Of a DNA stretch of 64,000 nt, positions 1 to 64,000 are shown piece after piece. The DNA is taken from NCBI RefSeq assembly GCF_003966895.1, contig NZ_AP018449.1, positions 751,424 to 815,423 on the forward strand. The letters run 5' to 3'. Every line of letters starts with the position of its first letter. Position 1 is the stretch's first letter. Origin of the DNA: Methylomusa anaerophila. GTDB taxonomy: Bacteria > Bacillota > Negativicutes > Sporomusales > Sporomusaceae. Below the pieces are notes generated by a model. It searched no databases, was not told where the DNA came from, and was given only the letters and a program-made list of their open reading frames with translations. The position numbers and the translations under genes were made by a program.

Positions 1-51
1 CAGCTTAAAGTAGGGAACTGATAATCTGAGTCCATCATACGAAATAATATT

Positions 52-86
52 AACGGGGGTAGGTCTTAAAGCCGCCCCCGTTTTTT
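52..86 (+). terminator. Rho-independent terminator
   Basis: ACGGGGG at 53-59 pairs with CCCCCGT at 75-81 and is followed by a run of six T. It probably ends a gene lying left of the window: positions 1-21 read as a short open tail ending in TGA. That tail is too short to identify. Confidence 0.8.
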
Positions 87-107
87 GGATAAAGGGAGAG
101 TACGGGT

Positions 108-767
108 ATGATTCCTTTACGTGATAATATTCGCCTTGGTTCATTTTTTCCTTCTCTAACTTTGGGAATTATTCTCTTGAATGCCTACGTTTTTTACCTG
201 GAATTGACTTCAGATTCCATCGGTATAATCGCTGCATATAGCTTGATACCGGCCAAACTCATGCATAATATTAATACCGGCACTCCCCATGATCTTATTG
301 CTTACCTGCCTTTGGTCAGCAATCTGTTTCTTCACGGCAGCTGGTTTCACATCATAGGCAACATGTGGTATCTGTGGCTATTCGGACGCACTTCGGAAGC
401 CTGCCTGGGTCATTTAAAATACCTCTGCTTTTACTTTGCCTGCGGCATTACTTCCAACCTTACCCAGGTTCTGTTCGATCCAAACTCAAATATTCCGCTT
501 ATTGGCGCGAGCGGCGCTGTGTCGGGGGTGCTTGGTTCATACCTGACCTGCTTTCCCTCCGCCCGGATTCTAACTCTTATCCCATTATTCCTTTTTTTTC
601 CGATAATAGAAATTCCTGCCTACCTTTTTATCGGCGTCTGGTTTCTGCTGCAACTCGAGCAGGGAGCCATAGCCGGGTTCATCGCCGGGTCAAATATTGC
701 CTGGTGGGCCCATATCGGTGGATTCCTTACAGGCATTGTCTTGAGCCGGGTTTTTCGGAATAAATAG
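108..767 (+). CDS. Rhomboid family intramembrane serine protease
   Basis: Membrane-embedded serine protease of about 219 residues with roughly six hydrophobic segments. The diagnostic features are the HGSWFHIIGNMWYLW segment around residues 76-90, the catalytic GASG motif (Ser135) and the late catalytic His202 in AHIGGFLTG. These give the Ser-His dyad and the amide-rich loop of the family. It cleaves single-pass membrane proteins within the bilayer; its substrate cannot be read from the sequence. A GGGAG ribosome binding site sits just upstream of the ATG. It stands alone between a terminator and the nitroreductase gene, so it is probably monocistronic. Confidence 0.93.
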   Translation: MIPLRDNIRLGSFFPSLTLGIILLNAYVFYLELTSDSIGIIAAYSLIPAKLMHNINTGTPHDLIAYLPLVSNLFLHGSWFHIIGNMWYLWLFGRTSEACLGHLKYLCFYFACGITSNLTQVLFDPNSNIPLIGASGAVSGVLGSYLTCFPSARILTLIPLFLFFPIIEIPAYLFIGVWFLLQLEQGAIAGFIAGSNIAWWAHIGGFLTGIVLSRVFRNK

Positions 768-930
768 TTTTTCCACTCAGCCTATTTCGGCAGAAAACAA
801 GGGAGGTGAGTATGGGCGAATTCTCTAATTTAACTAAGTGATGATCCAATGTATAGCAGGAAATCCCTTTGCAAATAACTAATATTTATTAACTAGGAGT
901 AACTTTATTTTAAATCAGGAGGGATTACTC

Positions 931-1563
931 ATGGTAGAAAAAAAGCTTGATTTTAAAGAGCTTGCTGAAACCAGACGGTCGGTAAATTTTTTTGATCCAA
1001 CCAAACCTTTATCGGATGAGTTGCTGAAAGACATCATCGACCTTGCCGTACTGGCTCCTTCTGCCTTTAATGCCCAGCCGTGGCAAGTATTAGCTGTAAA
1101 GTCAAAAGAGAAGCGGCAAGAAGTCCACGACAAGGCGTGCAACCAGCCGAAAGTGCTTGACGCCCCTGTCTTGTTGGCTATTCTTGGCGACACAACCGGA
1201 TTTAAACGCCCAAATCCGATATGGGACGAAAAAGTCCGGTTAGGTAATGCTAGCGCCGCAGATGTAGAAAATATTGTAAATTTCTCCGAAAATGTCCTTT
1301 TTCCTACGGAACTTAGGCAGGTGGCTTTCGCAGCCAGCAACAGCTCCCTGCTGGCCATGAGCATCATGTATGCCGCCAAATACTATGGCGTTGAAGCTCA
1401 CCCCATGATCGGATTCGATGAGTCCAAAATAAAAGAAATATTCAACATCCCTGATCATGTGATTGTAACCATGCTTATATGTTTAGGGTATTTTGATGAA
1501 ACTAAGACTTTACGCCCGCGAGAAACCCGCTTTACTTATGAAAAAATTGTAAAATCCTTTTAA
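931..1563 (+). CDS. Nitroreductase family protein
   Basis: FMN-dependent NAD(P)H oxidoreductase of the nitroreductase fold, 210 residues. The N-terminal RRSVNFFDPTKPLSDELL segment and the APSAFNAQPWQ segment are the classical phosphate/FMN-binding signatures. The C-terminal half has the usual short GY-F-E-KTLRPR tail. Such enzymes reduce nitroaromatics, quinones or flavins; the physiological substrate is unknown. An excellent GGAGGG site lies 6-7 bases before the ATG. A perfect GC-rich hairpin follows the stop, so it is probably a single-gene transcript. Confidence 0.9.
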   Translation: MVEKKLDFKELAETRRSVNFFDPTKPLSDELLKDIIDLAVLAPSAFNAQPWQVLAVKSKEKRQEVHDKACNQPKVLDAPVLLAILGDTTGFKRPNPIWDEKVRLGNASAADVENIVNFSENVLFPTELRQVAFAASNSSLLAMSIMYAAKYYGVEAHPMIGFDESKIKEIFNIPDHVIVTMLICLGYFDETKTLRPRETRFTYEKIVKSF

Positions 1564-1590
1564 CCGGCTATGCCGCTGCAGTGCTTGTAA

Positions 1591-1617
1591 GCCCCGCCCG
1601 CCATTCGCGGGCGGGGC
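1591..1617 (+). terminator. GC-rich hairpin after nitroreductase
   Basis: Perfect 11-bp stem (GCCCCGCCCGC at 1591-1601 against GCGGGCGGGGC at 1607-1617) with a five-base loop, 27 bases after the nitroreductase stop. There is no clear T run, so it may act as a terminator only in part. Confidence 0.6.
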
Positions 1618-1652
1618 TAAACATTTGATAATAAAAATGGCCGCAACTGCTC

Positions 1653-1681
1653 TATACATAATAACACTAAAATGCTATAAT
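1653..1681 (+). promoter_or_regulatory. Candidate promoter of the MurNAc operon
   Basis: A consensus -10 TATAAT at 1676-1681 is preceded by a 17-bp spacer and a weak -35 (TATACA, 1653-1658). It lies about 42 bp before the first gene. A weak -35 suggests activation or catabolite control, but no cre site was recognised. Confidence 0.4.
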
Positions 1682-1722
1682 TTTTTGAATAATCCTAGTG
1701 GTCTAGTAACGGAGGTTGAAGA

Positions 1723-3060
1723 ATGTCCAAAGAAAGAGAGCTTGCCGAACAGATAGTCGTGACCGTAGGCGGCAAAAACAATATCATTGGGGCCGCTCAC
1801 TGCATGACCAGACTCCGTCTGACATTGGCGGATTTACAAAAAGCTAATCAAATTGTTCTGAAAAAAATTCCGGGAGTGCTGGGAGCAGTAGAGCAGGCGG
1901 GTCAGTTGCAAATCATCCTCGGCCCCGGAATTGTAAACAAAGTTGCAGGCGTACTGAATGAAATCACCGGCCTTAAGACGGGTGAGGTAAGGGACTTAAA
2001 AACAGCCTGCCAGGATCAGAACCGCACCCCGTTCAAATTGTTTCTGCGAAAACTGGCCAATATCTTTGTTCCCCTTATTCCCGCTATCGTTGGCTCCGGT
2101 ATGGTAGCGGGCATTACCAACATCGCCGTACAGTCAGGGGCAGACCCGCAAGGAACGTTTATCGCCATCTTAAATGTAATCGGCTGGGGAATTTTCTCTT
2201 ATTTGGGCGTCTTTGTCGGCATCAACGCCGCCAAAGAGTTTGGCGGTACGCCGGCACTGGGAGGTCTTGCCGGAGTACTTATCATTAACCCGGCAATCGC
2301 CACAATAAAAATCAATGGACTGGCTTTGGTCCCGGGCCGGGGCGGCTTGATCGGAATATTGCTGGCAGCCTGGTTTATCAGTTGGGTGGAAAAACAATTG
2401 CGCAAAGTTGTCCCCCATGCGTTGGATATAGTGGTTACCCCGGCGCTTACCCTTTTAATCACCGGGTTGGCCACCTATTATGTACTGCAGCCTGTCGGCG
2501 GCGTCTTATCCGATGGTATAATAGCTTTTTTTAAAAATATGATCAGCATAGGTGGTGTCGTGGCCGGTTTTACTCTGGCCGGGACCTTCCTGCCTGTTAT
2601 AATGTCGGGAATGCATCAAGGCCTTGTACCGGTGCACATGGAATTTCTTAACACCCTGAAAGAAAATCCTTTGCTCCCTATTCTGGCCATGGGCGGTGCC
2701 GGGCAGGTAGGAGCAGCTTTTGCCGTATATCTGAAAACTAAAAACAACAAGCTGAAACAAATAGTCAAAGGCGCTTTGCCGGTCGGTCTGCTGGGCATCG
2801 GCGAACCCTTGATTTTTGGTGTAACCCTGCCCCTCGGCCGCCCTTTCATTACCGCCTGCATCGGCGCTGGTTTCGGCGGCGCATTCCAGGCTGCCGCCGG
2901 CGTCAAATCCATCGCTTTAGGCGTCTCCGGCCTTCCCCTGACTTTTCTTATTAAGCCCGGCGGCGCGGGACTTTACCTTGCCGGCCTTGCAATTGCTTAT
3001 GCGGCAGGTTTCATCGTCACCTGGGTGGTAGGCTTTGAGGACCCCAAAGATGAAGAATGA
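1723..3060 (+). CDS. murP: PTS EIIBC, N-acetylmuramic acid-type (MurP)
   Basis: Phosphotransferase permease of 445 residues that imports and phosphorylates a sugar. The N-terminal EIIB domain carries the phospho-accepting Cys27 in HCMTRLRL. After a linker at about residue 90 comes a hydrophobic EIIC domain with many membrane segments and the GIGEPLIFGVTLPLGRPF motif around residues 350-365. There is no EIIA domain, as in MurP proteins that borrow the glucose EIIA. The specificity call rests on context: the next two genes encode the 6-phospho-muramidase and the MurNAc-6-P etherase. The start is supported by an ACGGAGG site. EIIBC proteins for related sugars look similar, so the sugar itself is an inference. 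Confidence 0.85.
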   Translation: MSKERELAEQIVVTVGGKNNIIGAAHCMTRLRLTLADLQKANQIVLKKIPGVLGAVEQAGQLQIILGPGIVNKVAGVLNEITGLKTGEVRDLKTACQDQNRTPFKLFLRKLANIFVPLIPAIVGSGMVAGITNIAVQSGADPQGTFIAILNVIGWGIFSYLGVFVGINAAKEFGGTPALGGLAGVLIINPAIATIKINGLALVPGRGGLIGILLAAWFISWVEKQLRKVVPHALDIVVTPALTLLITGLATYYVLQPVGGVLSDGIIAFFKNMISIGGVVAGFTLAGTFLPVIMSGMHQGLVPVHMEFLNTLKENPLLPILAMGGAGQVGAAFAVYLKTKNNKLKQIVKGALPVGLLGIGEPLIFGVTLPLGRPFITACIGAGFGGAFQAAAGVKSIALGVSGLPLTFLIKPGGAGLYLAGLAIAYAAGFIVTWVVGFEDPKDEE

Positions 3061-3080
3061 TTTAAGGATGTGACTAGTTC

Positions 3081-4184
3081 ATGACAGTTGAAAAAGGAAT
3101 ATCCGTTTACGCCGGGCTGGGATATCCGGTTGAAACCATCAAGCGCCATCTTGAAATGGCCCGTGACTTAGGCTATTCCCGTCTGTTTACCTCCCTTCAT
3201 ATTCCCGAAGCGGACCAACAGGCGATAATCCCGGAATTTAGAAGCATCATCGGCCACGCCGGCGAATTAGGATTCCGGGTCACTGCCGATATATCCCCTC
3301 GGGCCTTTAGCCTGCTGGGGCTCAATTACCTGTCGGCCCCGGCCTTGAATAGTCTTGGTATTGACATTCTACGTCTGGATTTCGGGTTCACGCCGGCGGA
3401 GATTGCCAGACTCACCAGGGAAAGCGCCCTTCATATCGAACTCAATGCCAGTACAATTAACACCACCATACTGGCGGCCATTCTCTCAGCCGGAGCCGTT
3501 ACCAGCCGCATCACGGCCTGCCATAACTTCTATCCCCGTCCGGAAACCGGCTTGTCCTACGAACTATTCCAAGAACGCACATTACTCTGCCAACAATACA
3601 ATATCCCGGTGGCCGCTTTTATTCCCTCCGGAAAAAATCCCCGCGGCCCAATCCACCAGGGTCTGCCCACTTTGGAACAGCATCGCTCGCTAAGTCCGGT
3701 GGTGGCGGCCAAACACTTTTTGGCCGGTAAACTGGTCGACTGTATCTTCTTCGGCGACCCGCTGGCCCCTCCGGAAGAATTAGCGTCAGTAGCGTCTCTT
3801 GCTGACGAATGTGTGGAACTTAATGTCCAGGTTGAATCAGGTCTCAGCCAGCAAGAACTGGCTATACTCTTTTCCCGCCATACCAATCGTACCGACCCGG
3901 GAGAACATGTAATCCGTTCGCAGGAAGCCCGCGGCCTGTGTACCGGAATCATTCCCGCCCGTCCGGTCCGGCCCCGCGCAACAGGCTCGGTTACAATCGA
4001 TAACGCCGGCTACCTCCGCTATATGGGAGAATTACAGGTTGCCGCGAAAGACTTACCACCTGACCCCCGGGTTAATATAGCGGCAACCGTAGTGAAAGAA
4101 GAGCTTTTTCTGCTTAAATATATCACGCCCGGTCGTCCATTTCGCTTTAAGGAGGTCGCCGTAATTGAAAATCAATCTGGATAA
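3081..4184 (+). CDS. mupG: DUF871/MupG-type 6-phospho-N-acetylmuramidase
   Basis: A TIM-barrel protein of 367 residues beginning with the family-typical GISVYAGLGYPVETIKRHL segment and carrying CHNFYPRPETGLS mid-protein. It has the two-domain layout of the DUF871 family: a barrel, then a C-terminal cyclophilin-like part. The characterised member, MupG, hydrolyses MurNAc-6-phosphate-GlcNAc disaccharide inside the cell. Here it lies between the PTS permease and MurQ, which fits that role exactly. It starts 20 bases after murP and overlaps murQ by 20 bases, so the three genes form one translationally linked operon. Confidence 0.85.
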   Translation: MTVEKGISVYAGLGYPVETIKRHLEMARDLGYSRLFTSLHIPEADQQAIIPEFRSIIGHAGELGFRVTADISPRAFSLLGLNYLSAPALNSLGIDILRLDFGFTPAEIARLTRESALHIELNASTINTTILAAILSAGAVTSRITACHNFYPRPETGLSYELFQERTLLCQQYNIPVAAFIPSGKNPRGPIHQGLPTLEQHRSLSPVVAAKHFLAGKLVDCIFFGDPLAPPEELASVASLADECVELNVQVESGLSQQELAILFSRHTNRTDPGEHVIRSQEARGLCTGIIPARPVRPRATGSVTIDNAGYLRYMGELQVAAKDLPPDPRVNIAATVVKEELFLLKYITPGRPFRFKEVAVIENQSG

Positions 4185-5067
4185 ACTGCTAACCGAAGGC
4201 TGTAATCCCAATACCGTAAATATTGACAGGCAAACCACACTGGATATCGTCCGTCTCATCAACGCCGAAGATCAAAAGGTGGCCCTGGCCGTTAAGGAAG
4301 TATTGCCCCAGATTGCCCGGGCCGTGGATTGGACAACTGACTGCCTGCAAGCCGGCGGCCGTTTGTTCTATATCGGTGCCGGCACCAGCGGACGATTGGG
4401 AATACTGGATGCCTCCGAATGCCCGCCCACTTACGGGACATCGCCGGAAATGGTTCAAGGCCTGATTGCCGGCGGGAAAACTGCGGTTTTTCGCGCAGTT
4501 GAGGGAGCTGAAGACTCTTTGGCCTTGGCCGCCGACGACTTAAAACAAAAACACCTTACGAATAAGGATATCGTAGTGGGAATCGCCGCCAGCGGCCGAA
4601 CGCCTTATGTCCTTGGGGGTTTACGCTATGCCCGGGAAGTAGGCTGTAAAACAATTGCCGTCAGTTCGACACCCGAGCCGGAGATCGGCAGTGTCGCCGC
4701 TTTGTCCATTGAAATTCTCACCGGCCCGGAAGCAATTACCGGTTCTACCCGGATGAAAGCGGGCACCGCCCAAAAGATGGTGCTAAATATGCTGACAACG
4801 GCAACCATGATTAAATTAGGCAAGGTTTATGGAAATCTGATGGTTGACGTCCAGGCCACCAACCACAAACTCAATGAAAGAGCAAAACGCATAGTAACAC
4901 TGGCTACCGGCTGCCCAGGGGAAGAAGCCGAGCAGGCGCTTATCCGGGCAGAAGGTTCAGCAAAAACAGCTATTGTCATGCTGTTGGCAGGTATTTCGGC
5001 AGATGCGGCCCATGACTTACTGCGTCGTACAAAGGGCAGAGTATCCGAGGCTATTGATATTATTTAA
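4165..5067 (+). CDS. murQ: N-acetylmuramic acid 6-phosphate etherase (MurQ)
   Basis: Cleaves the lactyl ether of MurNAc-6-phosphate to GlcNAc-6-phosphate and D-lactate in peptidoglycan recovery. The SIS-domain signature GAGTSGRLG at residues 71-79 is followed by ILDASECPPTYG with the conserved Glu. GSTRMKAGTAQKMVLNM, another etherase signature, lies near residue 192. At 300 residues it has the usual length. Translation begins at a TTG (4165) behind a strong AAGGAGGT, inside the last 20 bases of mupG. Its stop overlaps by eight bases the stop of the convergent YkvA-like gene. Confidence 0.95.
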   Translation: MKINLDKLLTEGCNPNTVNIDRQTTLDIVRLINAEDQKVALAVKEVLPQIARAVDWTTDCLQAGGRLFYIGAGTSGRLGILDASECPPTYGTSPEMVQGLIAGGKTAVFRAVEGAEDSLALAADDLKQKHLTNKDIVVGIAASGRTPYVLGGLRYAREVGCKTIAVSSTPEPEIGSVAALSIEILTGPEAITGSTRMKAGTAQKMVLNMLTTATMIKLGKVYGNLMVDVQATNHKLNERAKRIVTLATGCPGEEAEQALIRAEGSAKTAIVMLLAGISADAAHDLLRRTKGRVSEAIDII

Positions 5068-5443
5068 CCAGATAATAAATTCCCGTCACCAAAATCACTA
5101 CCGCAATGAATACAATAGTCAACCACTTTAGCAGCCTCTTCCTTAGCGGGTATTTTTCGGCTGTTTTACGGCATTCGTCCAGTATTCCGGCCGGAACCTG
5201 ATTAATTGCCGCCGCTAAAATAAACGGCACTACGACTAAATCATCTAAAAAGCCAAAAAAAGGCACCACATCCGAGACGATGTCTATCGGACTAATTAAA
5301 TAGAACATCGCTGCCCCGGCCATCAGCTTTACAGATCCCGGTGTTCGCGGATGTTTTAAAACCAGTAAGAGTACATATAAGTTATTTTTAAGCACCCACA
5401 GCCTTTGGGTAAAATTTTTAAATTGCAGCCACTTGGTTATCAT
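5060..5443 (-). CDS. YkvA family (DUF1232) membrane protein
   Basis: Small protein of 127 residues with the DUF1232 core: SPIDIVSDVVPFFGFLDDLVVVPF around residues 52-75. A C-terminal transmembrane helix (WLTIVFIAVVILVTGIYYL) follows. Function is unknown in the family; plant and bacterial members are thought to be membrane-associated. It is convergent with murQ and overlaps it by eight bases, so transcription of the two may interfere. Confidence 0.85.
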   Translation of the reverse strand: MITKWLQFKNFTQRLWVLKNNLYVLLLVLKHPRTPGSVKLMAGAAMFYLISPIDIVSDVVPFFGFLDDLVVVPFILAAAINQVPAGILDECRKTAEKYPLRKRLLKWLTIVFIAVVILVTGIYYLVK

Positions 5444-5460
5444 GTATAATCCCCTATCAG

Positions 5461-5489
5461 TATATAGGTCGCATTAAAGAATTGACATC
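5461..5489 (+). repeat. Half copy of dispersed TATATATGTCGC repeat
   Basis: This 29-bp stretch matches the left arm of the inverted repeat at 20412 with two differences (shared core GCATTAAAGAATTGACATC). It fills the gap between the YkvA-like gene and the end of the deacetylase, touching the deacetylase stop codon. Only one arm is present here. Confidence 0.6.
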
Positions 5490-6321
5490 ATAGCAACCCG
5501 TCGGTAGCAGAATTTATGATTGAATCCATGTGTTCCGGCAAGTAATCCAAAAGCATATGCGCCGAATAGGTTCCGGTCAGTCGCGCCAGTAAAGCATCAA
5601 AATCCGTGGTGCTAAATATTGGGATACGGCGCAATAAGAAGATATTGTCCCGACCGGCTTTGTTTACGCCGCTTAATACCGTAAAGGCCCCCTGATAGCC
5701 TGCTGATTCGATCTTTTTCCATGATCTCAGGTTAAAGAACCCGTAAGGATAGGAAAAAAACAACGATTCCTGGTGCGTTATCCCTTCAAGCTGTCGTTTA
5801 TTGTCCAAGATTTCATGTTCTAATTCCGGTCCGGACAATTGGGTCAAATCACTGTGAGTCATGGAATGCCCGCCGATGGCGAACCCGCTCTTTGCCATTT
5901 CCCGCACTTGTTGCGCCGATAATCTTTGGGCACGGTCAACGTTAATTCCCACAACAAAAAAAACTGCTTTAAACCCATACTTCTGCAATATTGGCAAAGC
6001 ATTAGCATAATTATCGTCATAGCCATCGTCAAATGTGATCAGGATGGGTCTTTCCGGCAGAGACACTTCTTCCCTTTTCATGTAGGCAATCAACTGCTCC
6101 GGCGAAATAGTCTCAAAACCCGCATTATGCAGCAACGCCACTTGCCGTTCAAATTCGTCCGCAGTTATCGTCAGGCGGGGCAAACCACCATCATCATTGC
6201 CAACATGATGGTATAGTAACACAGGAATTCCGTCTTGGCGGCTTGCACTGGCAATATAGCTGGAAAATAACATGATAACAACAATAACAGTAGCTACTGC
6301 TCTTTTTTTTAGAACAACCAT
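5488..6321 (-). CDS. Polysaccharide deacetylase family protein
   Basis: Exported or membrane-anchored NodB-fold deacetylase of about 277 residues. An N-terminal hydrophobic segment (VATVIVVIMLFSSYIASA) acts as signal or anchor. The metal and catalytic motifs are visible: ITFDDGYDDNY (motif 1), GGHSMTHSDL (motif 2, H-x3-H) and SYPYGFFN. The YHHVGNDDGG start of the mature domain is typical of enzymes acting on cell-wall or exopolysaccharide N-acetyl groups. GGAGG lies directly before a TTG at 6330 but nine bases before the ATG at 6321, so the ATG is preferred. The substrate is not determined. Confidence 0.9.
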   Translation of the reverse strand: MVVLKKRAVATVIVVIMLFSSYIASASRQDGIPVLLYHHVGNDDGGLPRLTITADEFERQVALLHNAGFETISPEQLIAYMKREEVSLPERPILITFDDGYDDNYANALPILQKYGFKAVFFVVGINVDRAQRLSAQQVREMAKSGFAIGGHSMTHSDLTQLSGPELEHEILDNKRQLEGITHQESLFFSYPYGFFNLRSWKKIESAGYQGAFTVLSGVNKAGRDNIFLLRRIPIFSTTDFDALLARLTGTYSAHMLLDYLPEHMDSIINSATDGLL

Positions 6322-6401
6322 CAGGGTCAACCTCCAGTTTAGGATTCTCCTTTAGTAATATATATATGTGAATACCGCTTGTTCCTCGGCCGCGTTTTTT
6401 C

Positions 6402-6959
6402 TTATTTTCTTTCCCGCAAAACATCAAGAAGCGTTTTGTCCCCTATGTAAAGCTGTTCGACCACGCCGTAACCGTCCTTGATCCGCACCAGCGCAACCCC
6501 GTCTTTGCCGGCGCTGGTTCTGTACGCCGTTTCAGCGGCAGGAGCCACATCCTCCGGCAGGTAATACCGCTTAAAAGGAACAATGACAAATGCCTGATCC
6601 TGATCCTTTTTTACATATAGAACCTTTACCCGCAGAAAAGGTTCTCCTGCCGGCCGGTTGGCCCGAATCCCCTGAATGTAGGCTTTGTTGTCCCGCCTTT
6701 CCCCGATAACGGCGTAAGCCGTTTGTCCGTGGGCAAAATCAGACCCGTCAAGGATGGGGCCGCTCATTTCCTTAAAATGAAGATCAATATACCTTCCTTT
6801 CAAAGCATCGTATGGGTCAACCGGTGCTGTGGCCCAGTAAAACTGATGCCCATTCTTCAGTACATCCTCCCAATGCCATGTCATGTAGAGTGGAACGGTC
6901 AGTTGAATGACTGCCAGGAACAGAAAAAGTAAAATGGCGGTTTTAGTTTTCATCATCAT
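6402..6959 (-). CDS. GDYXXLXY domain-containing membrane protein
   Basis: A 185-residue protein with an N-terminal transmembrane helix (AILLFLFLAVIQLTVPLYMTW). An extracytoplasmic domain follows with PVDPYDALKGRYIDLHF, this family's version of the GDYxxLxY signature. Function is unknown. It overlaps the upstream DUF2157 gene by 17 bases, the usual partner of this family, so the pair is probably one membrane unit. Three consecutive ATGs (6959, 6956, 6953) follow a G-rich site; any could be used. Confidence 0.8.
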   Translation of the reverse strand: MMMKTKTAILLFLFLAVIQLTVPLYMTWHWEDVLKNGHQFYWATAPVDPYDALKGRYIDLHFKEMSGPILDGSDFAHGQTAYAVIGERRDNKAYIQGIRANRPAGEPFLRVKVLYVKKDQDQAFVIVPFKRYYLPEDVAPAAETAYRTSAGKDGVALVRIKDGYGVVEQLYIGDKTLLDVLRERK

Positions 6960-8265
6960 TTCCCCCCGCCTTTCGTCGGACCATTACCAGATTAGCAATA
7001 AGAAAACCGATTCCCAGCGCAACAAACACGCTCCCCCGCACTATAAAACTGAATTCAATATCAAAGAAACGGGCCGTTATTAACGCCGCCAGCATTATCA
7101 TGCCGATATTCAGGGTCCCCAGAGTCCCCTCGCGGATACTGGTCATAATTACAGTCAGGCTTATAACCAGCATATAGGCATTTAATAATACGGTAGCTCC
7201 GACCCCGCCGGTATCATAACTTTGTATCAGGTAAGCCGCGCCTGCAATCAGCGGCGCTACCCCGAATAAGCTGAATAAGCTATACTGAATCCCTTTAGTC
7301 CTAAGCAGCCGGCTCCCCAATAGAACAGCAAAAGCCATGAGAGCAAAAGCAAGTATATATTCTTTGGTTGTCGTCCAATAGAGCTTGTCTCCCAAACTAA
7401 GCCACAGGTTTCTAAACGTCATTAGAAAGGTTAAGCTAACGGTTCCCAATAATCCGACTAATTTGAAGGGTTTCTGCCAGGCTGCGGCTTCTTCGTCAAA
7501 CCACAAGCTGCCGACAAAATAGAGTATTGTGAACCAAATAGTATAAGTAAATAAACTAAGTTTGTCGATATACCGGGCAAAAGCAAATCCGAAACAAAAA
7601 CAGAGGCTAAGGGTAAAAAACCAGGAAAAAATAACAGTCTGATTCTTCCCCCGCGCTGTCCGCAGCAGATGGTAGTAATACGGGGTCGCCAACCCTAACA
7701 GGGCCCAGATGATTTGCTTGCCCAAGATATCAAAATAACCGACAGCCGTCCATAGGGAAATGCCGATCAGGTACATCAGGGCAGGAACGGTAACATTCAG
7801 CAGATAAACCAGCGGAAGGGAAAGCAGCATCCAGGTCAACAAATAGCCGCCTGTGTCATCAACCAGATGATAGGTCTGCCCAACTAAAGCTATCGCTGCC
7901 CCCACGATCAGCATCAATAAGGTAGCTGCGCACTCCGCCCACACCGCGCTGTCCTTTTTATCCTTTTTAAACCATATTACTGCGCCGGTAAGGGTTTGCG
8001 CCGCCAATAACATACCAACAGCAATCGCCATCCGGTGTAAACGGGTAAGCTGATCCCAGTTATGGGCCAAAATGAGGATAATTCCCAATCCTACTAAGAC
8101 AACGCCGATTATGCCAAATACTGCTAAGAAAATTTTGGGCTGGGGACGCTGGGTTATGGGTTCGTAGTATTCCCGTATCCGCTCGGCGTTTTCGGCGGAA
8201 ATAACGTTTTTCTCAACCAGCTCCGGCAACTGTTGATACAGCCATTTCACTGCTTTTTTGCTCAT
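6943..8265 (-). CDS. DUF2157 domain-containing membrane protein
   Basis: About 440 residues. A cytoplasmic N-terminal domain (residues 1-65, SAENAERIREYYEP) is followed by roughly 12-14 transmembrane helices. The family has no proven function. The ATG at 8265 is chosen because GGGAG lies eight bases upstream; an ATG 15 bases earlier lacks such a site. It is co-transcribed and overlapping with the GDYXXLXY gene, and divergent from the Crp/Fnr gene. Confidence 0.85.
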   Translation of the reverse strand: MSKKAVKWLYQQLPELVEKNVISAENAERIREYYEPITQRPQPKIFLAVFGIIGVVLVGLGIILILAHNWDQLTRLHRMAIAVGMLLAAQTLTGAVIWFKKDKKDSAVWAECAATLLMLIVGAAIALVGQTYHLVDDTGGYLLTWMLLSLPLVYLLNVTVPALMYLIGISLWTAVGYFDILGKQIIWALLGLATPYYYHLLRTARGKNQTVIFSWFFTLSLCFCFGFAFARYIDKLSLFTYTIWFTILYFVGSLWFDEEAAAWQKPFKLVGLLGTVSLTFLMTFRNLWLSLGDKLYWTTTKEYILAFALMAFAVLLGSRLLRTKGIQYSLFSLFGVAPLIAGAAYLIQSYDTGGVGATVLLNAYMLVISLTVIMTSIREGTLGTLNIGMIMLAALITARFFDIEFSFIVRGSVFVALGIGFLIANLVMVRRKAGGNDDEN

Positions 8266-8347
8266 AAGTCCGTCTCCCATAAGGCCTCATAATCAATACT
8301 TCATCAATACTTCCTTGTTGTTTTAACTTGCCAAAGCAAAATTTACA

Positions 8348-8375
8348 ACTTTGAAAACTTTGAAAACTTTGAAAA
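8348..8375. repeat. 9-bp tandem repeat CTTTGAAAA
   Basis: Three consecutive copies of CTTTGAAAA lie in the upstream region shared by the DUF2157 gene and the divergent Crp/Fnr gene. The unit is short and A/T-rich; copy number may vary by slippage. Confidence 0.7.
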
Positions 8376-8491
8376 TGTTTTGCGTTTTTCGTAAATAATA
8401 TGTCTATTGGAAATATATTATACATTCGCTGCGAATTGGGAAATACCTGTTACTTAGGAATATTCCTGCGCCAAAGCGCCCGCGGGAAACT

Positions 8492-8530
8492 CTGCCGGTC
8501 CCGCAAGTGTCATATTTACGGGGCCGGCAG
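8492..8530 (+). promoter_or_regulatory. Leader hairpin upstream of the Crp/Fnr gene
   Basis: CTGCCGGTCCCG (8492-8503) pairs with CGGGGCCGGCAG (8519-8530), a 12-bp stem with one G-U pair and a 15-base loop. It lies in the presumed 5' leader, 63 bp before the start codon. No T run follows, so it is not a simple terminator. The remainder of the 8266-8593 gap shows only AT-rich promoter-like sequence and the AGGAATATTCCT palindrome at 8456. Confidence 0.45.
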
Positions 8531-8593
8531 GAAGGATTGCATAGGAGAGTCAGAGAATATAGCACCAAAACATTTTGTGGAGGATATGTGATT

Positions 8594-9274
8594 ATGACCA
8601 ATCGTTGCATGAAGGATTTAGATATCTTTTCTGCTTTAGGTCACATCGAGCGTGAACAGGTGGGCGAGCTCGCCCTTAAGAGAATCTATCATAAAAATGA
8701 ACCGGTTTTCAGCGAAGGAGAGGAAGCAGACGCCATTTATCTCATTAAAACCGGCAGGGTGAGACTCTATAAAATCTCCGAAGAAGGCAAGGAGTTTACC
8801 CTTGACTATCTGAAAGCCGAAGACATTTTTGGCGAAGCCACTTTTTTCGAAAATGCTGTACACACGATGAATGCCGTTGCAATGGAAGACACGTTTATCT
8901 GCTGCTGCACCAAGGAATTGTTTGTCAAATTATTAAATCATCCCCAAACTGCGTTGAAAATTGTCCAGCATTTTGGTAAAAAAGTGAATGAATATACCGA
9001 GCATATGTCCCGCATTGCCTTTAAGGATGTAAGAGGCAGAGTACTGGATGTGCTCTATCGGCTGGCCGAAAGTTACGGGAAGCAAACCGGCAATGGACTT
9101 ACAATAGCTTTGGACCTCACGCACCAGGAAATCGGCAGTCTTGTCAATGCCTCACGTGTTATGGTAACAAATGTACTCAGCGAACTGCGCAAAGAAAACC
9201 TGGTTCATATCGATGGCCACCGCATCACCTTGCCAAATGAAGGTAGGACTAAGTACCAGAATCGGGTCATTTAG
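8594..9274 (+). CDS. Crp/Fnr family transcriptional regulator
   Basis: About 226 residues. An N-terminal cyclic-nucleotide-binding-like beta barrel (residues 10-125, EGEEADAIYLIKTGRVRLYK) is followed by a dimer helix. The C-terminal winged helix has DLTHQEIGSLVNASRVMVTNVL as recognition region. The barrel lacks the intact cAMP-binding Arg-Ala motif, and its CCC stretch near residue 100 is notable, so the effector is uncertain. The ATG at 8594 is chosen because GGAGG lies 11 bases before it; the reading frame stays open further upstream. A Crp-type palindrome lies 700 bp away, upstream of DUF1638. Confidence 0.9.
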   Translation: MTNRCMKDLDIFSALGHIEREQVGELALKRIYHKNEPVFSEGEEADAIYLIKTGRVRLYKISEEGKEFTLDYLKAEDIFGEATFFENAVHTMNAVAMEDTFICCCTKELFVKLLNHPQTALKIVQHFGKKVNEYTEHMSRIAFKDVRGRVLDVLYRLAESYGKQTGNGLTIALDLTHQEIGSLVNASRVMVTNVLSELRKENLVHIDGHRITLPNEGRTKYQNRVI

Positions 9275-9278
9275 AAAA

Positions 9279-9324
9279 ACATAAAACATGCCCCTGCCAA
9301 AAACGGCAGGGGCATGTTTTATGT
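9279..9324. terminator. Bidirectional terminator
   Basis: A perfect 20-bp stem (9279-9298 with 9305-9324) has a six-base loop. The stem carries A/T-rich ends, giving T runs on both strands. It lies between the convergent Crp/Fnr and DUF1638 genes and can end both. Confidence 0.9.
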
Positions 9325-9381
9325 TTTAAGCCCAAGCAGCAAAAATAACTCAAAAATAACTATGGAATAACTATGACGCAG

Positions 9382-9939
9382 CTACGCCGTCAACAATTTT
9401 CGCAGGTTTTCCAAGTCAATGGGAACAATCTCAATCGGGACTTCAGCAAAGTCAAAGAACTCCAGTATTTTCTCATCATCAAAGGGAACCAGCCCGGTAT
9501 CCAGCAGAACAATGCGATCATAACCCCCAAAGTTCTGGCGGGCATCCACCTTATCCCAATGAAGGCCCTCCTCAAATATCTGCCGCCAATTGTTGAGCCA
9601 GCCGGTTGTTAAATAGAATGTCCGCGCTTCTTTATCCATTTCAGCCATTTTTTCTCCCAGCAGCATTTCGATACAGTTTCGCGCCTCAATACACCGGCAT
9701 CCGTTACGGGCCGCCAGTTCTTCCATTTCCATATGGCAGCCTGTGCCAAATATCAATGTCAGGTTCTCCTTGTCGTCATAAGCCTGGATAGCATTTGTTA
9801 CCGCCGATAATAATTTTTTCAGATCCACATGGAGAGCGGGGTCCAAGTAACGAATTTCAACATTTTCATCCTTTAGAATATGCTCAATTTCATCTTTCAA
9901 TATGGCACAACACAACATTTTTTTGGGTTTATCCGGCAT
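9382..9939 (-). CDS. DUF1638 domain-containing protein
   Basis: Soluble protein of 185 residues matching the DUF1638 pattern: an N-terminal LCCAILKDEIEHIL strand, GTGCHMEMEELAARNGCRCIEARNCIEMLLG near the middle, and a TGW..NW segment. The conserved Cys and His residues suggest metal or corrinoid binding. Members are often found near corrinoid methyltransferase genes, but the function is unproven. GGAGGGGG precedes the ATG. Its promoter region holds a Crp/Fnr-type dyad at 10022-10039 placed like an activator site. Confidence 0.75.
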   Translation of the reverse strand: MPDKPKKMLCCAILKDEIEHILKDENVEIRYLDPALHVDLKKLLSAVTNAIQAYDDKENLTLIFGTGCHMEMEELAARNGCRCIEARNCIEMLLGEKMAEMDKEARTFYLTTGWLNNWRQIFEEGLHWDKVDARQNFGGYDRIVLLDTGLVPFDDEKILEFFDFAEVPIEIVPIDLENLRKLLTA

Positions 9940-9994
9940 AATGTCCCCCTCCTTGTCTCTTAAATGATAGGGTTATAACACTCCTTATGCTCTC

Positions 9995-10039
9995 ATAGTA
10001 ACAAATTAGGGCACCGCCGGTCTGTAAATTATTTTACAG
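9995..10039 (-). promoter_or_regulatory. Candidate Crp/Fnr-type activated promoter of DUF1638
   Basis: CTGTAAA (10022-10028) and TTTACAG (10033-10039) form a dyad of the CTGTAA-N6-TTACAG type. On the minus strand a -10-like TACTAT lies at 10000-9995. A transcript starting near 9989 would place the dyad centre (10030.5) at about -41.5, the class II activator position. No good -35 is present. The neighbouring Crp/Fnr protein is the obvious candidate; this is inference. Confidence 0.5.
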
Positions 10040-10101
10040 CAATAAATCTTTTCGGTTGAGCCGGCCTTCCTTTTAATGCCTGACCCCGATTCCACTGCCA
10101 G

Positions 10102-10959
10102 CTACCGGGCTGGTTTTCTCCCGCGAACAAAGGCGCTAACGATGGCTCCGTTCCATTTTTCAATCTCTTTAATTGTTGCTCCGGGAACCAAATTCTTCGC
10201 CGACGGATCGGTTAAATCATACGTCCTGGTAATTTCCAGTTCGATGTTTTCAAAACCAGCTTGAAATAGCTTTGCTTTATACTCGTTGTCTGTAAGAGCC
10301 CCAGCCATACAGCCGGCCCAGGCCAGCAGGTTCTGCTTTATTTCATCAGGTAAGGGCTTGGTAGTAACGATATCTGACACTGCTACCCGGCCGCCAGGTT
10401 TTAAAACCCGGTATATTTCGTGGAATACCTGGTCCTTATTAACAGACAGATTGATCACACAGTTGGAGATAACCACATCCACCGCCGCGGCCGGCAAAGG
10501 AATATCTTCAATATGACCTTTCAGAAATTCGGCGTTGATCAACCCGGCCTTGGCCTTATTAGCGTTGGCTGCTGCCAGCATCTCATCAGTCATATCCAGC
10601 CCATAGGCTTTGCCGGATGGCCCCACCCGCCTGGCGGAGAGAAGAACATCAAGCCCGGCGCCGCTCCCTAAGTCAAGCACTGTTTCGCCAGGATGCAACT
10701 CCGCCAGTGCTGTAGGGTTGCCGCAGCCCAGCGACGCATTTACCAGATCCTGGGGAAGTCCGGTTACCTCATCAGCAGCGTATAATCCGCCGGTGATCAT
10801 GTTAGCAGCCGAGTTATCAGAACCACAGCAGCTTGAATTACAACAGCAGCCTGTCTTGGCGGTTATGGCTTCAGCATATTTTTGGCGTACCAGTTCGCGC
10901 ACTTCATTATCATCCATCATCTGTTTCCCGCCCGCCAGGCAAGTATTCTTTTCATCCAT
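10102..10959 (-). CDS. arsM: Arsenite methyltransferase (ArsM)
   Basis: SAM-dependent enzyme of about 285 residues that methylates As(III). An N-terminal Cys cluster ([13 protein letters not shown], residues ~29-41) is followed by the conserved Cys of ASLGCGNP. Next come the SAM motif [16 protein letters not shown] and the other two arsenic-binding cysteines, in SNCVIN and WAGCMAGAL. The ATG at 10959 is preferred: GGAG is nine bases upstream but adjoins the alternative TTG at 10968. It is the last gene of the minus-strand arsenic island, 82 bases after the sigma factor gene. Confidence 0.93.
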
Positions 10960-11041
10960 CTTAAACAACTCCTTATATGTTTATTAGTCTTTTCGACTTT
11001 ACACATATAAAGACGCGGTATGAAAAAAAAGGACGCAATTT

Positions 11042-11605
11042 TTACGCCTCTGGCTCAACAAAATTGCAGTCCTTACGCGTATAATCAATAATGTTTCCCA
11101 ACCGGTCAAATTTGAAATGGCAACAACCCAGCAGCATTTCTTTAAGCATGACCCTAGCCCTCTGTACCCTTGATTTTGCTCCCGATAGGGAAATTCCCAT
11201 CTGTTCACTTAATTCTCTTTGCGTTAGGTTGTGAAATTCTGTTAATATAATCGCTTGCTTATATTTTTCAGGCAAATTTTCCAGCATTACCTTTAAACAC
11301 GATCCGATCTCCTCCCGGACTGACAAATCGTCTTCCGGCTCATTCGCTAAATCCTCTGTAAGTTCTCTGAATTCAACCGGTCTGTTTTCCTTGCGGTAGT
11401 AGTCAACAATCGCATTGCGCGCTATCTGGTAAACCCAGGCATAGATTTTCTTATCATCCCTTAAACTGTCGATATTATTATATACTCTGGAAAACACCTC
11501 CTGCAAAATATCCTCAGTATCCTGCTCGTTGGCTATTCGCTTCCTTATGAAATTTTTAAGCGGTACACTGAATTCCTGCCAAAATTCATTCATATCGGCT
11601 TTCAC
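11042..11605 (-). CDS. sigZ: SigZ-like RNA polymerase sigma factor
   Basis: ECF-type sigma factor of 187 residues. Region 2 contains DTEDILQEVFSRVYNNIDSL and region 4 contains LTQRELSEQMGISLSGAKSR. Beyond region 4 is a Cys-rich tail (LLGCCHFKFDRLGNIIDYTRKDCNF) characteristic of SigZ-type factors. No anti-sigma gene is recognisable nearby, so the tail may itself sense metal or redox state. It starts at GTG one base after the preceding gene's stop (translational coupling); an ATG lies four codons further in. It sits between a small Cys-containing protein and arsM. Confidence 0.85.
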   Translation of the reverse strand: MKADMNEFWQEFSVPLKNFIRKRIANEQDTEDILQEVFSRVYNNIDSLRDDKKIYAWVYQIARNAIVDYYRKENRPVEFRELTEDLANEPEDDLSVREEIGSCLKVMLENLPEKYKQAIILTEFHNLTQRELSEQMGISLSGAKSRVQRARVMLKEMLLGCCHFKFDRLGNIIDYTRKDCNFVEPEA

Positions 11606-11606
11606 T

Positions 11607-11834
11607 TTACACCGGCCCCCGCATTCTTCGGGAAGCCAATTCCCATTCTTTAAGCATCAGATTTTGTGACGCTGACATTGGCTCACCAGCCTCGGACTGA
11701 GGTTCAATGAAATAATAGCAGTCTGGTTTGATCTCTTTAGACCCATCCGATACGTCAACCTGATATTTAAGACACCACCTTTTTCCATCGCTCTGTATTT
11801 CAGCGATACCGCATAGAGAACACATGTTAGCCAT
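11607..11834 (-). CDS. Small Cys-containing protein upstream of sigZ
   Basis: A 75-residue protein not assigned to a named family. Four cysteines in the first half (MCSLCG, WCLKY, DCYYF) resemble a small zinc-ribbon-like or metal-binding fold, followed by an acidic linker and a basic end (SRRMRGPV). AAGGAGGAG lies seven bases before the ATG, so translation is strongly supported. It is tightly coupled to sigZ, separated by one base, which suggests a regulatory partner. That role is inferred from position only. Confidence 0.7.
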   Translation of the reverse strand: MANMCSLCGIAEIQSDGKRWCLKYQVDVSDGSKEIKPDCYYFIEPQSEAGEPMSASQNLMLKEWELASRRMRGPV

Positions 11835-11853
11835 AGGATCTCCTCCTTAACTT

Positions 11854-12024
11854 TTATCCTTTTTGACCAGACAGCAGTCCCGATAAGCAGGTTATCTCTT
11901 TCTTTACTTTAGGTATGATGTGTTCAAGAACAAAGCTAAGCGCTTCCTGCGGATCTTCATCATAATAAATACTCTTTAGCAGCAGTTGCTCCGCTTCGTC
12001 AAATACAACGAATACTTTGGACAA
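11854..12024 (-). CDS. Small hypothetical protein (56 aa, TTG start)
   Basis: An open frame of 56 codons begins at TTG 12024 with AGGAGGGA six bases upstream and ends at TAA 11854. The product begins MSKVFVVFDEAEQLLLKS and is acidic in its middle (YYDEDPQEAL). It has a single Cys near the end. No family is recognised. It fills the gap between the NifS-like gene (stop at 12040) and the 75-residue protein (13-base scale spacing to its ribosome site), so the operon is continuous. Confidence 0.6.
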   Translation of the reverse strand: MSKVFVVFDEAEQLLLKSIYYDEDPQEALSFVLEHIIPKVKKEITCLSGLLSGQKG

Positions 12025-12039
12025 AACTCTTCCCTCCTC

Positions 12040-13185
12040 TCATTTGTGCAATATTTCTTCCAGAGCATTAGCCAATAAGTCCATATCTCCTCTGGAATTG
12101 AAATATCCTGTACTTATCCGCAGTGTACCCGTATCTTGCGTGGCCAGCACCTGATGCGCGCAAGGGGAGCAGTGAAGCCCGGCCCGTACCGCAATATCAT
12201 ATATTTCGTCCAATACATAGGCTATCTCGGCCGGGCTAACTGAATCGAAGTTCAACGAGATAATACCAACCATCTTTTGCGGGTCTTTCGGTCCGTGAAT
12301 TGCAACGCCGGGCAGTGCCGACAACCGCTTTAAGGCATAACCTGCAATGTCCGACTCTTTTTGCACAATCTGATGAACTCCTTGCTCAAGGATAAATTTG
12401 ATAGCCGAACGCAACCCGACAATACCAAGCATATTCATGGTTCCTGCTTCCAGTCTGTCGGGATAATAGCTTGGATGAACCGGCGACATCGAATCACGCC
12501 CCGTCCCGCCAACTATTAGTGGCCTAATTTCTATGCCAGGACTTATCAGCAAGCCGCCAATGCCCATGGGTCCGAGCAGACCCTTGTGGCCGGTGAAGGC
12601 GAGTATATCAATGTTATCCTTGGCAAAATGTATGGGGTAAGAACCGGCCGTTTGCGCGCAATCTACTAGTAACGGTATCCCCATGCGCCCGGTAATGCAG
12701 CCGATCTCTCTGATAGGCTGAACAGTTCCTATTACATTGGAAGCGTGAGTAAAAACAACTAACGATGTTTCCGGCCGGATAGCCGCCTCCACTTGCCCCG
12801 GATCGGTAAAACCTTCTTTACTGCATGGCACTGCCGTAATAGAAATGTTCAACTCTTTTCTCATCAACTGCAAGCATCGCCACACGGCATTATGTTCAAG
12901 GCTGCTGATGATAACATGATCGCCCTTTTTTACAATGCCGCGGATTGCGATATTTATCGCCTCAGTAACATTGGCAGTAAAAATCACATTATCCGGCGCG
13001 TTGAATCCCAACAGTTCACAGAGCAATTCCCTTGTCTCATCAACCAATGCCGTCGCCTGCTTGGCTTTAGTATACGAACCTCTGCCCGGATTAGAGCCGT
13101 TGTGCATCATATACTCACTGATCGCCGCTAACACCGCCGGCGGTTTAGGAAATGATGTAGCAGCATTGTCTAAATAGGTAGACAT
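12040..13185 (-). CDS. Cysteine desulfurase-like class V aminotransferase
   Basis: PLP enzyme of 381 residues in the NifS/SufS fold. The start YLDNAATSFPKPPAVLAAI and the Schiff-base lysine in FTGHKGLLGPMGIGGL are typical. The active-site loop HCSPCAHQVLAT carries the Cys. This subgroup is found beside metal and selenium genes and may release sulfur or selenium from Cys or Sec; the substrate is unproven. It heads a run of tightly spaced minus-strand genes leading to sigZ and arsM. GGGAG precedes the ATG. A TAGAAT-A-ATTCTA palindrome lies about 83 bp upstream. Confidence 0.88.
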   Translation of the reverse strand: MSTYLDNAATSFPKPPAVLAAISEYMMHNGSNPGRGSYTKAKQATALVDETRELLCELLGFNAPDNVIFTANVTEAINIAIRGIVKKGDHVIISSLEHNAVWRCLQLMRKELNISITAVPCSKEGFTDPGQVEAAIRPETSLVVFTHASNVIGTVQPIREIGCITGRMGIPLLVDCAQTAGSYPIHFAKDNIDILAFTGHKGLLGPMGIGGLLISPGIEIRPLIVGGTGRDSMSPVHPSYYPDRLEAGTMNMLGIVGLRSAIKFILEQGVHQIVQKESDIAGYALKRLSALPGVAIHGPKDPQKMVGIISLNFDSVSPAEIAYVLDEIYDIAVRAGLHCSPCAHQVLATQDTGTLRISTGYFNSRGDMDLLANALEEILHK

Positions 13186-13267
13186 ATGGCCATCTCCCTT
13201 AATCTATGCTCACCAAGACTAAAAATAAGGCAATTCATTCATTAAACATATCCCCCTATATAGAATA

Positions 13268-13280
13268 TAGAATAATTCTA
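13268..13280. promoter_or_regulatory. Candidate operator TAGAAT-A-ATTCTA
   Basis: A perfect 6-1-6 palindrome, with a partly overlapping TATAGAATATAG immediately left of it, lies in the 180-bp gap between the NifS-like gene and the C_GCAxxG_C_C gene. The binding protein is unknown. Confidence 0.4.
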
Positions 13281-13365
13281 CACAGGGGCTGAACATTATA
13301 TTTTCCATCCTGTTTTATTAAAAAATGTAAGTGTTTTATAGTTCACTCTAGTGGGTGGGCTTTAT

Positions 13366-13791
13366 TTATAGCATCTGTTCCATAATCTCCGTCGCAGACC
13401 ATACAAGCTTAGGACAAATAGTTTCGTTAAGCTTGTTTTCCTTCATGTAAGCTTTGCCTTCAAGCGTGCTTAAATCACAGCCCCTCAGATTCCAGCAAAT
13501 AGTAGAACCATTACAGCCTTGAAATTTATCTAAAAACTGCTTGGCCCGTTGTAAACTGTTGGCCTTGGCCTCGGGATCGGTCATGTCATGTTTCAAACCA
13601 AGGGCCATCAGCGCACCGGTAACCGCCCCGCAAGTCTCACCGGACATTCCCATACCGCCGCCAAAAGTACTGGCAATTTTTATTGCAGTTTCCCGGTCAA
13701 ATCCCTGCTTTGGTCCATATGTAACCAATGTCGCCTGGGAACAAGAAAACCCTTCTTTAAAACAAGTTACCGCAGCTTCAACATCGCTCAT
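13366..13791 (-). CDS. C_GCAxxG_C_C family protein
   Basis: About 141 residues with the family's Cys pattern: SCSQATLVTYG near the start, GGGMGMSGETCGAVTGALMALGL in the middle, and later CNGSTICWNLRGCDLS and TICPKLV. The motif resembles metal or Fe-S ligation sites, and members often accompany redox or metal genes. Function is unproven. The ATG at 13791 follows a GGGGAGAG site; the open frame extends 29 codons further without one. The gap up to the sigma factor gene (13792-14024) shows no gene. Confidence 0.85.
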   Translation of the reverse strand: MSDVEAAVTCFKEGFSCSQATLVTYGPKQGFDRETAIKIASTFGGGMGMSGETCGAVTGALMALGLKHDMTDPEAKANSLQRAKQFLDKFQGCNGSTICWNLRGCDLSTLEGKAYMKENKLNETICPKLVWSATEIMEQML

Positions 13792-14024
13792 TTCTCCACT
13801 CTCCCCACAACTTATTCGGTAATACTGCAAGGTGGTGGTCAGTCGTTTGTTATTTAGGCAACAGTCCACATTTTCCAAACTCTTTACTAAAATCTTCCGT
13901 TGCCAAAAGCGGCTGTCAGCCTCCCCAGTCTAATATCACCTCCTATTCCTATAGACGGAAATAAGGAAAAAAAGGTTACACCAAAAAGTTATATTTTGAA
14001 CTTAACAATCACTAACCGGTTTAA

Positions 14025-14648
14025 TCAGTGCCGCGTAGCGGAAAAAGGTTTTATTTTTCGTGCAGCAGGCCCCTTGGGTTCGCAGGCCAGTTCATTGCAC
14101 TCGGTACGGTAAAAATTACAGTTTGCTAATAACAGCTCCTTTAATCTTTTCTTTGCCCGATGCAATCGCATTTTTACTGTATTAACGCTTAACCCCAGTA
14201 ACGCCGCAATCTCGCTAACCTTGAATCTTTCCATTTCGCTAAGAACGAAAACAATCCTGTAGTTTTCAGGAAGAACCGCAACATATCCTTGGATACATTC
14301 GTTCATTTCCTTACGAATGACCTGCTCTTCAATTGACAACGGCTTGTTGGCGAAACACATATTTTTTTCATTCAGTTCTCCATCCGTTGGGTAGTATTTC
14401 GTGATAGCGTCCTGCTTATATGAACGGCTTCTCATTCTATCAATAGCCGTATTTGTGGCAATTTGATAAATCCATGTGGATAATTGAGACTTGTTTCCAA
14501 ATTTATCCAAGGCTTTTCCAACCTTGATAAAAACCTCCTGGGTTACATCTTCCACTTCATTAATGCCAATTAACCGCTCAAGATAGCGATAAATCCTAGG
14601 CTGAAAAATTGCATATACTTGCTCAAAATTCAGTTCGCTTCTTATCAT
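14025..14648 (-). CDS. ECF-type sigma factor with Cys-rich tail
   Basis: Sigma-70 family factor of 207 residues. Region 2 is seen in EVEDVTQEVFIKVGKALDKF with STWIYQIATNTAIDRMRSRS. Region 4 is FKVSEIAALLGLSVNTVKMRLHRAKKRLKELL. The C-terminal extension contains three cysteines (ANCNFYRTECNELACEPKG) and ends in a basic stretch. The extension resembles that of the SigZ-like factor 3 kb away in composition and placement. No anti-sigma gene is adjacent. It lies between the ars genes and the C_GCAxxG_C_C gene on the same strand. Confidence 0.85.
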   Translation of the reverse strand: MIRSELNFEQVYAIFQPRIYRYLERLIGINEVEDVTQEVFIKVGKALDKFGNKSQLSTWIYQIATNTAIDRMRSRSYKQDAITKYYPTDGELNEKNMCFANKPLSIEEQVIRKEMNECIQGYVAVLPENYRIVFVLSEMERFKVSEIAALLGLSVNTVKMRLHRAKKRLKELLLANCNFYRTECNELACEPKGPAARKIKPFSATRH

Positions 14649-14675
14649 TGGGTGTCCCCCTTAATAAAAGATGCT

Positions 14676-14708
14676 GGTAAGGCTTACTTGTTAAATAAGC
14701 CCCTTACC
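14676..14708 (-). terminator. Imperfect hairpin after the ars operon
   Basis: GGTAAGGCTTA (14676-14686) pairs with TAAGCCCCTTACC (14696-14708) leaving a two-base bulge. On the minus strand it is followed by a short T-rich stretch. It lies between the last ars gene and the sigma factor gene and could partly separate the two transcripts. Confidence 0.4.
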
Positions 14709-14748
14709 GGTTCGGTATGGGGCTGCATTTGTGTTCCGTATATCGATC

Positions 14749-15042
14749 CTATTTTTTGCAGTCGCAGCTTACGTTTCCGGCCAAAATTTCCTGCCAGTCG
14801 CCAATCACATCATGGGTCCAGCAGTCGTCAGCCCCGGCGGCTTCCCGCATAACCAGCGCAAAGATATAGGACAGTTCTTTTACAGTTGCCCCCGCCTCCA
14901 GGGCTCCCTTAAAGTGTTTGAGTACGCACGGTTTGGACTGGGCTTTAATGGAAAGCGCAAAACAGATGAACTGATATGTCTTTTCATCAAAGGTATTCCC
15001 CGGCTCTGACACTCCGCCAGCTTCGCAAGATCTTCTTGGCAC
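14749..15042 (-). CDS. Carboxymuconolactone decarboxylase-like (AhpD fold) protein
   Basis: Short ORF of up to 97 residues. The segment DEKTYQFICFALSIKAQSKPCVLKHFKGALEAGATVKEL matches the carboxymuconolactone decarboxylase/AhpD fold, though the CxxC of AhpD is reduced to a single Cys. The C-terminus is Cys-rich (VSCDCKK). GTG at 15042 is the longest start; a second GTG is at 15012. The ORF overlaps the end of the arsR ORF by 163 bases in another frame. Either arsR is extended by a frameshift or the two are translated from an overlap. Confidence 0.6.
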   Translation of the reverse strand: MPRRSCEAGGVSEPGNTFDEKTYQFICFALSIKAQSKPCVLKHFKGALEAGATVKELSYIFALVMREAAGADDCWTHDVIGDWQEILAGNVSCDCKK

Positions 15043-15320
15043 TGGGGAATTTTGGTCATTTCCTGATTCAAGATGGTTTGAATAAAGGGATATTCTGCCA
15101 GCAAGGCCGGGTTAATTTTATAGGAAATCCACTGTGCCTTTTTCGACGAAACTACGAAGTCCGAGTCACTAAGTTTTGCCAAATGCTTGGAGATATTTGA
15201 CTGGGTAGCGCCTAAAGCATACGTTATTTCACAAACGCAAAGCTCAGAATTTCTCAATAAGTTAACAATACGGATTCTGGTTTCGTCACCTAAGACTTTA
15301 AAGATTTTTACTAGTTTCAT
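14880..15320 (-). CDS. arsR: ArsR family transcriptional regulator
   Basis: Winged-helix metalloregulator. The core runs from MKLVKIFKVLGDETRIRIVNLL to ECQSRG, about 100 residues, with the As(III)-binding CVC in ELCVCEITYALGATQSNISKHL. The last 45 residues encoded (SVLRFPLKPSPNRAYSNTLR and onwards) are unlike any ArsR tail and are read from the sequence of the next gene in another frame, so the natural protein may end near residue 105. The ATG at 15320 begins the conserved core, 16 bases after the arsC stop. Confidence 0.82.
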   Translation of the reverse strand: MKLVKIFKVLGDETRIRIVNLLRNSELCVCEITYALGATQSNISKHLAKLSDSDFVVSSKKAQWISYKINPALLAEYPFIQTILNQEMTKIPQCQEDLAKLAECQSRGIPLMKRHISSSVLRFPLKPSPNRAYSNTLREPWRRGQL

Positions 15321-15336
15321 TGTAATATTAATCGCC

Positions 15337-15756
15337 TCAGTTCCGCTTTTTGCCAAATTCGTCAAGAATCCATTTTTTAATCTCATCACGAATGCTTCTT
15401 ACGCCGCTCAGAATTTCCTCGTCCGTCCCACGGATGGCCGACGGGTCAGGAAAACTGTAATGGATAATTTTCTTGCCGCCGGGAAAATATGGGCACTCCT
15501 CTTTGGCATTATCGCATACGGTAACCACATAGTCGAAGTCTTGACCGATAAATTCATTGAGATGCTTGGATCGATGAGAAGAAAGATCGATATCAATTTC
15601 GGCCATTGCCCGTACGACATAAGGATTTACCTGTCCTGGCCGGGTTCCGGCGCTGAAAGCTTCATAGTCATCCCCCAGTATGCCGCGCAGAAGTCCTTCA
15701 GCCATCTGCGAGCGAGCTGAGTTATGAGTGCAAAGAAAGAGAACGCGTTTTTTCAT
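15337..15756 (-). CDS. arsC: Arsenate reductase, thioredoxin-coupled (ArsC)
   Basis: Low-molecular-weight phosphatase-fold enzyme of 139 residues that reduces arsenate to arsenite. The P-loop Cys9 lies in LCTHNSARSQMAEG, and the redox pair is Cys81 and Cys88 in VCDNAKEECPYFPGG. This triple-Cys layout is that of the thioredoxin-dependent class. GGAGG precedes the ATG at 15756. It is the second gene after the regulator and Acr3 exporter, which removes the arsenite it forms. Confidence 0.95.
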   Translation of the reverse strand: MKKRVLFLCTHNSARSQMAEGLLRGILGDDYEAFSAGTRPGQVNPYVVRAMAEIDIDLSSHRSKHLNEFIGQDFDYVVTVCDNAKEECPYFPGGKKIIHYSFPDPSAIRGTDEEILSGVRSIRDEIKKWILDEFGKKRN

Positions 15757-15802
15757 GATTCCTCCCGAATTCATATTGGTAAGATTCATCCTTCTATCAC
15801 TC

Positions 15803-16876
15803 CTATTTTTCCTGCCTGGTGACCGCCTCACCAGCTTTGTTGAAATATTTTTTCGAAAAGGACAGCGCCACATTAACCAGCGCCACCATAACCGGCACTT
15901 CGATGAGCGGCCCGATTACGGCCGCAAAAGCCTGCCCGGAGTGGATGCCGAAAATGGCCACCGCCACGGCGATTGCCAGCTCAAAGTTATTGCTGGCGGC
16001 CGTAAAGGCCAGGGTCGTGGATTGTCCATAATTAACGCCGAAACGCCAGCTGAGGAAAAACGACAGCAGGAACATTACAACGAAGTAGATTAGTAGCGGG
16101 ATGGCGATACGTACTACGTCCATTGGCAGGGTAACAATGTAGTTGCCTTTTAAAGAGAACATGACGATGATGGTAAACAGTAAAGCAATTAAGGTCAGGG
16201 GACTAATCCTGGGTAAAAACTTATTTTCATACCAGTCCCTGCCTTTCGCCGGCAGCAGGAATGTTCTTGTTAAATAACCGGCCACAAACGGTATGCCAAG
16301 ATATATGGCCACACTCAATGCCACATCCGCCATCGACACATGGACTTCCATGCCCTTAAAACCGATCCACTCCGGAATGACTGTTATAAATAAGTACGCA
16401 TAAATTGAATAGAAGACTAGCTGAAAGATGGAATTCAACGCCACTAATACGGCGGCATATTCGGTATCGCCTTTAGCCAGGGTATTCCATACAATAACCA
16501 TGGCGATACAGCGGGCGAGGCCAATCAGGATAAGACCGGCCAGATATTCGGGTTTATCAGGCAGTAGCAGTATGGCCAGCGCGAACATGAGGACCGGACC
16601 AATAATCCAGTTTTGTACCAGTGACAACGCCAAAACTTTGGTGTTTTGAAAAACCTTGCACAGTTCTTCATACTTAACCTTGGCCAGCGGCGGGTACATC
16701 ATGACGATCAAGCCAATAGCTATCGGAATTGAAGTTGTACCAACAGACATTTTGTCCAGCCAGCCGGCAATTCCCGGAAAAGCGTATCCCCCACTGACTC
16801 CAACTGCCATCGCCAGAAAAATCCACAGTGTTAAAAACCTGTCCAGAAACGATAATTTGGGTTCTGCTTGCGTCAT
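15803..16876 (-). CDS. acr3: ACR3 family arsenite efflux transporter
   Basis: Membrane exporter of 357 residues with ten predicted helices. Typical ACR3 segments are [39 protein letters not shown] (with the essential Cys) and the late [18 protein letters not shown]. It exports As(III), the ArsC product. It lies between the first arsR and arsC with 46 bases to arsC. Confidence 0.95.
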
Positions 16877-16968
16877 TGCCTACACCTTTTCCTTCCTTGT
16901 TTATTATTTATTAATCCTTTTTATTAAATGCTTATAATTGAATTTATTCATATATAGCTAAAAATATT

Positions 16969-17331
16969 CTACTCCTCATCAATCTTAACGGTCCGCCCGC
17001 AACCGCCGCCGCATTCCCGGTATTTTCTCAGCCGGGCTAAATCTTTTCGAAACAGGGGACTCATATCCGATTCCGCTGCCAACAGCTCTTTGACGAATGA
17101 ACACGTCGCCAGCATTTTTTCATCAGCCCGGTGGTATACCCACTGAGCCTGCTTTTCGCTGGTAATCAGCCTGGCGTTTTTTAGCTTGGTCAAATGCCGG
17201 GAGGCGTTGGACTGGCTAAGTTTTAATATCGCTTCCAAATCACATACGCATAAGGTTTCCTGGTACAATAAGCTCAACATTCGCATTCTCGTTTCATCGG
17301 CCAACGCCTTGAGCACTTCGATGGTACTCAT
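16969..17331 (-). CDS. arsR: ArsR family transcriptional regulator (operon head)
   Basis: Winged-helix repressor of 120 residues. The metal site CVC lies in LCVCDLEAILKLSQSNASRHL. The C-terminus holds extra cysteines (YRECGGGCGRTV). It heads the ars operon and probably represses it until As(III) binds. The ATG at 17331 is preferred over the adjoining GTG because GAGG lies eight bases upstream. A CATATAT-GA-TTATATG-type dyad lies 90 bp before it. Confidence 0.92.
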   Translation of the reverse strand: MSTIEVLKALADETRMRMLSLLYQETLCVCDLEAILKLSQSNASRHLTKLKNARLITSEKQAQWVYHRADEKMLATCSFVKELLAAESDMSPLFRKDLARLRKYRECGGGCGRTVKIDEE

Positions 17332-17420
17332 CACTTACACCTCTGTACTGAAATTGTTATTCATCGTCCATCTAACTTCTGTCGAAATTTACCTGCTTCC
17401 CGCTGAAGGTAACCACCTCC

Positions 17421-17436
17421 CATATATGATTATATG
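17421..17436. promoter_or_regulatory. Candidate ArsR operator
   Basis: CATATATGATTATATG is a near-perfect dyad (one mismatch) upstream of the first arsR, in the right place for autoregulation. AT-rich dyads like this are common ArsR/SmtB sites; binding is not shown. Confidence 0.35.
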
Positions 17437-17508
17437 CAGTTTTACTCATAAATGTCAATATGTTTTTAATTATCTTCTATGTTCTATAGCCTGCTTAAAG
17501 ACGCTCTA

Positions 17509-17534
17509 GCCTTGCGGCAGGGAAGCCGCAAGGC
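17509..17534. terminator. Hairpin after the MFS gene
   Basis: A perfect 10-bp stem, GCCTTGCGGC with GCCGCAAGGC, lies eight bases beyond the MFS stop. The T-rich stretch is weak on either strand. Confidence 0.5.
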
Positions 17535-17541
17535 CTTGATT

Positions 17542-19104
17542 TTATTCACCAGCCACTGCCGGCTTTCCGGCCTCCGGCCGGACCGGCCTTAAAAGCAGGG
17601 CCGGTAGAATAGCCGCGCCGCATATTATGGCCAGTACCAAGAAGGCATCATCAAAGGCAAAGATATACGACTGCCTTTGGACCAGGGAAGATATCAGTGC
17701 CAATGCCTGAGTTTTGGCCAAAAAAACCGTGCTGCCGTTATGGGCAAAAAGCTTTTCCCCGTAAGCTAACATGCCGGCAGTTGCCTTAGCGGCCGTATTA
17801 ATGTTTTCTCCTATTTGCTGCAGATGAACGATTTGCCGGTTTTGCAGAACGGTGGTCAAAATGGCAATGCCGAGGGAGCCGCTTATCTGCCGGACCGCGT
17901 TGTTAAGCGACGATGCCCGGCTAATTTTAGGCATTGGCACCGTATTCATGCCCAGCACGGTTACCGGCATGACAAACAATCCCAGGCCCAGGCCGCGCAC
18001 GGTCATTAGCAATCTTATCGCATTGTCCGATGTATTCAGGTCGATAAAGATCAGCGGCAACGAGCCGGCGGTCAGCAGTACCAAACCGGTGATCACCACC
18101 GGCTTGGCCCCAAACTTGTCCGCCAGTCTGGCCGCTACCGGCATCATGAGTCCGGCGGCGACAGCGGAGGGAAAGATTAACAGGCCGGTCTGCATGGCAG
18201 TGTTGCCCCGCATATTCTCCATAAACAGCGGCACCATGAAAATACCGCCGAATAAGCCAATCGTACCGATAAAGCCGACGATTGTGCTAAGGGAAAAGTT
18301 CCAGTTCTTAAATAAGGACAAATCCAAAAGCGGCGCCGGATGGTTGATTTCAATAAATACAAACAGGACCAGACTGGCCAGGGCAATATAAAACAGCGCC
18401 AGGATATACGCCGAACTCCAGCCTTCGTCGGTGCCCTCGCTTAGTGCCAGCAACAGGCAAAACAGACCCAGCGCCGACGTGATGAACCCGCCATAGTCGA
18501 AATGGCGGTTAGCGGCAATGGGCGTTTCTCTGAGAATAATGACAGCCAGGATGTAGCCGATAATCCCCACCGGTATATTGATGGTAAAAATGAGCCGCCA
18601 GTCCCAATATTCCACCAGATAGCCGCTCAAGGTCGGACCAACCGCCGGCGCCACCATCGCCGATATGCCCCAGATACCCAATGCCATATTTCTTTCCTGG
18701 GGCGGAAAAACCTGATACACGATGGACATGGTTATAGGAACGATAAGTCCGCCGCCAATCGCCTGAAAGATCCGGAAGGCAATCATGCTGTCATTGCTCC
18801 AAGCGATGCCGCATAATGCCGATCCGGCAACGAAGACGGCCAGGCTAAACAGATACATCCGGCGGCTTCCCAATACATCGCAAAAATATCCGGTAGCAGG
18901 CTGCACAACTCCCATGGTCAGCATGTACGCCGTCAAGATCCACTGCGCATCATCGGCATTGACTGAAAAAACCGCCATCATTTTGGGTACGGCGATATTA
19001 ACAATACTGGTATCCAGTATGCTCATAAAACCGCCGATAATTATTACCCCCAGCGCCCACCATTTATATGCCTCCTCCTGAATCGGCAACCGCGGTATAT
19101 TCAT
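17542..19104 (-). CDS. DHA2 family MFS multidrug exporter
   Basis: Proton-driven exporter of 520 residues with about 14 membrane helices. The start YKWWALGVIIIGGFMSILDTSIVNIAVP and the motif C-like GPTLSGYLVEYWDWRLIFTINIPVG identify the EmrB/QacA group. Substrates are unknown. No adaptor gene is adjacent, although the chromosome encodes RND pumps nearby. Its GGAGG site lies only a few bases from the left end of an inverted-repeat element, so native promoter sequence has been displaced. Confidence 0.92.
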   Translation of the reverse strand: MNIPRLPIQEEAYKWWALGVIIIGGFMSILDTSIVNIAVPKMMAVFSVNADDAQWILTAYMLTMGVVQPATGYFCDVLGSRRMYLFSLAVFVAGSALCGIAWSNDSMIAFRIFQAIGGGLIVPITMSIVYQVFPPQERNMALGIWGISAMVAPAVGPTLSGYLVEYWDWRLIFTINIPVGIIGYILAVIILRETPIAANRHFDYGGFITSALGLFCLLLALSEGTDEGWSSAYILALFYIALASLVLFVFIEINHPAPLLDLSLFKNWNFSLSTIVGFIGTIGLFGGIFMVPLFMENMRGNTAMQTGLLIFPSAVAAGLMMPVAARLADKFGAKPVVITGLVLLTAGSLPLIFIDLNTSDNAIRLLMTVRGLGLGLFVMPVTVLGMNTVPMPKISRASSLNNAVRQISGSLGIAILTTVLQNRQIVHLQQIGENINTAAKATAGMLAYGEKLFAHNGSTVFLAKTQALALISSLVQRQSYIFAFDDAFLVLAIICGAAILPALLLRPVRPEAGKPAVAGE

Positions 19105-19121
19105 CCGGTTGTTCCTCCCAG

Positions 19122-19294
19122 CCGACTAGTACCTCATCTGCATTAAAATCTCTGCTAATTTAGCGGTCCTTTTCCGCCCTGCTTCGTTGTCGTCACCTTG
19201 CAGATTCCCGATCTGCGCGGCTCCTCCGCCTCGCAGGCCAAAAAAATCCTCGCTAAATTAGCTATAGTTTTAACACAGATGAGGTACTAGTCGG
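19122..19294. repeat. MITE-like inverted-repeat element
   Basis: A 173-bp unit is bounded by ~43-bp inverted repeats (19122-19164 and 19252-19294), sharing CCGACTAGTACCTCATCTG, TTAAAA and GCTAATTTAGC. The centre holds smaller hairpins (GCAGAT-TCCCG-ATCTGC). It has no ORF, and no target duplication was seen. The remaining part of the gap to 19460 shows no gene. Confidence 0.7.
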
Positions 19295-19460
19295 TATGAA
19301 TTTTAACATAAACCGACATTCCCGGACGAAAGATGAGACCGCTATCCGGAGGTATGGTAAATCAGTCACTTTCGAAACATACTTTGATTTTACCACTTTC
19401 TTTAAAAATTGTGCAGTCATAATTTTTATCCAATCGCAAACTCCCGCGGCGATAAAGGAG

Positions 19461-20306
19461 TTATATATTCCGGCATAACCAGGGCAGCGCCCTCTCCAGC
19501 AATATGCCTTCCCTGGCAGGAGTACCGGCCGCAAAAGTTGTTCTGATTCCCAGGGCAACAAAATCGGCGGCCCGTTTCATAGCCGCCGGCAGGCTAAACC
19601 CATTCAGCAAAGAACCGGCCAGTACACTGGCGAATACATCTCCCGTACCGGGATACTGTCCTCTGATATATTCACTGCTAACCTCATAGAAACTATGTTC
19701 CAGGCGGTCATAGGCCATATTGGCAATTTTTTCTCCGACAAAAGGTATTCCTGTCATAACCACTTTCGCTGGTCCGAAATCGGCTAGCCTGACAAGCCAT
19801 TGTTTTAGTTTGTCCACATCCGGCCTATCGTCCTGATACCGTTCCCCCAACAAAAAGCAGGCTTCGGTATAGTTAGGAGTAATAATGTCCGCTTTTCGCA
19901 CCAGCGTTTGCATGTGCGCTTGCATCTTGGGCGTGTATACCGAATAGAGTTTTCCTTCATCCCCCATCACCGGATCGACCAGGACCAGGGGGTTATTTCC
20001 CGCGAACATATCGATAAACCGGGATACTACATCGATTTGTTCCTCGGAAGCCAAAAAACCGCTGTAAATACAATCGAAGGCCAGACCTTCCTGTTGCCAG
20101 TGATGAAAAAATTCCGGCATACGGTCGGTAAAATCACAAAACGCAACATTTTTAAACCCGCCTAGGTGGGTGCTGAGGATAGCGGTAGGCAGTGGGCACA
20201 CCTGGATTCCCAGGCAGGAAAGTATTGGCATAATTACCGTTAGCGAACAGCGGCCAAAGCAAGATATATCATGAACGGCGGCTACCCGCGGCACCTTTGG
20301 GTTCAT
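19461..20306 (-). CDS. Pyridoxamine kinase
   Basis: PfkB/ribokinase-fold kinase of 281 residues that phosphorylates vitamin B6 vitamers. The N-terminal RVAAVHDISCFGRCSLTVI and GGFKNVAFCDFTD are typical of the Firmicutes pyridoxamine kinase group. VDPVMGDEGKLYSVYTP binds substrate and TPNYTEACFLLG binds ATP. The GTGD-F motif (YPGTGDVFASVLAGSLL) contains the catalytic Asp. It complements the de novo PLP genes pdxS and pdxT 10 kb away. Confidence 0.92.
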   Translation of the reverse strand: MNPKVPRVAAVHDISCFGRCSLTVIMPILSCLGIQVCPLPTAILSTHLGGFKNVAFCDFTDRMPEFFHHWQQEGLAFDCIYSGFLASEEQIDVVSRFIDMFAGNNPLVLVDPVMGDEGKLYSVYTPKMQAHMQTLVRKADIITPNYTEACFLLGERYQDDRPDVDKLKQWLVRLADFGPAKVVMTGIPFVGEKIANMAYDRLEHSFYEVSSEYIRGQYPGTGDVFASVLAGSLLNGFSLPAAMKRAADFVALGIRTTFAAGTPAREGILLERALPWLCRNI

Positions 20307-20411
20307 CCTCTTCTCCCCTTGAAAAAACGGCTATTGCTTGGCGGATACAATAGCTTCAGTCATTTGCCTTAAGTGAATATACTTCGGCATATTAAAAATC
20401 ATTCCTGCATC

Positions 20412-20575
20412 TATATATGTCGCCTTAAAGAATTGACATCCGGGTATTAGGATAAGCTGAGGTTAAGCGACAGCGTCGAAGCGTTCCTAATACCCGGATA
20501 TAATTTCAATTCTTTAAGGCGTTCCATATATATGGAGCAGCATTAAAGAATCATAACTATAATATCCGGCGCTCC
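20412..20575. repeat. Dispersed inverted repeat, one and a half copies
   Basis: The left arm (20412-20451) and right arm (20485-20533) are inverted copies of TATATATG.CGCCTTAAAGAATTGA with CCGGGTATTAGG internally. A third, diverged arm in the left-arm orientation follows (20528-20575). Related sequences lie at 5461 and 63534. It has no coding potential. The rest of the 20307-20712 gap holds two 10-bp TTCGTATTAT copies at 20581 and the marR promoter. Confidence 0.7.
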
Positions 20576-20634
20576 GGCATTTCGTATTATTTCGTATTAT
20601 GTTAAGATCTTATCCGTTTGTGTTAAGATTCTGT

Positions 20635-20671
20635 GACAATAGTTGCACGCTCAACTATTGTCTGCTATATT
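20635..20671 (+). promoter_or_regulatory. marR promoter with overlapping MarR-type operator
   Basis: -35 TTGCAC (20643-20648), a 17-bp spacer and -10 TATATT (20666-20671) form a good promoter. A perfect 11-bp inverted repeat, GACAATAGTTG-N6-CAACTATTGTC (20635-20662), covers the -35 and spacer. Binding there would block polymerase. Its CAACTA/TAGTTG arms fit MarR-type sites, so autoregulation by the next gene is the likely reading. Confidence 0.7.
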
Positions 20672-20748
20672 TTTGCTTGAGAGAAGATTTTGCTTTTTAG
20701 GAGGCGTTAACTATCGACCGCCCATACCTGGGAAAATGGATTTCAATA

Positions 20749-21174
20749 TTGCATCGCACCGGGCAGTTTTTCTTCGATAAGCATTTCGAGGAATGGGGAA
20801 TCGGCAGCGGACACTTCTCCTTTCTCCTCTGTCTTTACCGGCAGGAAGGCATCAGCCAGGACGTGATAAGCAAACGCCTGCATGTGGATAAGGCAACAAC
20901 GGCGCGGGCTATTGCCAAACTTGAAACGCTGGGCTACATCATTCGCGAAGAAGATCCCACCGACCGGCGAGCGTATCTTATTAAACTTACCCCGCAAGGC
21001 AAACAACTGGAACCTAAAATCAAAGATGTCCTAAAAGCATGGGCTGGCCTCATCACCGAGGATTTAAGCCCGGAAGAACAAGACTTGGCCTACCAGTTAT
21101 TAAGTAATATGGCTGAAAAAGCACTGGCAGTCAAGAAACTCTGCTACGGGCCTAAGGCCGATAATAATGCATAA
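20749..21174 (+). CDS. MarR family transcriptional regulator
   Basis: Winged-helix regulator of at least 141 residues with ISQDVISKRLHVDKATTARAIAKLETLGYI as recognition region and DRRAYLIKLTPQGKQLE as the wing. It heads the RND efflux operon, 38 bases before the adaptor gene. The coordinates use TTG 20749. However, family-like residues (IDRPYLGKWISIL) are encoded upstream in frame, and AGGAGG at 20699-20704 is ideally spaced for a start at codon ATC 20713. The true start may therefore be non-canonical or a mutated ATG. Confidence 0.88.
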   Translation: MHRTGQFFFDKHFEEWGIGSGHFSFLLCLYRQEGISQDVISKRLHVDKATTARAIAKLETLGYIIREEDPTDRRAYLIKLTPQGKQLEPKIKDVLKAWAGLITEDLSPEEQDLAYQLLSNMAEKALAVKKLCYGPKADNNA

Positions 21175-21212
21175 GATAACTCGTTTATATATAGAGAAAG
21201 GAGTTCCATACT

Positions 21213-22472
21213 ATGAAAAGCCGATCGATAGGCAGCAAGAAATTTTTCGTTATTGTCGGCATTGTAATTGTGTGTCTCGGCACTTTTGCCACCGTTCAAA
21301 CGTTCCGCAAGCAGACCGCCCCGCCGGCAGCAGCGGCCGGTAAACAACAGACTACGGTAAGTGTCGTCGGCGTTTCCCGAACCGATCTTGTAAAGCAAAT
21401 CTCCTTGTCAGGTCAAACTATTCCCGAAGCGCAGGTTGATGTCGCTGCCAAATACCAAGGCCGGGTAACTGCGGTTGAGGTCAGTTTGGGCCAGCAGGTC
21501 ACTGCCGGCGATGTGCTTATTGTCCAGGATACCGGTGATGCCGAAATTTCCGTTATGCAAAACAGGGCAGCGTATCAACAGGCATCTGCCGACGCCGTTA
21601 CCAATGAGGTTTCCTTTCAGTCCAATTACACGAAAGCCCAGGCCGACTATCAGCATGCGAAAACAACTTATGAAAGATATAAAGCCCTTTACAACATAGG
21701 GGGAGTTTCCAAAGAGCAGCTGGATGACACCGAACAGCAATTATCCGACGCGCAAGCGTCGCTGGATGCTTTGGCTAACCAAATGAATGCCGGCCCGGTT
21801 CCTTCGGCTATTCTATCCGCCAGAGCCGCCGCCCAAAAAGCGGCCCAGAGTGTAAACGCCGTGGAAAAACAGCGGGACGACCTTATTCTCCGGGCGCCCA
21901 GAAGCGGCATCATCGGCTTTCGCCAGGTGGAAGTGGGCAGCATCGTCCAGGCGGGACAAAAACTGCTTAGTATCGTCGACAACAGTCAGATCTACATAGA
22001 TTGCCAGGTATCGGAACAAGATTTATCCGCTCTCAGCCTGGGAATGAATGTGGATGTTCATATTCAATCCTTAAGCCGGACTTACCCTGGCCGGATTATT
22101 TATATCAGTCCGGCCAACGATTCCCAGAGTCAAAGCTTCTCGCTGCGTATCGCCCTCTCCGATGCCGGCCCGGAAGTGAGAAGCGGCATGTTTGCCCGGA
22201 CCGCAATCAAAGCCGTGCTTCGCGCCAATGTTTTAGTTGTTTCCAAAGATGCTGTACTGCAAAAGAATGGTAAAGATTTTGTCTATGTTGTCGACGCCAA
22301 AAATGTTGTTGAAGAACGCGTTGTGCAAGTTGGGGCAAAAGGTGATGACAGTGTGGAAATAATCAGCGGCCTTAACGAGGGCGAACAAATTGCCGTTACC
22401 AACCTGGCGCGGTTACGCTCCGGCATGACGGTTGTCCCCAGCTCCCCGGACAACAGGGGTGAAGAAAAGTGA
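21213..22472 (+). CDS. RND efflux periplasmic adaptor subunit
   Basis: Membrane fusion protein of 419 residues. One N-terminal membrane anchor (KKFFVIVGIVIVCLGTF) is followed by a barrel-sandwich half-motif (GRVTAVEVSLGQQVTAGDVL). A long coiled-coil hairpin covers about residues 110-215, then the second lipoyl half (LRAPRSGIIGFRQVEVGSIV) and a beta-barrel. It bridges the inner-membrane pump to an outer-membrane channel, whose gene is not in the window. Its end overlaps the pump gene by four bases (GTGA). Confidence 0.93.
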   Translation: MKSRSIGSKKFFVIVGIVIVCLGTFATVQTFRKQTAPPAAAAGKQQTTVSVVGVSRTDLVKQISLSGQTIPEAQVDVAAKYQGRVTAVEVSLGQQVTAGDVLIVQDTGDAEISVMQNRAAYQQASADAVTNEVSFQSNYTKAQADYQHAKTTYERYKALYNIGGVSKEQLDDTEQQLSDAQASLDALANQMNAGPVPSAILSARAAAQKAAQSVNAVEKQRDDLILRAPRSGIIGFRQVEVGSIVQAGQKLLSIVDNSQIYIDCQVSEQDLSALSLGMNVDVHIQSLSRTYPGRIIYISPANDSQSQSFSLRIALSDAGPEVRSGMFARTAIKAVLRANVLVVSKDAVLQKNGKDFVYVVDAKNVVEERVVQVGAKGDDSVEIISGLNEGEQIAVTNLARLRSGMTVVPSSPDNRGEEK

Positions 22473-25400
22473 ACATAACACGCTTTTCCATTCAAAGGCC
22501 GGTTGGTATTTCAATGATTGTAATGCTGTTCGTGGTCCTCGGTTTATACAGCTTCTACCGCATCGGCGTTGAACTTTTGCCGGCCATTAACACGCCTTAT
22601 GTTACGGTAACAGTCAATTACCCGGGCGCCGGCACCGAACAGGTCGAGCAAGACGTTATCAAACCACTGGAGAATTCATTATCCTCACTGTCCAACTTAA
22701 AGCATATGACTTCCATGGCCCGGCCCGAAAGGGCCACCATTATTTTGGAGTTCGAGTTTTGGGCTAATGCTAATTTCGCTGCCATTGACGCCACCAAGTA
22801 CGTTGATGCCGCCCGCCGCCGCCTCCCCACCGGCATTGACGAACCGGTAGTAATCAAACGGGACGTTAATGCAGCGCCGATCATGGAGGTCTCCGTTATT
22901 GCCGATAAGCCCTTGTCGGAAGTCTATACGTTGGCCAACGACGTATTTATGGAACGTCTGCAAAGGGCCGGCGGCGTATCCGATGTGGAGCTGGACGGCG
23001 GCCGGGACAAAGAAGTGGCCGTTGAAGTTGATAAGGATAAACTGTCCTACTACAATATTTCCCTCAGCCAAATCGTCACTCGCATCCAGCAGGAAAACGC
23101 TCTGACCCCGGCCGGTTCCATCTTTAACGATAAGAACGAAACCAATGTGCGGCTGACCGCACAGTACACTTCGCTGCAAGAACTGGCCTCCATTCATGTA
23201 ACCAATGCCAAAGGCCAGAATATTCCGCTTACCGACCTGGCAACAATCATGGAAAAGGACAGCCGGGTCACCCGCTATGCCCGAACCAACGGCCAGGACG
23301 TAATTTCCCTTACCGTTTACAAAAACAGTGATGCCAACCTGGTGGATGCCGCGAAAGCTACTAAAGCGCAATTAGATAGTCTTCGCGCCGAATATCCCGA
23401 TTATCAATTTGTTGTCGTGACCGATTCGTCCCGCTTTGTTGAAGATTCGCTGCACAATACCCTGGAGGCATTAATCGAAGGTTTATTCACAACCGGTTTT
23501 GTGCTCTACATCTTTTTGCGCGGCTGGCGTTCAACTGCGGCGGTTCTAATCGCCATCCCCACCTCCCTGATCGCCTCCTTCTTTGCCATGTATATTGCCG
23601 GCTTTACCTTCAACATGATGTCGCTAATGGGGATGTCGCTCTGTATCGGCATTCTGGTTGACGACTCCATCGTTGTGCTGGAAAATATTCATCGCCATTT
23701 GCGTATGGGGAAAGATTCCCGCACGGCCGCTGAGGAAGGACGGACCGAAATTGGTATGGCCGCCATCGCCATCACCCTCTGTGATGTGGTGGTATTTATG
23801 CCCATCGCCTTTATGACCGGGATGACCGGGCAATACTTCCGCCAGTTCGGACTGACCATTGTTTTTGCCACCTTGTTTTCCATGTTCGTATCCTTCACAT
23901 TGACTCCCATGCTGGCATCCCGCTTTTTTGCCCGGGGGGAATTAGAGCCCCAAGGCCGCCTCTGGGACTTCATGGCCCGTTTGGAAGCGGTGACTATCAA
24001 TAAATACGAACAACTGCTTTGCTGGAGTCTTAATAATGGGAAAAAACTCATTGCCGGTATCCTCATCATCTTTTTCGCCGCCATTTCCCTTATCCCTCTG
24101 GGAATAATCGGATCTGAATTTATGCCAAAAACGGATGAAGGAGCTTTTCGCATCAATGTTCAATTACCGGTGGGTACCAATATTGATCAAACCAACGATG
24201 CGGTGCGCAAAGTTGAAGATTATTTGGCGACAATTCCGGAAGTAACCAACTATCTGTCAAGTGTGGGTTCGCCCGCAGGCTACTCCGGCGGCATCAGTGT
24301 GCGGATGGTAGACAGACAGGACCGCCAGCGCAGTGTTTGGGAAGTAACCGATCAAGTACGCCAAAACTTAAGAAAACTCTTGCCGCAGGCCGTAGTCCAA
24401 GTAAACGAAACCCAGTCTTCTATCGCCGGGGTATCCGGCGGCGCCGGCAGCGGCGGCAGGGGTCCCAATTCCTCCCCGGTGCAAATCGAGCTCCAGGGCC
24501 AAAATCTGGCCAATCTGATAAAAGCGTCCTACCGGGTGCAAGAAATCTTAAATCAGGTTAACGGAATAAAAGATATCCGCAGTTCGTATACCGAAGGCAT
24601 GCCTGAATTGCGGCTGGCAGTGGACCGGGAAAAGTTGAAGTTTTATAACACCACCGTAAATAACATCAATTCGGTATTTAATGCGGCTATCACCGGCGCC
24701 CAGGCCGGCTACTACGCCAACGACCCTGCCAACAACGGGCAAGATACCGATATTTACGTCCGCTTGCGAGGCAGCGACGGTTTTAAGCCCTCCGACTTAA
24801 CTTCCATCCCCATTCAAGCCGGCAACTACCTGGTAAAACTTGGCGATATAGCAACCGTGCAGGATGCTGTGGGGCCGGTCATGCTGCGCCGCGTTGACAA
24901 ACAGGAATCCATAAATATTGCCGCTAATATTACCGACCGGCCGCTCCAGGAAGTTCTAAACGACGTTAAGGCTGCCATTAAGCCTGGTGATCTTGGCACC
25001 GGCATTACTTACCGCTTTACCGGCCAGGCCAATAATATGCAAGAAACCTTCGGCGAAATGGCGCAGGCCCTCGCGCTCTCACTTATCCTGGTTTATATGC
25101 TGCTAGCCGTCTTGTACGAATCAGTATCCACTCCGATTATCCGGATGTTTTCCCTGCCCCTGGGTTTAATCGGATCATTAACCTTTTTAGCCCTGACCCA
25201 TAACACCATCAATCTGTACTCCCTGATCGGCGTCTTGGTAATGGACGGCGTGGTCGCTAAAAACGGCACATTGCTTTTAGACTATACCTTAACCCTGATG
25301 GCGGAAGGAGCAGACGCCCGCGAAGCCATAATTCAGGCGGGGAAGACCAGGCTCAAACCTATTGTCATGACAACCATAACTATGGTAACCGGTATGCTCC

Positions 25401-25642
25401 CCACCGCGCTGGCAATAACGGCGGGATCTGAAACCAGGGTGAGCATGGCGTGGGTGGTTATCGGCGGTCTGCTGTCATCCACCATTTTTACCCTGCTTAT
25501 CATCCCGATTATCTTCCTCTATTTCCATACCCATCAAATTAACTTTTGGCAGCGAATCCGCCAAATAACATATTGGATTAAGATGAGAATGGCCAAAAAA
25601 ACAGCAAAAAGTTTAATGCCTGATTGGGTAAGAAAGACGTAA
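22469..25642 (+). CDS. RND efflux permease (AcrB/MMPL-type HAE family)
   Basis: Inner-membrane proton-driven pump of 1057 residues, the standard length. The first helix is followed by the long periplasmic loop starting YPGAGTEQVEQDVIKPLE. Helix 4 has the GILVDDSIVVLENIHRH motif with proton-relay Asp residues. A second loop and six further helices follow (LIGVLVMDGVVAKNGTLLLDY). It starts at GTG within the adaptor stop. A Gly/Ser-rich insert (GVSGGAGSGGRGPNSS) lies near residue 650. Substrates are unknown; control by the MarR protein is likely. Confidence 0.95.
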   Translation: MNITRFSIQRPVGISMIVMLFVVLGLYSFYRIGVELLPAINTPYVTVTVNYPGAGTEQVEQDVIKPLENSLSSLSNLKHMTSMARPERATIILEFEFWANANFAAIDATKYVDAARRRLPTGIDEPVVIKRDVNAAPIMEVSVIADKPLSEVYTLANDVFMERLQRAGGVSDVELDGGRDKEVAVEVDKDKLSYYNISLSQIVTRIQQENALTPAGSIFNDKNETNVRLTAQYTSLQELASIHVTNAKGQNIPLTDLATIMEKDSRVTRYARTNGQDVISLTVYKNSDANLVDAAKATKAQLDSLRAEYPDYQFVVVTDSSRFVEDSLHNTLEALIEGLFTTGFVLYIFLRGWRSTAAVLIAIPTSLIASFFAMYIAGFTFNMMSLMGMSLCIGILVDDSIVVLENIHRHLRMGKDSRTAAEEGRTEIGMAAIAITLCDVVVFMPIAFMTGMTGQYFRQFGLTIVFATLFSMFVSFTLTPMLASRFFARGELEPQGRLWDFMARLEAVTINKYEQLLCWSLNNGKKLIAGILIIFFAAISLIPLGIIGSEFMPKTDEGAFRINVQLPVGTNIDQTNDAVRKVEDYLATIPEVTNYLSSVGSPAGYSGGISVRMVDRQDRQRSVWEVTDQVRQNLRKLLPQAVVQVNETQSSIAGVSGGAGSGGRGPNSSPVQIELQGQNLANLIKASYRVQEILNQVNGIKDIRSSYTEGMPELRLAVDREKLKFYNTTVNNINSVFNAAITGAQAGYYANDPANNGQDTDIYVRLRGSDGFKPSDLTSIPIQAGNYLVKLGDIATVQDAVGPVMLRRVDKQESINIAANITDRPLQEVLNDVKAAIKPGDLGTGITYRFTGQANNMQETFGEMAQALALSLILVYMLLAVLYESVSTPIIRMFSLPLGLIGSLTFLALTHNTINLYSLIGVLVMDGVVAKNGTLLLDYTLTLMAEGADAREAIIQAGKTRLKPIVMTTITMVTGMLPTALAITAGSETRVSMAWVVIGGLLSSTIFTLLIIPIIFLYFHTHQINFWQRIRQITYWIKMRMAKKTAKSLMPDWVRKT

Positions 25643-25725
25643 TAATGGTGCGACATATTTTCCACATATTCTCCAAAGCATTAAAATATATTTATATTAT
25701 CTTAATGTTAGGGAGACTTGGAGAA

Positions 25726-26451
25726 ATGCGCATACGTATATTTTTTACCCTGACAATAGTTCTCTCATTGCTGGGCATTTCATCAATATTCGTGAAAAAT
25801 TCCTGGACTGCGTCCGGTACAATCAGCTCGGTTCCTACTACGCAAAAAGTCGTAGCCATTACTATCGACGATGGGCCGCATAATAAGACAACTCCGGAAA
25901 TCCTTGCCGTTCTCAAGGAAAAAAAAGTTCACGCCACCTTTTTTATACTAGGAGAAAACGGGGAATCCAATCCTGGTTTAATAGCCCGGGAGAATGCCGA
26001 AGGACATGAAATTAGTTCCCATGGCTATAGCCACAAGCACTTGACAAAGTTGTCCAAAGATCAAATTAAGGAGGAGCTTGAACGAACCGAAAACCTAATC
26101 AGGCAATACGCGCCCAAACCGCTCCTGTTCCGTCCACCCGGCGGCTTATATAACCAGGACGTTCTGGAAGTGGTACGCAACCGCGGATATTCCACCATAC
26201 TCTGGACCGTCGATCCCCATGACTGGGCGCGGCCGACTGTGAAAGAAACAGTTGACAGAGTAATGTCACAAGTCAAGCCGGGAAGTATCATCCTACTCCA
26301 CGACGGGCAGTATCCTCTCCCTACCCCCAAGGCATTGGGCATAATTATTGACCGCTTAAAAGAAGAAGGATATGAAATGGTAACAATTTCAGAACTATTC
26401 CAATATTACGAAGTCAGGACCTCCCACTTTTGGGACTTTGTATTCGACTAA
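25726..26451 (+). CDS. Polysaccharide deacetylase family protein
   Basis: About 241 residues: an N-terminal signal anchor (IFFTLTIVLSLLGISSIFV) and a NodB domain. The motifs are TIDDGPHNKTT (metal Asp), EISSHGYSHKHL (H-x3-H), RPPGGLYN and ILLHDG. It resembles PdaA/PgdA-like enzymes acting on peptidoglycan or other N-acetyl glycans. ATG 25726 follows a GGAG site; the frame is open 34 codons further upstream into the end of the pump gene, without a good site. It may be read from the RND transcript. Confidence 0.9.
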   Translation: MRIRIFFTLTIVLSLLGISSIFVKNSWTASGTISSVPTTQKVVAITIDDGPHNKTTPEILAVLKEKKVHATFFILGENGESNPGLIARENAEGHEISSHGYSHKHLTKLSKDQIKEELERTENLIRQYAPKPLLFRPPGGLYNQDVLEVVRNRGYSTILWTVDPHDWARPTVKETVDRVMSQVKPGSIILLHDGQYPLPTPKALGIIIDRLKEEGYEMVTISELFQYYEVRTSHFWDFVFD

Positions 26452-26524
26452 GGGGGGTGTATTTCGGGTTAAAAACTGGAAAATATGTTATTCCATAGGT
26501 CCAAACTAAGAGGAGGGAGTAAAT

Positions 26525-27046
26525 ATGATTTATACCAAAACAGGCGATAAGGGAACAACCAGTTTGCTGGACGGCACCCGCGTTCGCAAGAATAGTCCCC
26601 GCGTCGAAAGCTATGGAACTATTGACGAATTAAATTCACTGCTAGGCTTTGGAAAACATTTTATTCATAACAAAGATATTGTAGAAAAGATTCATACTGT
26701 CCAAAAAGAGCTATTTTCTGTTGCCTCGGCCTTGGCTGATCCGCAGGGCAAAACCTATACTTCCCCTTTGGGAGAAGCTGAGATTGTCAGGTTTGAAACA
26801 TGGATAGACGAATATGTCAAACTCATGAATCCGGCACCGAAATTTATAGTGCCGGGCAGTTGCCAAGCTTCAGGAATTCTCCATGTGGCGCGTACGGTAT
26901 GTCGCCGGGCGGAACGGGTCATGACGGCCCTCGACGAATTGGAACCGGTTAATCCCATCCTTGCCAAGTACATCAACCGGCTGTCGGATGTCTTATATAC
27001 CTTTGCCCGTTATCTCGAAGAAAACCAGGAACTGGTCAATACCTGA
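26525..27046 (+). CDS. Cob(I)alamin adenosyltransferase, PduO type
   Basis: Makes adenosylcobalamin from ATP and Co(I) corrinoid. The protein has 173 residues with the N-terminal ATP-binding YTKTGDKGTTSLLDG and RVESYGTIDELNSLLG. The late VCRRAERVMTAL helix and NRLSDVLYTFARY are also typical. GGAGGGAG precedes the ATG. Its stop codon is immediately followed by the left end of a RAYT element at 27047. Confidence 0.95.
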   Translation: MIYTKTGDKGTTSLLDGTRVRKNSPRVESYGTIDELNSLLGFGKHFIHNKDIVEKIHTVQKELFSVASALADPQGKTYTSPLGEAEIVRFETWIDEYVKLMNPAPKFIVPGSCQASGILHVARTVCRRAERVMTALDELEPVNPILAKYINRLSDVLYTFARYLEENQELVNT

Positions 27047-27947
27047 GAGTCAGGGGACGGTTCCTCGGCTCACTTCGTTCGCTGCACTATGTTTCGATTT
27101 ATTCCCAACAAATTTGCTATTTGACGTATTGATAAACTTGATTCTCTTTTCAGTTTGCTGATAAGGTCCCGGCGCAGGTTCTCGTTCTCCCTGGCTTTTA
27201 AGTCATTGAGACCGATATTGTTTTGAACTAGATAACTCGCAGTTAATTCCCTGGCCTGCTTTTCCGTTTGAATAGGTTTCGCCGCTATTTCTTCTTTTGC
27301 CAAATCTATGAATTGCTCATCGCTCTGTGTATTGGAATATTCTTCAAATAGCCGGATTGCGCTTTCTATATCATCTGCAAATAGTTTTAGTATGAATTCC
27401 CTATCCACAACACAGGGTTGGATACTTTTTTGAACGTATATATTGTAACTGCTCCATTTGTATTCCGCTGCGGACTCGACGATTCCGGCTTTTACCGGAT
27501 TGTTATGTAGGTATCTGACGGCCAATAGGAGATATGCGTCGCTTTCAATAGCCTCACTCTTAAATCGATCTTGAAATAGATGGCCGATGCGACAATATTT
27601 TTTATTAAAATAGTAGGCGTAGCTGGTGTTGATTCTTTTCATGATTTTTGCTATCTCATCGCTGCCTTCATTGATCAAAAGATGGACATGGTTATCCATT
27701 AAACAGTAGGCGTAGACTGTGTATCTACGCTCTTTGTTCTTTTCGCATAAGGTGTCAAGAAAGTGTATTTTGTCTTCATCATTTAGAAAAATATTTTTCT
27801 TCTCATTTCCCCGGATCATGACATGATAGATTTTACTTTCACTTAATCGCCTACCTTGTCGTGGCATTCGAATCTCCCCCTTTTTTGCTTTAGGAAGATT
27901 ATACCACTCTAAATAAGTAAGAGTCAAGGAACCGTCCCTTGACTCTT
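27047..27947. mobile_element. RAYT (REP-associated transposase) element, full copy
   Basis: A 901-bp unit is bounded by REP-like ends: GAGTCAGGGGACGGTTC on the left and the palindromic AGAGTCAAGGAACCGTCCCTTGACTCT on the right, split here as AGAGTCAAGGAACCG and TCCCTTGACTCT. It encodes one Y1 transposase on the minus strand. It sits exactly at the stop codon of the adenosyltransferase gene. Two deleted copies follow at 27921-28156 and 28707-28974. Confidence 0.85.
27070..27867 (-). CDS. REP-associated tyrosine (Y1) transposase
   Basis: IS200-like single-strand transposase of about 265 residues. The Y1 core includes YHVMIRGNEKKNIF, the HUH metal-binding motif in MDNHVHLLI, and a catalytic-Tyr region around AYYFNKKYCRIGHLFQDRF. 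A C-terminal DNA-binding part ends in SLSIRQIANLLGINRNIVQRTK, a helix-turn-helix. The ATG at 27867 follows GGGGGAG; an upstream GTG/TTG frame lacks a site. Unlike its two shortened neighbours it appears intact. Confidence 0.9.
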   Translation of the reverse strand: MPRQGRRLSESKIYHVMIRGNEKKNIFLNDEDKIHFLDTLCEKNKERRYTVYAYCLMDNHVHLLINEGSDEIAKIMKRINTSYAYYFNKKYCRIGHLFQDRFKSEAIESDAYLLLAVRYLHNNPVKAGIVESAAEYKWSSYNIYVQKSIQPCVVDREFILKLFADDIESAIRLFEEYSNTQSDEQFIDLAKEEIAAKPIQTEKQARELTASYLVQNNIGLNDLKARENENLRRDLISKLKRESSLSIRQIANLLGINRNIVQRTK

Positions 27948-28078
27948 TTACGATTTATTCCCAACAAATTTGCAATTTGGCGTATTGATAAACTTGATTC
28001 TCTTTTCAGTTTGCTGATAAGGTGGATCATGACATGATAGATTTTACTTTCACTTAATCGTCTACCTTGTCGCGGCAT
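27899..28078 (-). CDS. RAYT deletion derivative, 59-aa HTH ORF
   Basis: The first 18 residues of the transposase (MPRQGRRLSESKIYHVMI) are joined in frame to its C-terminal helix-turn-helix (SLSIRQIANLLGINR). The frame then runs through the terminal palindrome to TAA at 27899. It retains the GGGAG site. It cannot be a transposase, as the HUH motif and Tyr are lost. Expression as a small DNA-binding protein is possible but unproven. Confidence 0.45.
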   Translation of the reverse strand: MPRQGRRLSESKIYHVMIHLISKLKRESSLSIRQIANLLGINRKRVKGRFLDSYLFRVV

Positions 28079-28156
28079 TCGAATCTCCCTTTTTTTGCTT
28101 TAGGAAGATTATACCACTCTAATAGCCAAGAGTCAAAGAACCGTCCCTTGACTCTT
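27921..28156. mobile_element. Internally deleted RAYT element (copy B)
   Basis: Shares both ends with the full copy but lacks the equivalent of 27168-27812 (645 bp, in frame). The junction reads ATAAGGT joined to GGATCATGACATG. Its left terminal palindrome is shared with the right end of the full copy, so the two abut. Confidence 0.85.
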
Positions 28157-28160
28157 CAGC

Positions 28161-28442
28161 TTAGGCCCTAAGTTCACCGCTCAGTAACTTATTATTATAG
28201 CTTTTTACAGCCAACGCGCCCCAAATCATGCAAACTGGATGAGTTACTAAAAGTCCGAAACCAAAGGTTACAATCCCGACAACGACTTCCACAACAAGCA
28301 TAATGATCGCACCCATAACTGTAGAATAAAACATACCGATGGAACCAAAAAGAAAGGTAAGCATTAAGGACAGCCCCATGTTTTTCGGGGAAAGAGCCAC
28401 AATGGTCTTGACGGTGTTCGTATCCGGATTTACATCAGACAT
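28161..28442 (-). CDS. Small membrane protein, TM2-like
   Basis: About 93 residues with a polar N-terminus (MSDVNPDTNTVKTIVALSPKN) and two or three closely spaced hydrophobic helices (LSLMLTFLFGSIGMFYSTVMGAIIMLVVEVVVG; segments split by short turns). A conserved-looking WGALAVKSYN end follows. It resembles small TM2/DUF-type membrane proteins, but no family is certain. The ATG at 28442 follows GGGAGG. It is flanked on both sides by RAYT derivatives. Confidence 0.65.
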   Translation of the reverse strand: MSDVNPDTNTVKTIVALSPKNMGLSLMLTFLFGSIGMFYSTVMGAIIMLVVEVVVGIVTFGFGLLVTHPVCMIWGALAVKSYNNKLLSGELRA

Positions 28443-28624
28443 TACACATTCCTCCCTTGATTTTGTCAAATTTTCATCCGGAAACAATATCTTTGCATTC
28501 GAACACAACAATGCGCAAATATCCTTCCCGGTTTATTCTGACCCGAATTGTGGCTGCTTGTACTGCCTGTCCTCCTTTTGATAAATTTTTGACCCACAAT
28601 AACTGATCATTATAATTTTATTTA

Positions 28625-28691
28625 GTTCTAGAACAGGCAAAATCCTGCTATTTTATTACAATAATATACGAGATTCTGCTATTTTGTTACA
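28625..28691. promoter_or_regulatory. Direct repeats and palindrome upstream of small membrane gene
   Basis: Two near-identical 18-bp copies of TTCTGCTATTTT.TTACA (28643-28660 and 28674-28691) lie 31 bp apart, next to the palindrome GTTCTAGAAC (28625-28634). They are in the otherwise gene-free stretch 28443-28706. They may bind a regulator; none is assigned. Confidence 0.35.
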
Positions 28692-28706
28692 TTTTTTTGT
28701 TAGACC

Positions 28707-28974
28707 GAGTCAGGGGACGGTTCTACGACTCACTTCGTTCGCTGCACTATGTTTCGGTTTCGATTTCGATTTATTCCCAACAAATTTGCAATTTGGCGTA
28801 TTGATAAACTTGATTCTCTTTTCAGTTGGCTGATAAGGTGGATCATGACATGATAGATTTTACTTTCACTTAATCGCCTACCTTGTCGTGGCATTCGAAT
28901 CTCCCCCTTTTTTACTTTAGGAAGATTATACCACTCTAAACAAGTAAGAGTCAAAGAACCGTCCCCTGACTCTT
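28707..28974. mobile_element. Internally deleted RAYT element (copy C)
   Basis: Carries the same 645-bp internal deletion and junction as copy B, but keeps the longer left end of the full copy. It has a small expansion of the CGATTT unit (three copies). Its right palindrome forms the last codons and stop of pdxR. Confidence 0.85.
28730..28894 (-). CDS. RAYT deletion derivative, 54-aa HTH ORF
   Basis: Same in-frame N-to-C fusion as at 27899, here ending naturally (NIVQRTK) like the intact transposase. A run of Asn-Arg is lengthened by the CGATTT expansion (GINRNRNRN). The GGGGGAG site and ATG are intact. It encodes only the N-terminal leader and helix-turn-helix. Confidence 0.45.
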   Translation of the reverse strand: MPRQGRRLSESKIYHVMIHLISQLKRESSLSIRQIANLLGINRNRNRNIVQRTK

Positions 28975-30414
28975 GATGACCTCGCCCAGGATCTTCACCC
29001 CTTCCACTATTTTTTCCGGGCCGGCTACGGCAAAGCTAAGGCGCAGGAATTGGTCGGGCGGGCGGCGGGGAAAAAAGGCGGTGCCCGGCAGCAGCAGGAC
29101 ATCTCTGCTTTCGGCGTCGGCAACAATCTTCCGGGCCGATAATCCTGCCGGCAGGGACAGCCAGCAGCTTAAGCCGCCGCGGGGACGGTGACATACCACT
29201 GCCGGCGGCAGAAATTGCTGAATCGCAGCCAGCGCGGTATGGTATCGCTCCAGGTAAATGCTATGGATGGCGGCTATATGCCTTTGCCAGATGCCTTGGC
29301 GCAGATACAGGTCAAAAGCCCGCTGGGTCAGGCCCGAAGTGGAAATATCCGAATGATGCTTAACCGCCAAAACTTTAGAAACCAAAGGCGGCGGCATAAG
29401 TAAAAAGGCCAGGCGCAATCCCGGCATGAAAATTTTGGAAAAGCTTTTCAGATAAATCACCCGCTGATCGCGGTCAAGGGCTTTCAGCGGCGCCAGCGGC
29501 ACCCCGGAAAAATCCAGTTCACTGATATAATCATCTTCCAAAATAATGGCGTTATAGCGCCGGGCAAGGCCGATCAGCCTGTTCCGCTTGGCTAGGGAGT
29601 ACGAATAGCCGGTTGGGTTTTGGATGTTGGCCATGGCGTAAATCAGTTTGGGACGAAAGGAGCGGATTTTGTTTTCCAGTTCCGGAATATTCATGCCGTC
29701 GTTTTCCATGCCGATTTCAACAATTTTAGCCCCCCGGGAGCGAAAGGCGGCTATGGCGCCGGGATAGGTAGGGTTTTCGGTAAATACGTAATCGCCGAAA
29801 TTTAATAAAGCCTTGGCGATAATATCAATGCCTTGCTGGGCGCCGGAAATGATCTGAACATTATCCGCCTGAGCCTTAATGCCCTGCGCCTGCAAATAAT
29901 AAGAAATGGCTTCCCGTAAAGGGTAAAAGCCCTGGCTTTCCTGATAACCGAAAGCAAAACCCTTATCTCTGTCCAGCACTTCAATTAATACATTTTTAAA
30001 ATCATCGATGGACAATAAATCAGGCGTAGGCATTGCACTGGCAAAATCAATACAATGCTTATTATTAGCCAGGAGCATAGCGCTTTTAGTTTCAAACATA
30101 TCCAGGTCGGTATCGGCCGCAACAGGTTCATCCGCGGCCGCGATACTGCCGGTAATTTCGGCTACATAGCTGCCGCTGCCGGCCCGGGAGCATATGTAGC
30201 CGTTTTGTTCCAGCAGTTTATAGGCGCTAACCACCGTGCCGGGATTAATCCCCAGGCCGGAGGCCAGGCGCCGCACCGGCGGCAGCAGATACCCGTGGCT
30301 TAGTTTCCCGCTTACGATAAGCTCGCGTAAGCGGTCATACAGTTGAACATAGAGGGATGCTTTACTGTTTTTGACTAATTGTATCGACACAAAATCAAAA
30401 AATTGTTCATTCAT
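28951..30414 (-). CDS. pdxR: MocR-type PLP-dependent regulator of pdxST (PdxR)
   Basis: GntR/aminotransferase fusion of 487 residues. The N-terminal winged helix (residues ~12-80) contains LYDRLRELIVSGKLSHGYLLPPVRRLA, shown here in part, and GINPGTVVSAYKLLEQNGY. The fold-type I aminotransferase domain has its PLP lysine in YLKSFSKIFMPGLRLA. It is divergent from pdxS, the classical PdxR arrangement, and probably activates pdxST when PLP is low. The last residues (KSQGTVL) and stop are encoded by the end of an inserted RAYT derivative. Confidence 0.92.
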   Translation of the reverse strand: MNEQFFDFVSIQLVKNSKASLYVQLYDRLRELIVSGKLSHGYLLPPVRRLASGLGINPGTVVSAYKLLEQNGYICSRAGSGSYVAEITGSIAAADEPVAADTDLDMFETKSAMLLANNKHCIDFASAMPTPDLLSIDDFKNVLIEVLDRDKGFAFGYQESQGFYPLREAISYYLQAQGIKAQADNVQIISGAQQGIDIIAKALLNFGDYVFTENPTYPGAIAAFRSRGAKIVEIGMENDGMNIPELENKIRSFRPKLIYAMANIQNPTGYSYSLAKRNRLIGLARRYNAIILEDDYISELDFSGVPLAPLKALDRDQRVIYLKSFSKIFMPGLRLAFLLMPPPLVSKVLAVKHHSDISTSGLTQRAFDLYLRQGIWQRHIAAIHSIYLERYHTALAAIQQFLPPAVVCHRPRGGLSCWLSLPAGLSARKIVADAESRDVLLLPGTAFFPRRPPDQFLRLSFAVAGPEKIVEGVKILGEVIKSQGTVL

Positions 30415-30487
30415 ATTGTATTTACACTTCCTACTTTGCTATAATAACAAAAAATCCGTTATCGATACCAAGTAATTGTATCGATAC
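30377..30487. promoter_or_regulatory. Candidate PdxR operator repeats
   Basis: TATCGATAC occurs at 30460-30468 and 30479-30487 (19-bp period) in the pdxR-pdxS gap. AATTGTATCGACAC at 30377-30390, inside the pdxR start, matches AATTGTATCGATAC at 30474-30487 in 13 of 14 positions. Direct repeats near the promoter are the usual MocR/PdxR binding pattern. The exact promoters are not certain. Confidence 0.55.
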
Positions 30488-30535
30488 GATTATTTTACCA
30501 GTCAACTTGTGTTTAGTAAAGAGGAGGAAATTCAG

Positions 30536-31414
30536 ATGCAACACCGCTATGATCTCAACAAAAACTTGGCCCAAATGTTAAAAGGCGGCGTCATTATGGA
30601 CGTCACCAATGCCGAGCAGGCTAAAATTGCCGAAACGGCAGGCGCAGTAGCCGTTATGGCTTTGGAAAGAGTACCCGCCGATATCCGCAAACAGGGCGGC
30701 GTGGCCCGTATGTCGGACCCGCAAATGATCAGGGCAATCAAGGACACCGTATCCATCCCGGTTATGGCCAAAGCGCGGATCGGTCACTTTGTGGAGGCGC
30801 AAATCCTTGAAGCCATCGGTATCGACTATGTGGACGAAAGTGAAGTTTTAACCCCGGCGGATGAGGATTATCATATCAATAAATGGGATTTCAAAATTCC
30901 TTTTGTCTGCGGCGCCAGAAACCTGGGCGAGGCCTTGCGCCGCATCGGGGAAGGCGCAGCCATGATCCGTACCAAAGGGGAAGCCGGTACCGGCAACGTG
31001 GTGGAAGCTGTCCGCCACATGCGGACTATGCTGGCGGATATGCGGCGCGTTAAAGCTGCCCCCAAAGAAGAGTTGATGAGCATTGCCAAAGAAATGGGCG
31101 CACCTTTTCATTTAATCGAGTACGTGTCGGAACACGGCGTATTGCCGGTAGTCAACTTTGCGGCCGGCGGCATTGCCACTCCCGCCGACGCGGCCCTCAT
31201 GATGCAGCTTGGCTGCGACGGGGTTTTTGTCGGCTCGGGAATTTTTAAATCCGGCGACCCGCAAAAGCGGGCCAAAGCCATTGTCGAGGCCACCACTCAT
31301 TACAACGATCCAGAGCTGCTGGCCAGAATCTCCGAGAACTTAGGCGAGCCGATGGTCGGTATTGAAATCGACAAAATAGAGCCTGCAGACCGGTTAGCTG
31401 TCAGAGGGTGGTAA
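30536..31414 (+). CDS. pdxS: Pyridoxal 5'-phosphate synthase lyase subunit PdxS
   Basis: TIM-barrel subunit of 292 residues that builds PLP from ribose 5-phosphate, glyceraldehyde 3-phosphate and PdxT-derived ammonia. [23 protein letters not shown] and [16 protein letters not shown] with the catalytic lysines, and [20 protein letters not shown], are near-invariant in the family. The ATG at 30536 follows GAGGAGG; an upstream in-frame ATG at 30476 lies in the operator and is rejected. Confidence 0.97.
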
Positions 31415-31416
31415 AG

Positions 31417-32010
31417 ATGATCACAATCGGGGTGCTGGCTCTCCAGGGAGCCGTGAAGGAGCATCTTGACCGCCTCAATTCTCTGCCTGATGTAGCCGGC
31501 TTAGCAGTTAAGAAAGCAGCTGACCTAAACAATATTGACGGTCTCATCCTTCCCGGCGGCGAATCAACTACCATAGGCAAACTGCTCAGAGAGTTCAATC
31601 TCTCCCCAATACTGATTGACAAGATAAACCGCGGTCTGCCGGTATGGGGTACCTGCGCCGGAATGATCCTGTTGGCTAAGGCTATTATCGGCGAAGAAAC
31701 AAGGCATTTGGGCGTCATGGATATTTGTGTACGGCGAAACGCTTATGGCAGCCAGTTAGACAGTTTCGCCACCGAGCTTGTTATACCAAAAGTGAGTTCT
31801 TCGCCTGTACCTTTGGTATTCATCCGGGCTCCTTACGTGGAAGAGACCGGTAAAGACGTTCAGATACTGGCCAGAGTCGATGGTAAGATTGTGGCTGTAG
31901 AGCAAGGCAACATGCTGGCTACAGCTTTTCATCCGGAATTAACTGATGATTTGACTTTTCACAGGTATTTTGCGGAAAAAGTAAGAAAAAATAAGAATAG
32001 CGAGAAATAA
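31417..32010 (+). CDS. pdxT: Pyridoxal 5'-phosphate synthase glutaminase subunit PdxT
   Basis: Glutamine amidotransferase of 197 residues that feeds ammonia to PdxS. It has GVLALQGAVKEHL at the N-terminus, LPGGESTTIGKLL, nucleophile Cys80 in WGTCAGMILLA, and the His-Glu pair in AFHPELTDD. The ATG at 31417 lies two bases after the pdxS stop, so the subunits are made together. Confidence 0.97.
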   Translation: MITIGVLALQGAVKEHLDRLNSLPDVAGLAVKKAADLNNIDGLILPGGESTTIGKLLREFNLSPILIDKINRGLPVWGTCAGMILLAKAIIGEETRHLGVMDICVRRNAYGSQLDSFATELVIPKVSSSPVPLVFIRAPYVEETGKDVQILARVDGKIVAVEQGNMLATAFHPELTDDLTFHRYFAEKVRKNKNSEK

Positions 32011-32043
32011 TCCGTTAGTCGACTGTCGACTGTATCGATATGA

Positions 32044-32096
32044 AAAAGCGCAAGCTTGCACCGCATTCTTCAAGTGCAAACTTGCGCTTTTGTTTT
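32044..32096 (+). terminator. Terminator of pdxST
   Basis: An 18-base arm at 32044-32061 pairs with 32074-32091 (AAAAGCGCAAG and CTTGCGCTTTT at the base, one mismatch), and a T-rich tail follows. It ends the pdxST transcript. Confidence 0.85.
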
Positions 32097-32204
32097 TCGC
32101 TGCCGTATAAGTGTTATTCTTCGAATCCGGTTCATAAATATAGTTTAGAATTTCATTGCTTAAACACTTAAGCAAAGGATCAATTAAAACAGGGAGGCAA
32201 CCCT

Positions 32205-33137
32205 ATGCATATTGGGTTTGTGATCAAATGGCCGAAAAATGCCATTCGGCAAGTAATTGGCGAGGAATTATACGCCGAGTCTTTGTGCCGGGAACTGCGG
32301 CAGATGCCGGGAGTCCGCTCGGCCCAGCTATATTACCCGAATTTAATGCCTGCAGCCAAGATCGATATCATGATTCACCTTAATGAATCGCTGCCGGGTC
32401 CCTTTGCCCGCAAGCACGTGCTGTACCTGCAGAATTTCTTTCAGCAGGGCTCGGACGTGGTATTGGGATACCTGCAGAAAAAAGGTTACGACGGGTTTGC
32501 CTTTTTTTCCCAGCGTCTGTATGATCTGCACCGGCAAGCAGGGTATGGCGGCATCTTTTTGCCTTTGGCGGCGGACACCACTATATTTAAACCCCGGGAG
32601 AAAAACCCCAGGTACGACTATGATGTTGTTTATGTAGGCAATGATATTAAAGGCGAAGAACGAACCATGCGGTATATTTATCCGGCAGCAGCAAAATATA
32701 ACTTTGGTTTGTTTGGCAACTGGTGGCCTTATCCGCCTAACGGCTACCGCGATTTATTCGCCAAACTGTCACAAGGCTCCATCAGCCGTGAAGAATCGGC
32801 TGTTCTCTATTCCAGCGCCAAGATCGCCTTAAATTATACAGCAGAAGATTCCATCTACTGGGATGCGATGAATCTAAGATTCTTTGAAGTATTGGCCTGT
32901 AAAGGTTTCTTAATCAGTGACAAAGTTCCGTCCGCCCAACGCGAGCTTAAAGGCTGCGCTGTATTCACCGATGGCGGCGAGGACTTAATTGCCCAAATCG
33001 AATATTATTTATCACGGCCAAAAGAAAAGGACGAGATTGCCGCCAATGGCTATCAATACATCCTGCAGCACGCGACAGTACAGGCTCGGGCAAAACAGCT
33101 GCACAATTATCTTCAGCAAATAATGGAAATAAACTGA
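32205..33137 (+). CDS. Glycosyltransferase, CgeB/GT1-like
   Basis: GT-B-type glycosyltransferase of 310 residues. The N-terminal half has MHIGFVIKWPKNAIRQVIGEEL and IMIHLNESLPGPFARKHVLY. The C-terminal nucleotide-sugar half includes NLRFFEVLACKGFLISDKVPS with the conserved Glu, and a C-terminal helix. It resembles the CgeB/spore-maturation and surface-glycan transferases. It opens the glycan cluster, has GGGAGG upstream, and is followed by its own terminator. Donor and acceptor are unknown. Confidence 0.82.
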   Translation: MHIGFVIKWPKNAIRQVIGEELYAESLCRELRQMPGVRSAQLYYPNLMPAAKIDIMIHLNESLPGPFARKHVLYLQNFFQQGSDVVLGYLQKKGYDGFAFFSQRLYDLHRQAGYGGIFLPLAADTTIFKPREKNPRYDYDVVYVGNDIKGEERTMRYIYPAAAKYNFGLFGNWWPYPPNGYRDLFAKLSQGSISREESAVLYSSAKIALNYTAEDSIYWDAMNLRFFEVLACKGFLISDKVPSAQRELKGCAVFTDGGEDLIAQIEYYLSRPKEKDEIAANGYQYILQHATVQARAKQLHNYLQQIMEIN

Positions 33138-33148
33138 CCAAAAAATAT

Positions 33149-33189
33149 GAGCACTATTGGCGAATTATACAAACGAATAGTGCTCTTTT
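33149..33189 (+). terminator. Terminator after the CgeB-like gene
   Basis: GAGCACTATT (33149-33158) pairs with AATAGTGCTC (33176-33185), followed by TTTT. Confidence 0.7.
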
Positions 33190-33239
33190 GCGTTCATTTA
33201 TTTTTTCTAATTTTTCATATGTCCAATACCAGATCATTA

Positions 33240-33914
33240 TCAACTTTCTGCCAAATCATCAAAACAATATCCCATCTTCTTGGCGTTTTCGATTATTTTT
33301 CGGCCATCAATTTTTTTCACTGGTTTGGCGGGGTTACCGCTATATACCGTCCAGGGTTCCGTCTTGCCTCTAATAACTGAGCCGATAGTGATTAGCACCC
33401 CCATGGCCAGATGGGATCCGGGAAGAAGTACCGCACTGGTAGCAACATTAGAAAAAGGCTCCAGAATAACAGGTTCGGTTATCAATCGGCCGCGATACTC
33501 CGTGGGGATCATACTGCCAAAAATCCCGGAATCGTCAAAACGCTCGGAAGCACAGATAATTCGGGCACCTGCCGCAATATTATTAAAGCCTGCACATCGC
33601 AGCACCCCGTCTTTGCCACCAATACAGGTAACATACGGGCATATGTGAATATAATCACCCAGAGTTACCTGTGTTGTACAATAGAACCCCCAATCTATGG
33701 CAATGTTTGACCCTATACTTACTAACTCAGGCCGGCGAATACGTATATTGGAGTTAATATATACATTATTACCAACAGAGTTTAATAATTTATAATCATA
33801 TTCCTGATCCACAAGCTTCCCTCCAGTTATCATAAATCTAAGCTCCATCGCCGGATAAAATCCGAAAAAGCCGCGTATTAGCAGCACCATTAGTCGTAAT
33901 ACATAATATGACAT
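33240..33914 (-). CDS. Hexapeptide-repeat acyltransferase
   Basis: Left-handed beta-helix acyltransferase of up to 224 residues. Imperfect hexapeptides run from VYINSNIRIRRPELVSIG to LGDYIHICPYVTCIGGKDGV and VILEPFSNVATSAVLLPGSHLAMGVLITIGSVI. The C-terminus has the VYSGNPAKPVKKI signature of sugar O-acetyltransferases. An N-terminal hydrophobic segment (VLRLMVLLIRGFFGFY) may anchor it. It probably acetylates a surface sugar. It is divergent from the NodZ-like gene. The exact start is uncertain because no strong ribosome site precedes the ATG. Confidence 0.82.
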   Translation of the reverse strand: MSYYVLRLMVLLIRGFFGFYPAMELRFMITGGKLVDQEYDYKLLNSVGNNVYINSNIRIRRPELVSIGSNIAIDWGFYCTTQVTLGDYIHICPYVTCIGGKDGVLRCAGFNNIAAGARIICASERFDDSGIFGSMIPTEYRGRLITEPVILEPFSNVATSAVLLPGSHLAMGVLITIGSVIRGKTEPWTVYSGNPAKPVKKIDGRKIIENAKKMGYCFDDLAES

Positions 33915-34063
33915 ATTCTTTTATTATGTTACGACAACGGAAATTGGGTTCTAATATAAATCATGCAAGGAAGGAATCAGGAAAAGGCCGCTTGTTATCA
34001 CCAAATTCTGCTGTTATACATAAAATTAAACATGAGCAAAAAACATCGAAAGGAGGATATAAT

Positions 34064-35002
34064 TTGAGTTCTCCCAATCGTTTTTTACTGATTAAAGCCT
34101 GGGGAGCCGGCTTTTGGTCGGATATGGAGCATGTCCTTGGTCAGCTTCTGATTGCCGAATTATCAGAACGGATACCGATTGTCTACTGGGGTAAAAATAG
34201 CGTATACAGCGGCGCCGAGGACACAAATGCTTTCGAGCAATTCTTCCTGCCGGTTTCCGCTTACTCCATTCATGATTTAATACGGTCGGATTTTACTTTT
34301 TACCCTGAGCCATGGAAATTTAACAACTTATTTTATGAAGAGGGCTGGCCGGAAAAAACCGTAAGAACATATTATCCGCTCCATACTTTGTACGATCGAT
34401 GTGAAAATGTTCTGGTCAGTGATTGCTGGCTGGGCATTTATTTGATGGAACCAATAATAAAAAGCACCCACCCTGCCTTCGGACTTGAACTTGACGACAT
34501 TTACCGTTCCCTTATCAGCAAATATATCCGATTACAGCCTGATATCGAGCGGGAAATAGACGATTTTTATAATGCCAATCTGCTGGGCAAAACCGTTTTG
34601 GCCGTACACGTACGGGGCAGCGATAAGATTCGGGAATTAGGAAAGCTGTATGAACTTAATAATCTGTATTATTCAGTAATTGATCACTGCCTGGAAGAAA
34701 ACCCGGCGGCATTTATTTTCCTGCTGACAGAATCGGAAGATATACTAGCCGAATATAAGAGCTTGTATAAAGAAAAACTGATCTATACCGACTGTCAGCG
34801 AACAAGCAATGATCATGCCTTATTCTGGGCCGAAGGCATAGACAAAAGGCGTATGGGTATTGAAATTTTAAAAGATACGTACCTCGCGGCCCGTTGTGAT
34901 TCTTTTATCGGCAATGCCCATTCCAATGTATCCACTGCCGTAAAACGGCTCAAGCAATGGCCGCCAAATAGTCTGGGACTTTTTTCGGAAAAGCATTTAT
35001 AA
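34064..35002 (+). CDS. NodZ/FUT8-like fucosyltransferase paralogue 1
   Basis: About 312 residues. The key motif is AVHVRGSDKI near residue 180, the HxRxxDK signature of GT23/NodZ-type O- and alpha-1,6-fucosyltransferases. FIGNAHSNVSTAV near the C-terminus is the donor-binding loop. It aligns through its length with the gene at 36019. TTG 34064 is chosen because AGGAGG lies seven bases upstream and the paralogue begins at the same point; the frame is open further back but overlaps the divergent gene. The fucose donor is inferred from the fold. Confidence 0.72.
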   Translation: MSSPNRFLLIKAWGAGFWSDMEHVLGQLLIAELSERIPIVYWGKNSVYSGAEDTNAFEQFFLPVSAYSIHDLIRSDFTFYPEPWKFNNLFYEEGWPEKTVRTYYPLHTLYDRCENVLVSDCWLGIYLMEPIIKSTHPAFGLELDDIYRSLISKYIRLQPDIEREIDDFYNANLLGKTVLAVHVRGSDKIRELGKLYELNNLYYSVIDHCLEENPAAFIFLLTESEDILAEYKSLYKEKLIYTDCQRTSNDHALFWAEGIDKRRMGIEILKDTYLAARCDSFIGNAHSNVSTAVKRLKQWPPNSLGLFSEKHL

Positions 35003-35036
35003 AAAAAGCGACGGTAATCTCACCGTCACTTTTTTT
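35001..35036. terminator. Bidirectional terminator
   Basis: AGCGACGGT and ACCGTCACT form a stem around AATCTC, flanked by A7 and T7, so it works on both strands between convergent genes. It is followed by three tandem ATGCACT units (35037-35057). Confidence 0.85.
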
Positions 35037-35076
35037 ATGCACTATGCACTATGCACTACCCCTTGATTGCCCTTGC

Positions 35077-35727
35077 TTACCCTTGCAGCTCTAAATATTT
35101 ACTCTCACGATGAATATATATATCGTCAAACTCTAATTTGGTTAGCAGTATAAATCCTTTATCCTGCAGGTAATTTTGGACATGCGTCTCTTGATAATTA
35201 TTTTCTACCGTTAGGCATTCGATTTTTACTTTGGAAAAATCAATAGTCTTAAGAACAGTCAATTCCGTTCCCTCAGTATCAACACTGCACAGATCAACAT
35301 GGGTTATTCCGTACTGATCCAAAATAAGTTGAAGCGGATATGTCGCCACAGGAATGATTTGGAGACTGCCCCCGTAATACTGCTGCGTCAACTGTATCCT
35401 TTTCAAGTGGCGAGGATCAAGTTCATTAAGTAATCCGCTCAGCATCTCTGAATATCCTTGTGCCTGTAAAAAATTTTGAAATCCCTGTTTGGCGGATATT
35501 GCTCCCTCCAAACAGATGCATTTTCTATTCTTTATTAGTTCCTGATATACGTTCGGCAATGGTTCCACACATATCCCATTCCAGCGTTTATACTTTTCAA
35601 AAAAATAACTATTACTGAAATCTATCCCGTTATGGGCGCCGATATCAACAAAAAATCCTTCTTCTGCTCCCCGGAATACTGTTTCATTCATAAAACGGTC
35701 TTGCCCGATCTGGCTATAATACTCCAT
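35077..35727 (-). CDS. FkbM family methyltransferase
   Basis: SAM-dependent O-methyltransferase of 216 residues. EGFFVDIGAHNGIDFSNSYFFE is the SAM-binding region and CVEPLPNVYQEL follows it. The late CSVDTEGTELTVLKTIDFS motif is the FkbM hallmark. ATG 35727 follows GGAGG at nine bases; the longer frame (to 35910) has an unrelated hydrophobic N-terminus. It probably methylates a sugar in the glycan made by the adjacent transferases. Confidence 0.88.
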   Translation of the reverse strand: MEYYSQIGQDRFMNETVFRGAEEGFFVDIGAHNGIDFSNSYFFEKYKRWNGICVEPLPNVYQELIKNRKCICLEGAISAKQGFQNFLQAQGYSEMLSGLLNELDPRHLKRIQLTQQYYGGSLQIIPVATYPLQLILDQYGITHVDLCSVDTEGTELTVLKTIDFSKVKIECLTVENNYQETHVQNYLQDKGFILLTKLEFDDIYIHRESKYLELQG

Positions 35728-36018
35728 AGATGTAAACCTCCATATTCTTAATATGCTTGCCGTGAGTGCAATTACAATATTTACATAACCTAATTCCATT
35801 AATACTATATGCCAATTTGTTTGTACTGGTGCAGGTTGTGGTTTTTTAACTTCACGCCGGTAATTACCGACCGCGTTGTTTTCATAAGAAAACACGCCGA
35901 ATTTTTTCAAATAATGAAAGTTTAAAAAGAAGTATTAGATCGGGAATAACATTTACATAATACTCGGCATAGGATAATAGCGGAAAAATAAATAATACGG
36001 TACGGCGGTGATAATGTA

Positions 36019-36972
36019 ATGCAAGAAATGCAAAGAAATAGCGGATTTTTGCTAATTAAATGCTGGGGCTGCGGTTTCTGGTCCGACATGGAACATGTTG
36101 TCGGACATCTGCTAATAGCCGAACTACTTGACCGATATCCGGTTGTTTATTGGGGACCAGAAAGTCGTTACGGCGGGACTGAAGGCATCAATGCTTTTGA
36201 ACACTTCTTTTTGCCTGTTTCAGCCTATTCGATAACGGATTTAACCCGAGCAGGCCTTACCTATTTCCCGGCAATGTGGAACACCAAACCGTTGGTTGAA
36301 GAAAATCCGGACAGATATATTCCGGATCAATATTGGCCGATAGACCTGATGGGCATTAGGAGGCCGGAAACAGTGATCGTCAGCGACAGACATATCTGGC
36401 CGACGGAAATCATGCGGTTCGTTCCCCCGGGCCACCCTGCCTACGGGTTAAATCACCATGACATGTATCGATATATTTTCAGTAAATACATTAAATTGCA
36501 ACCAATCGTTCAACTGGAAGCGGAATATTTTCTCAAAACGGAAATGCAAACTCGTCCTATTGTAGCTGTACATGTCCGGGGGGGAGACAAAATTTTTGAG
36601 AATGGCAACTTATGGCGAATTAATGCGTTGTATGCGAAAGAAATCCAGAACTATCTCATAGCCCATCCCAGCGCATCTATTTTCTTACTGACAGACAGCG
36701 AGGACATCTTAGCTGAATATAAATCGTTATATGGTCCTAAAATAATCTATACGGATTGTAACCGGACGGTCAGCGGCGGCCTGGGAGTGCATGTAATACC
36801 TTCAAATGGATACCGGAAGGGAGTTGAAATTCTCAAAGATACTTTGTTGGCGCTCCAATGCGATGCTTTTATCGGCAATGCCCACTCCAATGTTTCCATA
36901 GTCATAAGACGTTTGAAAGCTTGGCAAGACGGTACCATACGACTGCTGGGCGAACAAGATCTTACAGAATAG
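36019..36972 (+). CDS. NodZ/FUT8-like fucosyltransferase paralogue 2
   Basis: 317 residues, closely related to the protein at 34064: both begin FLLIK.WG.GFWSDMEHV, share FFLPVSAYSI and AVHVRGGDKI, and end in FIGNAHSNVS. Family knowledge suggests a GDP-fucose-type donor. The pair probably arose by duplication, since an FkbM gene on the other strand lies between them. An internal hydrophobic stretch is absent, so the enzyme is likely cytoplasmic. Confidence 0.72.
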   Translation: MQEMQRNSGFLLIKCWGCGFWSDMEHVVGHLLIAELLDRYPVVYWGPESRYGGTEGINAFEHFFLPVSAYSITDLTRAGLTYFPAMWNTKPLVEENPDRYIPDQYWPIDLMGIRRPETVIVSDRHIWPTEIMRFVPPGHPAYGLNHHDMYRYIFSKYIKLQPIVQLEAEYFLKTEMQTRPIVAVHVRGGDKIFENGNLWRINALYAKEIQNYLIAHPSASIFLLTDSEDILAEYKSLYGPKIIYTDCNRTVSGGLGVHVIPSNGYRKGVEILKDTLLALQCDAFIGNAHSNVSIVIRRLKAWQDGTIRLLGEQDLTE

Positions 36973-37050
36973 CGTTCATCAGTAGCAAAAAGCACTATTT
37001 GGTCTGGACCGCACCAACGGAGATAGAGACAAAAGAGAAAAACCACATAA

Positions 37051-37095
37051 CAAAACCTCCAGCCGTAATTTTGTCCTACGACTGGAGGTTTTGTC
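37051..37095. terminator. Terminator between NodZ-like gene and MTHFR
   Basis: CAAAACCTCCAG (37051-37062) pairs with CTGGAGGTTTTG (37082-37093). T-rich tails exist on the plus side and A-rich flanks serve the convergent minus-strand gene. Confidence 0.75.
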
Positions 37096-37097
37096 TT

Positions 37098-38609
37098 TCA
37101 ATCTTTATTATTATTGTAATCCCGGCCATTGAAATAGTTGAGCCAGGAAGATGTCCGGTGCAGGTCCCAGTTGCAGGGCGGCATATATTTTTCCTTCATG
37201 CGGTCTTCCCGGCCGCGTCCTTTAAATTCTTCATACATTTTTACATAAATACACTTCTGTTTGCCGGGATAGACTTCGCACCACCCGTCGCGGCTGCCGC
37301 CGCAGGCACCGTTGCGCTGCTGCTTGGGGCACTGGGACATGGGGCAGATGAAACCGAGTTCATGCATGGCGCAATCCCCGCAGAAGCGGCATTCATTCGT
37401 TATCGTTTTAGTAATGTATTCAGCCCCGGTAAACGGCTGCTTCAGCCAGGATTTGTCGATGTAACGGGCGGCGGCCCTGTTTGCGGGATACAGGGGAGAC
37501 TGCTGATCAAACGCCACTCCGTGCACCATATTCATCAGCGACTGCTTCAGCGAGGTACGGCCCGGGCCTGTCCGCCTCCGGTCGGCAGGCTGGCAGGTAT
37601 TCAGTCCGGTTGCCGCATCCTCCTCAAAAAAGTAAAAACCGCCGGCCTGGGGATGATTAAACTCAGCCGCTGCGATATCCTGCCAGTTGGAGCTTAATTC
37701 TTCCCCCTTTTCCATGATAAATTGCACATCCTGATAACTAAGGCCATGGCCGCCGATATTGACGCCGTCATACTGCAAGCCTTTCAGCACGGCATACTGC
37801 CTGGCCGCCCGCAGGAGCTGCAGTTCCCGTTTATTGCTGTGAGCGGCTTCTTCTTCCAGCCGGGCGACCAGGGAATCCGTCACCACACAGCCGGGAATCA
37901 GGTTTTTGTTCATCATTCTGGCCACCGGCAGCGACAGGACAAAGATATTGCCGATCAACGGTACTGCCAGGTTATTCAGCATAACATATTTTTTCAGCTC
38001 ATCAAACTTACGGGCGTCGTAGCCCAGTTGCGTAATGATAAAGCGGGAACCGTTGGCGACTTTTTTGTGAAGTTTATAATACTGGGCCATCGTTTCAGCT
38101 TCGGTTGATTTGAACGGGGAAACAACAGCGCCGGCAAAAAAGTGCGTGGGCGCCAGCTTAGTATAGGTGCTGTCATTCATTTTCCCAATCAGCCTGAGGA
38201 CATGCACCGCGTCAAAGTCAAAAACCGGCTTGGCGTTGCCGGAATACCCTGAAACCGGATAATCACCGGTCATCACCAGCAGATTCTCAATACCGGCTCT
38301 CTCCAAGGCATATAATTCGCTTTCCAGGGCGTTCCTGTTTTTATCCTTGCCAGTAAAATGAACGAGCGGATCAATCCCTAGCCGTTTAGCCTCCACAGCC
38401 ATGGCATAGACTGCAATCGCCGATTTTCCTCCCGGATTGTCGGTAATCGTCACCGCATTGATTTTGGCATCCTTAGCGGCCAGTTCGGCCATTTTTACCA
38501 AATGTTCCTGCGCTTTTTCCCGGGCGCCCTGCCCGGGTACCAGCTCCCAAGTTACCGACAGTTGCGCCGGATCAGCCAGCGCGGCCTGTAAAGAAAGTTT
38601 TGCCGTCAT
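37098..38609 (-). CDS. Methylenetetrahydrofolate reductase with MetV-type C-terminal domain
   Basis: A 503-residue protein. The N-terminal TIM barrel (residues 1-~300) resembles MetF, with TWELVPGQGAREKA and NLLVMTGDYPV. The C-terminal ~120 residues are Cys-rich (ECRFCGDCAMHELGF, ICPMSQCPKQQ, ACGG, DGWCEVYPG). This matches the MTHFR C-terminal (MetV-like) zinc/Fe-S domain seen as a separate subunit in acetogens. It likely serves the methyl branch of one-carbon metabolism. GGAGG precedes the ATG at 38609. On the minus strand a TTGACA (38763-38758) lies about 150 bp upstream. Confidence 0.85.
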   Translation of the reverse strand: MTAKLSLQAALADPAQLSVTWELVPGQGAREKAQEHLVKMAELAAKDAKINAVTITDNPGGKSAIAVYAMAVEAKRLGIDPLVHFTGKDKNRNALESELYALERAGIENLLVMTGDYPVSGYSGNAKPVFDFDAVHVLRLIGKMNDSTYTKLAPTHFFAGAVVSPFKSTEAETMAQYYKLHKKVANGSRFIITQLGYDARKFDELKKYVMLNNLAVPLIGNIFVLSLPVARMMNKNLIPGCVVTDSLVARLEEEAAHSNKRELQLLRAARQYAVLKGLQYDGVNIGGHGLSYQDVQFIMEKGEELSSNWQDIAAAEFNHPQAGGFYFFEEDAATGLNTCQPADRRRTGPGRTSLKQSLMNMVHGVAFDQQSPLYPANRAAARYIDKSWLKQPFTGAEYITKTITNECRFCGDCAMHELGFICPMSQCPKQQRNGACGGSRDGWCEVYPGKQKCIYVKMYEEFKGRGREDRMKEKYMPPCNWDLHRTSSWLNYFNGRDYNNNKD

Positions 38610-38849
38610 GTTATTACCTCCGCTATTACTGTAATAATGCGAATACATTTGCACACTTTTTGCTCACAGGCTTTTCTAAAGTCCTCAACAGAATTGATTT
38701 CACCACATCGGCCACCGTATATGCATCTATATATAAGGTAGCGAAACCAAGCTGTTTTGTCAATATTTTTATATTATTCTTATAATTTATTCAGAGGATT
38801 CAGCGGGAGTGAGGGCTGTATTTGTCTGACGAATAGTGCTTTTTTTATT

Positions 38850-39587
38850 TTAATATGCGTGTACCAGGGTCGGCTGCGTATTGCTCTTTCCTTTAATATT
38901 TATCTGATAATCCGGGCGGTAGGACAGTATAATCTCCTGCAGCTGCCGGGCGTGGTCGGCGTGATGATAAGCACAGATTGCCAACCTTGGTTTGAATTTT
39001 TTTATTGTCTGCGCCGCACCATATAATGCCTCCACCTCGCTGCCTTCAATATCCATTTTTATAAAATCCGCCCGCGGGATAACCCCGCTGGCAAGCAGTT
39101 GATCAATGGTATACTGGGGACACTTTTCTGAAACCCAGTTGCCGGGAGGACGATTTTCCAGCTTGGTGCTGCCGCATACCGACCACGGCGCTACCGCCAG
39201 ATTTGTTTGTCCACTATCCATTCCGATCAAGGCCCGCAGCACGTTAACCTTTTCCTGGAAAATTTCAGCGGCAAAAGTCATCTCCAGGCATTTTGCCAGG
39301 TTGTATACCGGTTCGATTGCCAAAACGCCGGCGCCGCGCTCCAGTGCGTAATAGGTAAAGAAGCCTTCGCTGGCGCCGACATCTATCACCCAATCCCCTT
39401 CCTTAATACATGATCCGGAATATTCATACGCATGATCATTCTCTGCCGGCGGCAAAAAAATTTCCTGCCAGATTGTACTCAAAGCACCGTAGTCATACTC
39501 TTGCGGCCACCAAATCCTGTAGCCGCTTATCTCCAATAGTATATATCCCGGTTGTTCCACAAGTTTGACAATTTCGGGCAATGCCAT
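38850..39587 (-). CDS. FkbM family methyltransferase
   Basis: 245 residues. DWVIDVGASEGFFTYYALERGAGVLAIEP is the SAM fold, split here as motif I and acidic loop. FIKMDIEGSEVEALYGAAQTIK is the FkbM-type substrate motif. A GGGGGGA site precedes the ATG. It is divergent from the large glycosyltransferase at 39797. The 240-bp gap to the MTHFR gene shows only a promoter-like element. Confidence 0.88.
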   Translation of the reverse strand: MALPEIVKLVEQPGYILLEISGYRIWWPQEYDYGALSTIWQEIFLPPAENDHAYEYSGSCIKEGDWVIDVGASEGFFTYYALERGAGVLAIEPVYNLAKCLEMTFAAEIFQEKVNVLRALIGMDSGQTNLAVAPWSVCGSTKLENRPPGNWVSEKCPQYTIDQLLASGVIPRADFIKMDIEGSEVEALYGAAQTIKKFKPRLAICAYHHADHARQLQEIILSYRPDYQINIKGKSNTQPTLVHAY

Positions 39588-39711
39588 TAAGATCCCCCCT
39601 CCCTTTCTTTTTTCTATTATATTTAATATTACCGGATTGTTTCCAAAAATGATTTATAGTTGGAATCCGCTTCCTTCACTTTGAAAAATTGCACTGGGGC
39701 AATATTTCCTG

Positions 39712-39757
39712 CCGGCACTGCTCACGAGTTGGAGAACAAGTGAATACAATGGCATAG
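39712..39757 (+). promoter_or_regulatory. Bipartite upstream motif shared with 41899
   Basis: CCGGCACTGCTCACG (39712-39726) and AACAAGTGAATACAATGGCATAG (39735-39757, conserved core AGTGAATA.AATG) recur before the next gene with the same 23-bp offset. The element contains a -10-like TACAAT. It may be a shared promoter. Confidence 0.45.
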
Positions 39758-39796
39758 CTAAAAAACACGGGATACTACTGGGAGGAGGAAACCAAT

Positions 39797-41827
39797 ATGC
39801 TGATGGAAAATATTCGCATTGGCCTGCCGTTTATTGCCGACCAAAGTGAGTTGGAAGCCACTGTGAAAATAGCGGCCCTTACCAAGGCAGTCAGTTCACT
39901 GCCGGTAGAGGAGCGCCCGCTATTATTTCTGGTTGTTACCGATGAAACGCTTACTCCCCTTAGCTTCCCGCCGCCATACATTTCCTTGTTTGATGGTATT
40001 ATTTATATGGGCCGGCATCTTGAGACAGCCGCCGTCACATTTGGCACACCCCTCATTCACACTACATCCTACGACCGGTTATTAGCAAAAATAGATTTCT
40101 GTTTTACCGTGTACCCTCAGGTTCTGCCGCACCCCCGGACTGCCGTATGGATACCTGATTTTCGGCTCCCTGATTTTTCCCAGTCCTTTTTGCCGCAAGA
40201 GCACGCCTGGCATGATACCCAGCTAAAACAAACCTCCGAGCAAGCAAGTATGATAATTTTTACCAGACACACCACCGGACAAGACTTTTTAAAAGTATAT
40301 CCGGCCGCTAAAGGAATCACCAAAGTCATAGCTGCTCCTTTTTATCCCGAGCGGGAATGGTATGATGGCGATCCGGGCGCAGTACAACATAAATACGGTT
40401 TGCCTGATAAATTTATATTGTGTTCCAACCATTTTTGGCGGCATAAAAATCATCCCGAGCTATTCAGAGCCATAGCTTTGCTCCGCCAGCTGGGACAGGA
40501 CGTGCATCTGGTCTGCTCAGGCCTGACCAACGATCCCCAACTGCCCGACTATTTCCTAAATTTACAGCAATATATCCGGCATATCAATATTGACGACCTA
40601 ATTCATATCCTGGGGCCGATCCCTGACCAAGACAACATCGCGCTCCTGCGGCGCAGCCTTTTTGTCGTTCAGCCATCCCTGGGCGAAGGGCTAAATATAA
40701 TAATTCAACAATGTCGCGCTTTGGCGAAATCCATTATTTTATCCGACATCAATATCCATTGGGAAGAAAACTATGGTACATACTTCCACCGCGATGATTA
40801 CGAAGATTTAGCCGAAAAAATCGCGCTTCTATTGCCCCAATCCGCGCCGGGTCCTGATCTGAAGCGGGAGGCGGAAGCAAAACAGGCCGGCGGCAACTTG
40901 GCGCAAGCTTTTGCCCGGCAGTTTTGCAACATTGTATTCCAGGTATTGGAGGGGCAAACCGCCCAAAGCTCACCCAGTCAAAACAACGAACCTTGCCGCC
41001 CCGTCCAACCGAATGCGGTTATCGACACAGCCGCACCATTCATTCCTGTTACTTTGGACAATTGGCAACAACCTTACCCGGCCGGCGGCAGTAAGGCTGA
41101 GGTTATAACTATTGCAACGTCGTTAGCCCCCCGGGACTTCGACAACCAGCGCGGCGCAGTAAGAAGCTGGAAAAATCTCGGTTTTGAGGTTGTATCCATT
41201 AATGCCCCGGCAGAAATAGCCCTGCTAAAACCGCATTTCCCGGATATTGAATTTGTAACCGCCAACCGGGATGCCGAAGAAAAATACGGTAAGCCGTATA
41301 TTTACTTAGATGATTTCCTGACTTTTTTTAAAAACCGGGGCTGTAAGGTATGCGGCATAATAAATTCAGACATTTTACTGAACAAAGAAAATTTTCATTC
41401 TATCATTTATAATGAAGCAAACGACGCGTTGGTCTATGGACCCAGAGTCAACATTGATTCATTTGATTTAACGCAGCAACAAGGAACGATGGAGCCCCAC
41501 GGTTTTGACTACTTTTTCTTCGACAAAGCCCTTATTCCGTGTTTTCCGCGCGAAGAATTCTGTGTTGGTCTGCCATTCTGGGATTATTGGTTGCCCCTGG
41601 TAGCCGCCGCCTGTGAATTTACCGTCAAAAAAATAATTACGCCGGTTGCTTATCACGTAAAACATCCTGCGCGCTGGGACTGGGAAAGCTGGACTTTGTT
41701 CGCCCGGATCTTAGCCAAATATCTCCCGCTTCCGACCGACCCTTCTGATTCGGTACATTCTTTACATCTGTGGGGAAAAATGTGGCATAAGGTAATTACC
41801 AAACATTCTATAGAAATAAGGATATAA
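39797..41827 (+). CDS. Two-domain glycosyltransferase (676 aa)
   Basis: The N-terminal ~390 residues form a GT-B glycosyltransferase: FILCSNHFWRHKNHPELFRAI begins the donor domain and VVQPSLGEGLNIIIQQCRAL holds the catalytic Glu pattern of GT4. The C-terminal ~240 residues have ISIATSLAPRDFDNQRGAVRSW-like content, with YLDDFLTFFKNRGCKVCGIINSDILL and a DYFFFDKALIP segment. This resembles GT-A-like folds acting on a second sugar. It could add two residues or be bifunctional. GAGGAGG precedes the ATG. An upstream element is shared with the next gene. Confidence 0.75.
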   Translation: MLMENIRIGLPFIADQSELEATVKIAALTKAVSSLPVEERPLLFLVVTDETLTPLSFPPPYISLFDGIIYMGRHLETAAVTFGTPLIHTTSYDRLLAKIDFCFTVYPQVLPHPRTAVWIPDFRLPDFSQSFLPQEHAWHDTQLKQTSEQASMIIFTRHTTGQDFLKVYPAAKGITKVIAAPFYPEREWYDGDPGAVQHKYGLPDKFILCSNHFWRHKNHPELFRAIALLRQLGQDVHLVCSGLTNDPQLPDYFLNLQQYIRHINIDDLIHILGPIPDQDNIALLRRSLFVVQPSLGEGLNIIIQQCRALAKSIILSDINIHWEENYGTYFHRDDYEDLAEKIALLLPQSAPGPDLKREAEAKQAGGNLAQAFARQFCNIVFQVLEGQTAQSSPSQNNEPCRPVQPNAVIDTAAPFIPVTLDNWQQPYPAGGSKAEVITIATSLAPRDFDNQRGAVRSWKNLGFEVVSINAPAEIALLKPHFPDIEFVTANRDAEEKYGKPYIYLDDFLTFFKNRGCKVCGIINSDILLNKENFHSIIYNEANDALVYGPRVNIDSFDLTQQQGTMEPHGFDYFFFDKALIPCFPREEFCVGLPFWDYWLPLVAAACEFTVKKIITPVAYHVKHPARWDWESWTLFARILAKYLPLPTDPSDSVHSLHLWGKMWHKVITKHSIEIRI

Positions 41828-41847
41828 CCTAAAGTCAACTCCTTGAT

Positions 41848-41895
41848 AGGTCGTTGGTCTTGGCCGCTGAACAAGACCAGGGACCTGTTAATTTT
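41848..41895 (+). terminator. Hairpin after the two-domain glycosyltransferase
   Basis: AGGTC..TGGTCTTG (41848-41862) pairs with CAAGACCA..GACCT (41872-41886), a strong stem with two mismatches, followed by a T-rich stretch. Confidence 0.65.
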
Positions 41896-41898
41896 ACT

Positions 41899-41944
41899 CC
41901 GGCATTGCTCACGCTTAACAAAACGAGTGAATATAATGCAATAG
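41899..41944 (+). promoter_or_regulatory. Bipartite upstream motif (second copy)
   Basis: CCGGCATTGCTCACG (41899-41913) and a second part beginning at 41922 (AGTGAATATAATG core) match the element at 39712, with an identical 23-bp offset. It contains the -10 hexamer TATAAT. Confidence 0.45.
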
Positions 41945-42004
41945 TAAAATGCTCTCTGCGGAATAGGCATTACGGTAGTCGAATACGGGGGGAGAGTGAA
42001 GCGA

Positions 42005-44125
42005 ATGACGGGTAATATTTCCGCAAGTAGTCCTATTCAACCGGAAGAGATTTGGGCGATAAATAATTTTATTTTTAACAGGAGTGTTGTTTTTGCTGTA
42101 GGGGGTTGCAGGGGCGACTGGTTAAAGCAAGTTGTAAACAACAAAGATATTAAGGAAATCCATGCGTTTGAAGCTCTGGCGACGACTTATTACCAGGCTT
42201 GCGCCGAATTATGGTATCTATTCCCGGGCGGCAAACTCCGCTTAAATAATATTGCTTTATCAGACAATGAAAAACCGGCAGGAGTAGAAAAAACAGAAGA
42301 AGCACATTGCCGGAACCGGAACTCCGGGGAATTTTCCGTATATGCAACAACGCTGGACAAATATTGCTCTTCCCGCAGAATCCGTCATATCAACTTTCTC
42401 AAAATCAGCGCAGCCGGCGAAGAATTCAATATCCTCCGGGGCGCAGAAACAATGTTATCAAAAGGCGCTATTGACTTCATTCAGTTTGAACATGGGAATA
42501 CTTATGCCGACAGTGGCGCCAAACCGGAACAGGCTGGTGAATTTTTAAAGAAGCACCAATATCAGATATTCCGGTTGGGATCGCAAGACCTTGAACCCGC
42601 AGATTTTAGATCTGAAACGGAAAGTTCCCATTACTTGGTGATTCATAATCGTCTGATTCAATATATATTCGAACAGGAAAAAAAGCTGATTAACCTGGAA
42701 GCACTGCCGGCAGAATATGGCATTCTGCCGCGGGGTGTTGTGCATGTTGGCGCTCATGAAGGCCAAAAGCTACGAACCTACCAAGGGATGGGGATTTATC
42801 ACACATTGATGATTGAGGCCAACCCGGCAGTGTATGATAAACTGGCTGCCGCCTGCAACTCGCTGGCGGGGGTAGTCACAAAATGCTGTGCCGTCAGCGA
42901 CGTGGACGCAACTGTGCCGCTTTACTGCGCAGCGGCTGACCAGAGCAGCTCGCTGCTGCCGCTGAAGCACTATAAAGAAATTAACTCTGATATTCAGGAA
43001 CTGGCAACACTGGCAACTATGGAAGTGGTTGCTAAAAAGCTAGACACATTGCTGGCAGAAGCAAATCTTCAACCGCAAAACTATAACATTTTAAATATTG
43101 ACAGCCAGGGATCGGGACTTAAGGCGCTCCGGGGAGCGCCGGAATTACTGAAACACATTGAAGCAATTAAAATAAGGGTATACTATGACGAACTGTATGC
43201 GGGCTGCGGCATCATTTACGATGTGGATGATTTTCTGGCAGCCTACGGCTTTATCCGGGTGGATGTATCAACGCCCTACCATCCCTTGTGGGGTGAGGCC
43301 CTGTATTTAAAGAAACCCGGAATCTCCATGACCACGCTTGGTTCTCAGGGGCGGTTCGGCAATCAAATATTCCAATATGCCTTTTTGAAAATATATGCGC
43401 AAAAGCATGGGCTGCAGGCGGAGGTACCGCAATGGATCGGATCGACCATCTTTGACCTGAAGGATGCGCGCATTTCCCGCCGTTACCCTCAGGTCCGGGA
43501 CAATTATAAGGACCGGCCGTCGGTTCCCAAAGAGAATTTTGCTTTTGAGACAAACAATCCCCTGAAAAATAAAGATGTCTGCGGTTACTTCCAGTATCAC
43601 ACCAAGTATTACCGGCCTTATCAGAACTATTTTCGCTCCTTGTTTAAATTTACTCCTGAGTTTAAAAATGTATTTTCCCAGGCGCTTCGTGAAGTTTATC
43701 AACAAGGTAATACCCTTGTGGCCATCCACCTTCGCCGGGGAAAGGACATCCGGACGGCTGATCCCCGGTGGGCCTATTACGCGCCAACAGCATGGTATCT
43801 GGACTGGCTCCAAAGCTTCTGGCACACGTTGGATAAACCGGTACTCTATGTGGCAAGTGACGATCTGCAATCCGTCAGCCAAGACTTTTCCGGCTTTAAC
43901 CCGCTTTGTGTGAAGCAATTCCAAACCGAGCCGGCAGAATCTGAATTTCTTGTTGATTTTTATATCCTGATGCATGCCGACATTTTAGCCATAGCCAACA
44001 GCACTTTCGGTTTTGCCGCCGCTATGCTCAACCAGCAAGGTAAAATATTTTTTCGCAGCGAGCAGCGCAAAAAGATGCTTATCCCCTTTGATCCCTGGAA
44101 TTCCGAGCCTTTACTGTGGGATTAG
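42005..44125 (+). CDS. FkbM-FkbM-GT11 fusion protein
   Basis: A 706-residue fusion. Residues ~1-215 look like a degenerate FkbM methyltransferase (LKISAAGEEFNILRGAETM, with a weak SAM loop FAVGGCRGDW). Residues ~235-440 are a second FkbM domain with VVHVGAHEGQKLRTY and NIDSQGSGLKALRG. Residues ~445-706 match GT11 alpha-1,2-fucosyltransferase-like enzymes: GRFGNQIFQYAFLK and AIHLRRGKDI, then VLYVASDDLQ. It could fucosylate and methylate a glycan. ATG 42005 follows GGGGGGAG at ten bases; the GTG three codons earlier is adjacent to it. Confidence 0.8.
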   Translation: MTGNISASSPIQPEEIWAINNFIFNRSVVFAVGGCRGDWLKQVVNNKDIKEIHAFEALATTYYQACAELWYLFPGGKLRLNNIALSDNEKPAGVEKTEEAHCRNRNSGEFSVYATTLDKYCSSRRIRHINFLKISAAGEEFNILRGAETMLSKGAIDFIQFEHGNTYADSGAKPEQAGEFLKKHQYQIFRLGSQDLEPADFRSETESSHYLVIHNRLIQYIFEQEKKLINLEALPAEYGILPRGVVHVGAHEGQKLRTYQGMGIYHTLMIEANPAVYDKLAAACNSLAGVVTKCCAVSDVDATVPLYCAAADQSSSLLPLKHYKEINSDIQELATLATMEVVAKKLDTLLAEANLQPQNYNILNIDSQGSGLKALRGAPELLKHIEAIKIRVYYDELYAGCGIIYDVDDFLAAYGFIRVDVSTPYHPLWGEALYLKKPGISMTTLGSQGRFGNQIFQYAFLKIYAQKHGLQAEVPQWIGSTIFDLKDARISRRYPQVRDNYKDRPSVPKENFAFETNNPLKNKDVCGYFQYHTKYYRPYQNYFRSLFKFTPEFKNVFSQALREVYQQGNTLVAIHLRRGKDIRTADPRWAYYAPTAWYLDWLQSFWHTLDKPVLYVASDDLQSVSQDFSGFNPLCVKQFQTEPAESEFLVDFYILMHADILAIANSTFGFAAAMLNQQGKIFFRSEQRKKMLIPFDPWNSEPLLWD

Positions 44126-44275
44126 GGGGGGGAGGCGCCCCCAGCGGCGAAGAAGGAAATCCCTCAGCGCGATGGCAAAAGAAAAAAACAAAAAAATAAA
44201 AAGCATCTCTTTTTGCGGTATGTTGAATCGTCAAAGCAACAATCCCAAAAAGAATACTTTTTACCTTCTAGTAAA

Positions 44276-44737
44276 TTATTTAACGGCTTTTAACTTCTCT
44301 GTTTCCACTTCTTGCCGAAACAAACGGTTGTTCAGGACCCGAAATTGCGCCGACAAATCGGCAACATCGTCTTTGGTAGCTAGTGGGGCGACGGCCTCTT
44401 TGGTCACCACCGAATGCAAAAGCCCCTCAAATTTGGCACCCAATTCTTCTGTACGATGCAGCAGAACCTGCACAAAATCACTGTTTTCCCTCATTTGCCG
44501 TTCAAGGTTAGCCACGCGCTGATTTAACTGTTCTTGTCCAGTAACTAACTTCTCCTGACCTTTTGACAATTGCTCCACTCGCTGATTCAACTGTTCCTGG
44601 CCTCTGGACAATTGCTCCACTCGCTGATTCAATTGTTCCTGGCCTCTGGACAACTGCTCCACTCGCTGATTCAATTGTTCCTGGCCTTTAAATAACTGTT
44701 CTTGACCTTTAACCAACTGTTTTAATAATTCCTCCAT
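44276..44737 (-). CDS. Coiled-coil repeat protein
   Basis: About 153 residues, no named family. Residues ~10-75 consist of 14-residue repeats, GQEQLNQRVEQLSR, two heptads long, giving a long amphipathic helix. A second helical part with a LHRTEELGAKFEGLL segment and a C-terminal DDVADLSAQFRVLNNRL helix follows. It resembles coiled-coil subunits that oligomerise. GGAGGTGA precedes the ATG at 44737 by eight bases. The 150-bp gap before it shows no gene. Confidence 0.75.
   Translation of the reverse strand: MEELLKQLVKGQEQLFKGQEQLNQRVEQLSRGQEQLNQRVEQLSRGQEQLNQRVEQLSKGQEKLVTGQEQLNQRVANLERQMRENSDFVQVLLHRTEELGAKFEGLLHSVVTKEAVAPLATKDDVADLSAQFRVLNNRLFRQEVETEKLKAVK
44559..44684 (-). repeat. Three 42-bp tandem repeats in the coiled-coil gene
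   Basis: Copies at 44559-44600, 44601-44642 and 44643-44684 differ by only a few bases. Degenerate copies flank them. Each encodes 14 residues, so copy changes keep the frame. Confidence 0.9.
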
Positions 44738-44835
44738 AAAGCCCGTCACCTCCACTATAGTTTATTATAAATCCACTGATTCGTTTTGGCAATTAGAGGC
44801 ACAGGCAAAAGCACAAGGACAGGCACACTGTTTTT

Positions 44836-44957
44836 CTCACTTAATCGTCTGGCTTGTCGTGGCATCGGGAAAAGAGTCAAGGGACGGTTCTACGACTCTT
44901 CCTTGACAAGTCAAGAGTCGGAGAACCGTCCCTTGACTCTCAGCTCCTTGACTCTTC
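44836..44957. mobile_element. RAYT element remnant with REP palindromes
   Basis: CACTTAATCGTCTGGCTTGT corresponds to the first ten codons of the transposase in the same orientation. It is followed by several AGTCAAGGGACGGTTC-type inverted repeats. The transposase is otherwise gone. The rest of the 44738-45060 gap holds the terminator at 44961. Confidence 0.7.
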
Positions 44958-44960
44958 GAA

Positions 44961-44998
44961 AAAGACACCCAGTTACATTTTGTAATCTGGGTGTCTTT
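44961..44998. terminator. Terminator of the RND operon
   Basis: AAAGACACCCAG..TTACA pairs with TGTAA..CTGGGTGTCTTT around a short loop. T-rich tails on both strands; it lies 60 bp beyond the minus-strand pump gene. Confidence 0.85.
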
Positions 44999-45060
44999 TT
45001 ATTATCTTTATGCGTCAACTCCGGCGATACAAGCCACTTCATAAACCAACGATGGCTATA

Positions 45061-48000
45061 TTACAGTGCCGTTCCTTCAGATGCTTTCGGTCTATGACGC
45101 CAGTGCTTCAGTTTGGCTGTAATCCATTCGACAACGACAAACAGTACGGGGATGAGGAAAATGCCCAGAGACGTAGCCACAAACATACCGCCAACAACAG
45201 CCGTGCCCATTGAGTTTCTAGCGGCGGCACCGGCGCCGGTGGCAATTGCCAGCGGCAAGCAGCCGATAATAAAGGCCAATGAAGTCATGAGAATTGGCCG
45301 CAGCCGTATTTTCGACGCCTCAATGGCTGCCTGTACCGGGTCCATTCCTTTATCCACGCGCACTTTGGCAAATTCCACAATCAGAATGGCGTTTTTCGCT
45401 GCCAGACCGATCAGCATAATCAGACCAATCTGCATATAAACACTGTTTTCCAAAAGCCGCATGTGCTGGAACATGAAAGCACCGAATATCCCTGTAGGTA
45501 CGCACAGGAGAACCGCAAAAGGCACACTCCAGCTTTCATATAAGGCCGCCAGGCAAAGGAAGACAAATAGCATGGCAAAACCAAATACAAGCGGCGCTTT
45601 GCTGCCGGATAATTTTTCTTCCCGGCTTTGCCCGGACCATTCGTAACTCACTCCACTCGGCAAAGTCTGGGCAGCCACTTCCTCTAGCGCAGTCATGGCC
45701 TGACCGGAACTGTACCCGTTATTGGGGTTTCCGCTGATTTTGATCGCTTTAGCGCCGTTAAAGCGGGTAATCAGGGTCGCCGCATTAGTAGCTTTCGGTT
45801 TCAGCAGCGTGTCCAGCGGAATATCGGCGCCGCTTGAACTCTTTACAAAGAAAAACTTCGTCGCCTCCAAATCCGCGCGATATCCAAGATCGGCCTGCAG
45901 CATAACTTTGTACGTGCGGCCGAATTTATTAAAATCATTTACCTGTGTGCCGCCCAGATAAGTTCCTAATGTTGTATACACATCCGCTATCGACACACCC
46001 AGCTTTTGGACCTTGTCTCGGTCAACTTCATACTGGAAGCCCGGCGTATTTGCCCGGAAAGTGGTGTATATGGCCCCTATTTCCGGACGCTTTCTGGCTT
46101 CAGCCAGAAATTTTTGGGCAAGAGCGTCAAATTCGTTGGTTGTGCCGCCGCTTCTGTCTTCAAGCACCAGCGTAAAGCCGCCTGCCATGCCCAGTCCAGG
46201 CAAAGCCGGCGGGGCAAAGGCCATTACTGTGCCTTCCGGCAACCCTCCGGATTTCATAAAGATCTGTCCAATTTCCGCTTTTAGCTGTGTGTTGGGAGTT
46301 TTGCGTTCATCCCATGGTTTTAGTTTTATAAGCATCGTAGCTGTATTCGATTTTGCGCCGCCCCCCAGCATATCATAGCCCACAATTGTCATGGCACTGT
46401 CCACGCCAGGCTGACTCAAAACCTGATCTCTCAATTTGGCGATTGCCCGGCCGGTACGCTGCAAGCTGGCCGCCTCCGGCAAAGTGAGGGAGGAAATGAT
46501 AAAGCCCTGGTCTTCATCCGGCACGAAGGTGGAAGGAACGATCTTCATTAAAAAACCGGCACCGATGGTGAGGACAAGAATAAAAATCAGGCACAAGCGC
46601 CCGTGGGGGATGAGTTTGCCAAGCCCCCGGCCGTAGCGTTCGATCATATTTTCAAACCAGGTATTAAAACCTGTAAAAAAGCGTCCCACCATTCCTTTAT
46701 GTTCATCCGGATTGTAGGGCTTGAGAATGGAGGCGCATAAGGCCGGCGTCAGCGATAAGGCGACCAACGCGGACAACGCCATGGACACAACAACTGTCAA
46801 GGCAAACTGTTTATAGAGTATTCCCATTGTCCCGCCGAAAAAGGCAACCGGTAAAAATACCGAGGCCAGCACAAAGGCGATTGCCACCACCGGGCCGGAC
46901 ACTTCGCTCATAGCTTTCTTCGTCGCTTCCTTCGGCGATAAACCGGAATACCGCATATGATGCTCAGTGGCCTCAATTACCACAATGGCGTCGTCCACTA
47001 CCAAACCGATTGCCAGCACCATGGCAAATAAAGTCAAGGTATTAATGGAAAAATCCAGCGCGACAAAAGCGCCGAAAGTACCAATTAGCGATACCGGAAT
47101 GGCCAGCATGGGAATCAGCGTCGCCCGCCAGCTTTGCAAAAACAGGAATACTACCAGCATAACCAAGAGTAATGCTTCCATAAAGGTCTTTACGACTTCA
47201 CTCATGGACTCTCTGACAAATTCAGTCGTATCAAAGATAACTTTGTGTTTTAAACCGGGCGGATATTGTTTCGAAGATTCTTCCAGCACTTTCTTTACAT
47301 TGCTGACGGTTTCCAAGGCATTCGCATCACTTGCAAGTTGAATAACAAAGCCGGCAGAAGGATGCTCGTTGGCGAAACCTTCCACAGAGTAATCCTTACT
47401 ACCCAGCTCAATTTGGGCAACATCTTTCACCCGGATAAAGGACCCGTCTTTTTGCGCCCGGATAACGATATTGCCAAACTCCTCCGGATCGGACAAACGC
47501 CCCTCAACCCGGGCGGTATATTGAAATTCCTGGCCGGCCGGGGCGGGATTCATGCCCAGGGTACCCGCCGGCGCCTGCTTATTCTGGCTGGAAATAGCGT
47601 TGGATATCTCACTGACGGTTACCCCAAGCTGGGCCAGCTTATCGGGCTGCAGCCAAATGCGCATAGCATAGTCAGCGCCAAACTCCATAATATTGCCGAC
47701 ACCCTTAACCCTTTTGATGGCGTCTTCCAGATAAATGGTTCCATATGTTTTCAAAAAGCTGCGGTCATACTCATCATTTTCCGAATACAACGTGAAAATA
47801 AACGCAAAATCATTGGTTGCTTTGCGGGTCGTTACCCCGGATGTCCTAACCGAGTCAGGCAGCGAAGCGTCCGCCTGGGAAACCCGGTTCTGCGTCTGCA
47901 CGGTTGCAATGTCCGCGTCCTTACCGGTTTCAAACTGCACACTCAGCGAATAGGCACCGGCGTCTGAACTGGTGGAGTCCATGGATACCATGTCCTCAAC

Positions 48001-48213
48001 CCCATTCACCTGTTCTTCGATGGTCTGCGCCACCGTCTGTTCCACAACTTCGGCATTAGCACCCTGATAATTGGCCCCTACCCTGACAGTTGGCGGGGCA
48101 ATCTGCGGATATTGGGCAACCGGCAAGTTAAACGCTGCAATTAAGCCTGTCAAAGTAATGAGAATAGATAACACAATAGCAAATATCGGGCGCTCGATAA
48201 AAAACTTAGCCAC
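45061..48213 (-). CDS. RND multidrug efflux permease (AcrB/MexB, HAE1)
   Basis: Full-length 1050-residue HAE1 pump. MAKFFIERPIFAIVLSILI starts helix 1. The periplasmic domain begins PQIAPPTVRVGANYQGANAEVVEQTV. The proton relay lies in LAIGLVVDDAIVVIEATEHH, and the second half has the GLAAKNAILIVEFAK motif. It is much closer to enterobacterial AcrB than the pump at 22469. It starts at GTG, 14 bases after the adaptor gene. It probably exports hydrophobic drugs or bile-like compounds. Confidence 0.95.
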   Translation of the reverse strand: MAKFFIERPIFAIVLSILITLTGLIAAFNLPVAQYPQIAPPTVRVGANYQGANAEVVEQTVAQTIEEQVNGVEDMVSMDSTSSDAGAYSLSVQFETGKDADIATVQTQNRVSQADASLPDSVRTSGVTTRKATNDFAFIFTLYSENDEYDRSFLKTYGTIYLEDAIKRVKGVGNIMEFGADYAMRIWLQPDKLAQLGVTVSEISNAISSQNKQAPAGTLGMNPAPAGQEFQYTARVEGRLSDPEEFGNIVIRAQKDGSFIRVKDVAQIELGSKDYSVEGFANEHPSAGFVIQLASDANALETVSNVKKVLEESSKQYPPGLKHKVIFDTTEFVRESMSEVVKTFMEALLLVMLVVFLFLQSWRATLIPMLAIPVSLIGTFGAFVALDFSINTLTLFAMVLAIGLVVDDAIVVIEATEHHMRYSGLSPKEATKKAMSEVSGPVVAIAFVLASVFLPVAFFGGTMGILYKQFALTVVVSMALSALVALSLTPALCASILKPYNPDEHKGMVGRFFTGFNTWFENMIERYGRGLGKLIPHGRLCLIFILVLTIGAGFLMKIVPSTFVPDEDQGFIISSLTLPEAASLQRTGRAIAKLRDQVLSQPGVDSAMTIVGYDMLGGGAKSNTATMLIKLKPWDERKTPNTQLKAEIGQIFMKSGGLPEGTVMAFAPPALPGLGMAGGFTLVLEDRSGGTTNEFDALAQKFLAEARKRPEIGAIYTTFRANTPGFQYEVDRDKVQKLGVSIADVYTTLGTYLGGTQVNDFNKFGRTYKVMLQADLGYRADLEATKFFFVKSSSGADIPLDTLLKPKATNAATLITRFNGAKAIKISGNPNNGYSSGQAMTALEEVAAQTLPSGVSYEWSGQSREEKLSGSKAPLVFGFAMLFVFLCLAALYESWSVPFAVLLCVPTGIFGAFMFQHMRLLENSVYMQIGLIMLIGLAAKNAILIVEFAKVRVDKGMDPVQAAIEASKIRLRPILMTSLAFIIGCLPLAIATGAGAAARNSMGTAVVGGMFVATSLGIFLIPVLFVVVEWITAKLKHWRHRPKASEGTAL

Positions 48214-48227
48214 TTAATCAAACCCCC

Positions 48228-49388
48228 TTATTGCTTTGCCGAACTTTGCAAATCGTTTAGTCCGACCATGGTTACTTTCAACTGGGCGCCGGGCTGAATC
48301 TTGGTGGTGCCTTCAATGATGACACGGTCACCCGGATTCAATCCCTCTTCAACAATCCATAAGTTTCCTATACGCGGCCCCATTTTTACCACGCGTGATT
48401 CGGCTTTATCGCCGTCACCAACCACATTCACCAGTGTTTTGCCCAAAAGCTCCTGCACCGCCCGCTGTGGTATCAGCATGGCATTTTGGCGTACTTCCCC
48501 CTGGGCAATCACTCTGGCAAACATGCCCGGCAGCAGCGTTTTTTGCGGGTTGTCAAAGCCGGCTTTCACAGTAATGGTACCTGTATTCTGATCCATTCCC
48601 CTGTCGATCTGCTCCACCGCCCCAGCCAGCGGATACTCCGTCCCGTTACTGAGGACCAGTTTCAGATTGCTGCCCCAGGTTCCTGGTAAAGAACCATTAC
48701 CCAGCTGCATCATTTTCAGATATTCGTTTTCATTAATGCTAAATTGCACAAAAACCGGATCAATCGAAGAAATCGTCGCGATGACAGTTGATCCTGCCGT
48801 TACAAAACTTCCCAGACTTAGATCATTCACATCAATACGGCCATCAATCGGGGATACAATCAATGTATCCTGCAAATCGGCCTGGGCCTTCTGCACATTC
48901 GCATCGTTGGCAGCCGCCGCAGCCTCATATTGTTGCGAAGCTGACTCAGCTGTGTCATAGGTTTGCTCCGCGATTGCATTTTGGGCAGCCAGCTGGCGAT
49001 ACCGTTCAGTATCCCGCCGTGAATTGGCCAAGGTTGCCTGACTCTGCGCCAGTTGAGCCTTAGCCGACAACACCGCGGCTTCGTACTGACGGCGATCAAT
49101 TTGAAACAATGGCTGACCCTGGGAAACCATCCCCCCGCCAGTGACCATTTTTGCCACAATATTGCCGGAAACTTTGGCTTGCAGTTTTACCTCATTTTTG
49201 GCCTGGACCTGACCCACATACTCATATGTAATCGGAGTATCCTGTTGTACGACCGCCATCGCTTTCACCTCGACAGCCTGCGGTGCTTGTTGTCCCGCCT
49301 GGCGGCTGCCGCAGCCGGCAACGATGGTTGCGGCCAGTAAAAACACCAAACCAAATCGCCACAGCCTTCTGCCACTATTTCGATTCAC
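48228..49388 (-). CDS. RND efflux adaptor (AcrA/MexA-type lipoprotein)
   Basis: Membrane fusion protein of 386 residues. The signal has a lipobox, VAGC, so Cys26 is likely lipidated. It contains the first lipoyl half YVGQVQAKNEVKLQAKVSGNI, a helical hairpin (residues ~95-170), the DTLIVSPIDGRIDVNDLSLGSFV half, and a beta-barrel. GGAGG precedes a GTG start. It is co-transcribed with the pump and follows the TetR gene by 36 bases. Confidence 0.94.
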   Translation of the reverse strand: MNRNSGRRLWRFGLVFLLAATIVAGCGSRQAGQQAPQAVEVKAMAVVQQDTPITYEYVGQVQAKNEVKLQAKVSGNIVAKMVTGGGMVSQGQPLFQIDRRQYEAAVLSAKAQLAQSQATLANSRRDTERYRQLAAQNAIAEQTYDTAESASQQYEAAAAANDANVQKAQADLQDTLIVSPIDGRIDVNDLSLGSFVTAGSTVIATISSIDPVFVQFSINENEYLKMMQLGNGSLPGTWGSNLKLVLSNGTEYPLAGAVEQIDRGMDQNTGTITVKAGFDNPQKTLLPGMFARVIAQGEVRQNAMLIPQRAVQELLGKTLVNVVGDGDKAESRVVKMGPRIGNLWIVEEGLNPGDRVIIEGTTKIQPGAQLKVTMVGLNDLQSSAKQ

Positions 49389-49424
49389 TGATCTTCCTCC
49401 CTATTATTTCAGAAATAAACATAA

Positions 49425-50000
49425 CTACTCAGTTATATCGTTTTTTTGTGCCAGCATTCCGTTTAGCAGCACATCCACCATATAGGTAAATGCTTCCCCC
49501 AGCGAGATACTGTTATGGACAAGGAATTGATAATTAACAATTTCTTTGCGGGTGCCATCCAGTATTTTCTTTACAACCGGCAAGCAGACAGGACGAAGAT
49601 GGCCCTTTTGAATTCCTTCCCGCAAAAAAATATCCATCCTTTCCCATTCCTGATCGTTAAACCGATCAAACTTCTCGTACTCCATGGGCAGACACCGCTT
49701 GATCTCCTCCGCAATTCTGCCGTCGTCCGGCAGCAGGTGTTTCTTGGGAGTCAGAAGTTGTTTCAATTTTTCGGAAAATGTCAGATTGGGATCACGAAAA
49801 ATAGCAGTCCGCTGCTCCCGGATTTCCTGCAGCGTAAAATCCACAATAGCGCCAATCAGTTCTTCCTTCGACGCAAAATACTCATACAACAGCCGTTTGC
49901 TTACTCCCAGGCGGTGCGCCAAATCCGCCATGGTGAACTTGATGCCTCTTGCCCGCATTTCCTCTGTTGCGGCTTGCATTATTCTTTGCCGCACCCACAT
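49425..50000 (-). CDS. TetR/AcrR family transcriptional regulator
   Basis: About 191 residues. The helix-turn-helix is FTMADLAHRLGVSKRLLYEYFASKEELI; the rest is the helical ligand domain. It is the first gene of the adaptor-pump operon and probably represses it. ATG 50000 and GTG 50003 are both possible. On the minus strand TTGACA (50119-50114), an 18-bp spacer and TAATAT (50095-50090) form a good promoter about 90 bp upstream. Confidence 0.9.
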   Translation of the reverse strand: MWVRQRIMQAATEEMRARGIKFTMADLAHRLGVSKRLLYEYFASKEELIGAIVDFTLQEIREQRTAIFRDPNLTFSEKLKQLLTPKKHLLPDDGRIAEEIKRCLPMEYEKFDRFNDQEWERMDIFLREGIQKGHLRPVCLPVVKKILDGTRKEIVNYQFLVHNSISLGEAFTYMVDVLLNGMLAQKNDITE

Positions 50001-50089
50001 CACCCCTAACTTACCGCTTTTTCAGGTGACTGTTATTTACTGTCGAAACTTCAGAAACCAGAATCGAATCAATCGGTACCATAAATCTA

Positions 50090-50119
50090 ATATTACCTCC
50101 AATCCATGCGTTCTGTCAA
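50090..50119 (-). promoter_or_regulatory. Promoter of the TetR-RND operon
   Basis: Consensus -35 TTGACA and -10 TAATAT with an 18-bp spacer, read on the minus strand. No clean operator palindrome was seen over it. The rest of the 50004-50309 gap contains only this promoter and the terminator at 50188. Confidence 0.65.
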
Positions 50120-50187
50120 TATACCTTACAAACTTTACAAATAAATAACTTGTCTGCCAATGTCCCCTGTCGTTGCGTCTAACCAGG

Positions 50188-50231
50188 CAAAAAAACCGTC
50201 CCCCCAGTTTATTAAGCTTGGGGAACGGTCT
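50188..50231 (-). terminator. Terminator of the radical SAM gene
   Basis: On the minus strand ACCGTTCCCC..AG pairs with CT..GGGGGACGGT around an A/T-rich loop, followed by seven T. Confidence 0.8.
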
Positions 50232-50309
50232 TGTCTAAAAAGCTTATTGAGCTATGGGTCGGCCGGTTTCACTTATTTGTCCGGTTGCCGGAAACTCTGC
50301 GGGGTTACT

Positions 50310-52073
50310 TTATATGGCATTTTTCCGGGGTACAGGAAAATCAGCGGCAAAATGGGGACTGTTCGTGGCTGCCAGGGCTTGACTGCTGGCGTTTATTTGG
50401 TCAACCACCGTGCGCAGATATTGGGAGCTGCCGCTCATAATGTCAATCAGCGAGTTCTTTTGAAACTGCAGCAGGTCCAGCTTGGAGCGGTAGCCGATGG
50501 CTTCCGTCATCATCAGCAATTCGTCGGAAACGCCGATAGGTATTCCCATGGCTTGAATGGCCTGGCGCAAACGACCGTTTTCCCGTAAAAGCCGAGGCAC
50601 ATCCTGACCGTTTAGCATATAATCAAGTTTGGGCCAGAATTCCGCCGGTTTGTGGATGGAATACTCATACTCCATTAATTCCGGCGTAAATCCCGCTCCG
50701 GCCTTAAAACCAAAGGAATCAGCCTGTTCAAACCAGATTGTTCCCGGAAAAATTCCGGGGGGATTGACGATAACGGTGTCCGGCAGCGTATCTTCAATTA
50801 GACGCAAGTTGGCCTCAAACACACTTTCCAGACTAACTCCCGGCGGCACCGGGCAGGGATAAATCAACGCCAGCCCAATGCGGCAGGGGGCGCCGGCTTC
50901 CGCCGCGGCCAGTTTCAGGCAGTGAATGGTGTCGATGATGTCCTGACGGGTCACGCCTTTGTTCATGATCGCCGCATTGACAGCATCATGGCCGGTTTCG
51001 CCGCCCATGAACACCGCCCGCAAACCGGCGCGGATCATTTGGCAATAGGCTTGATAAGTTTGGTCCGTGACTTTTCCCGCCCGGACAAACATGGAATAGC
51101 GGATGTTGATATTATTTGCCAGCAGCATTTGGGCAATGGCTTTACCCTGATACACCGGCGTTTCGGAACTGCTGAACCGGAAAAAGGCGATTCCCTGCTG
51201 AATCATGGTGACTATTTCGCCTTTAATCTGTTCTACCGGCCGCGGCGTATAAGGGATTTGCTGTCTGGTATGGGAGCAAAAATTGCATTTGTTCCAGGTG
51301 CAGCCCACCCCGTCAACCAGAGTATGGAACAACATTTTGTCGGTTAGCTCAGCCGGCGTGTAGCGGGGAATGCTGTTAAAAGTGGCCGTCGGCACGCTTT
51401 TGCCGCTGTACTGACCCACCCGGATCAACGGCGCCGGACTGATATTATGCCGTACCAGCCGCAAAAATTCCTCTTTGTTTGCCGCCGTCCAGCGCAACCG
51501 GAGCAGTTTTTCCAGCATTTGTTCCCCCGGCCCCATGATGGCCAGATCGAAATGCCGGTTCCGGGTGACATATTCGCCATAAACGTTTACCTGGGGACCG
51601 CCGACAACCACCACCGTTTCCGGAGCGGCCTGCCTGACTTTGGCCGCCAGCATGGCGCTCCATTTATAGGAATCGCCGTACCAGCTCTTGATGCCCACCA
51701 CCGGGATATTCCCTTCCTTTACCAATTTCACGATAGTATCAGCCAGCTCCTCCATATACCGGCGGCGAAAATACAGGCCGGCGGCCTGGACCGGCCAGGC
51801 GGCCAGCATAAGCGGCAGCAGCAATAATTTTTTTTGGCGGGCATATACTTTGATCTGCCACTCTACCAGACGGCGCAGCAATCTGTTGACCCAGCGGGGA
51901 ACGCCCTTTTCAATTGCCCCTACCCGCTGCTCGTCAATTACCGCCACGGCAAAGCCCTTCTTTTCCAGATAGGTGCGCAGCAGCGCCAGGCTGTTTTCCA
52001 GGGCGGTATCGGAAGCAATCCGGTTGCGCGGCGCAAAACTGTTGACAAGCAGTAAATCAATCCTCTTATTCAC
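50310..52073 (-). CDS. Radical SAM protein with B12-binding domain
   Basis: 587 residues. The N-terminal part (1-200) resembles a cobalamin-binding domain (VVVVGGPQVNVYGEYVTRN) without a clear DxHxxG motif. The radical SAM domain has a CX4CX2C motif, Cys258-Cys263-Cys266 in GCTWNKCNFCSH. GGETGHDAVNAAIMNKGV and RIGLALIYPCPVPPGV follow. BchE/HpnR-like enzymes methylate or rearrange unactivated carbons; this substrate is unknown. It starts at GTG overlapping the upstream gene by eight bases behind a strong AAAGGAGG, so the two are co-translated. Confidence 0.85.
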   Translation of the reverse strand: MNKRIDLLLVNSFAPRNRIASDTALENSLALLRTYLEKKGFAVAVIDEQRVGAIEKGVPRWVNRLLRRLVEWQIKVYARQKKLLLLPLMLAAWPVQAAGLYFRRRYMEELADTIVKLVKEGNIPVVGIKSWYGDSYKWSAMLAAKVRQAAPETVVVVGGPQVNVYGEYVTRNRHFDLAIMGPGEQMLEKLLRLRWTAANKEEFLRLVRHNISPAPLIRVGQYSGKSVPTATFNSIPRYTPAELTDKMLFHTLVDGVGCTWNKCNFCSHTRQQIPYTPRPVEQIKGEIVTMIQQGIAFFRFSSSETPVYQGKAIAQMLLANNINIRYSMFVRAGKVTDQTYQAYCQMIRAGLRAVFMGGETGHDAVNAAIMNKGVTRQDIIDTIHCLKLAAAEAGAPCRIGLALIYPCPVPPGVSLESVFEANLRLIEDTLPDTVIVNPPGIFPGTIWFEQADSFGFKAGAGFTPELMEYEYSIHKPAEFWPKLDYMLNGQDVPRLLRENGRLRQAIQAMGIPIGVSDELLMMTEAIGYRSKLDLLQFQKNSLIDIMSGSSQYLRTVVDQINASSQALAATNSPHFAADFPVPRKNAI

Positions 52074-53256
52074 GACCCATTCCTCCTTTAACCGCTTTAA
52101 GTCTTACCGGGTGCATACCGACAGGCATCGTCAGGCGCAAGTTCCGGATTATTTGGTGCCCGGCCTGCGGCTGGCGGCGGCAGAACCGCTCGAAGCCCTG
52201 CCGCGGAATAACCAGCACTTCCGAATCCGCCGCCGCGCTTATCGTCGCGTACTGGGGACGCGGTTCCGTTAACCCGGTCCCGCCGAAGCTTTCTCCCGGC
52301 TGTATTAAACGCTGAACGCCGGCACTGTCGGTCAGTAATGCACCGGTAAGCAGAATAAATACTTCATTGCTTACCTCGCCGGGACTGACCAGGCAATCAG
52401 CTTCGTAACAAGTCACTACCACTCCCGAATGCAACAAGACGGCGGACTCATCTTGACTTAATCCGGCTAACAACGGCACGGCCGCCAAGGGAGACTCGCC
52501 GAGCTTCTTTGTCACTATCTTCCATAAGTCATCTTTGCGTATTAATTGTGAATTGATGTATCTTGCTGCTTCCGGGAATGCGTGGAGAAATGCTTGTCCC
52601 CATTGGTTGTCATTGGATAATTCTCGCGCTACCCGGTAAAAGGGAGACCGGACGGCTCGGAAATGTTCTACATCCTCCACCACCATAATAAGGGGGACAA
52701 GCAGTCCATAACCGGGATCGGTAAAATTACGGGAAAATTTTCTAAAACCCAATTGTTCATATAATGGAATTAAATGTGGGTTACATCCAGTAAAAGTAAA
52801 TTTGACATGATTCGTTCGAATCATTTCATAAGCCTTGGCCGTAAGCATATATAAAACTTGTGAACCACGATATTTTTTTTCAATTGATAATTTAGTAGCC
52901 AAACAAAATGTTTGATTGCTACCGTCAACAAGTGTTTGAAACTTTTCCATATAAAACGTTTTTGTCAAATCCTGCGGAAATTGTCCCATATTACCGAACA
53001 TAACCCTTAGTGTGCCGATGATACCCAAATTGCTCTGAGCATAAAGTAGTTGACTGTATTCATCCATACAATCACTTATCATACCGAAATTTTGCTTGTT
53101 TTTTTTTATAAATTTACCCATTCCTTCCGCCAGCACCCGATAGCGAAACTTATAGATTTCCCGTTTCTCAGCCTGACTATGCGCTACATGGATAGAAACT
53201 TCATCGTTTCTGGGCACCATATAATTCTCTTTGTTAAGTAGCCCTTCTTTTCCCAA
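52066..53256 (-). CDS. FeeM-like N-acyltransferase fused to a cyclic-nucleotide-binding domain
   Basis: 396 residues. Residues ~20-215 match the N-acyl amino acid synthase/LuxI-like GNAT fold: KREIYKFRYRVLAEGMG, a GTLRVMFGNMGQFP strand, the LATKLSIEKKYRGSQVLYML acyl-CoA loop and NPHLIPLYEQLGFRK. Residues ~265-385 are a Crp-type nucleotide-binding barrel: EVSNEVFILLTGALL and PGESFGGTGL. No DNA-binding domain follows. It may make an acylated metabolite controlled by a nucleotide. A TTG start sits seven bases behind AGGAGGG. Its end overlaps the radical SAM gene. Confidence 0.8.
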   Translation of the reverse strand: MGKEGLLNKENYMVPRNDEVSIHVAHSQAEKREIYKFRYRVLAEGMGKFIKKNKQNFGMISDCMDEYSQLLYAQSNLGIIGTLRVMFGNMGQFPQDLTKTFYMEKFQTLVDGSNQTFCLATKLSIEKKYRGSQVLYMLTAKAYEMIRTNHVKFTFTGCNPHLIPLYEQLGFRKFSRNFTDPGYGLLVPLIMVVEDVEHFRAVRSPFYRVARELSNDNQWGQAFLHAFPEAARYINSQLIRKDDLWKIVTKKLGESPLAAVPLLAGLSQDESAVLLHSGVVVTCYEADCLVSPGEVSNEVFILLTGALLTDSAGVQRLIQPGESFGGTGLTEPRPQYATISAAADSEVLVIPRQGFERFCRRQPQAGHQIIRNLRLTMPVGMHPVRLKAVKGGMGRE

Positions 53257-53421
53257 AAAAAGCCCTCCTTTTAATAAGTTTCATAAATCCAGTCAACTGT
53301 GCTTTTACATTCTCACCACCTCTCGAGGCAAAATTTCTACAAAATCCCATAAAATTCCTATCAATTGCAAAATTTTTGTAATTTTATGTCACGAAATGTA
53401 ATATTTGCTTTAAAAATAGCA

Positions 53422-53451
53422 AAAAAAGAAAGCCCTTTTTATTGGGCTTTC
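53422..53451 (-). terminator. Terminator of the histidine kinase gene
   Basis: GAAAGCCC (53428-53435) pairs with GGGCTTTC (53444-53451); on the minus strand it is followed by seven T. It separates the kinase transcript from the FeeM-like gene. Confidence 0.85.
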
Positions 53452-53480
53452 AGTTAAAAATTTGACCGCAAGCTGCCTTA

Positions 53481-55145
53481 TTATATTTCTTTCGGTATTT
53501 TAAACCGGACGATGAACGTCGTTCCCCGGCTACTTGTATCGACCTCAATTTTGGCCTGATGCCTGTTGGCAATCCGGTAGCAGGTTGCCAGTCCCAGTCC
53601 GGTCCCGTTTTGTTTGGTGGTGAAAAACGGCCGGCCCAGATTGGCCAAAACATTCTGGGGTATGCCTTTACCCTGGTCCCGGACGGTAAATACCACCGCG
53701 TCATTGTCCGCATATGTCCGCAGGGTCAGGGAATAGCCGGTGTCGTCCATGGCCTCAAGACCGTTGCGCACCAGGTTCAGGATCAATTGCCGGATTTCCT
53801 TGGCATCAATATACACGGCCGGTATGTCGCCTAAATCCAGCACTATTTCCTTGCAGGCAGCGACGGCGTCGGCCGTGACCAGCGGGTATAGGGATTCAAT
53901 AATCGTATTTAGCTGGACCAGGCGCATATCAGCCATTTTATTCTGGCTTAAAGCCAGGTACTCTTTGATGATCTGGTTGATCCGGTCCAGCTCCGCCAGC
54001 AGTTGGTTAAGCTGTCCCTGATAATTGACGAATTCTTTTTTCCGGGAAAAAATCTGCAAATAGCCGCTGATGGTCGTCATGGGGTTTCTGACTTCATGGG
54101 CCATGCTTGCCGCCATCTGCCCCACGGCATTGAGACTTTCCAGCCGGGCGACGTCCTGCTCCAGCGCTTTCCGCGCCGAAACGTCGCGGACTATCCCTTC
54201 AAAGCCGACGCAGCTGCCGTCCTCGCTGAGCAGCGGCGCCAAAGTCTGCTCCACCCAAATGGCCCGCCCGTCCCGGTGAACGAAGCGCATTACCAGCGGC
54301 TGAACGGCGGCAGCCACATCGGCCATAACCATCTCCAGCAGCGGCCAGTCGTCCGGGTAAACAATAGTGCGCATAATGTCCGCTCTAGCCTGGAACTCTT
54401 CCGGCGAGTAACCGGTCAATTTGGTTATCGACGGACTGATATATTCGAATCCCGCCAGCGGCGCCAGCCGGTAGCGGTAGATGACATCCACGGCGTTTTC
54501 GGCCAGCAGCCGGTAGTGTTTTTCCTTGACCTCCAAGTCCCGGCGGGTTTTTTCAAAATAAACGATCAGCGTGCCAATAGCAATCATAAGTCTCAATGCC
54601 GCATCCAGCATAAAGCCGAATGGTGCAAACCAGGCAACCTCAATAAAGAAAGGCAGATCCATCATATGAATTCCTAAAATAATAAAAGCAGCGCCGGTAA
54701 TATTCTTGCCCCAGCCTTGTATGCCAGCGTGACGAAGGAGCAGTATTCCTGTCCAACAGTATACGGCGCCGATAAACAAACACGCCGGTAATACTCTTAA
54801 ATAAAACGGTAAAGCAGCCAAGGTGGCAATACTGCTTATACCAATGGTAATCACCGTAATAAACCACCACACTGGATGCAACTTTTTTTCTAAAAACTCT
54901 ACCGTACCATAAAGCAGGATGAAACTGGCTATTATCATTAAAACGGCAAATCCAAGAAATGCTGGGAGACTAAGCTCAGAATATGAGACACGAAGAAAAA
55001 ATGACCGTATTAGACACATTGCCCAGCTAATCATCCACAAGGCTAAATAACGTTGCCGGTATTGAAGGTAAAGATAACCATAAACACAGGTAACACAAGT
55101 AATAGCTGATAATGAGATTATCATGGAGATTTCAATGACATTCAT
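53481..55145 (-). CDS. PAS sensor histidine kinase with membrane input domain
   Basis: About 554 residues. Six or seven transmembrane helices (residues ~5-200) precede a PAS/PAC domain (210-325, YRLLAENAVDVIYRY and FVHRDGRAIWVEQTL). The dimerisation helix has the phospho-acceptor in MAHEVRNPMTTISGYL. The ATPase domain includes NLVRNGLEAMD (N box), DQGKGIP (G1) and GTGLGLATC (G2). No response regulator is adjacent, so it is an orphan. ATG 55145 is used; a TTG adjoins it. It is divergent from the CoA-disulfide reductase gene, with a 538-bp gap. Confidence 0.88.
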   Translation of the reverse strand: MNVIEISMIISLSAITCVTCVYGYLYLQYRQRYLALWMISWAMCLIRSFFLRVSYSELSLPAFLGFAVLMIIASFILLYGTVEFLEKKLHPVWWFITVITIGISSIATLAALPFYLRVLPACLFIGAVYCWTGILLLRHAGIQGWGKNITGAAFIILGIHMMDLPFFIEVAWFAPFGFMLDAALRLMIAIGTLIVYFEKTRRDLEVKEKHYRLLAENAVDVIYRYRLAPLAGFEYISPSITKLTGYSPEEFQARADIMRTIVYPDDWPLLEMVMADVAAAVQPLVMRFVHRDGRAIWVEQTLAPLLSEDGSCVGFEGIVRDVSARKALEQDVARLESLNAVGQMAASMAHEVRNPMTTISGYLQIFSRKKEFVNYQGQLNQLLAELDRINQIIKEYLALSQNKMADMRLVQLNTIIESLYPLVTADAVAACKEIVLDLGDIPAVYIDAKEIRQLILNLVRNGLEAMDDTGYSLTLRTYADNDAVVFTVRDQGKGIPQNVLANLGRPFFTTKQNGTGLGLATCYRIANRHQAKIEVDTSSRGTTFIVRFKIPKEI

Positions 55146-55619
55146 CAAAACATCCCACCCATAGCAATTCTTTTTATGTCAGACTGGCCATGCAGTTTGG
55201 AAACGGCACCAGCGCAGTATGAAAGTGCTATTTTAGAGGATAGAATTTATAACTTTTCGGGAAGATACAATAGTTGATTGATCTGCAATTTAGACAAAAG
55301 CGAGCTTATATCCTTCGTAACATGAAAAAGTTTTTTATGGCCCGTCTTCTTTCATAGGCAAATGAGCTGCTTTACCAGAACAACAGGCACCATTATGAGT
55401 ATTATGAGTGACTGCCAAAATTCTTTACAATTCGCAGCCGCCTGTGTCTTTCTTAACCGCCAAACCGCCAACAAAAATATATTTATATAATTCCATAAAA
55501 GTTAAAATACTCCTCTAAGCATCAAAATATTCCTGATTATTTCTCTTCGTTCCCGAATATTCAGAAAGAACCAAATTGGCCAATAATAATATAAAATTTT
55601 CTTTAAATTACATTACAGG

Positions 55620-55660
55620 TTGATTTATAAATCGTTATATCGTAATATTAGGATATAACG
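55620..55660 (+). promoter_or_regulatory. Promoter with overlapping palindromic operator
   Basis: -35 TTGATT (55620-55625), a 17-bp spacer and -10 TAATAT (55643-55648). The perfect dyad CGTTATATC-N10-GATATAACG (55633-55641 and 55652-55660) surrounds the -10. Repression by the ArsR-type regulator at 58176, encoded just downstream in the operon, is the likely reading. Nothing else recognisable was seen in 55149-55619. Confidence 0.7.
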
Positions 55661-55683
55661 ACGAAAGTAAGGAGTTGAATGAA

Positions 55684-58155
55684 ATGAAAGTGTTAATTGT
55701 CGGCGGAGTTGCCGGCGGGGCCAGCGCCGCCGCCCGCTTAAGACGTTTGGATGAAAAATGCGAAATAGTTCTCTTGGAAAGAGGGGAGTATATTTCTTTT
55801 GCCAACTGCGGGCTGCCCTATTATGTCGGTGAAGTTATCCGGGAAAAAAACAAATTGGTTGTGCAAACCCCGGCAGCTATGAAAGCCAGATTTAATATTG
55901 ATATCAGAACTCTAAACGAGGTAGAATTCATTGATACCGCCAAGAAGGAAGTGGAAATAACCGACCTGCGGACGGGCCGCAAATACCGGGAAAAGTATGA
56001 TAAGCTAATTCTTTCCCCCGGCGCCGCTCCTATCAAACCGCCAGTCCCCGGCCTGGATGCGGCCAATGTTTTTACGCTGCGCAATATTCCTGATACGTAC
56101 ACCATAAAAGATTTCGTGGACAGCCGCCACCCGAAAAGAGCGGTAGTGATCGGCGGCGGCTTTATCGGCGTCGAACTGGCCGAGAATCTGGCGGAAAGAG
56201 GCGTCAAGGTAACCTTGGTGGAATTGGCGAATCAGATTCTCGGACCCATTGATTTTGAAATGGCCGCCCTGGTGCATCAATATTTAAAGGAAAAAGGCAT
56301 TGAGTTATACCTGGAGGACGGACTGAAGTCAGTCAGTCATACCGATAAATATTCCATCGTATCCCTCAACAGCAAGGAAGAAATCAAGACCGATATGATT
56401 GTACTAGGCATTGGGGTGACGCCGGAAAATAAGCTGGCCAAAACGGCCGATTTGGAACTGGGTGAACGGGGGGCGATTAAGGTAAACAAAGCTTTACAGA
56501 CGTCCAACCCGGACATTTACGCTGTGGGCGACGCCATTGAAGTAATTGATTTCGTCAACGGCCGCCCCACTCACATCCCGCTGGCAGGCCCGGCCAACAA
56601 ACAGGGCCGGATTGCCGCCAATAACATCTGCGGCTTGTACGAGGAATATCCCGGCACCCAGGGAACTTCGGTGCTGAAAGTATTTGACTACACGGTGGCT
56701 GCTACCGGTAATAATGAAAAAACACTGAAAAGATTTAACATTCCCTATGGAAAGTCTTTCACCCATTCCCTGTCCCACGCCGGTTATTACCGGGGAGCGA
56801 CGCCGGTTTCCCTGAAAATCCTGTTTTCGCCGGCTGACGGGAAAATATTAGGCGCCCAGGCGGTTGGCTTTCAGGGAATTGAAAAGCGAATTGATGTTAT
56901 CGCCACTGCCATCCGGGCCGGTATGACGGTATACGATTTGGAAAAGCTGGAGCTTTCCTATGCTCCTCCCTATTCATCAGCCAAAGACCCGGTAAACATG
57001 GCCGGTTATGTGGCTGCCAATATACTGAAGGGCGATTGCCGGGTCATCCATTGGCATGAAATGAATTCCCTTGACCAAAGGGCTTCGCAAGTGGTAGATG
57101 TGCGAACTCCCTTGGAATTTGGCACAGGTTCGGTAGCCGGCGCCGTCAATATTCCCATTGATGATTTGCGACAAAGAATCAACGAAATCCCCCGGGACAA
57201 GGACGTGATTGTATATTGCCAGGTGGGGCTAAGGGGCTATCTGGCTTACAGGATACTGGTGCAAAACGGTTATACAAAAGTAAGAAATTTGAGCGGGGGA
57301 TATAAGACCTACTCTACTGCCATGGGCGAACAATCCAATCGAAACGTATACCGTTACGAGGATTTGCTGCCGGCAGCACCGTCGGCAGCTAACACTACCC
57401 ACCGGGAGGACAACGACGGCCAAGCCGATGTTCAAATTGATTGTTCCGGCTTACAATGCCCCGGCCCCATCATGCAAGTCAATAATGCCATCAATTCAAT
57501 GGAACCGGGTGAAATTTTGGCAATAACCGCCACCGACCCGGGTTTCGCCGCCGATATCGAGGCCTGGTGCCGCAGTACAGGCAACCAGTTGCTGTCAATC
57601 AATAAATCGGTGCAATTCATAAAAGTTTATATTAAGAAGGGCGGTAAACCGGCTAAAATGCAAGAAGAAAATAAAATGGCCGCCGCCAATGATAAGACCA
57701 TGGTGGTATTCAGCAGCGACCTGGATAAGGCCATCGCCGCCTTCATCATCGCTAACGGCGCCGCCGCCATGGGCAGGAAGGTAACCATGTTCTTTACTTT
57801 TTGGGGATTGAATATTCTCAGGAAAAGCGAATCGGTTAACGTTAAGAAAAATCTGCTGGAATCCATGTTTGGCAAGATGATGCCCCGAGGGTCGAAAAAA
57901 CTGGGCTTGTCCAGAATGAATATGGGCGGCCTGGGCGGCAAAATGATTCGGTATATAATGGGCGCGAAAAATGTCGCTTCCCTGGAGGACTTAATGGACC
58001 AAGCCAGGAAACAAGGCGTCAGGCTTGTGGCCTGCAATATGTCCATGGATGTAATGGGAATTAAACCGGAAGAACTTATTGACGGGGTGGAAATGGGCGG
58101 TGTCGCATCCTATCTAAATGCTGCGGAATCGGCGGATACCAACTTGTTCATTTAA
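55684..58155 (+). CDS. CoA-disulfide reductase-like multidomain protein
   Basis: An 823-residue protein with four parts. Residues 1-~450: FAD/NAD(P)H disulfide reductase with redox Cys42 in FANCGLPYYVG, the CoA-disulfide/persulfide reductase signature, and GGGFIGVELAENL. Residues ~460-555: rhodanese with Cys~511 in YCQVGLRG. Residues ~585-655: TusA-like with CSGLQCPGPIMQ. Residues ~670-823: DsrE-like. It probably reduces CoA persulfides or polysulfides. GGAG lies nine bases before ATG 55684; the earlier TTG is rejected. Confidence 0.9.
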   Translation: MKVLIVGGVAGGASAAARLRRLDEKCEIVLLERGEYISFANCGLPYYVGEVIREKNKLVVQTPAAMKARFNIDIRTLNEVEFIDTAKKEVEITDLRTGRKYREKYDKLILSPGAAPIKPPVPGLDAANVFTLRNIPDTYTIKDFVDSRHPKRAVVIGGGFIGVELAENLAERGVKVTLVELANQILGPIDFEMAALVHQYLKEKGIELYLEDGLKSVSHTDKYSIVSLNSKEEIKTDMIVLGIGVTPENKLAKTADLELGERGAIKVNKALQTSNPDIYAVGDAIEVIDFVNGRPTHIPLAGPANKQGRIAANNICGLYEEYPGTQGTSVLKVFDYTVAATGNNEKTLKRFNIPYGKSFTHSLSHAGYYRGATPVSLKILFSPADGKILGAQAVGFQGIEKRIDVIATAIRAGMTVYDLEKLELSYAPPYSSAKDPVNMAGYVAANILKGDCRVIHWHEMNSLDQRASQVVDVRTPLEFGTGSVAGAVNIPIDDLRQRINEIPRDKDVIVYCQVGLRGYLAYRILVQNGYTKVRNLSGGYKTYSTAMGEQSNRNVYRYEDLLPAAPSAANTTHREDNDGQADVQIDCSGLQCPGPIMQVNNAINSMEPGEILAITATDPGFAADIEAWCRSTGNQLLSINKSVQFIKVYIKKGGKPAKMQEENKMAAANDKTMVVFSSDLDKAIAAFIIANGAAAMGRKVTMFFTFWGLNILRKSESVNVKKNLLESMFGKMMPRGSKKLGLSRMNMGGLGGKMIRYIMGAKNVASLEDLMDQARKQGVRLVACNMSMDVMGIKPEELIDGVEMGGVASYLNAAESADTNLFI

Positions 58156-58175
58156 ATTATGGAGTGGGTGATATA

Positions 58176-58448
58176 ATGCAAAATATGAAAGAGTATATGC
58201 AAAAAAGCGAGCTGCTGAAAGCAATAGCCCACCCGGTGAGGCTTTGTATTGTAAGAGGATTGATTGATAATCAATGCAATGTCACCAAAATGCAGGAATG
58301 CCTTAATTTGCCCCAATCGACGGTATCCCAGCATTTGGCCAGGTTGAAGTCGGCAGGCATTATCGAAGGGGAAAGAAACGGCTTGGAGGTTTGTTACAAG
58401 GTAGTAAATGAAGATGTAAGACAGATTGTAGCGTCAATTTTTAAATAA
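58176..58448 (+). CDS. ArsR/SmtB-type regulator of sulfur genes
   Basis: Winged-helix protein of about 90 residues: LKAIAHPVRLCIVRGLI, then MQECLNLPQSTVSQHLARL. It has four cysteines (RLCIV, NQCNV, QECLN, EVCYK), a setting like persulfide-sensing SqrR/BigR, though the exact pair is not established. It is the second gene after the reductase and the best candidate for the upstream dyad. ATG 58176 is used; a GTG four codons earlier adjoins the GGAG. Confidence 0.85.
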   Translation: MQNMKEYMQKSELLKAIAHPVRLCIVRGLIDNQCNVTKMQECLNLPQSTVSQHLARLKSAGIIEGERNGLEVCYKVVNEDVRQIVASIFK

Positions 58449-58547
58449 TATACTTCATAAAAACCCGTTATCTTGATAAGCTCCCCTTGTGGCGGACAGT
58501 TTCAAAACGAAGCAAGTGTCTATTAAAACCGCCACTGTTTACACCCA

Positions 58548-60224
58548 CTATAATTTTCCGGATCGAATTATTGCATATAGTACCCATGCAAACATGAAAA
58601 TGGCAATAATAAAACCAATTTCAAGTACAGGGAAGTTCCAGAGTAAGGGTGGTTGTCCCATTAAGGATAAACTAATAATACTACTACCCATCAAAATGCT
58701 AAATGCTAATAGCATTATGCTTACAGATATTCGATTGCTAATTCGAGCCTGATGCTTTAAAAATAGGTCTGTTTCAGTAAGAGATACGTCTAAGTGTAAA
58801 CGCCCTTGATTAACAATGGTACTTAACTCTTTTACGTTTTGGGGAGCATTGCTAAAAAGCTCACCAAAGTCAACAGCGATTTTCCATATGGACTCAGCAA
58901 TTGTCTTGGGGTGCATTCTTTCCATTAATAATTTTTCCCCAAAAGGTTCAACCACATCAAGCAGACTTAAAGCAGGGTCAAGTTTTTTTACAACGCCTTC
59001 TACAGTGAGCAACGCCTTGCCAACCAATACTAGATCAGATGAAATCCGGATGTTATGTTTTTGGGCAATACCGAAAAAATTGGTTATGGCTTCGCCAATA
59101 CTGATTCGACTTAAAGGTAGTCCATAATAAGTATCTTTAAAAAGTTCAATATCATTTCGCAACTGCCGGGTATCTACTTGGGGAGGGACTATTCCTATTC
59201 TTAGAACAGCCTTCAGTAACTCGGCTGTATCATTACGTTTAAGGCCAATCAGTAATGATGATAAACAGTTTTTCATTTCGGAGCCAAGTCTTCCTACCAT
59301 CCCAAAATCTAAAAAGCCAATAACCTCCTGCGGCAGCACAATAATATTCCCAGGATGCGGATCTCCGTGAAAAAATCCATTAACAAATATCTGTTCAAAA
59401 ATACCTTTTGCAAAACGATTGGCGATTAATGAGAGATTGTATCCTCGCTGTGCAAGTATATCAATTTGGCTTACCTTTATACCTTGAAGAAATTCTGTTG
59501 TAAGGATTTTTTTAGTGGTATAATCCCAATAGACATTAGGAATATAAAAATCCTTCTGTTCTTTTAGCTGACCGGAAATTTTATCACTATTCCGGGCTTC
59601 AACAGTGTAGTCAAGTTCTTTGCGAAGGGACTTGGAAAATTCATCTATTATATCGACAATTTGATATTGTTTGGCCCATTGGAACCGGTTTTGGGCGGCC
59701 ATCGCTATTTCAAATAAAATTTCCAGATCTGTTTCAATATTGGCAGTAATACCGGGACGTTGAACTTTTACTGCTACTTTTTGTCCGGATTTTAATATTG
59801 CCATATGAACTTGTCCAATCGAAGCCGCAGCTAACGGCTCCGGATCAAATTCCTGAAATATTTCCTCGATATCAGAACCCAGTTCTTCTTTGATTAAACT
59901 CCGAATTTGTTCAAATGGAAAAGCGGATACTTTATCTTGTAATTTCTCTAAGTGAATAATAATTTCACTTGGTAAAATATCTGGTCTAGTGCTGGCGATC
60001 TGACCTAATTTTATGTAAGTAGGCCCCAGTTCTTGCAGGACAATCCGAATTCTTTCCCCAAGGTCAGGCGAGGTCACTTCGGATGATTTTATCCACAGAC
60101 GTTCATGATAGGGGATTTTGGGAATTACATCTATTTCTTCAACGAGGTAGCCAAACCCTTGATTTACTAATACAGCAGCAATTTCACGATATCGATTTAT
60201 ATGCCGTAGTTGTTTGCCAAACAT
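58548..60224 (-). CDS. UbiB/ABC1 atypical kinase family protein
   Basis: 558 residues. The ABC1 kinase core has the family's KxGQ motif (YIKLGQIASTRPDILP), the lysine in VAVKVQRPG and the catalytic loop GFFHGDPHPGNIIVLP with GFLDFGMVGRL. Two C-terminal transmembrane helices follow. UbiB proteins support quinone-lipid biology in other bacteria; the role here is unknown. A GGGGAGG site precedes the ATG. Confidence 0.9.
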   Translation of the reverse strand: MFGKQLRHINRYREIAAVLVNQGFGYLVEEIDVIPKIPYHERLWIKSSEVTSPDLGERIRIVLQELGPTYIKLGQIASTRPDILPSEIIIHLEKLQDKVSAFPFEQIRSLIKEELGSDIEEIFQEFDPEPLAAASIGQVHMAILKSGQKVAVKVQRPGITANIETDLEILFEIAMAAQNRFQWAKQYQIVDIIDEFSKSLRKELDYTVEARNSDKISGQLKEQKDFYIPNVYWDYTTKKILTTEFLQGIKVSQIDILAQRGYNLSLIANRFAKGIFEQIFVNGFFHGDPHPGNIIVLPQEVIGFLDFGMVGRLGSEMKNCLSSLLIGLKRNDTAELLKAVLRIGIVPPQVDTRQLRNDIELFKDTYYGLPLSRISIGEAITNFFGIAQKHNIRISSDLVLVGKALLTVEGVVKKLDPALSLLDVVEPFGEKLLMERMHPKTIAESIWKIAVDFGELFSNAPQNVKELSTIVNQGRLHLDVSLTETDLFLKHQARISNRISVSIMLLAFSILMGSSIISLSLMGQPPLLWNFPVLEIGFIIAIFMFAWVLYAIIRSGKL

Positions 60225-60272
60225 AAAACCTACCTCCCCCAGTTTATACGATACAATATGTCCGTCATTTCC

Positions 60273-60902
60273 TTAAAATTTATCAGTTAACCCAATGCCA
60301 AAGCTCCGCAATGCCATGGTAGGATTAGCGGGTCCACCCATGCCAACAGTCAGGTGCCGGTAAGTCGTATTTAGTTCCCAGTTTTTAGCAAGCTTATAAG
60401 CTAAGCCAAACTCAACATTGGCGACATGGGTTCCGTCGGTCGCCAGTATCCCGTACAGGGTATATTTTTTGCTCAACTCCTTAATCCCCACTACTCCCAG
60501 CACAACGGCTGTCCGGTCAGGCATGTCGCGGCCGGTAGCTGCGTTTTTACTGCTGGTCCAGGTGTGTCCGACAAAAATCTGATAATGGGGATCAAGTTCA
60601 TAACATACATTGAACTCGCGGTGGTTGGAGCGATGCCTGCCGTCATACACGTCGCCGTCGTAATGGGTATCGCGGTATTGCAGCGCAAATTTCTTGCTCA
60701 AAGCGGTGGTGATACTCCATTCATAGTTTGTATCCCTGGCGTTTTTCGTGTCCACTTCATTATGTACTTTGATATTGTAGTCCAGGGCAGTATTACCCTG
60801 GGAAAAATGATTGAGCGGGCCGGCCAGAGCCGTCGGGCCTGTCCCCATGATAAACGCGCAGAAAAGCAAGCTGGCCAAAAGTTTGCTATATTTGCTATGC
60901 AT
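60273..60902 (-). CDS. Putative outer-membrane beta-barrel protein
   Basis: 209 residues with a signal peptide (LLASLLFCAFIMGTGPTALA, cut about residue 27). It is followed by alternating polar/hydrophobic strands and ends in KF, the C-terminal Phe typical of BamA substrates. No family is certain. Together with the RND pumps it supports a diderm envelope. AAAGGAGG precedes the ATG. Function unknown. Confidence 0.7.
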   Translation of the reverse strand: MHSKYSKLLASLLFCAFIMGTGPTALAGPLNHFSQGNTALDYNIKVHNEVDTKNARDTNYEWSITTALSKKFALQYRDTHYDGDVYDGRHRSNHREFNVCYELDPHYQIFVGHTWTSSKNAATGRDMPDRTAVVLGVVGIKELSKKYTLYGILATDGTHVANVEFGLAYKLAKNWELNTTYRHLTVGMGGPANPTMALRSFGIGLTDKF

Positions 60903-60989
60903 ATGCTCAGACCTCCTTTTATAACCTACTGTACAGTATGCTTATAACAATATTATTATGCAGCATATTGATGAACTCCCGTCATAAAA

Positions 60990-61011
60990 CCGTCATGCTT
61001 TCACATGACGG
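60990..61011. promoter_or_regulatory. Hairpin/dyad between OMP and HD-GYP genes
   Basis: CCGTCATG (60990-60997) and CATGACGG (61004-61011) form a perfect dyad with a six-base loop in the 237-bp divergent gap. It may be an operator. No T run follows. Confidence 0.35.
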
Positions 61012-61139
61012 CAAAGGTTTCTTCTCTTATATTTAATTTACTATAATTTAATATTAATCGCTGTTTTTCGACAAGGTATTCCCTTTTGCCTCGCATAATA
61101 TATTATATTGATTAGCGCAGTGGCTGGAGGTGTAAAGTC

Positions 61140-62201
61140 ATGCCTTATATAATAAAACAATATTGTCTCGGTGACGTGAAGCCGGGTATGAAGCTGGGAC
61201 GGGATTTATTGTCGGCAGAGGCTAAAGTAGTGCTATTAAGCGAGCATGCCGTCCTTACCGCGGCACTCATCCGTAAAATTCACGAATGGGGGTTTAGCGC
61301 AATTGACATTTTGGAAGAGTACGGGGATGAATTATTTTTAAATCTGCGTAATGATCAACAGTATTTTATTGCTGAATACCTGAAACTTGTAGACTCTATC
61401 GAAGATGCCTTTCATAAGACCCGTTACTTACGACAGATTCCGATTGAGCAAATTAATGATCTTGCGGAACAAACGATGAATTCATTGCTGTCTTCAACAG
61501 CAGTAATCAGTTTTCTTCACATAATTAATTCAAAAGATGATTATACATTCCGACATTCAGTAAATGTAGCGGTTATTGCCGGTGTAATCGGGAAATGGTT
61601 AAAATGGCCTGAGAAGAGTTTGCACCAATTGGTTCTGACAGGCCTTTTACACGACATTGGAAAAGCAATGATTCCTGTGGAGATTTTAAATAAACCTGAA
61701 AAACTTTCCCAAGAAGAGATGGATTTCATGCAACACCATACAATCATGGGTTACGAACTGGTAAAAGGTTTCAACCTGGTTTGCGAAGATGTAAAGCTGG
61801 GTATATTACAGCATCATGAACGCCTCGACGGTTCGGGTTATCCTGAAGGACTTGCCGAGAGCCAGATTGGACAATTTGGTAAAATTATTGCTGTTGCTGA
61901 TGTATATGATGCCATGACCAGCAACCGTGTATACCGTAATTCTTTGAGTCCTTTGTTTGTTATCCAGGAATTATTTAATGACATGTTTGGAAAACTGGAT
62001 CCGTCAGTTTGCGCTGTATTTATTTCCAATATCCGTGAATCCTTGGTCGGTACAACGGTAAAGTTAAGCAACGGATCGAATGCGAAAATCCTATTTTTGG
62101 ATAGATGCCGGCCAATTATGCCGCTGGTCCAGACGGATGACGGAGTATATATTGATTTACAAGAGAATACTGATATAGAGATTGTTGAAATTGTGTTCTA
62201 A
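61140..62201 (+). CDS. HD-GYP domain phosphodiesterase
   Basis: 353 residues. A small N-terminal domain (1-~120) is followed by an HD-GYP domain. The HD motif is LLHDIGKAMIP (residue ~168) and the extension is HHERLDGSGYP (~224), both intact. The protein therefore should hydrolyse cyclic di-GMP. There is no membrane segment. A C-terminal part (residues ~300-353) ends YIDLQENTDIEIVEIVF. GGAGGTG precedes the ATG. It is an isolated gene. Confidence 0.93.
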   Translation: MPYIIKQYCLGDVKPGMKLGRDLLSAEAKVVLLSEHAVLTAALIRKIHEWGFSAIDILEEYGDELFLNLRNDQQYFIAEYLKLVDSIEDAFHKTRYLRQIPIEQINDLAEQTMNSLLSSTAVISFLHIINSKDDYTFRHSVNVAVIAGVIGKWLKWPEKSLHQLVLTGLLHDIGKAMIPVEILNKPEKLSQEEMDFMQHHTIMGYELVKGFNLVCEDVKLGILQHHERLDGSGYPEGLAESQIGQFGKIIAVADVYDAMTSNRVYRNSLSPLFVIQELFNDMFGKLDPSVCAVFISNIRESLVGTTVKLSNGSNAKILFLDRCRPIMPLVQTDDGVYIDLQENTDIEIVEIVF

Positions 62202-62247
62202 GCCCGCCAATGGTCAAAATTAGCAATTCTCGCTACTATCACCGCCC

Positions 62248-63324
62248 CTAGACTTCTTTATCCCCGGCATTATACGCCTCAGCCACTTTTGCTTCGCCAA
62301 AAGTGGCCATTTCATTTACAATCTTAACGGCCGCGTCCAATAAGGTCATACCCAGCGCCGCGCCGGTGCCTTCGCCCAGGCGCATGTTGAGCCTAATACA
62401 CGGTTCCAACCCGAGCGCCTGTAGAATGGCCGCGTGTCCGGGTTCTTCCGATAAATGGGAAGCCAGCAGGTAGGGTTGGACGGAATTACATAAACGATAG
62501 GCCGCCAACACTGCCGCTGAAGATATGAATCCGTCCAGAATAATCAAAATCCGCCTGGCTGCCGCCCCCAGCACCGCTCCGGCCAGGGCCGCTATTTCCA
62601 GTCCGCCGACTTTAGCCAGCACGTCAATGACATCATGGGGATCAGGCTTATGCCGGGCAACAGCTTCTTCGATCACCCGGATTTTTTGGCTAATCACTTT
62701 CTGTTCAATGCCTGTGCCTCTCCCGACCACCTGTGCCGGAGGTTTGCCGGCAAGAAGGCTGGTAATGGCCGAGCTGGCCGTGGTATTGGCAATCCCCATT
62801 TCACCAAGGCCAATGACCTCGATTCCATCATCAGCCAGTTCATTGACCATATCCATCCCTGTCTGTAAAGCCTGAAGCACCTCCGGCCGCTCCATGGCCG
62901 GGCGATAACGCATATTGTCGGTGCCTTTGCGGATTTTACGGCGCCGGATGGGCAGCCCGGCCGGAAAGTCGGCTTTAACCCCTACGTCCACCAGTATCAG
63001 GCGGGCGTTGGCATGCCTGGCCAGCACATTGATTGCGGCCCCCCCGTTGACAAAATTATATACCATTTGTTCCGTCACTTCCGCCGGAAAGGCGCTCACC
63101 CCTTCTACCGCCACGCCATGATCGGCCGCCATGAGCAAAATGGCCTTGTTCGGCAGCGTTATAGGCAATTTCCCCTGAATACCGGCCAATTGACAGGCCA
63201 TCTTTTCCAATACCGCCAGACTGCCTGGGGGCTTGGTCAAGCTATCCAGCCGCTGTTGGGTCAACAGCATGCTGTCCTGGTTGAGTGGTTCAATCGACCT
63301 GATAATAGATTCCAATGATTTCAT
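62248..63324 (-). CDS. cobT: Nicotinate-nucleotide-dimethylbenzimidazole phosphoribosyltransferase (CobT)
   Basis: 358 residues. It activates the lower base for cobamide assembly. The pattern RLDSLTKPPGSLAVLEKMA near the N-terminus, GEMGIANTTASSAI around residue 170, and RLGEGTGAALGM late, with the catalytic Glu, are conserved. GGAGG precedes ATG 63324. No cobalamin riboswitch was recognised upstream. The 63325-63634 gap holds the repeat at 63534 and nothing else recognised. Confidence 0.95.
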   Translation of the reverse strand: MKSLESIIRSIEPLNQDSMLLTQQRLDSLTKPPGSLAVLEKMACQLAGIQGKLPITLPNKAILLMAADHGVAVEGVSAFPAEVTEQMVYNFVNGGAAINVLARHANARLILVDVGVKADFPAGLPIRRRKIRKGTDNMRYRPAMERPEVLQALQTGMDMVNELADDGIEVIGLGEMGIANTTASSAITSLLAGKPPAQVVGRGTGIEQKVISQKIRVIEEAVARHKPDPHDVIDVLAKVGGLEIAALAGAVLGAAARRILIILDGFISSAAVLAAYRLCNSVQPYLLASHLSEEPGHAAILQALGLEPCIRLNMRLGEGTGAALGMTLLDAAVKIVNEMATFGEAKVAEAYNAGDKEV

Positions 63325-63533
63325 AATGACCTCCGAAAAATTAAACAACCCCGTATCTGCTCAGTTAAGTAATTGCCACGAGCTGCTTAAAGACAGTCCG
63401 GTTACACGTTCCGCATAATAACACTGTTTCTACGGTAATAAATTTGGTACAATGTGAATGATATCGACTCATCGACTTAGCCCATGCTAAACTGACAAAT
63501 TGCGGTACTTAAATATATGCGGAATCACATGAT

Positions 63534-63603
63534 TATATATGTCCCATTAAGGAATTAACACATCCGGGATACAATTTCAATTCTTTTAATGCGTTCCATA
63601 TAG
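63534..63603. repeat. Dispersed inverted repeat, compact copy
   Basis: A ~70-bp unit whose arms resemble the TATATATGTC..TTAAAGAATTGA repeat at 20412: the left arm is TATATATGTCCCATTAAGGA and the right arm (reverse) TCTATATGGAACGCATTAAA. The internal spacer is shortened. It lies 32 bp before the AEC transporter start. Confidence 0.65.
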
Positions 63604-63634
63604 ATCAAACTAAAGAAGAAGGGTGCGGACAAAA

Positions 63635-64000
63635 GTGACGGCACAGATCGCTGCTATAACCAATCAGATTATAATCTTCGCAATACTTATGGCGATAGGT
63701 TTTATTGCCGCCAAGACCGACATTTTTACGAAAGATGCGCTGAATACTCTATCCCGGCTTATCGTTAAAATCATTCTCCCGGCATTAATATTTAGTGTTG
63801 TTGCGGGAAGCGGCGTTACGGCCAGGGAGTTTTTGATCAGCGGCAGATTCACCATGGGCGTGGTATTTTGTTTTTCCCTTCTTATCCTTGCCAGCGTGGC
63901 AATGAGCAAACTGTGCAAACTGGAAGGCAAGAGCGCAAATATCTATGTGGCTCTTTTAACCTTTGGCAATATGGGCTTTATGGGGATACCGCTCATACAG
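63635..64000 (+). CDS. AEC family transporter (partial, right edge)
   Basis: The first 122 codons of a membrane protein running off the window, starting at GTG 63635 (QIIIFAILMAIGFIAAKTD at residues ~11-29). Four hydrophobic helices are visible, with LSRLIVKIILPALIFS and LTFGNMGFMGIPLIQ. The latter is typical of the auxin-efflux-carrier (AEC) family. The substrate is unknown. Confidence 0.8.
   Translation, partial: MTAQIAAITNQIIIFAILMAIGFIAAKTDIFTKDALNTLSRLIVKIILPALIFSVVAGSGVTAREFLISGRFTMGVVFCFSLLILASVAMSKLCKLEGKSANIYVALLTFGNMGFMGIPLIQ

Follow-up and report, generated by a model that had tools for sequence, protein, structure and literature searches.

Linkage of a synthase gene to the gene for a receptor kinase is typical of CqsA/CqsS systems (PMC3285556). 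In these and in LuxM/LuxN, the receptor is a multi-TM histidine kinase co-inherited with the synthase. Among acyltransferases, the FeeM-type N-acyl amino acid synthases (PF21926) adopt a GNAT fold and include Nas343 and Nas354, which are fused to a PilZ-type domain, while the LuxI acyl-homoserine lactone (AHL) synthases (PF00765) are represented structurally by TofI and RpaI. In Gram-positive bacteria, the quorum-sensing signals known are mainly peptides and AI-2. Here we describe a cassette from the window (the whole 64,000-nucleotide stretch of Methylomusa anaerophila DNA that was analysed) that shares features with each of these systems. Its acyltransferase, F, has the GNAT fold, finds its best structural match in FeeM, exceeds the FeeM Pfam gathering score and likewise carries a C-terminal regulatory domain, but one of the Crp type; it also has a fold in common with LuxI proteins over about 175 residues. 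As in CqsA/CqsS and LuxM/LuxN, the gene is linked to and co-inherited with that of a multi-TM histidine kinase, HK, and in one subtype it is followed by R, a B12/radical SAM protein. We give an even chance to the proposal that HK-F-R is a synthase-tailoring-receptor cassette of Negativicutes for a putative acyl-type signal.

Gene layout and the F and R proteins

The preliminary description of this locus took it to be a unit of two same-strand ORFs overlapping by 8 bases, and the minus-strand genes R and F indeed overlap in this way (Table 1). It also placed a strong ribosome site inside the overlap; a strong Shine-Dalgarno sequence, AAAGGAGG, is present 8 nt before the R GTG, but it lies in the last F codons, just upstream of the overlap. 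R is translationally coupled to F. Both genes and their domains are real, yet the unit was incomplete: it also takes in the histidine kinase gene that directly precedes F in the same orientation, across a 224-bp gap. Because one hairpin lies between HK and F and another follows R, HK and F-R are probably separate transcription units. No sigma-54 promoter was found 5′ of F in any of 65 loci, and in the search for a conserved operator there, the only enriched words that could be recognised were ribosome-site, terminator-like and kinase-coding ones. Downstream of R, the window encodes an RND efflux pump, a periplasmic adaptor and a TetR regulator (45061-50003, minus strand), which are not conserved with the cassette.

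Table 1. Positions of genes, domains and sequence elements of the cassette in the window
Feature	Position	Strand	Basis
R: B12-binding/radical SAM protein, 587 aa, GTG start	50310..52073	-	Pfam, family alignment
F: FeeM/LuxI-fold acyltransferase + C-terminal Crp-type barrel, 396 aa, TTG start	52066..53256	-	Pfam, model, fold search
HK: membrane histidine kinase, 555 aa: 7-TM sensor, PAS_3, HisKA, HATPase_c	53481..55148	-	Pfam
HK seven-helix sensor domain, about 205 aa, no Pfam family	54519..55148	-	AlphaFold model
F acyltransferase domain, residues 17-204	52645..53208	-	Fold match to FeeM 2g0b, AHL synthases
F cyclic-nucleotide-type barrel, residues 240-380, degenerate phosphate-binding cassette	52117..52539	-	HCN2 1q3e match
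R Shine-Dalgarno within F 3′ end	52082..52089	-	Sequence
R Fe-S motif C258-x4-C263-x2-C266	51276..51302	-	Family alignment
Terminator-like hairpin + T-run between HK and F	53428..53451	-	Sequence
Terminator-like hairpin 3′ of R	50190..50230	-	Sequence, read by eye

The assignment of F as a FeeM-like acyltransferase, made in the preliminary description, is borne out by its predicted structure (pLDDT 89.7), which matches FeeM (2g0b) best, with a Z score of 17.1 over 171 residues (residues 17-203). The AHL synthases TofI (3p2h, Z 15.4) and RpaI (6wn0, Z 15.1) align over 174-177 residues (residues 20-215), and short GNATs, with Z about 16, over only about 142. F matches PF21926 at 3.5e-9 (37.1 bits, gathering cut-off 27), as do 55 of 58 F members to this profile. 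A PDB search with the sequence of the GNAT half yields nothing beyond weak GNATs (AHL synthases at E 0.3-0.8); the LuxI family PF00765 has no match in the window F and matches 2 of 58 members (best E 0.015). The invariant residues of F include R38, D65, R84, R130 and E167, and we take R38, D62xxD65 and R84 to be at LuxI-like positions. Residue 119, at the site of the FeeM catalytic Glu, is L/F/S in all 23 R-linked proteins and Y/F/V/L/T in 41 of the 42 other members, and the LuxI E-x-x-R pair is replaced by a hydrophobic residue and K122. The FeeM catalytic Glu is essential in Nas354 (PMC4897644). F is, by its modelled fold, a FeeM/LuxI-fold acyltransferase, yet by the catalytic-residue test it stands outside FeeM. 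Residue 45 is Gly in the window F but Glu in 64 of 65 family members.

The C-terminal half of F is a Crp-type barrel without a DNA-binding domain, as had been stated: Pfam finds cNMP_binding (PF00027, 5e-11) and no HTH, and HCN2 (1q3e) matches with Z 16.8, which identifies a CNBD fold. The nucleotide control proposed with it found no support. At the position of the phosphate-binding Arg, the window has Q335 and the 65 relatives His (41) or Gln (18); at that of the ribose-binding Glu, the window has G326, and 16 of 65 have Glu. These replacements weaken the case for cyclic-nucleotide control of F, and a nucleotide is, from the residues present, an unlikely barrel ligand. Members without R often have His276, Cys277, Cys283 and His335 in the barrel, residues that might form a metal, haem or redox site.

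The domains of R agree with the B12/radical SAM assignment of the preliminary description, as both PF02310 (B12-binding, 8e-11) and PF04055 (Radical_SAM, 6e-10) score above cut-off. Of 24 family members, 23 have C258, C263 and C266, and most of the distant homologues share the x4 spacing. Judged by these domains and the three Fe-S cysteines, R is a predicted B12-dependent radical SAM enzyme. It falls far below the NCBIfam cut-offs of the nearest families, with 55 bits against 600 (E 5e-15) for PhpK TIGR04479 and 46 bits against 360 (E 2e-12) for ladderane-type TIGR04072, and a sequence search returned no solved relative.

With R as query, a homologue search beyond the relatives found distant homologues (26-38% identity) in Deltaproteobacteria, Kiritimatiellae, anammox planctomycetes and others. 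Of 15 such other-lineage loci, 6 (L141, L142, L144, L151, L152 and L154) have a FeeM-type synthase no more than a few kb from the R homologue, and three of these have two; 0 of 17 control loci with weak relatives have one. Three anammox loci instead show a FabF-like ketosynthase (named from sequence) and a histidine kinase after R. These synthase and ketosynthase neighbours lead us to infer that R is tied to acyl chemistry. The FeeM-type homologues in L142 and L144 retain the catalytic Glu. L141, L142 and L144 each hold an AMP-binding ligase in addition to the R homologue and its two adjacent FeeM-type synthases, and L141 and L142 also a nearby decarboxylase-like gene (function guessed from sequence). 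Directly upstream of another R homologue, L150:4866-6002 encodes a response-regulator receiver joined to a domain weakly like GNATs, in a record named as a Woesearchaeota MAG that is possibly contamination.

Conservation and joint inheritance of the cassette

Among 60 relatives, 65 full-length F homologues (31-44% identity) are present in 35 genomes and 24 R copies in 22, and the occurrence of F and R in these relatives is far beyond chance. Whether the two genes always co-occur, a question raised in the preliminary description, has a split answer. F adjoins 23 of the 24 R copies, all 23 with an intact Cys motif, and R is present in 24 of 250 genomes of the class, where three additional copies likewise lie in sensor-F-R triads; over relatives and class, 26 of 26 intact R copies follow F. 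For R, the outcome that the preliminary description had named as a refutation, homologues occurring mostly apart, is therefore not seen; in contrast, 42 of the 65 F genes are without R. Sporomusa, Propionispora, Lucifera and Anaerospora are among the named carriers. The 24th copy in the relatives (L125:8286-9950, the same as L140; Sporomusa acidovorans) has no adjoining F and has lost the Fe-S cysteines; the stretch that holds them and another stretch are deleted, and the gene is apparently decaying. Genomes contain several independent F paralogues, and in many of them, as in Sporomusa ovata, R-linked and R-free cassettes coexist.

The kinase is the more constant partner. In a sensor profile search of the 60 relatives, all 65 F genes have the same 7-TM sensor encoded no more than 500 bp away, and neighbour clustering identifies the kinase as the one constant neighbour, with no exporter or other biosynthetic gene conserved around F in the relatives. 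Five of the 65 loci, including two from the genome of the window itself, have the same sensor joined to another kinase core, without PAS, and a REC-AraC response regulator is called there, divergent to F. Since the sensor is the same despite the differing kinase core, the conserved pairing is that of synthase with sensor domain, and Negativicutes possess a conserved HK-F(-R) cassette. The two loci in the window's own genome, L103 and L121, contain further F genes, each with a PAS-less kinase and a divergent REC-AraC regulator.

The sensor is modelled by AlphaFold as seven helices (pLDDT 95.3). It has no matching Pfam family, and a fold search shows only a general resemblance to GPCR/rhodopsin-like seven-helix bundles (Z 11-13). 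About 20 of 85 sensor copies in the relatives have no nearby F, and none of the 65 F genes there is without an adjoining sensor. The window's own genome encodes a fifth sensor kinase copy with no F nearby (L201:6367-8064, C1 near 1272400). Beyond the class, the phylum sample comprises 397 other genomes; 24 of them encode the sensor without F. It belongs there to kinases or, as in L186, L187, L190, L192 and L195, is fused to GGDEF-EAL or GGDEF-HD outputs.

The patristic distances among sensor domains correlate with those among GNAT domains (r 0.86), a value reached by none of 2000 within-genome partner swaps (mean 0.31, maximum 0.64), and the correlation is again 0.86 within the common kinase type alone. 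Thus, the cassettes are inherited as units; this correlation does not show that the sensor binds the product, and the joint phylogeny is also compatible with plain co-inheritance of linked genes. In the sensor tree, R occurs on a single side only, with 2 state changes. Two further patterns were rejected: a closer co-evolution of the sensor with F than with its own kinase core was due to the five other-core loci, and the idea that R maps to the sensor tree alone, as opposed to the GNAT tree, fell because placing R on a single side of the latter is not rejected by an AU test (p 0.82).

Spo0A is present in all 35 genomes with F, and F in none of the 13 genomes lacking Spo0A, with a naive p of 1e-6 in which kinship is uncontrolled; a link of the cassette to sporulation stays an idea.

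A putative acyl signal and competing explanations

Recognition of the sensor kinase, overlooked in the preliminary description, moves the likeliest meaning of the locus from a regulated metabolite to a signal. In the proposed mechanism, F would transfer an acyl group, probably from an acyl-carrier donor, to an amine that is probably amino-acid-like, and R, as a cobalamin-dependent radical SAM enzyme, would modify the F product or the acyl donor, most likely by C-methylation. The product would be recognised by the 7-TM sensor of the neighbouring kinase, which would signal to a response regulator. This partner would be encoded at another locus and possibly act through the Spo0A network or, in the second subtype, would be the REC-AraC protein from the divergent gene next to F. 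Where one genome has paralogous cassettes, some with R and some not, these would be separate channels. Support for signalling comes from the invariable sensor linkage, the correlated distances, the confinement of R and its position after F in every intact case, the FeeM/AHL fold, and the FeeM-type synthases near distant R homologues. The occurrence of sensors without F but of no F without sensor is a pattern as in LuxR solos, and we count it for signalling. Counting against it, F has neither the FeeM catalytic Glu nor the LuxI E-x-x-R pair. F-less sensors fit receptors that listen without making the signal and equally a sensor of a common cue; their use on other outputs in Bacillota means that the domain may detect something general, and it is here that the signalling model is weakest.

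Linkage alone fits both a kinase that senses the product and a kinase that controls the enzyme. Indeed, the main rival to signalling is a regulated acyl-lipid pathway, in which an ordinary sensor kinase responding to membrane state, nutrient or redox switches on F-R, and the lipid-like product (a surfactant, membrane modifier or antibiotic) is itself unsensed. The use of the sensor domain without F, with c-di-GMP outputs, in other Bacillota is in keeping with this, as are the probably separate transcription units of HK and F, often found for a regulator and its target. A generic sensor, however, need not adjoin F in 65 of 65 cases, in several independent paralogues per genome, and the neighbourhood of F conserves no exporter or other biosynthetic gene; we consider this explanation rather unlikely. 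We find it quite improbable that acyl-metabolite synthesis is switched by a cyclic nucleotide on the F barrel: the clear CNBD fold, the Pfam match and the Glu kept in 16 of 65 members have to be set against an Arg changed to His or Gln in 59 of 65, retained in 1 of the 42 R-free members listed, and replaced in the window by Q335, which faces the Arg of SthK, MlotiK1 and PKA in alignments. The same lack of cAMP residues in the barrel speaks against F being a gated protein acyltransferase acting on HK or R, like the mycobacterial cAMP-gated Pat. Pat combines the same two kinds of domain, and GNAT protein acetyltransferases are weak sequence matches of F; the domain order is reversed in Pat, though, and the GNAT half of F resembles FeeM and AHL synthases over about 175 residues, including a C-terminal part absent in short GNATs, and we give this possibility very little credence.

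Relation to described systems

No earlier description of an HK-F-R unit was found in the literature searched. F differs from FeeM in having Leu, Phe or Tyr in place of the catalytic Glu95 and in its constant partner, the sensor kinase. Mycobacterial Pat joins a GNAT and a CNBD in one chain, as F does, but in the reverse order, with a different GNAT subfamily and a working cAMP pocket. R is like the PhpK and ladderane-type methyltransferases in combining B12-binding and radical SAM domains, but unlike them it has Cx4Cx2C spacing and is dedicated to F. Compared with CqsA/CqsS and LuxM/LuxN, the cassette has another synthase fold, an unassigned 7-TM sensor, an extra barrel and a radical SAM enzyme, and its signal is putative.

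Taken together, we tentatively suggest, with somewhat less than even confidence, an undescribed acyl-signal system of spore-forming Bacillota, in which a LuxI/FeeM-fold synthase with a non-nucleotide Crp barrel is paired with a 7-TM kinase receptor and the signal of one subtype is tailored by B12-radical chemistry. A radical-SAM-modified signal would, if real, be new chemistry. Sporomusa and its relatives are acetogens used in electrosynthesis, and since several are culturable, the signalling prediction is open to experiment. In contrast to LuxI systems, F occurs in Bacillota, with no LuxR, without a PF00765 match in the window and with hydrophobic-x-x-K in place of E-x-x-R; a fatty-acyl signal from such a LuxI-type synthase would, if confirmed, bridge the Gram-positive and LuxI worlds.
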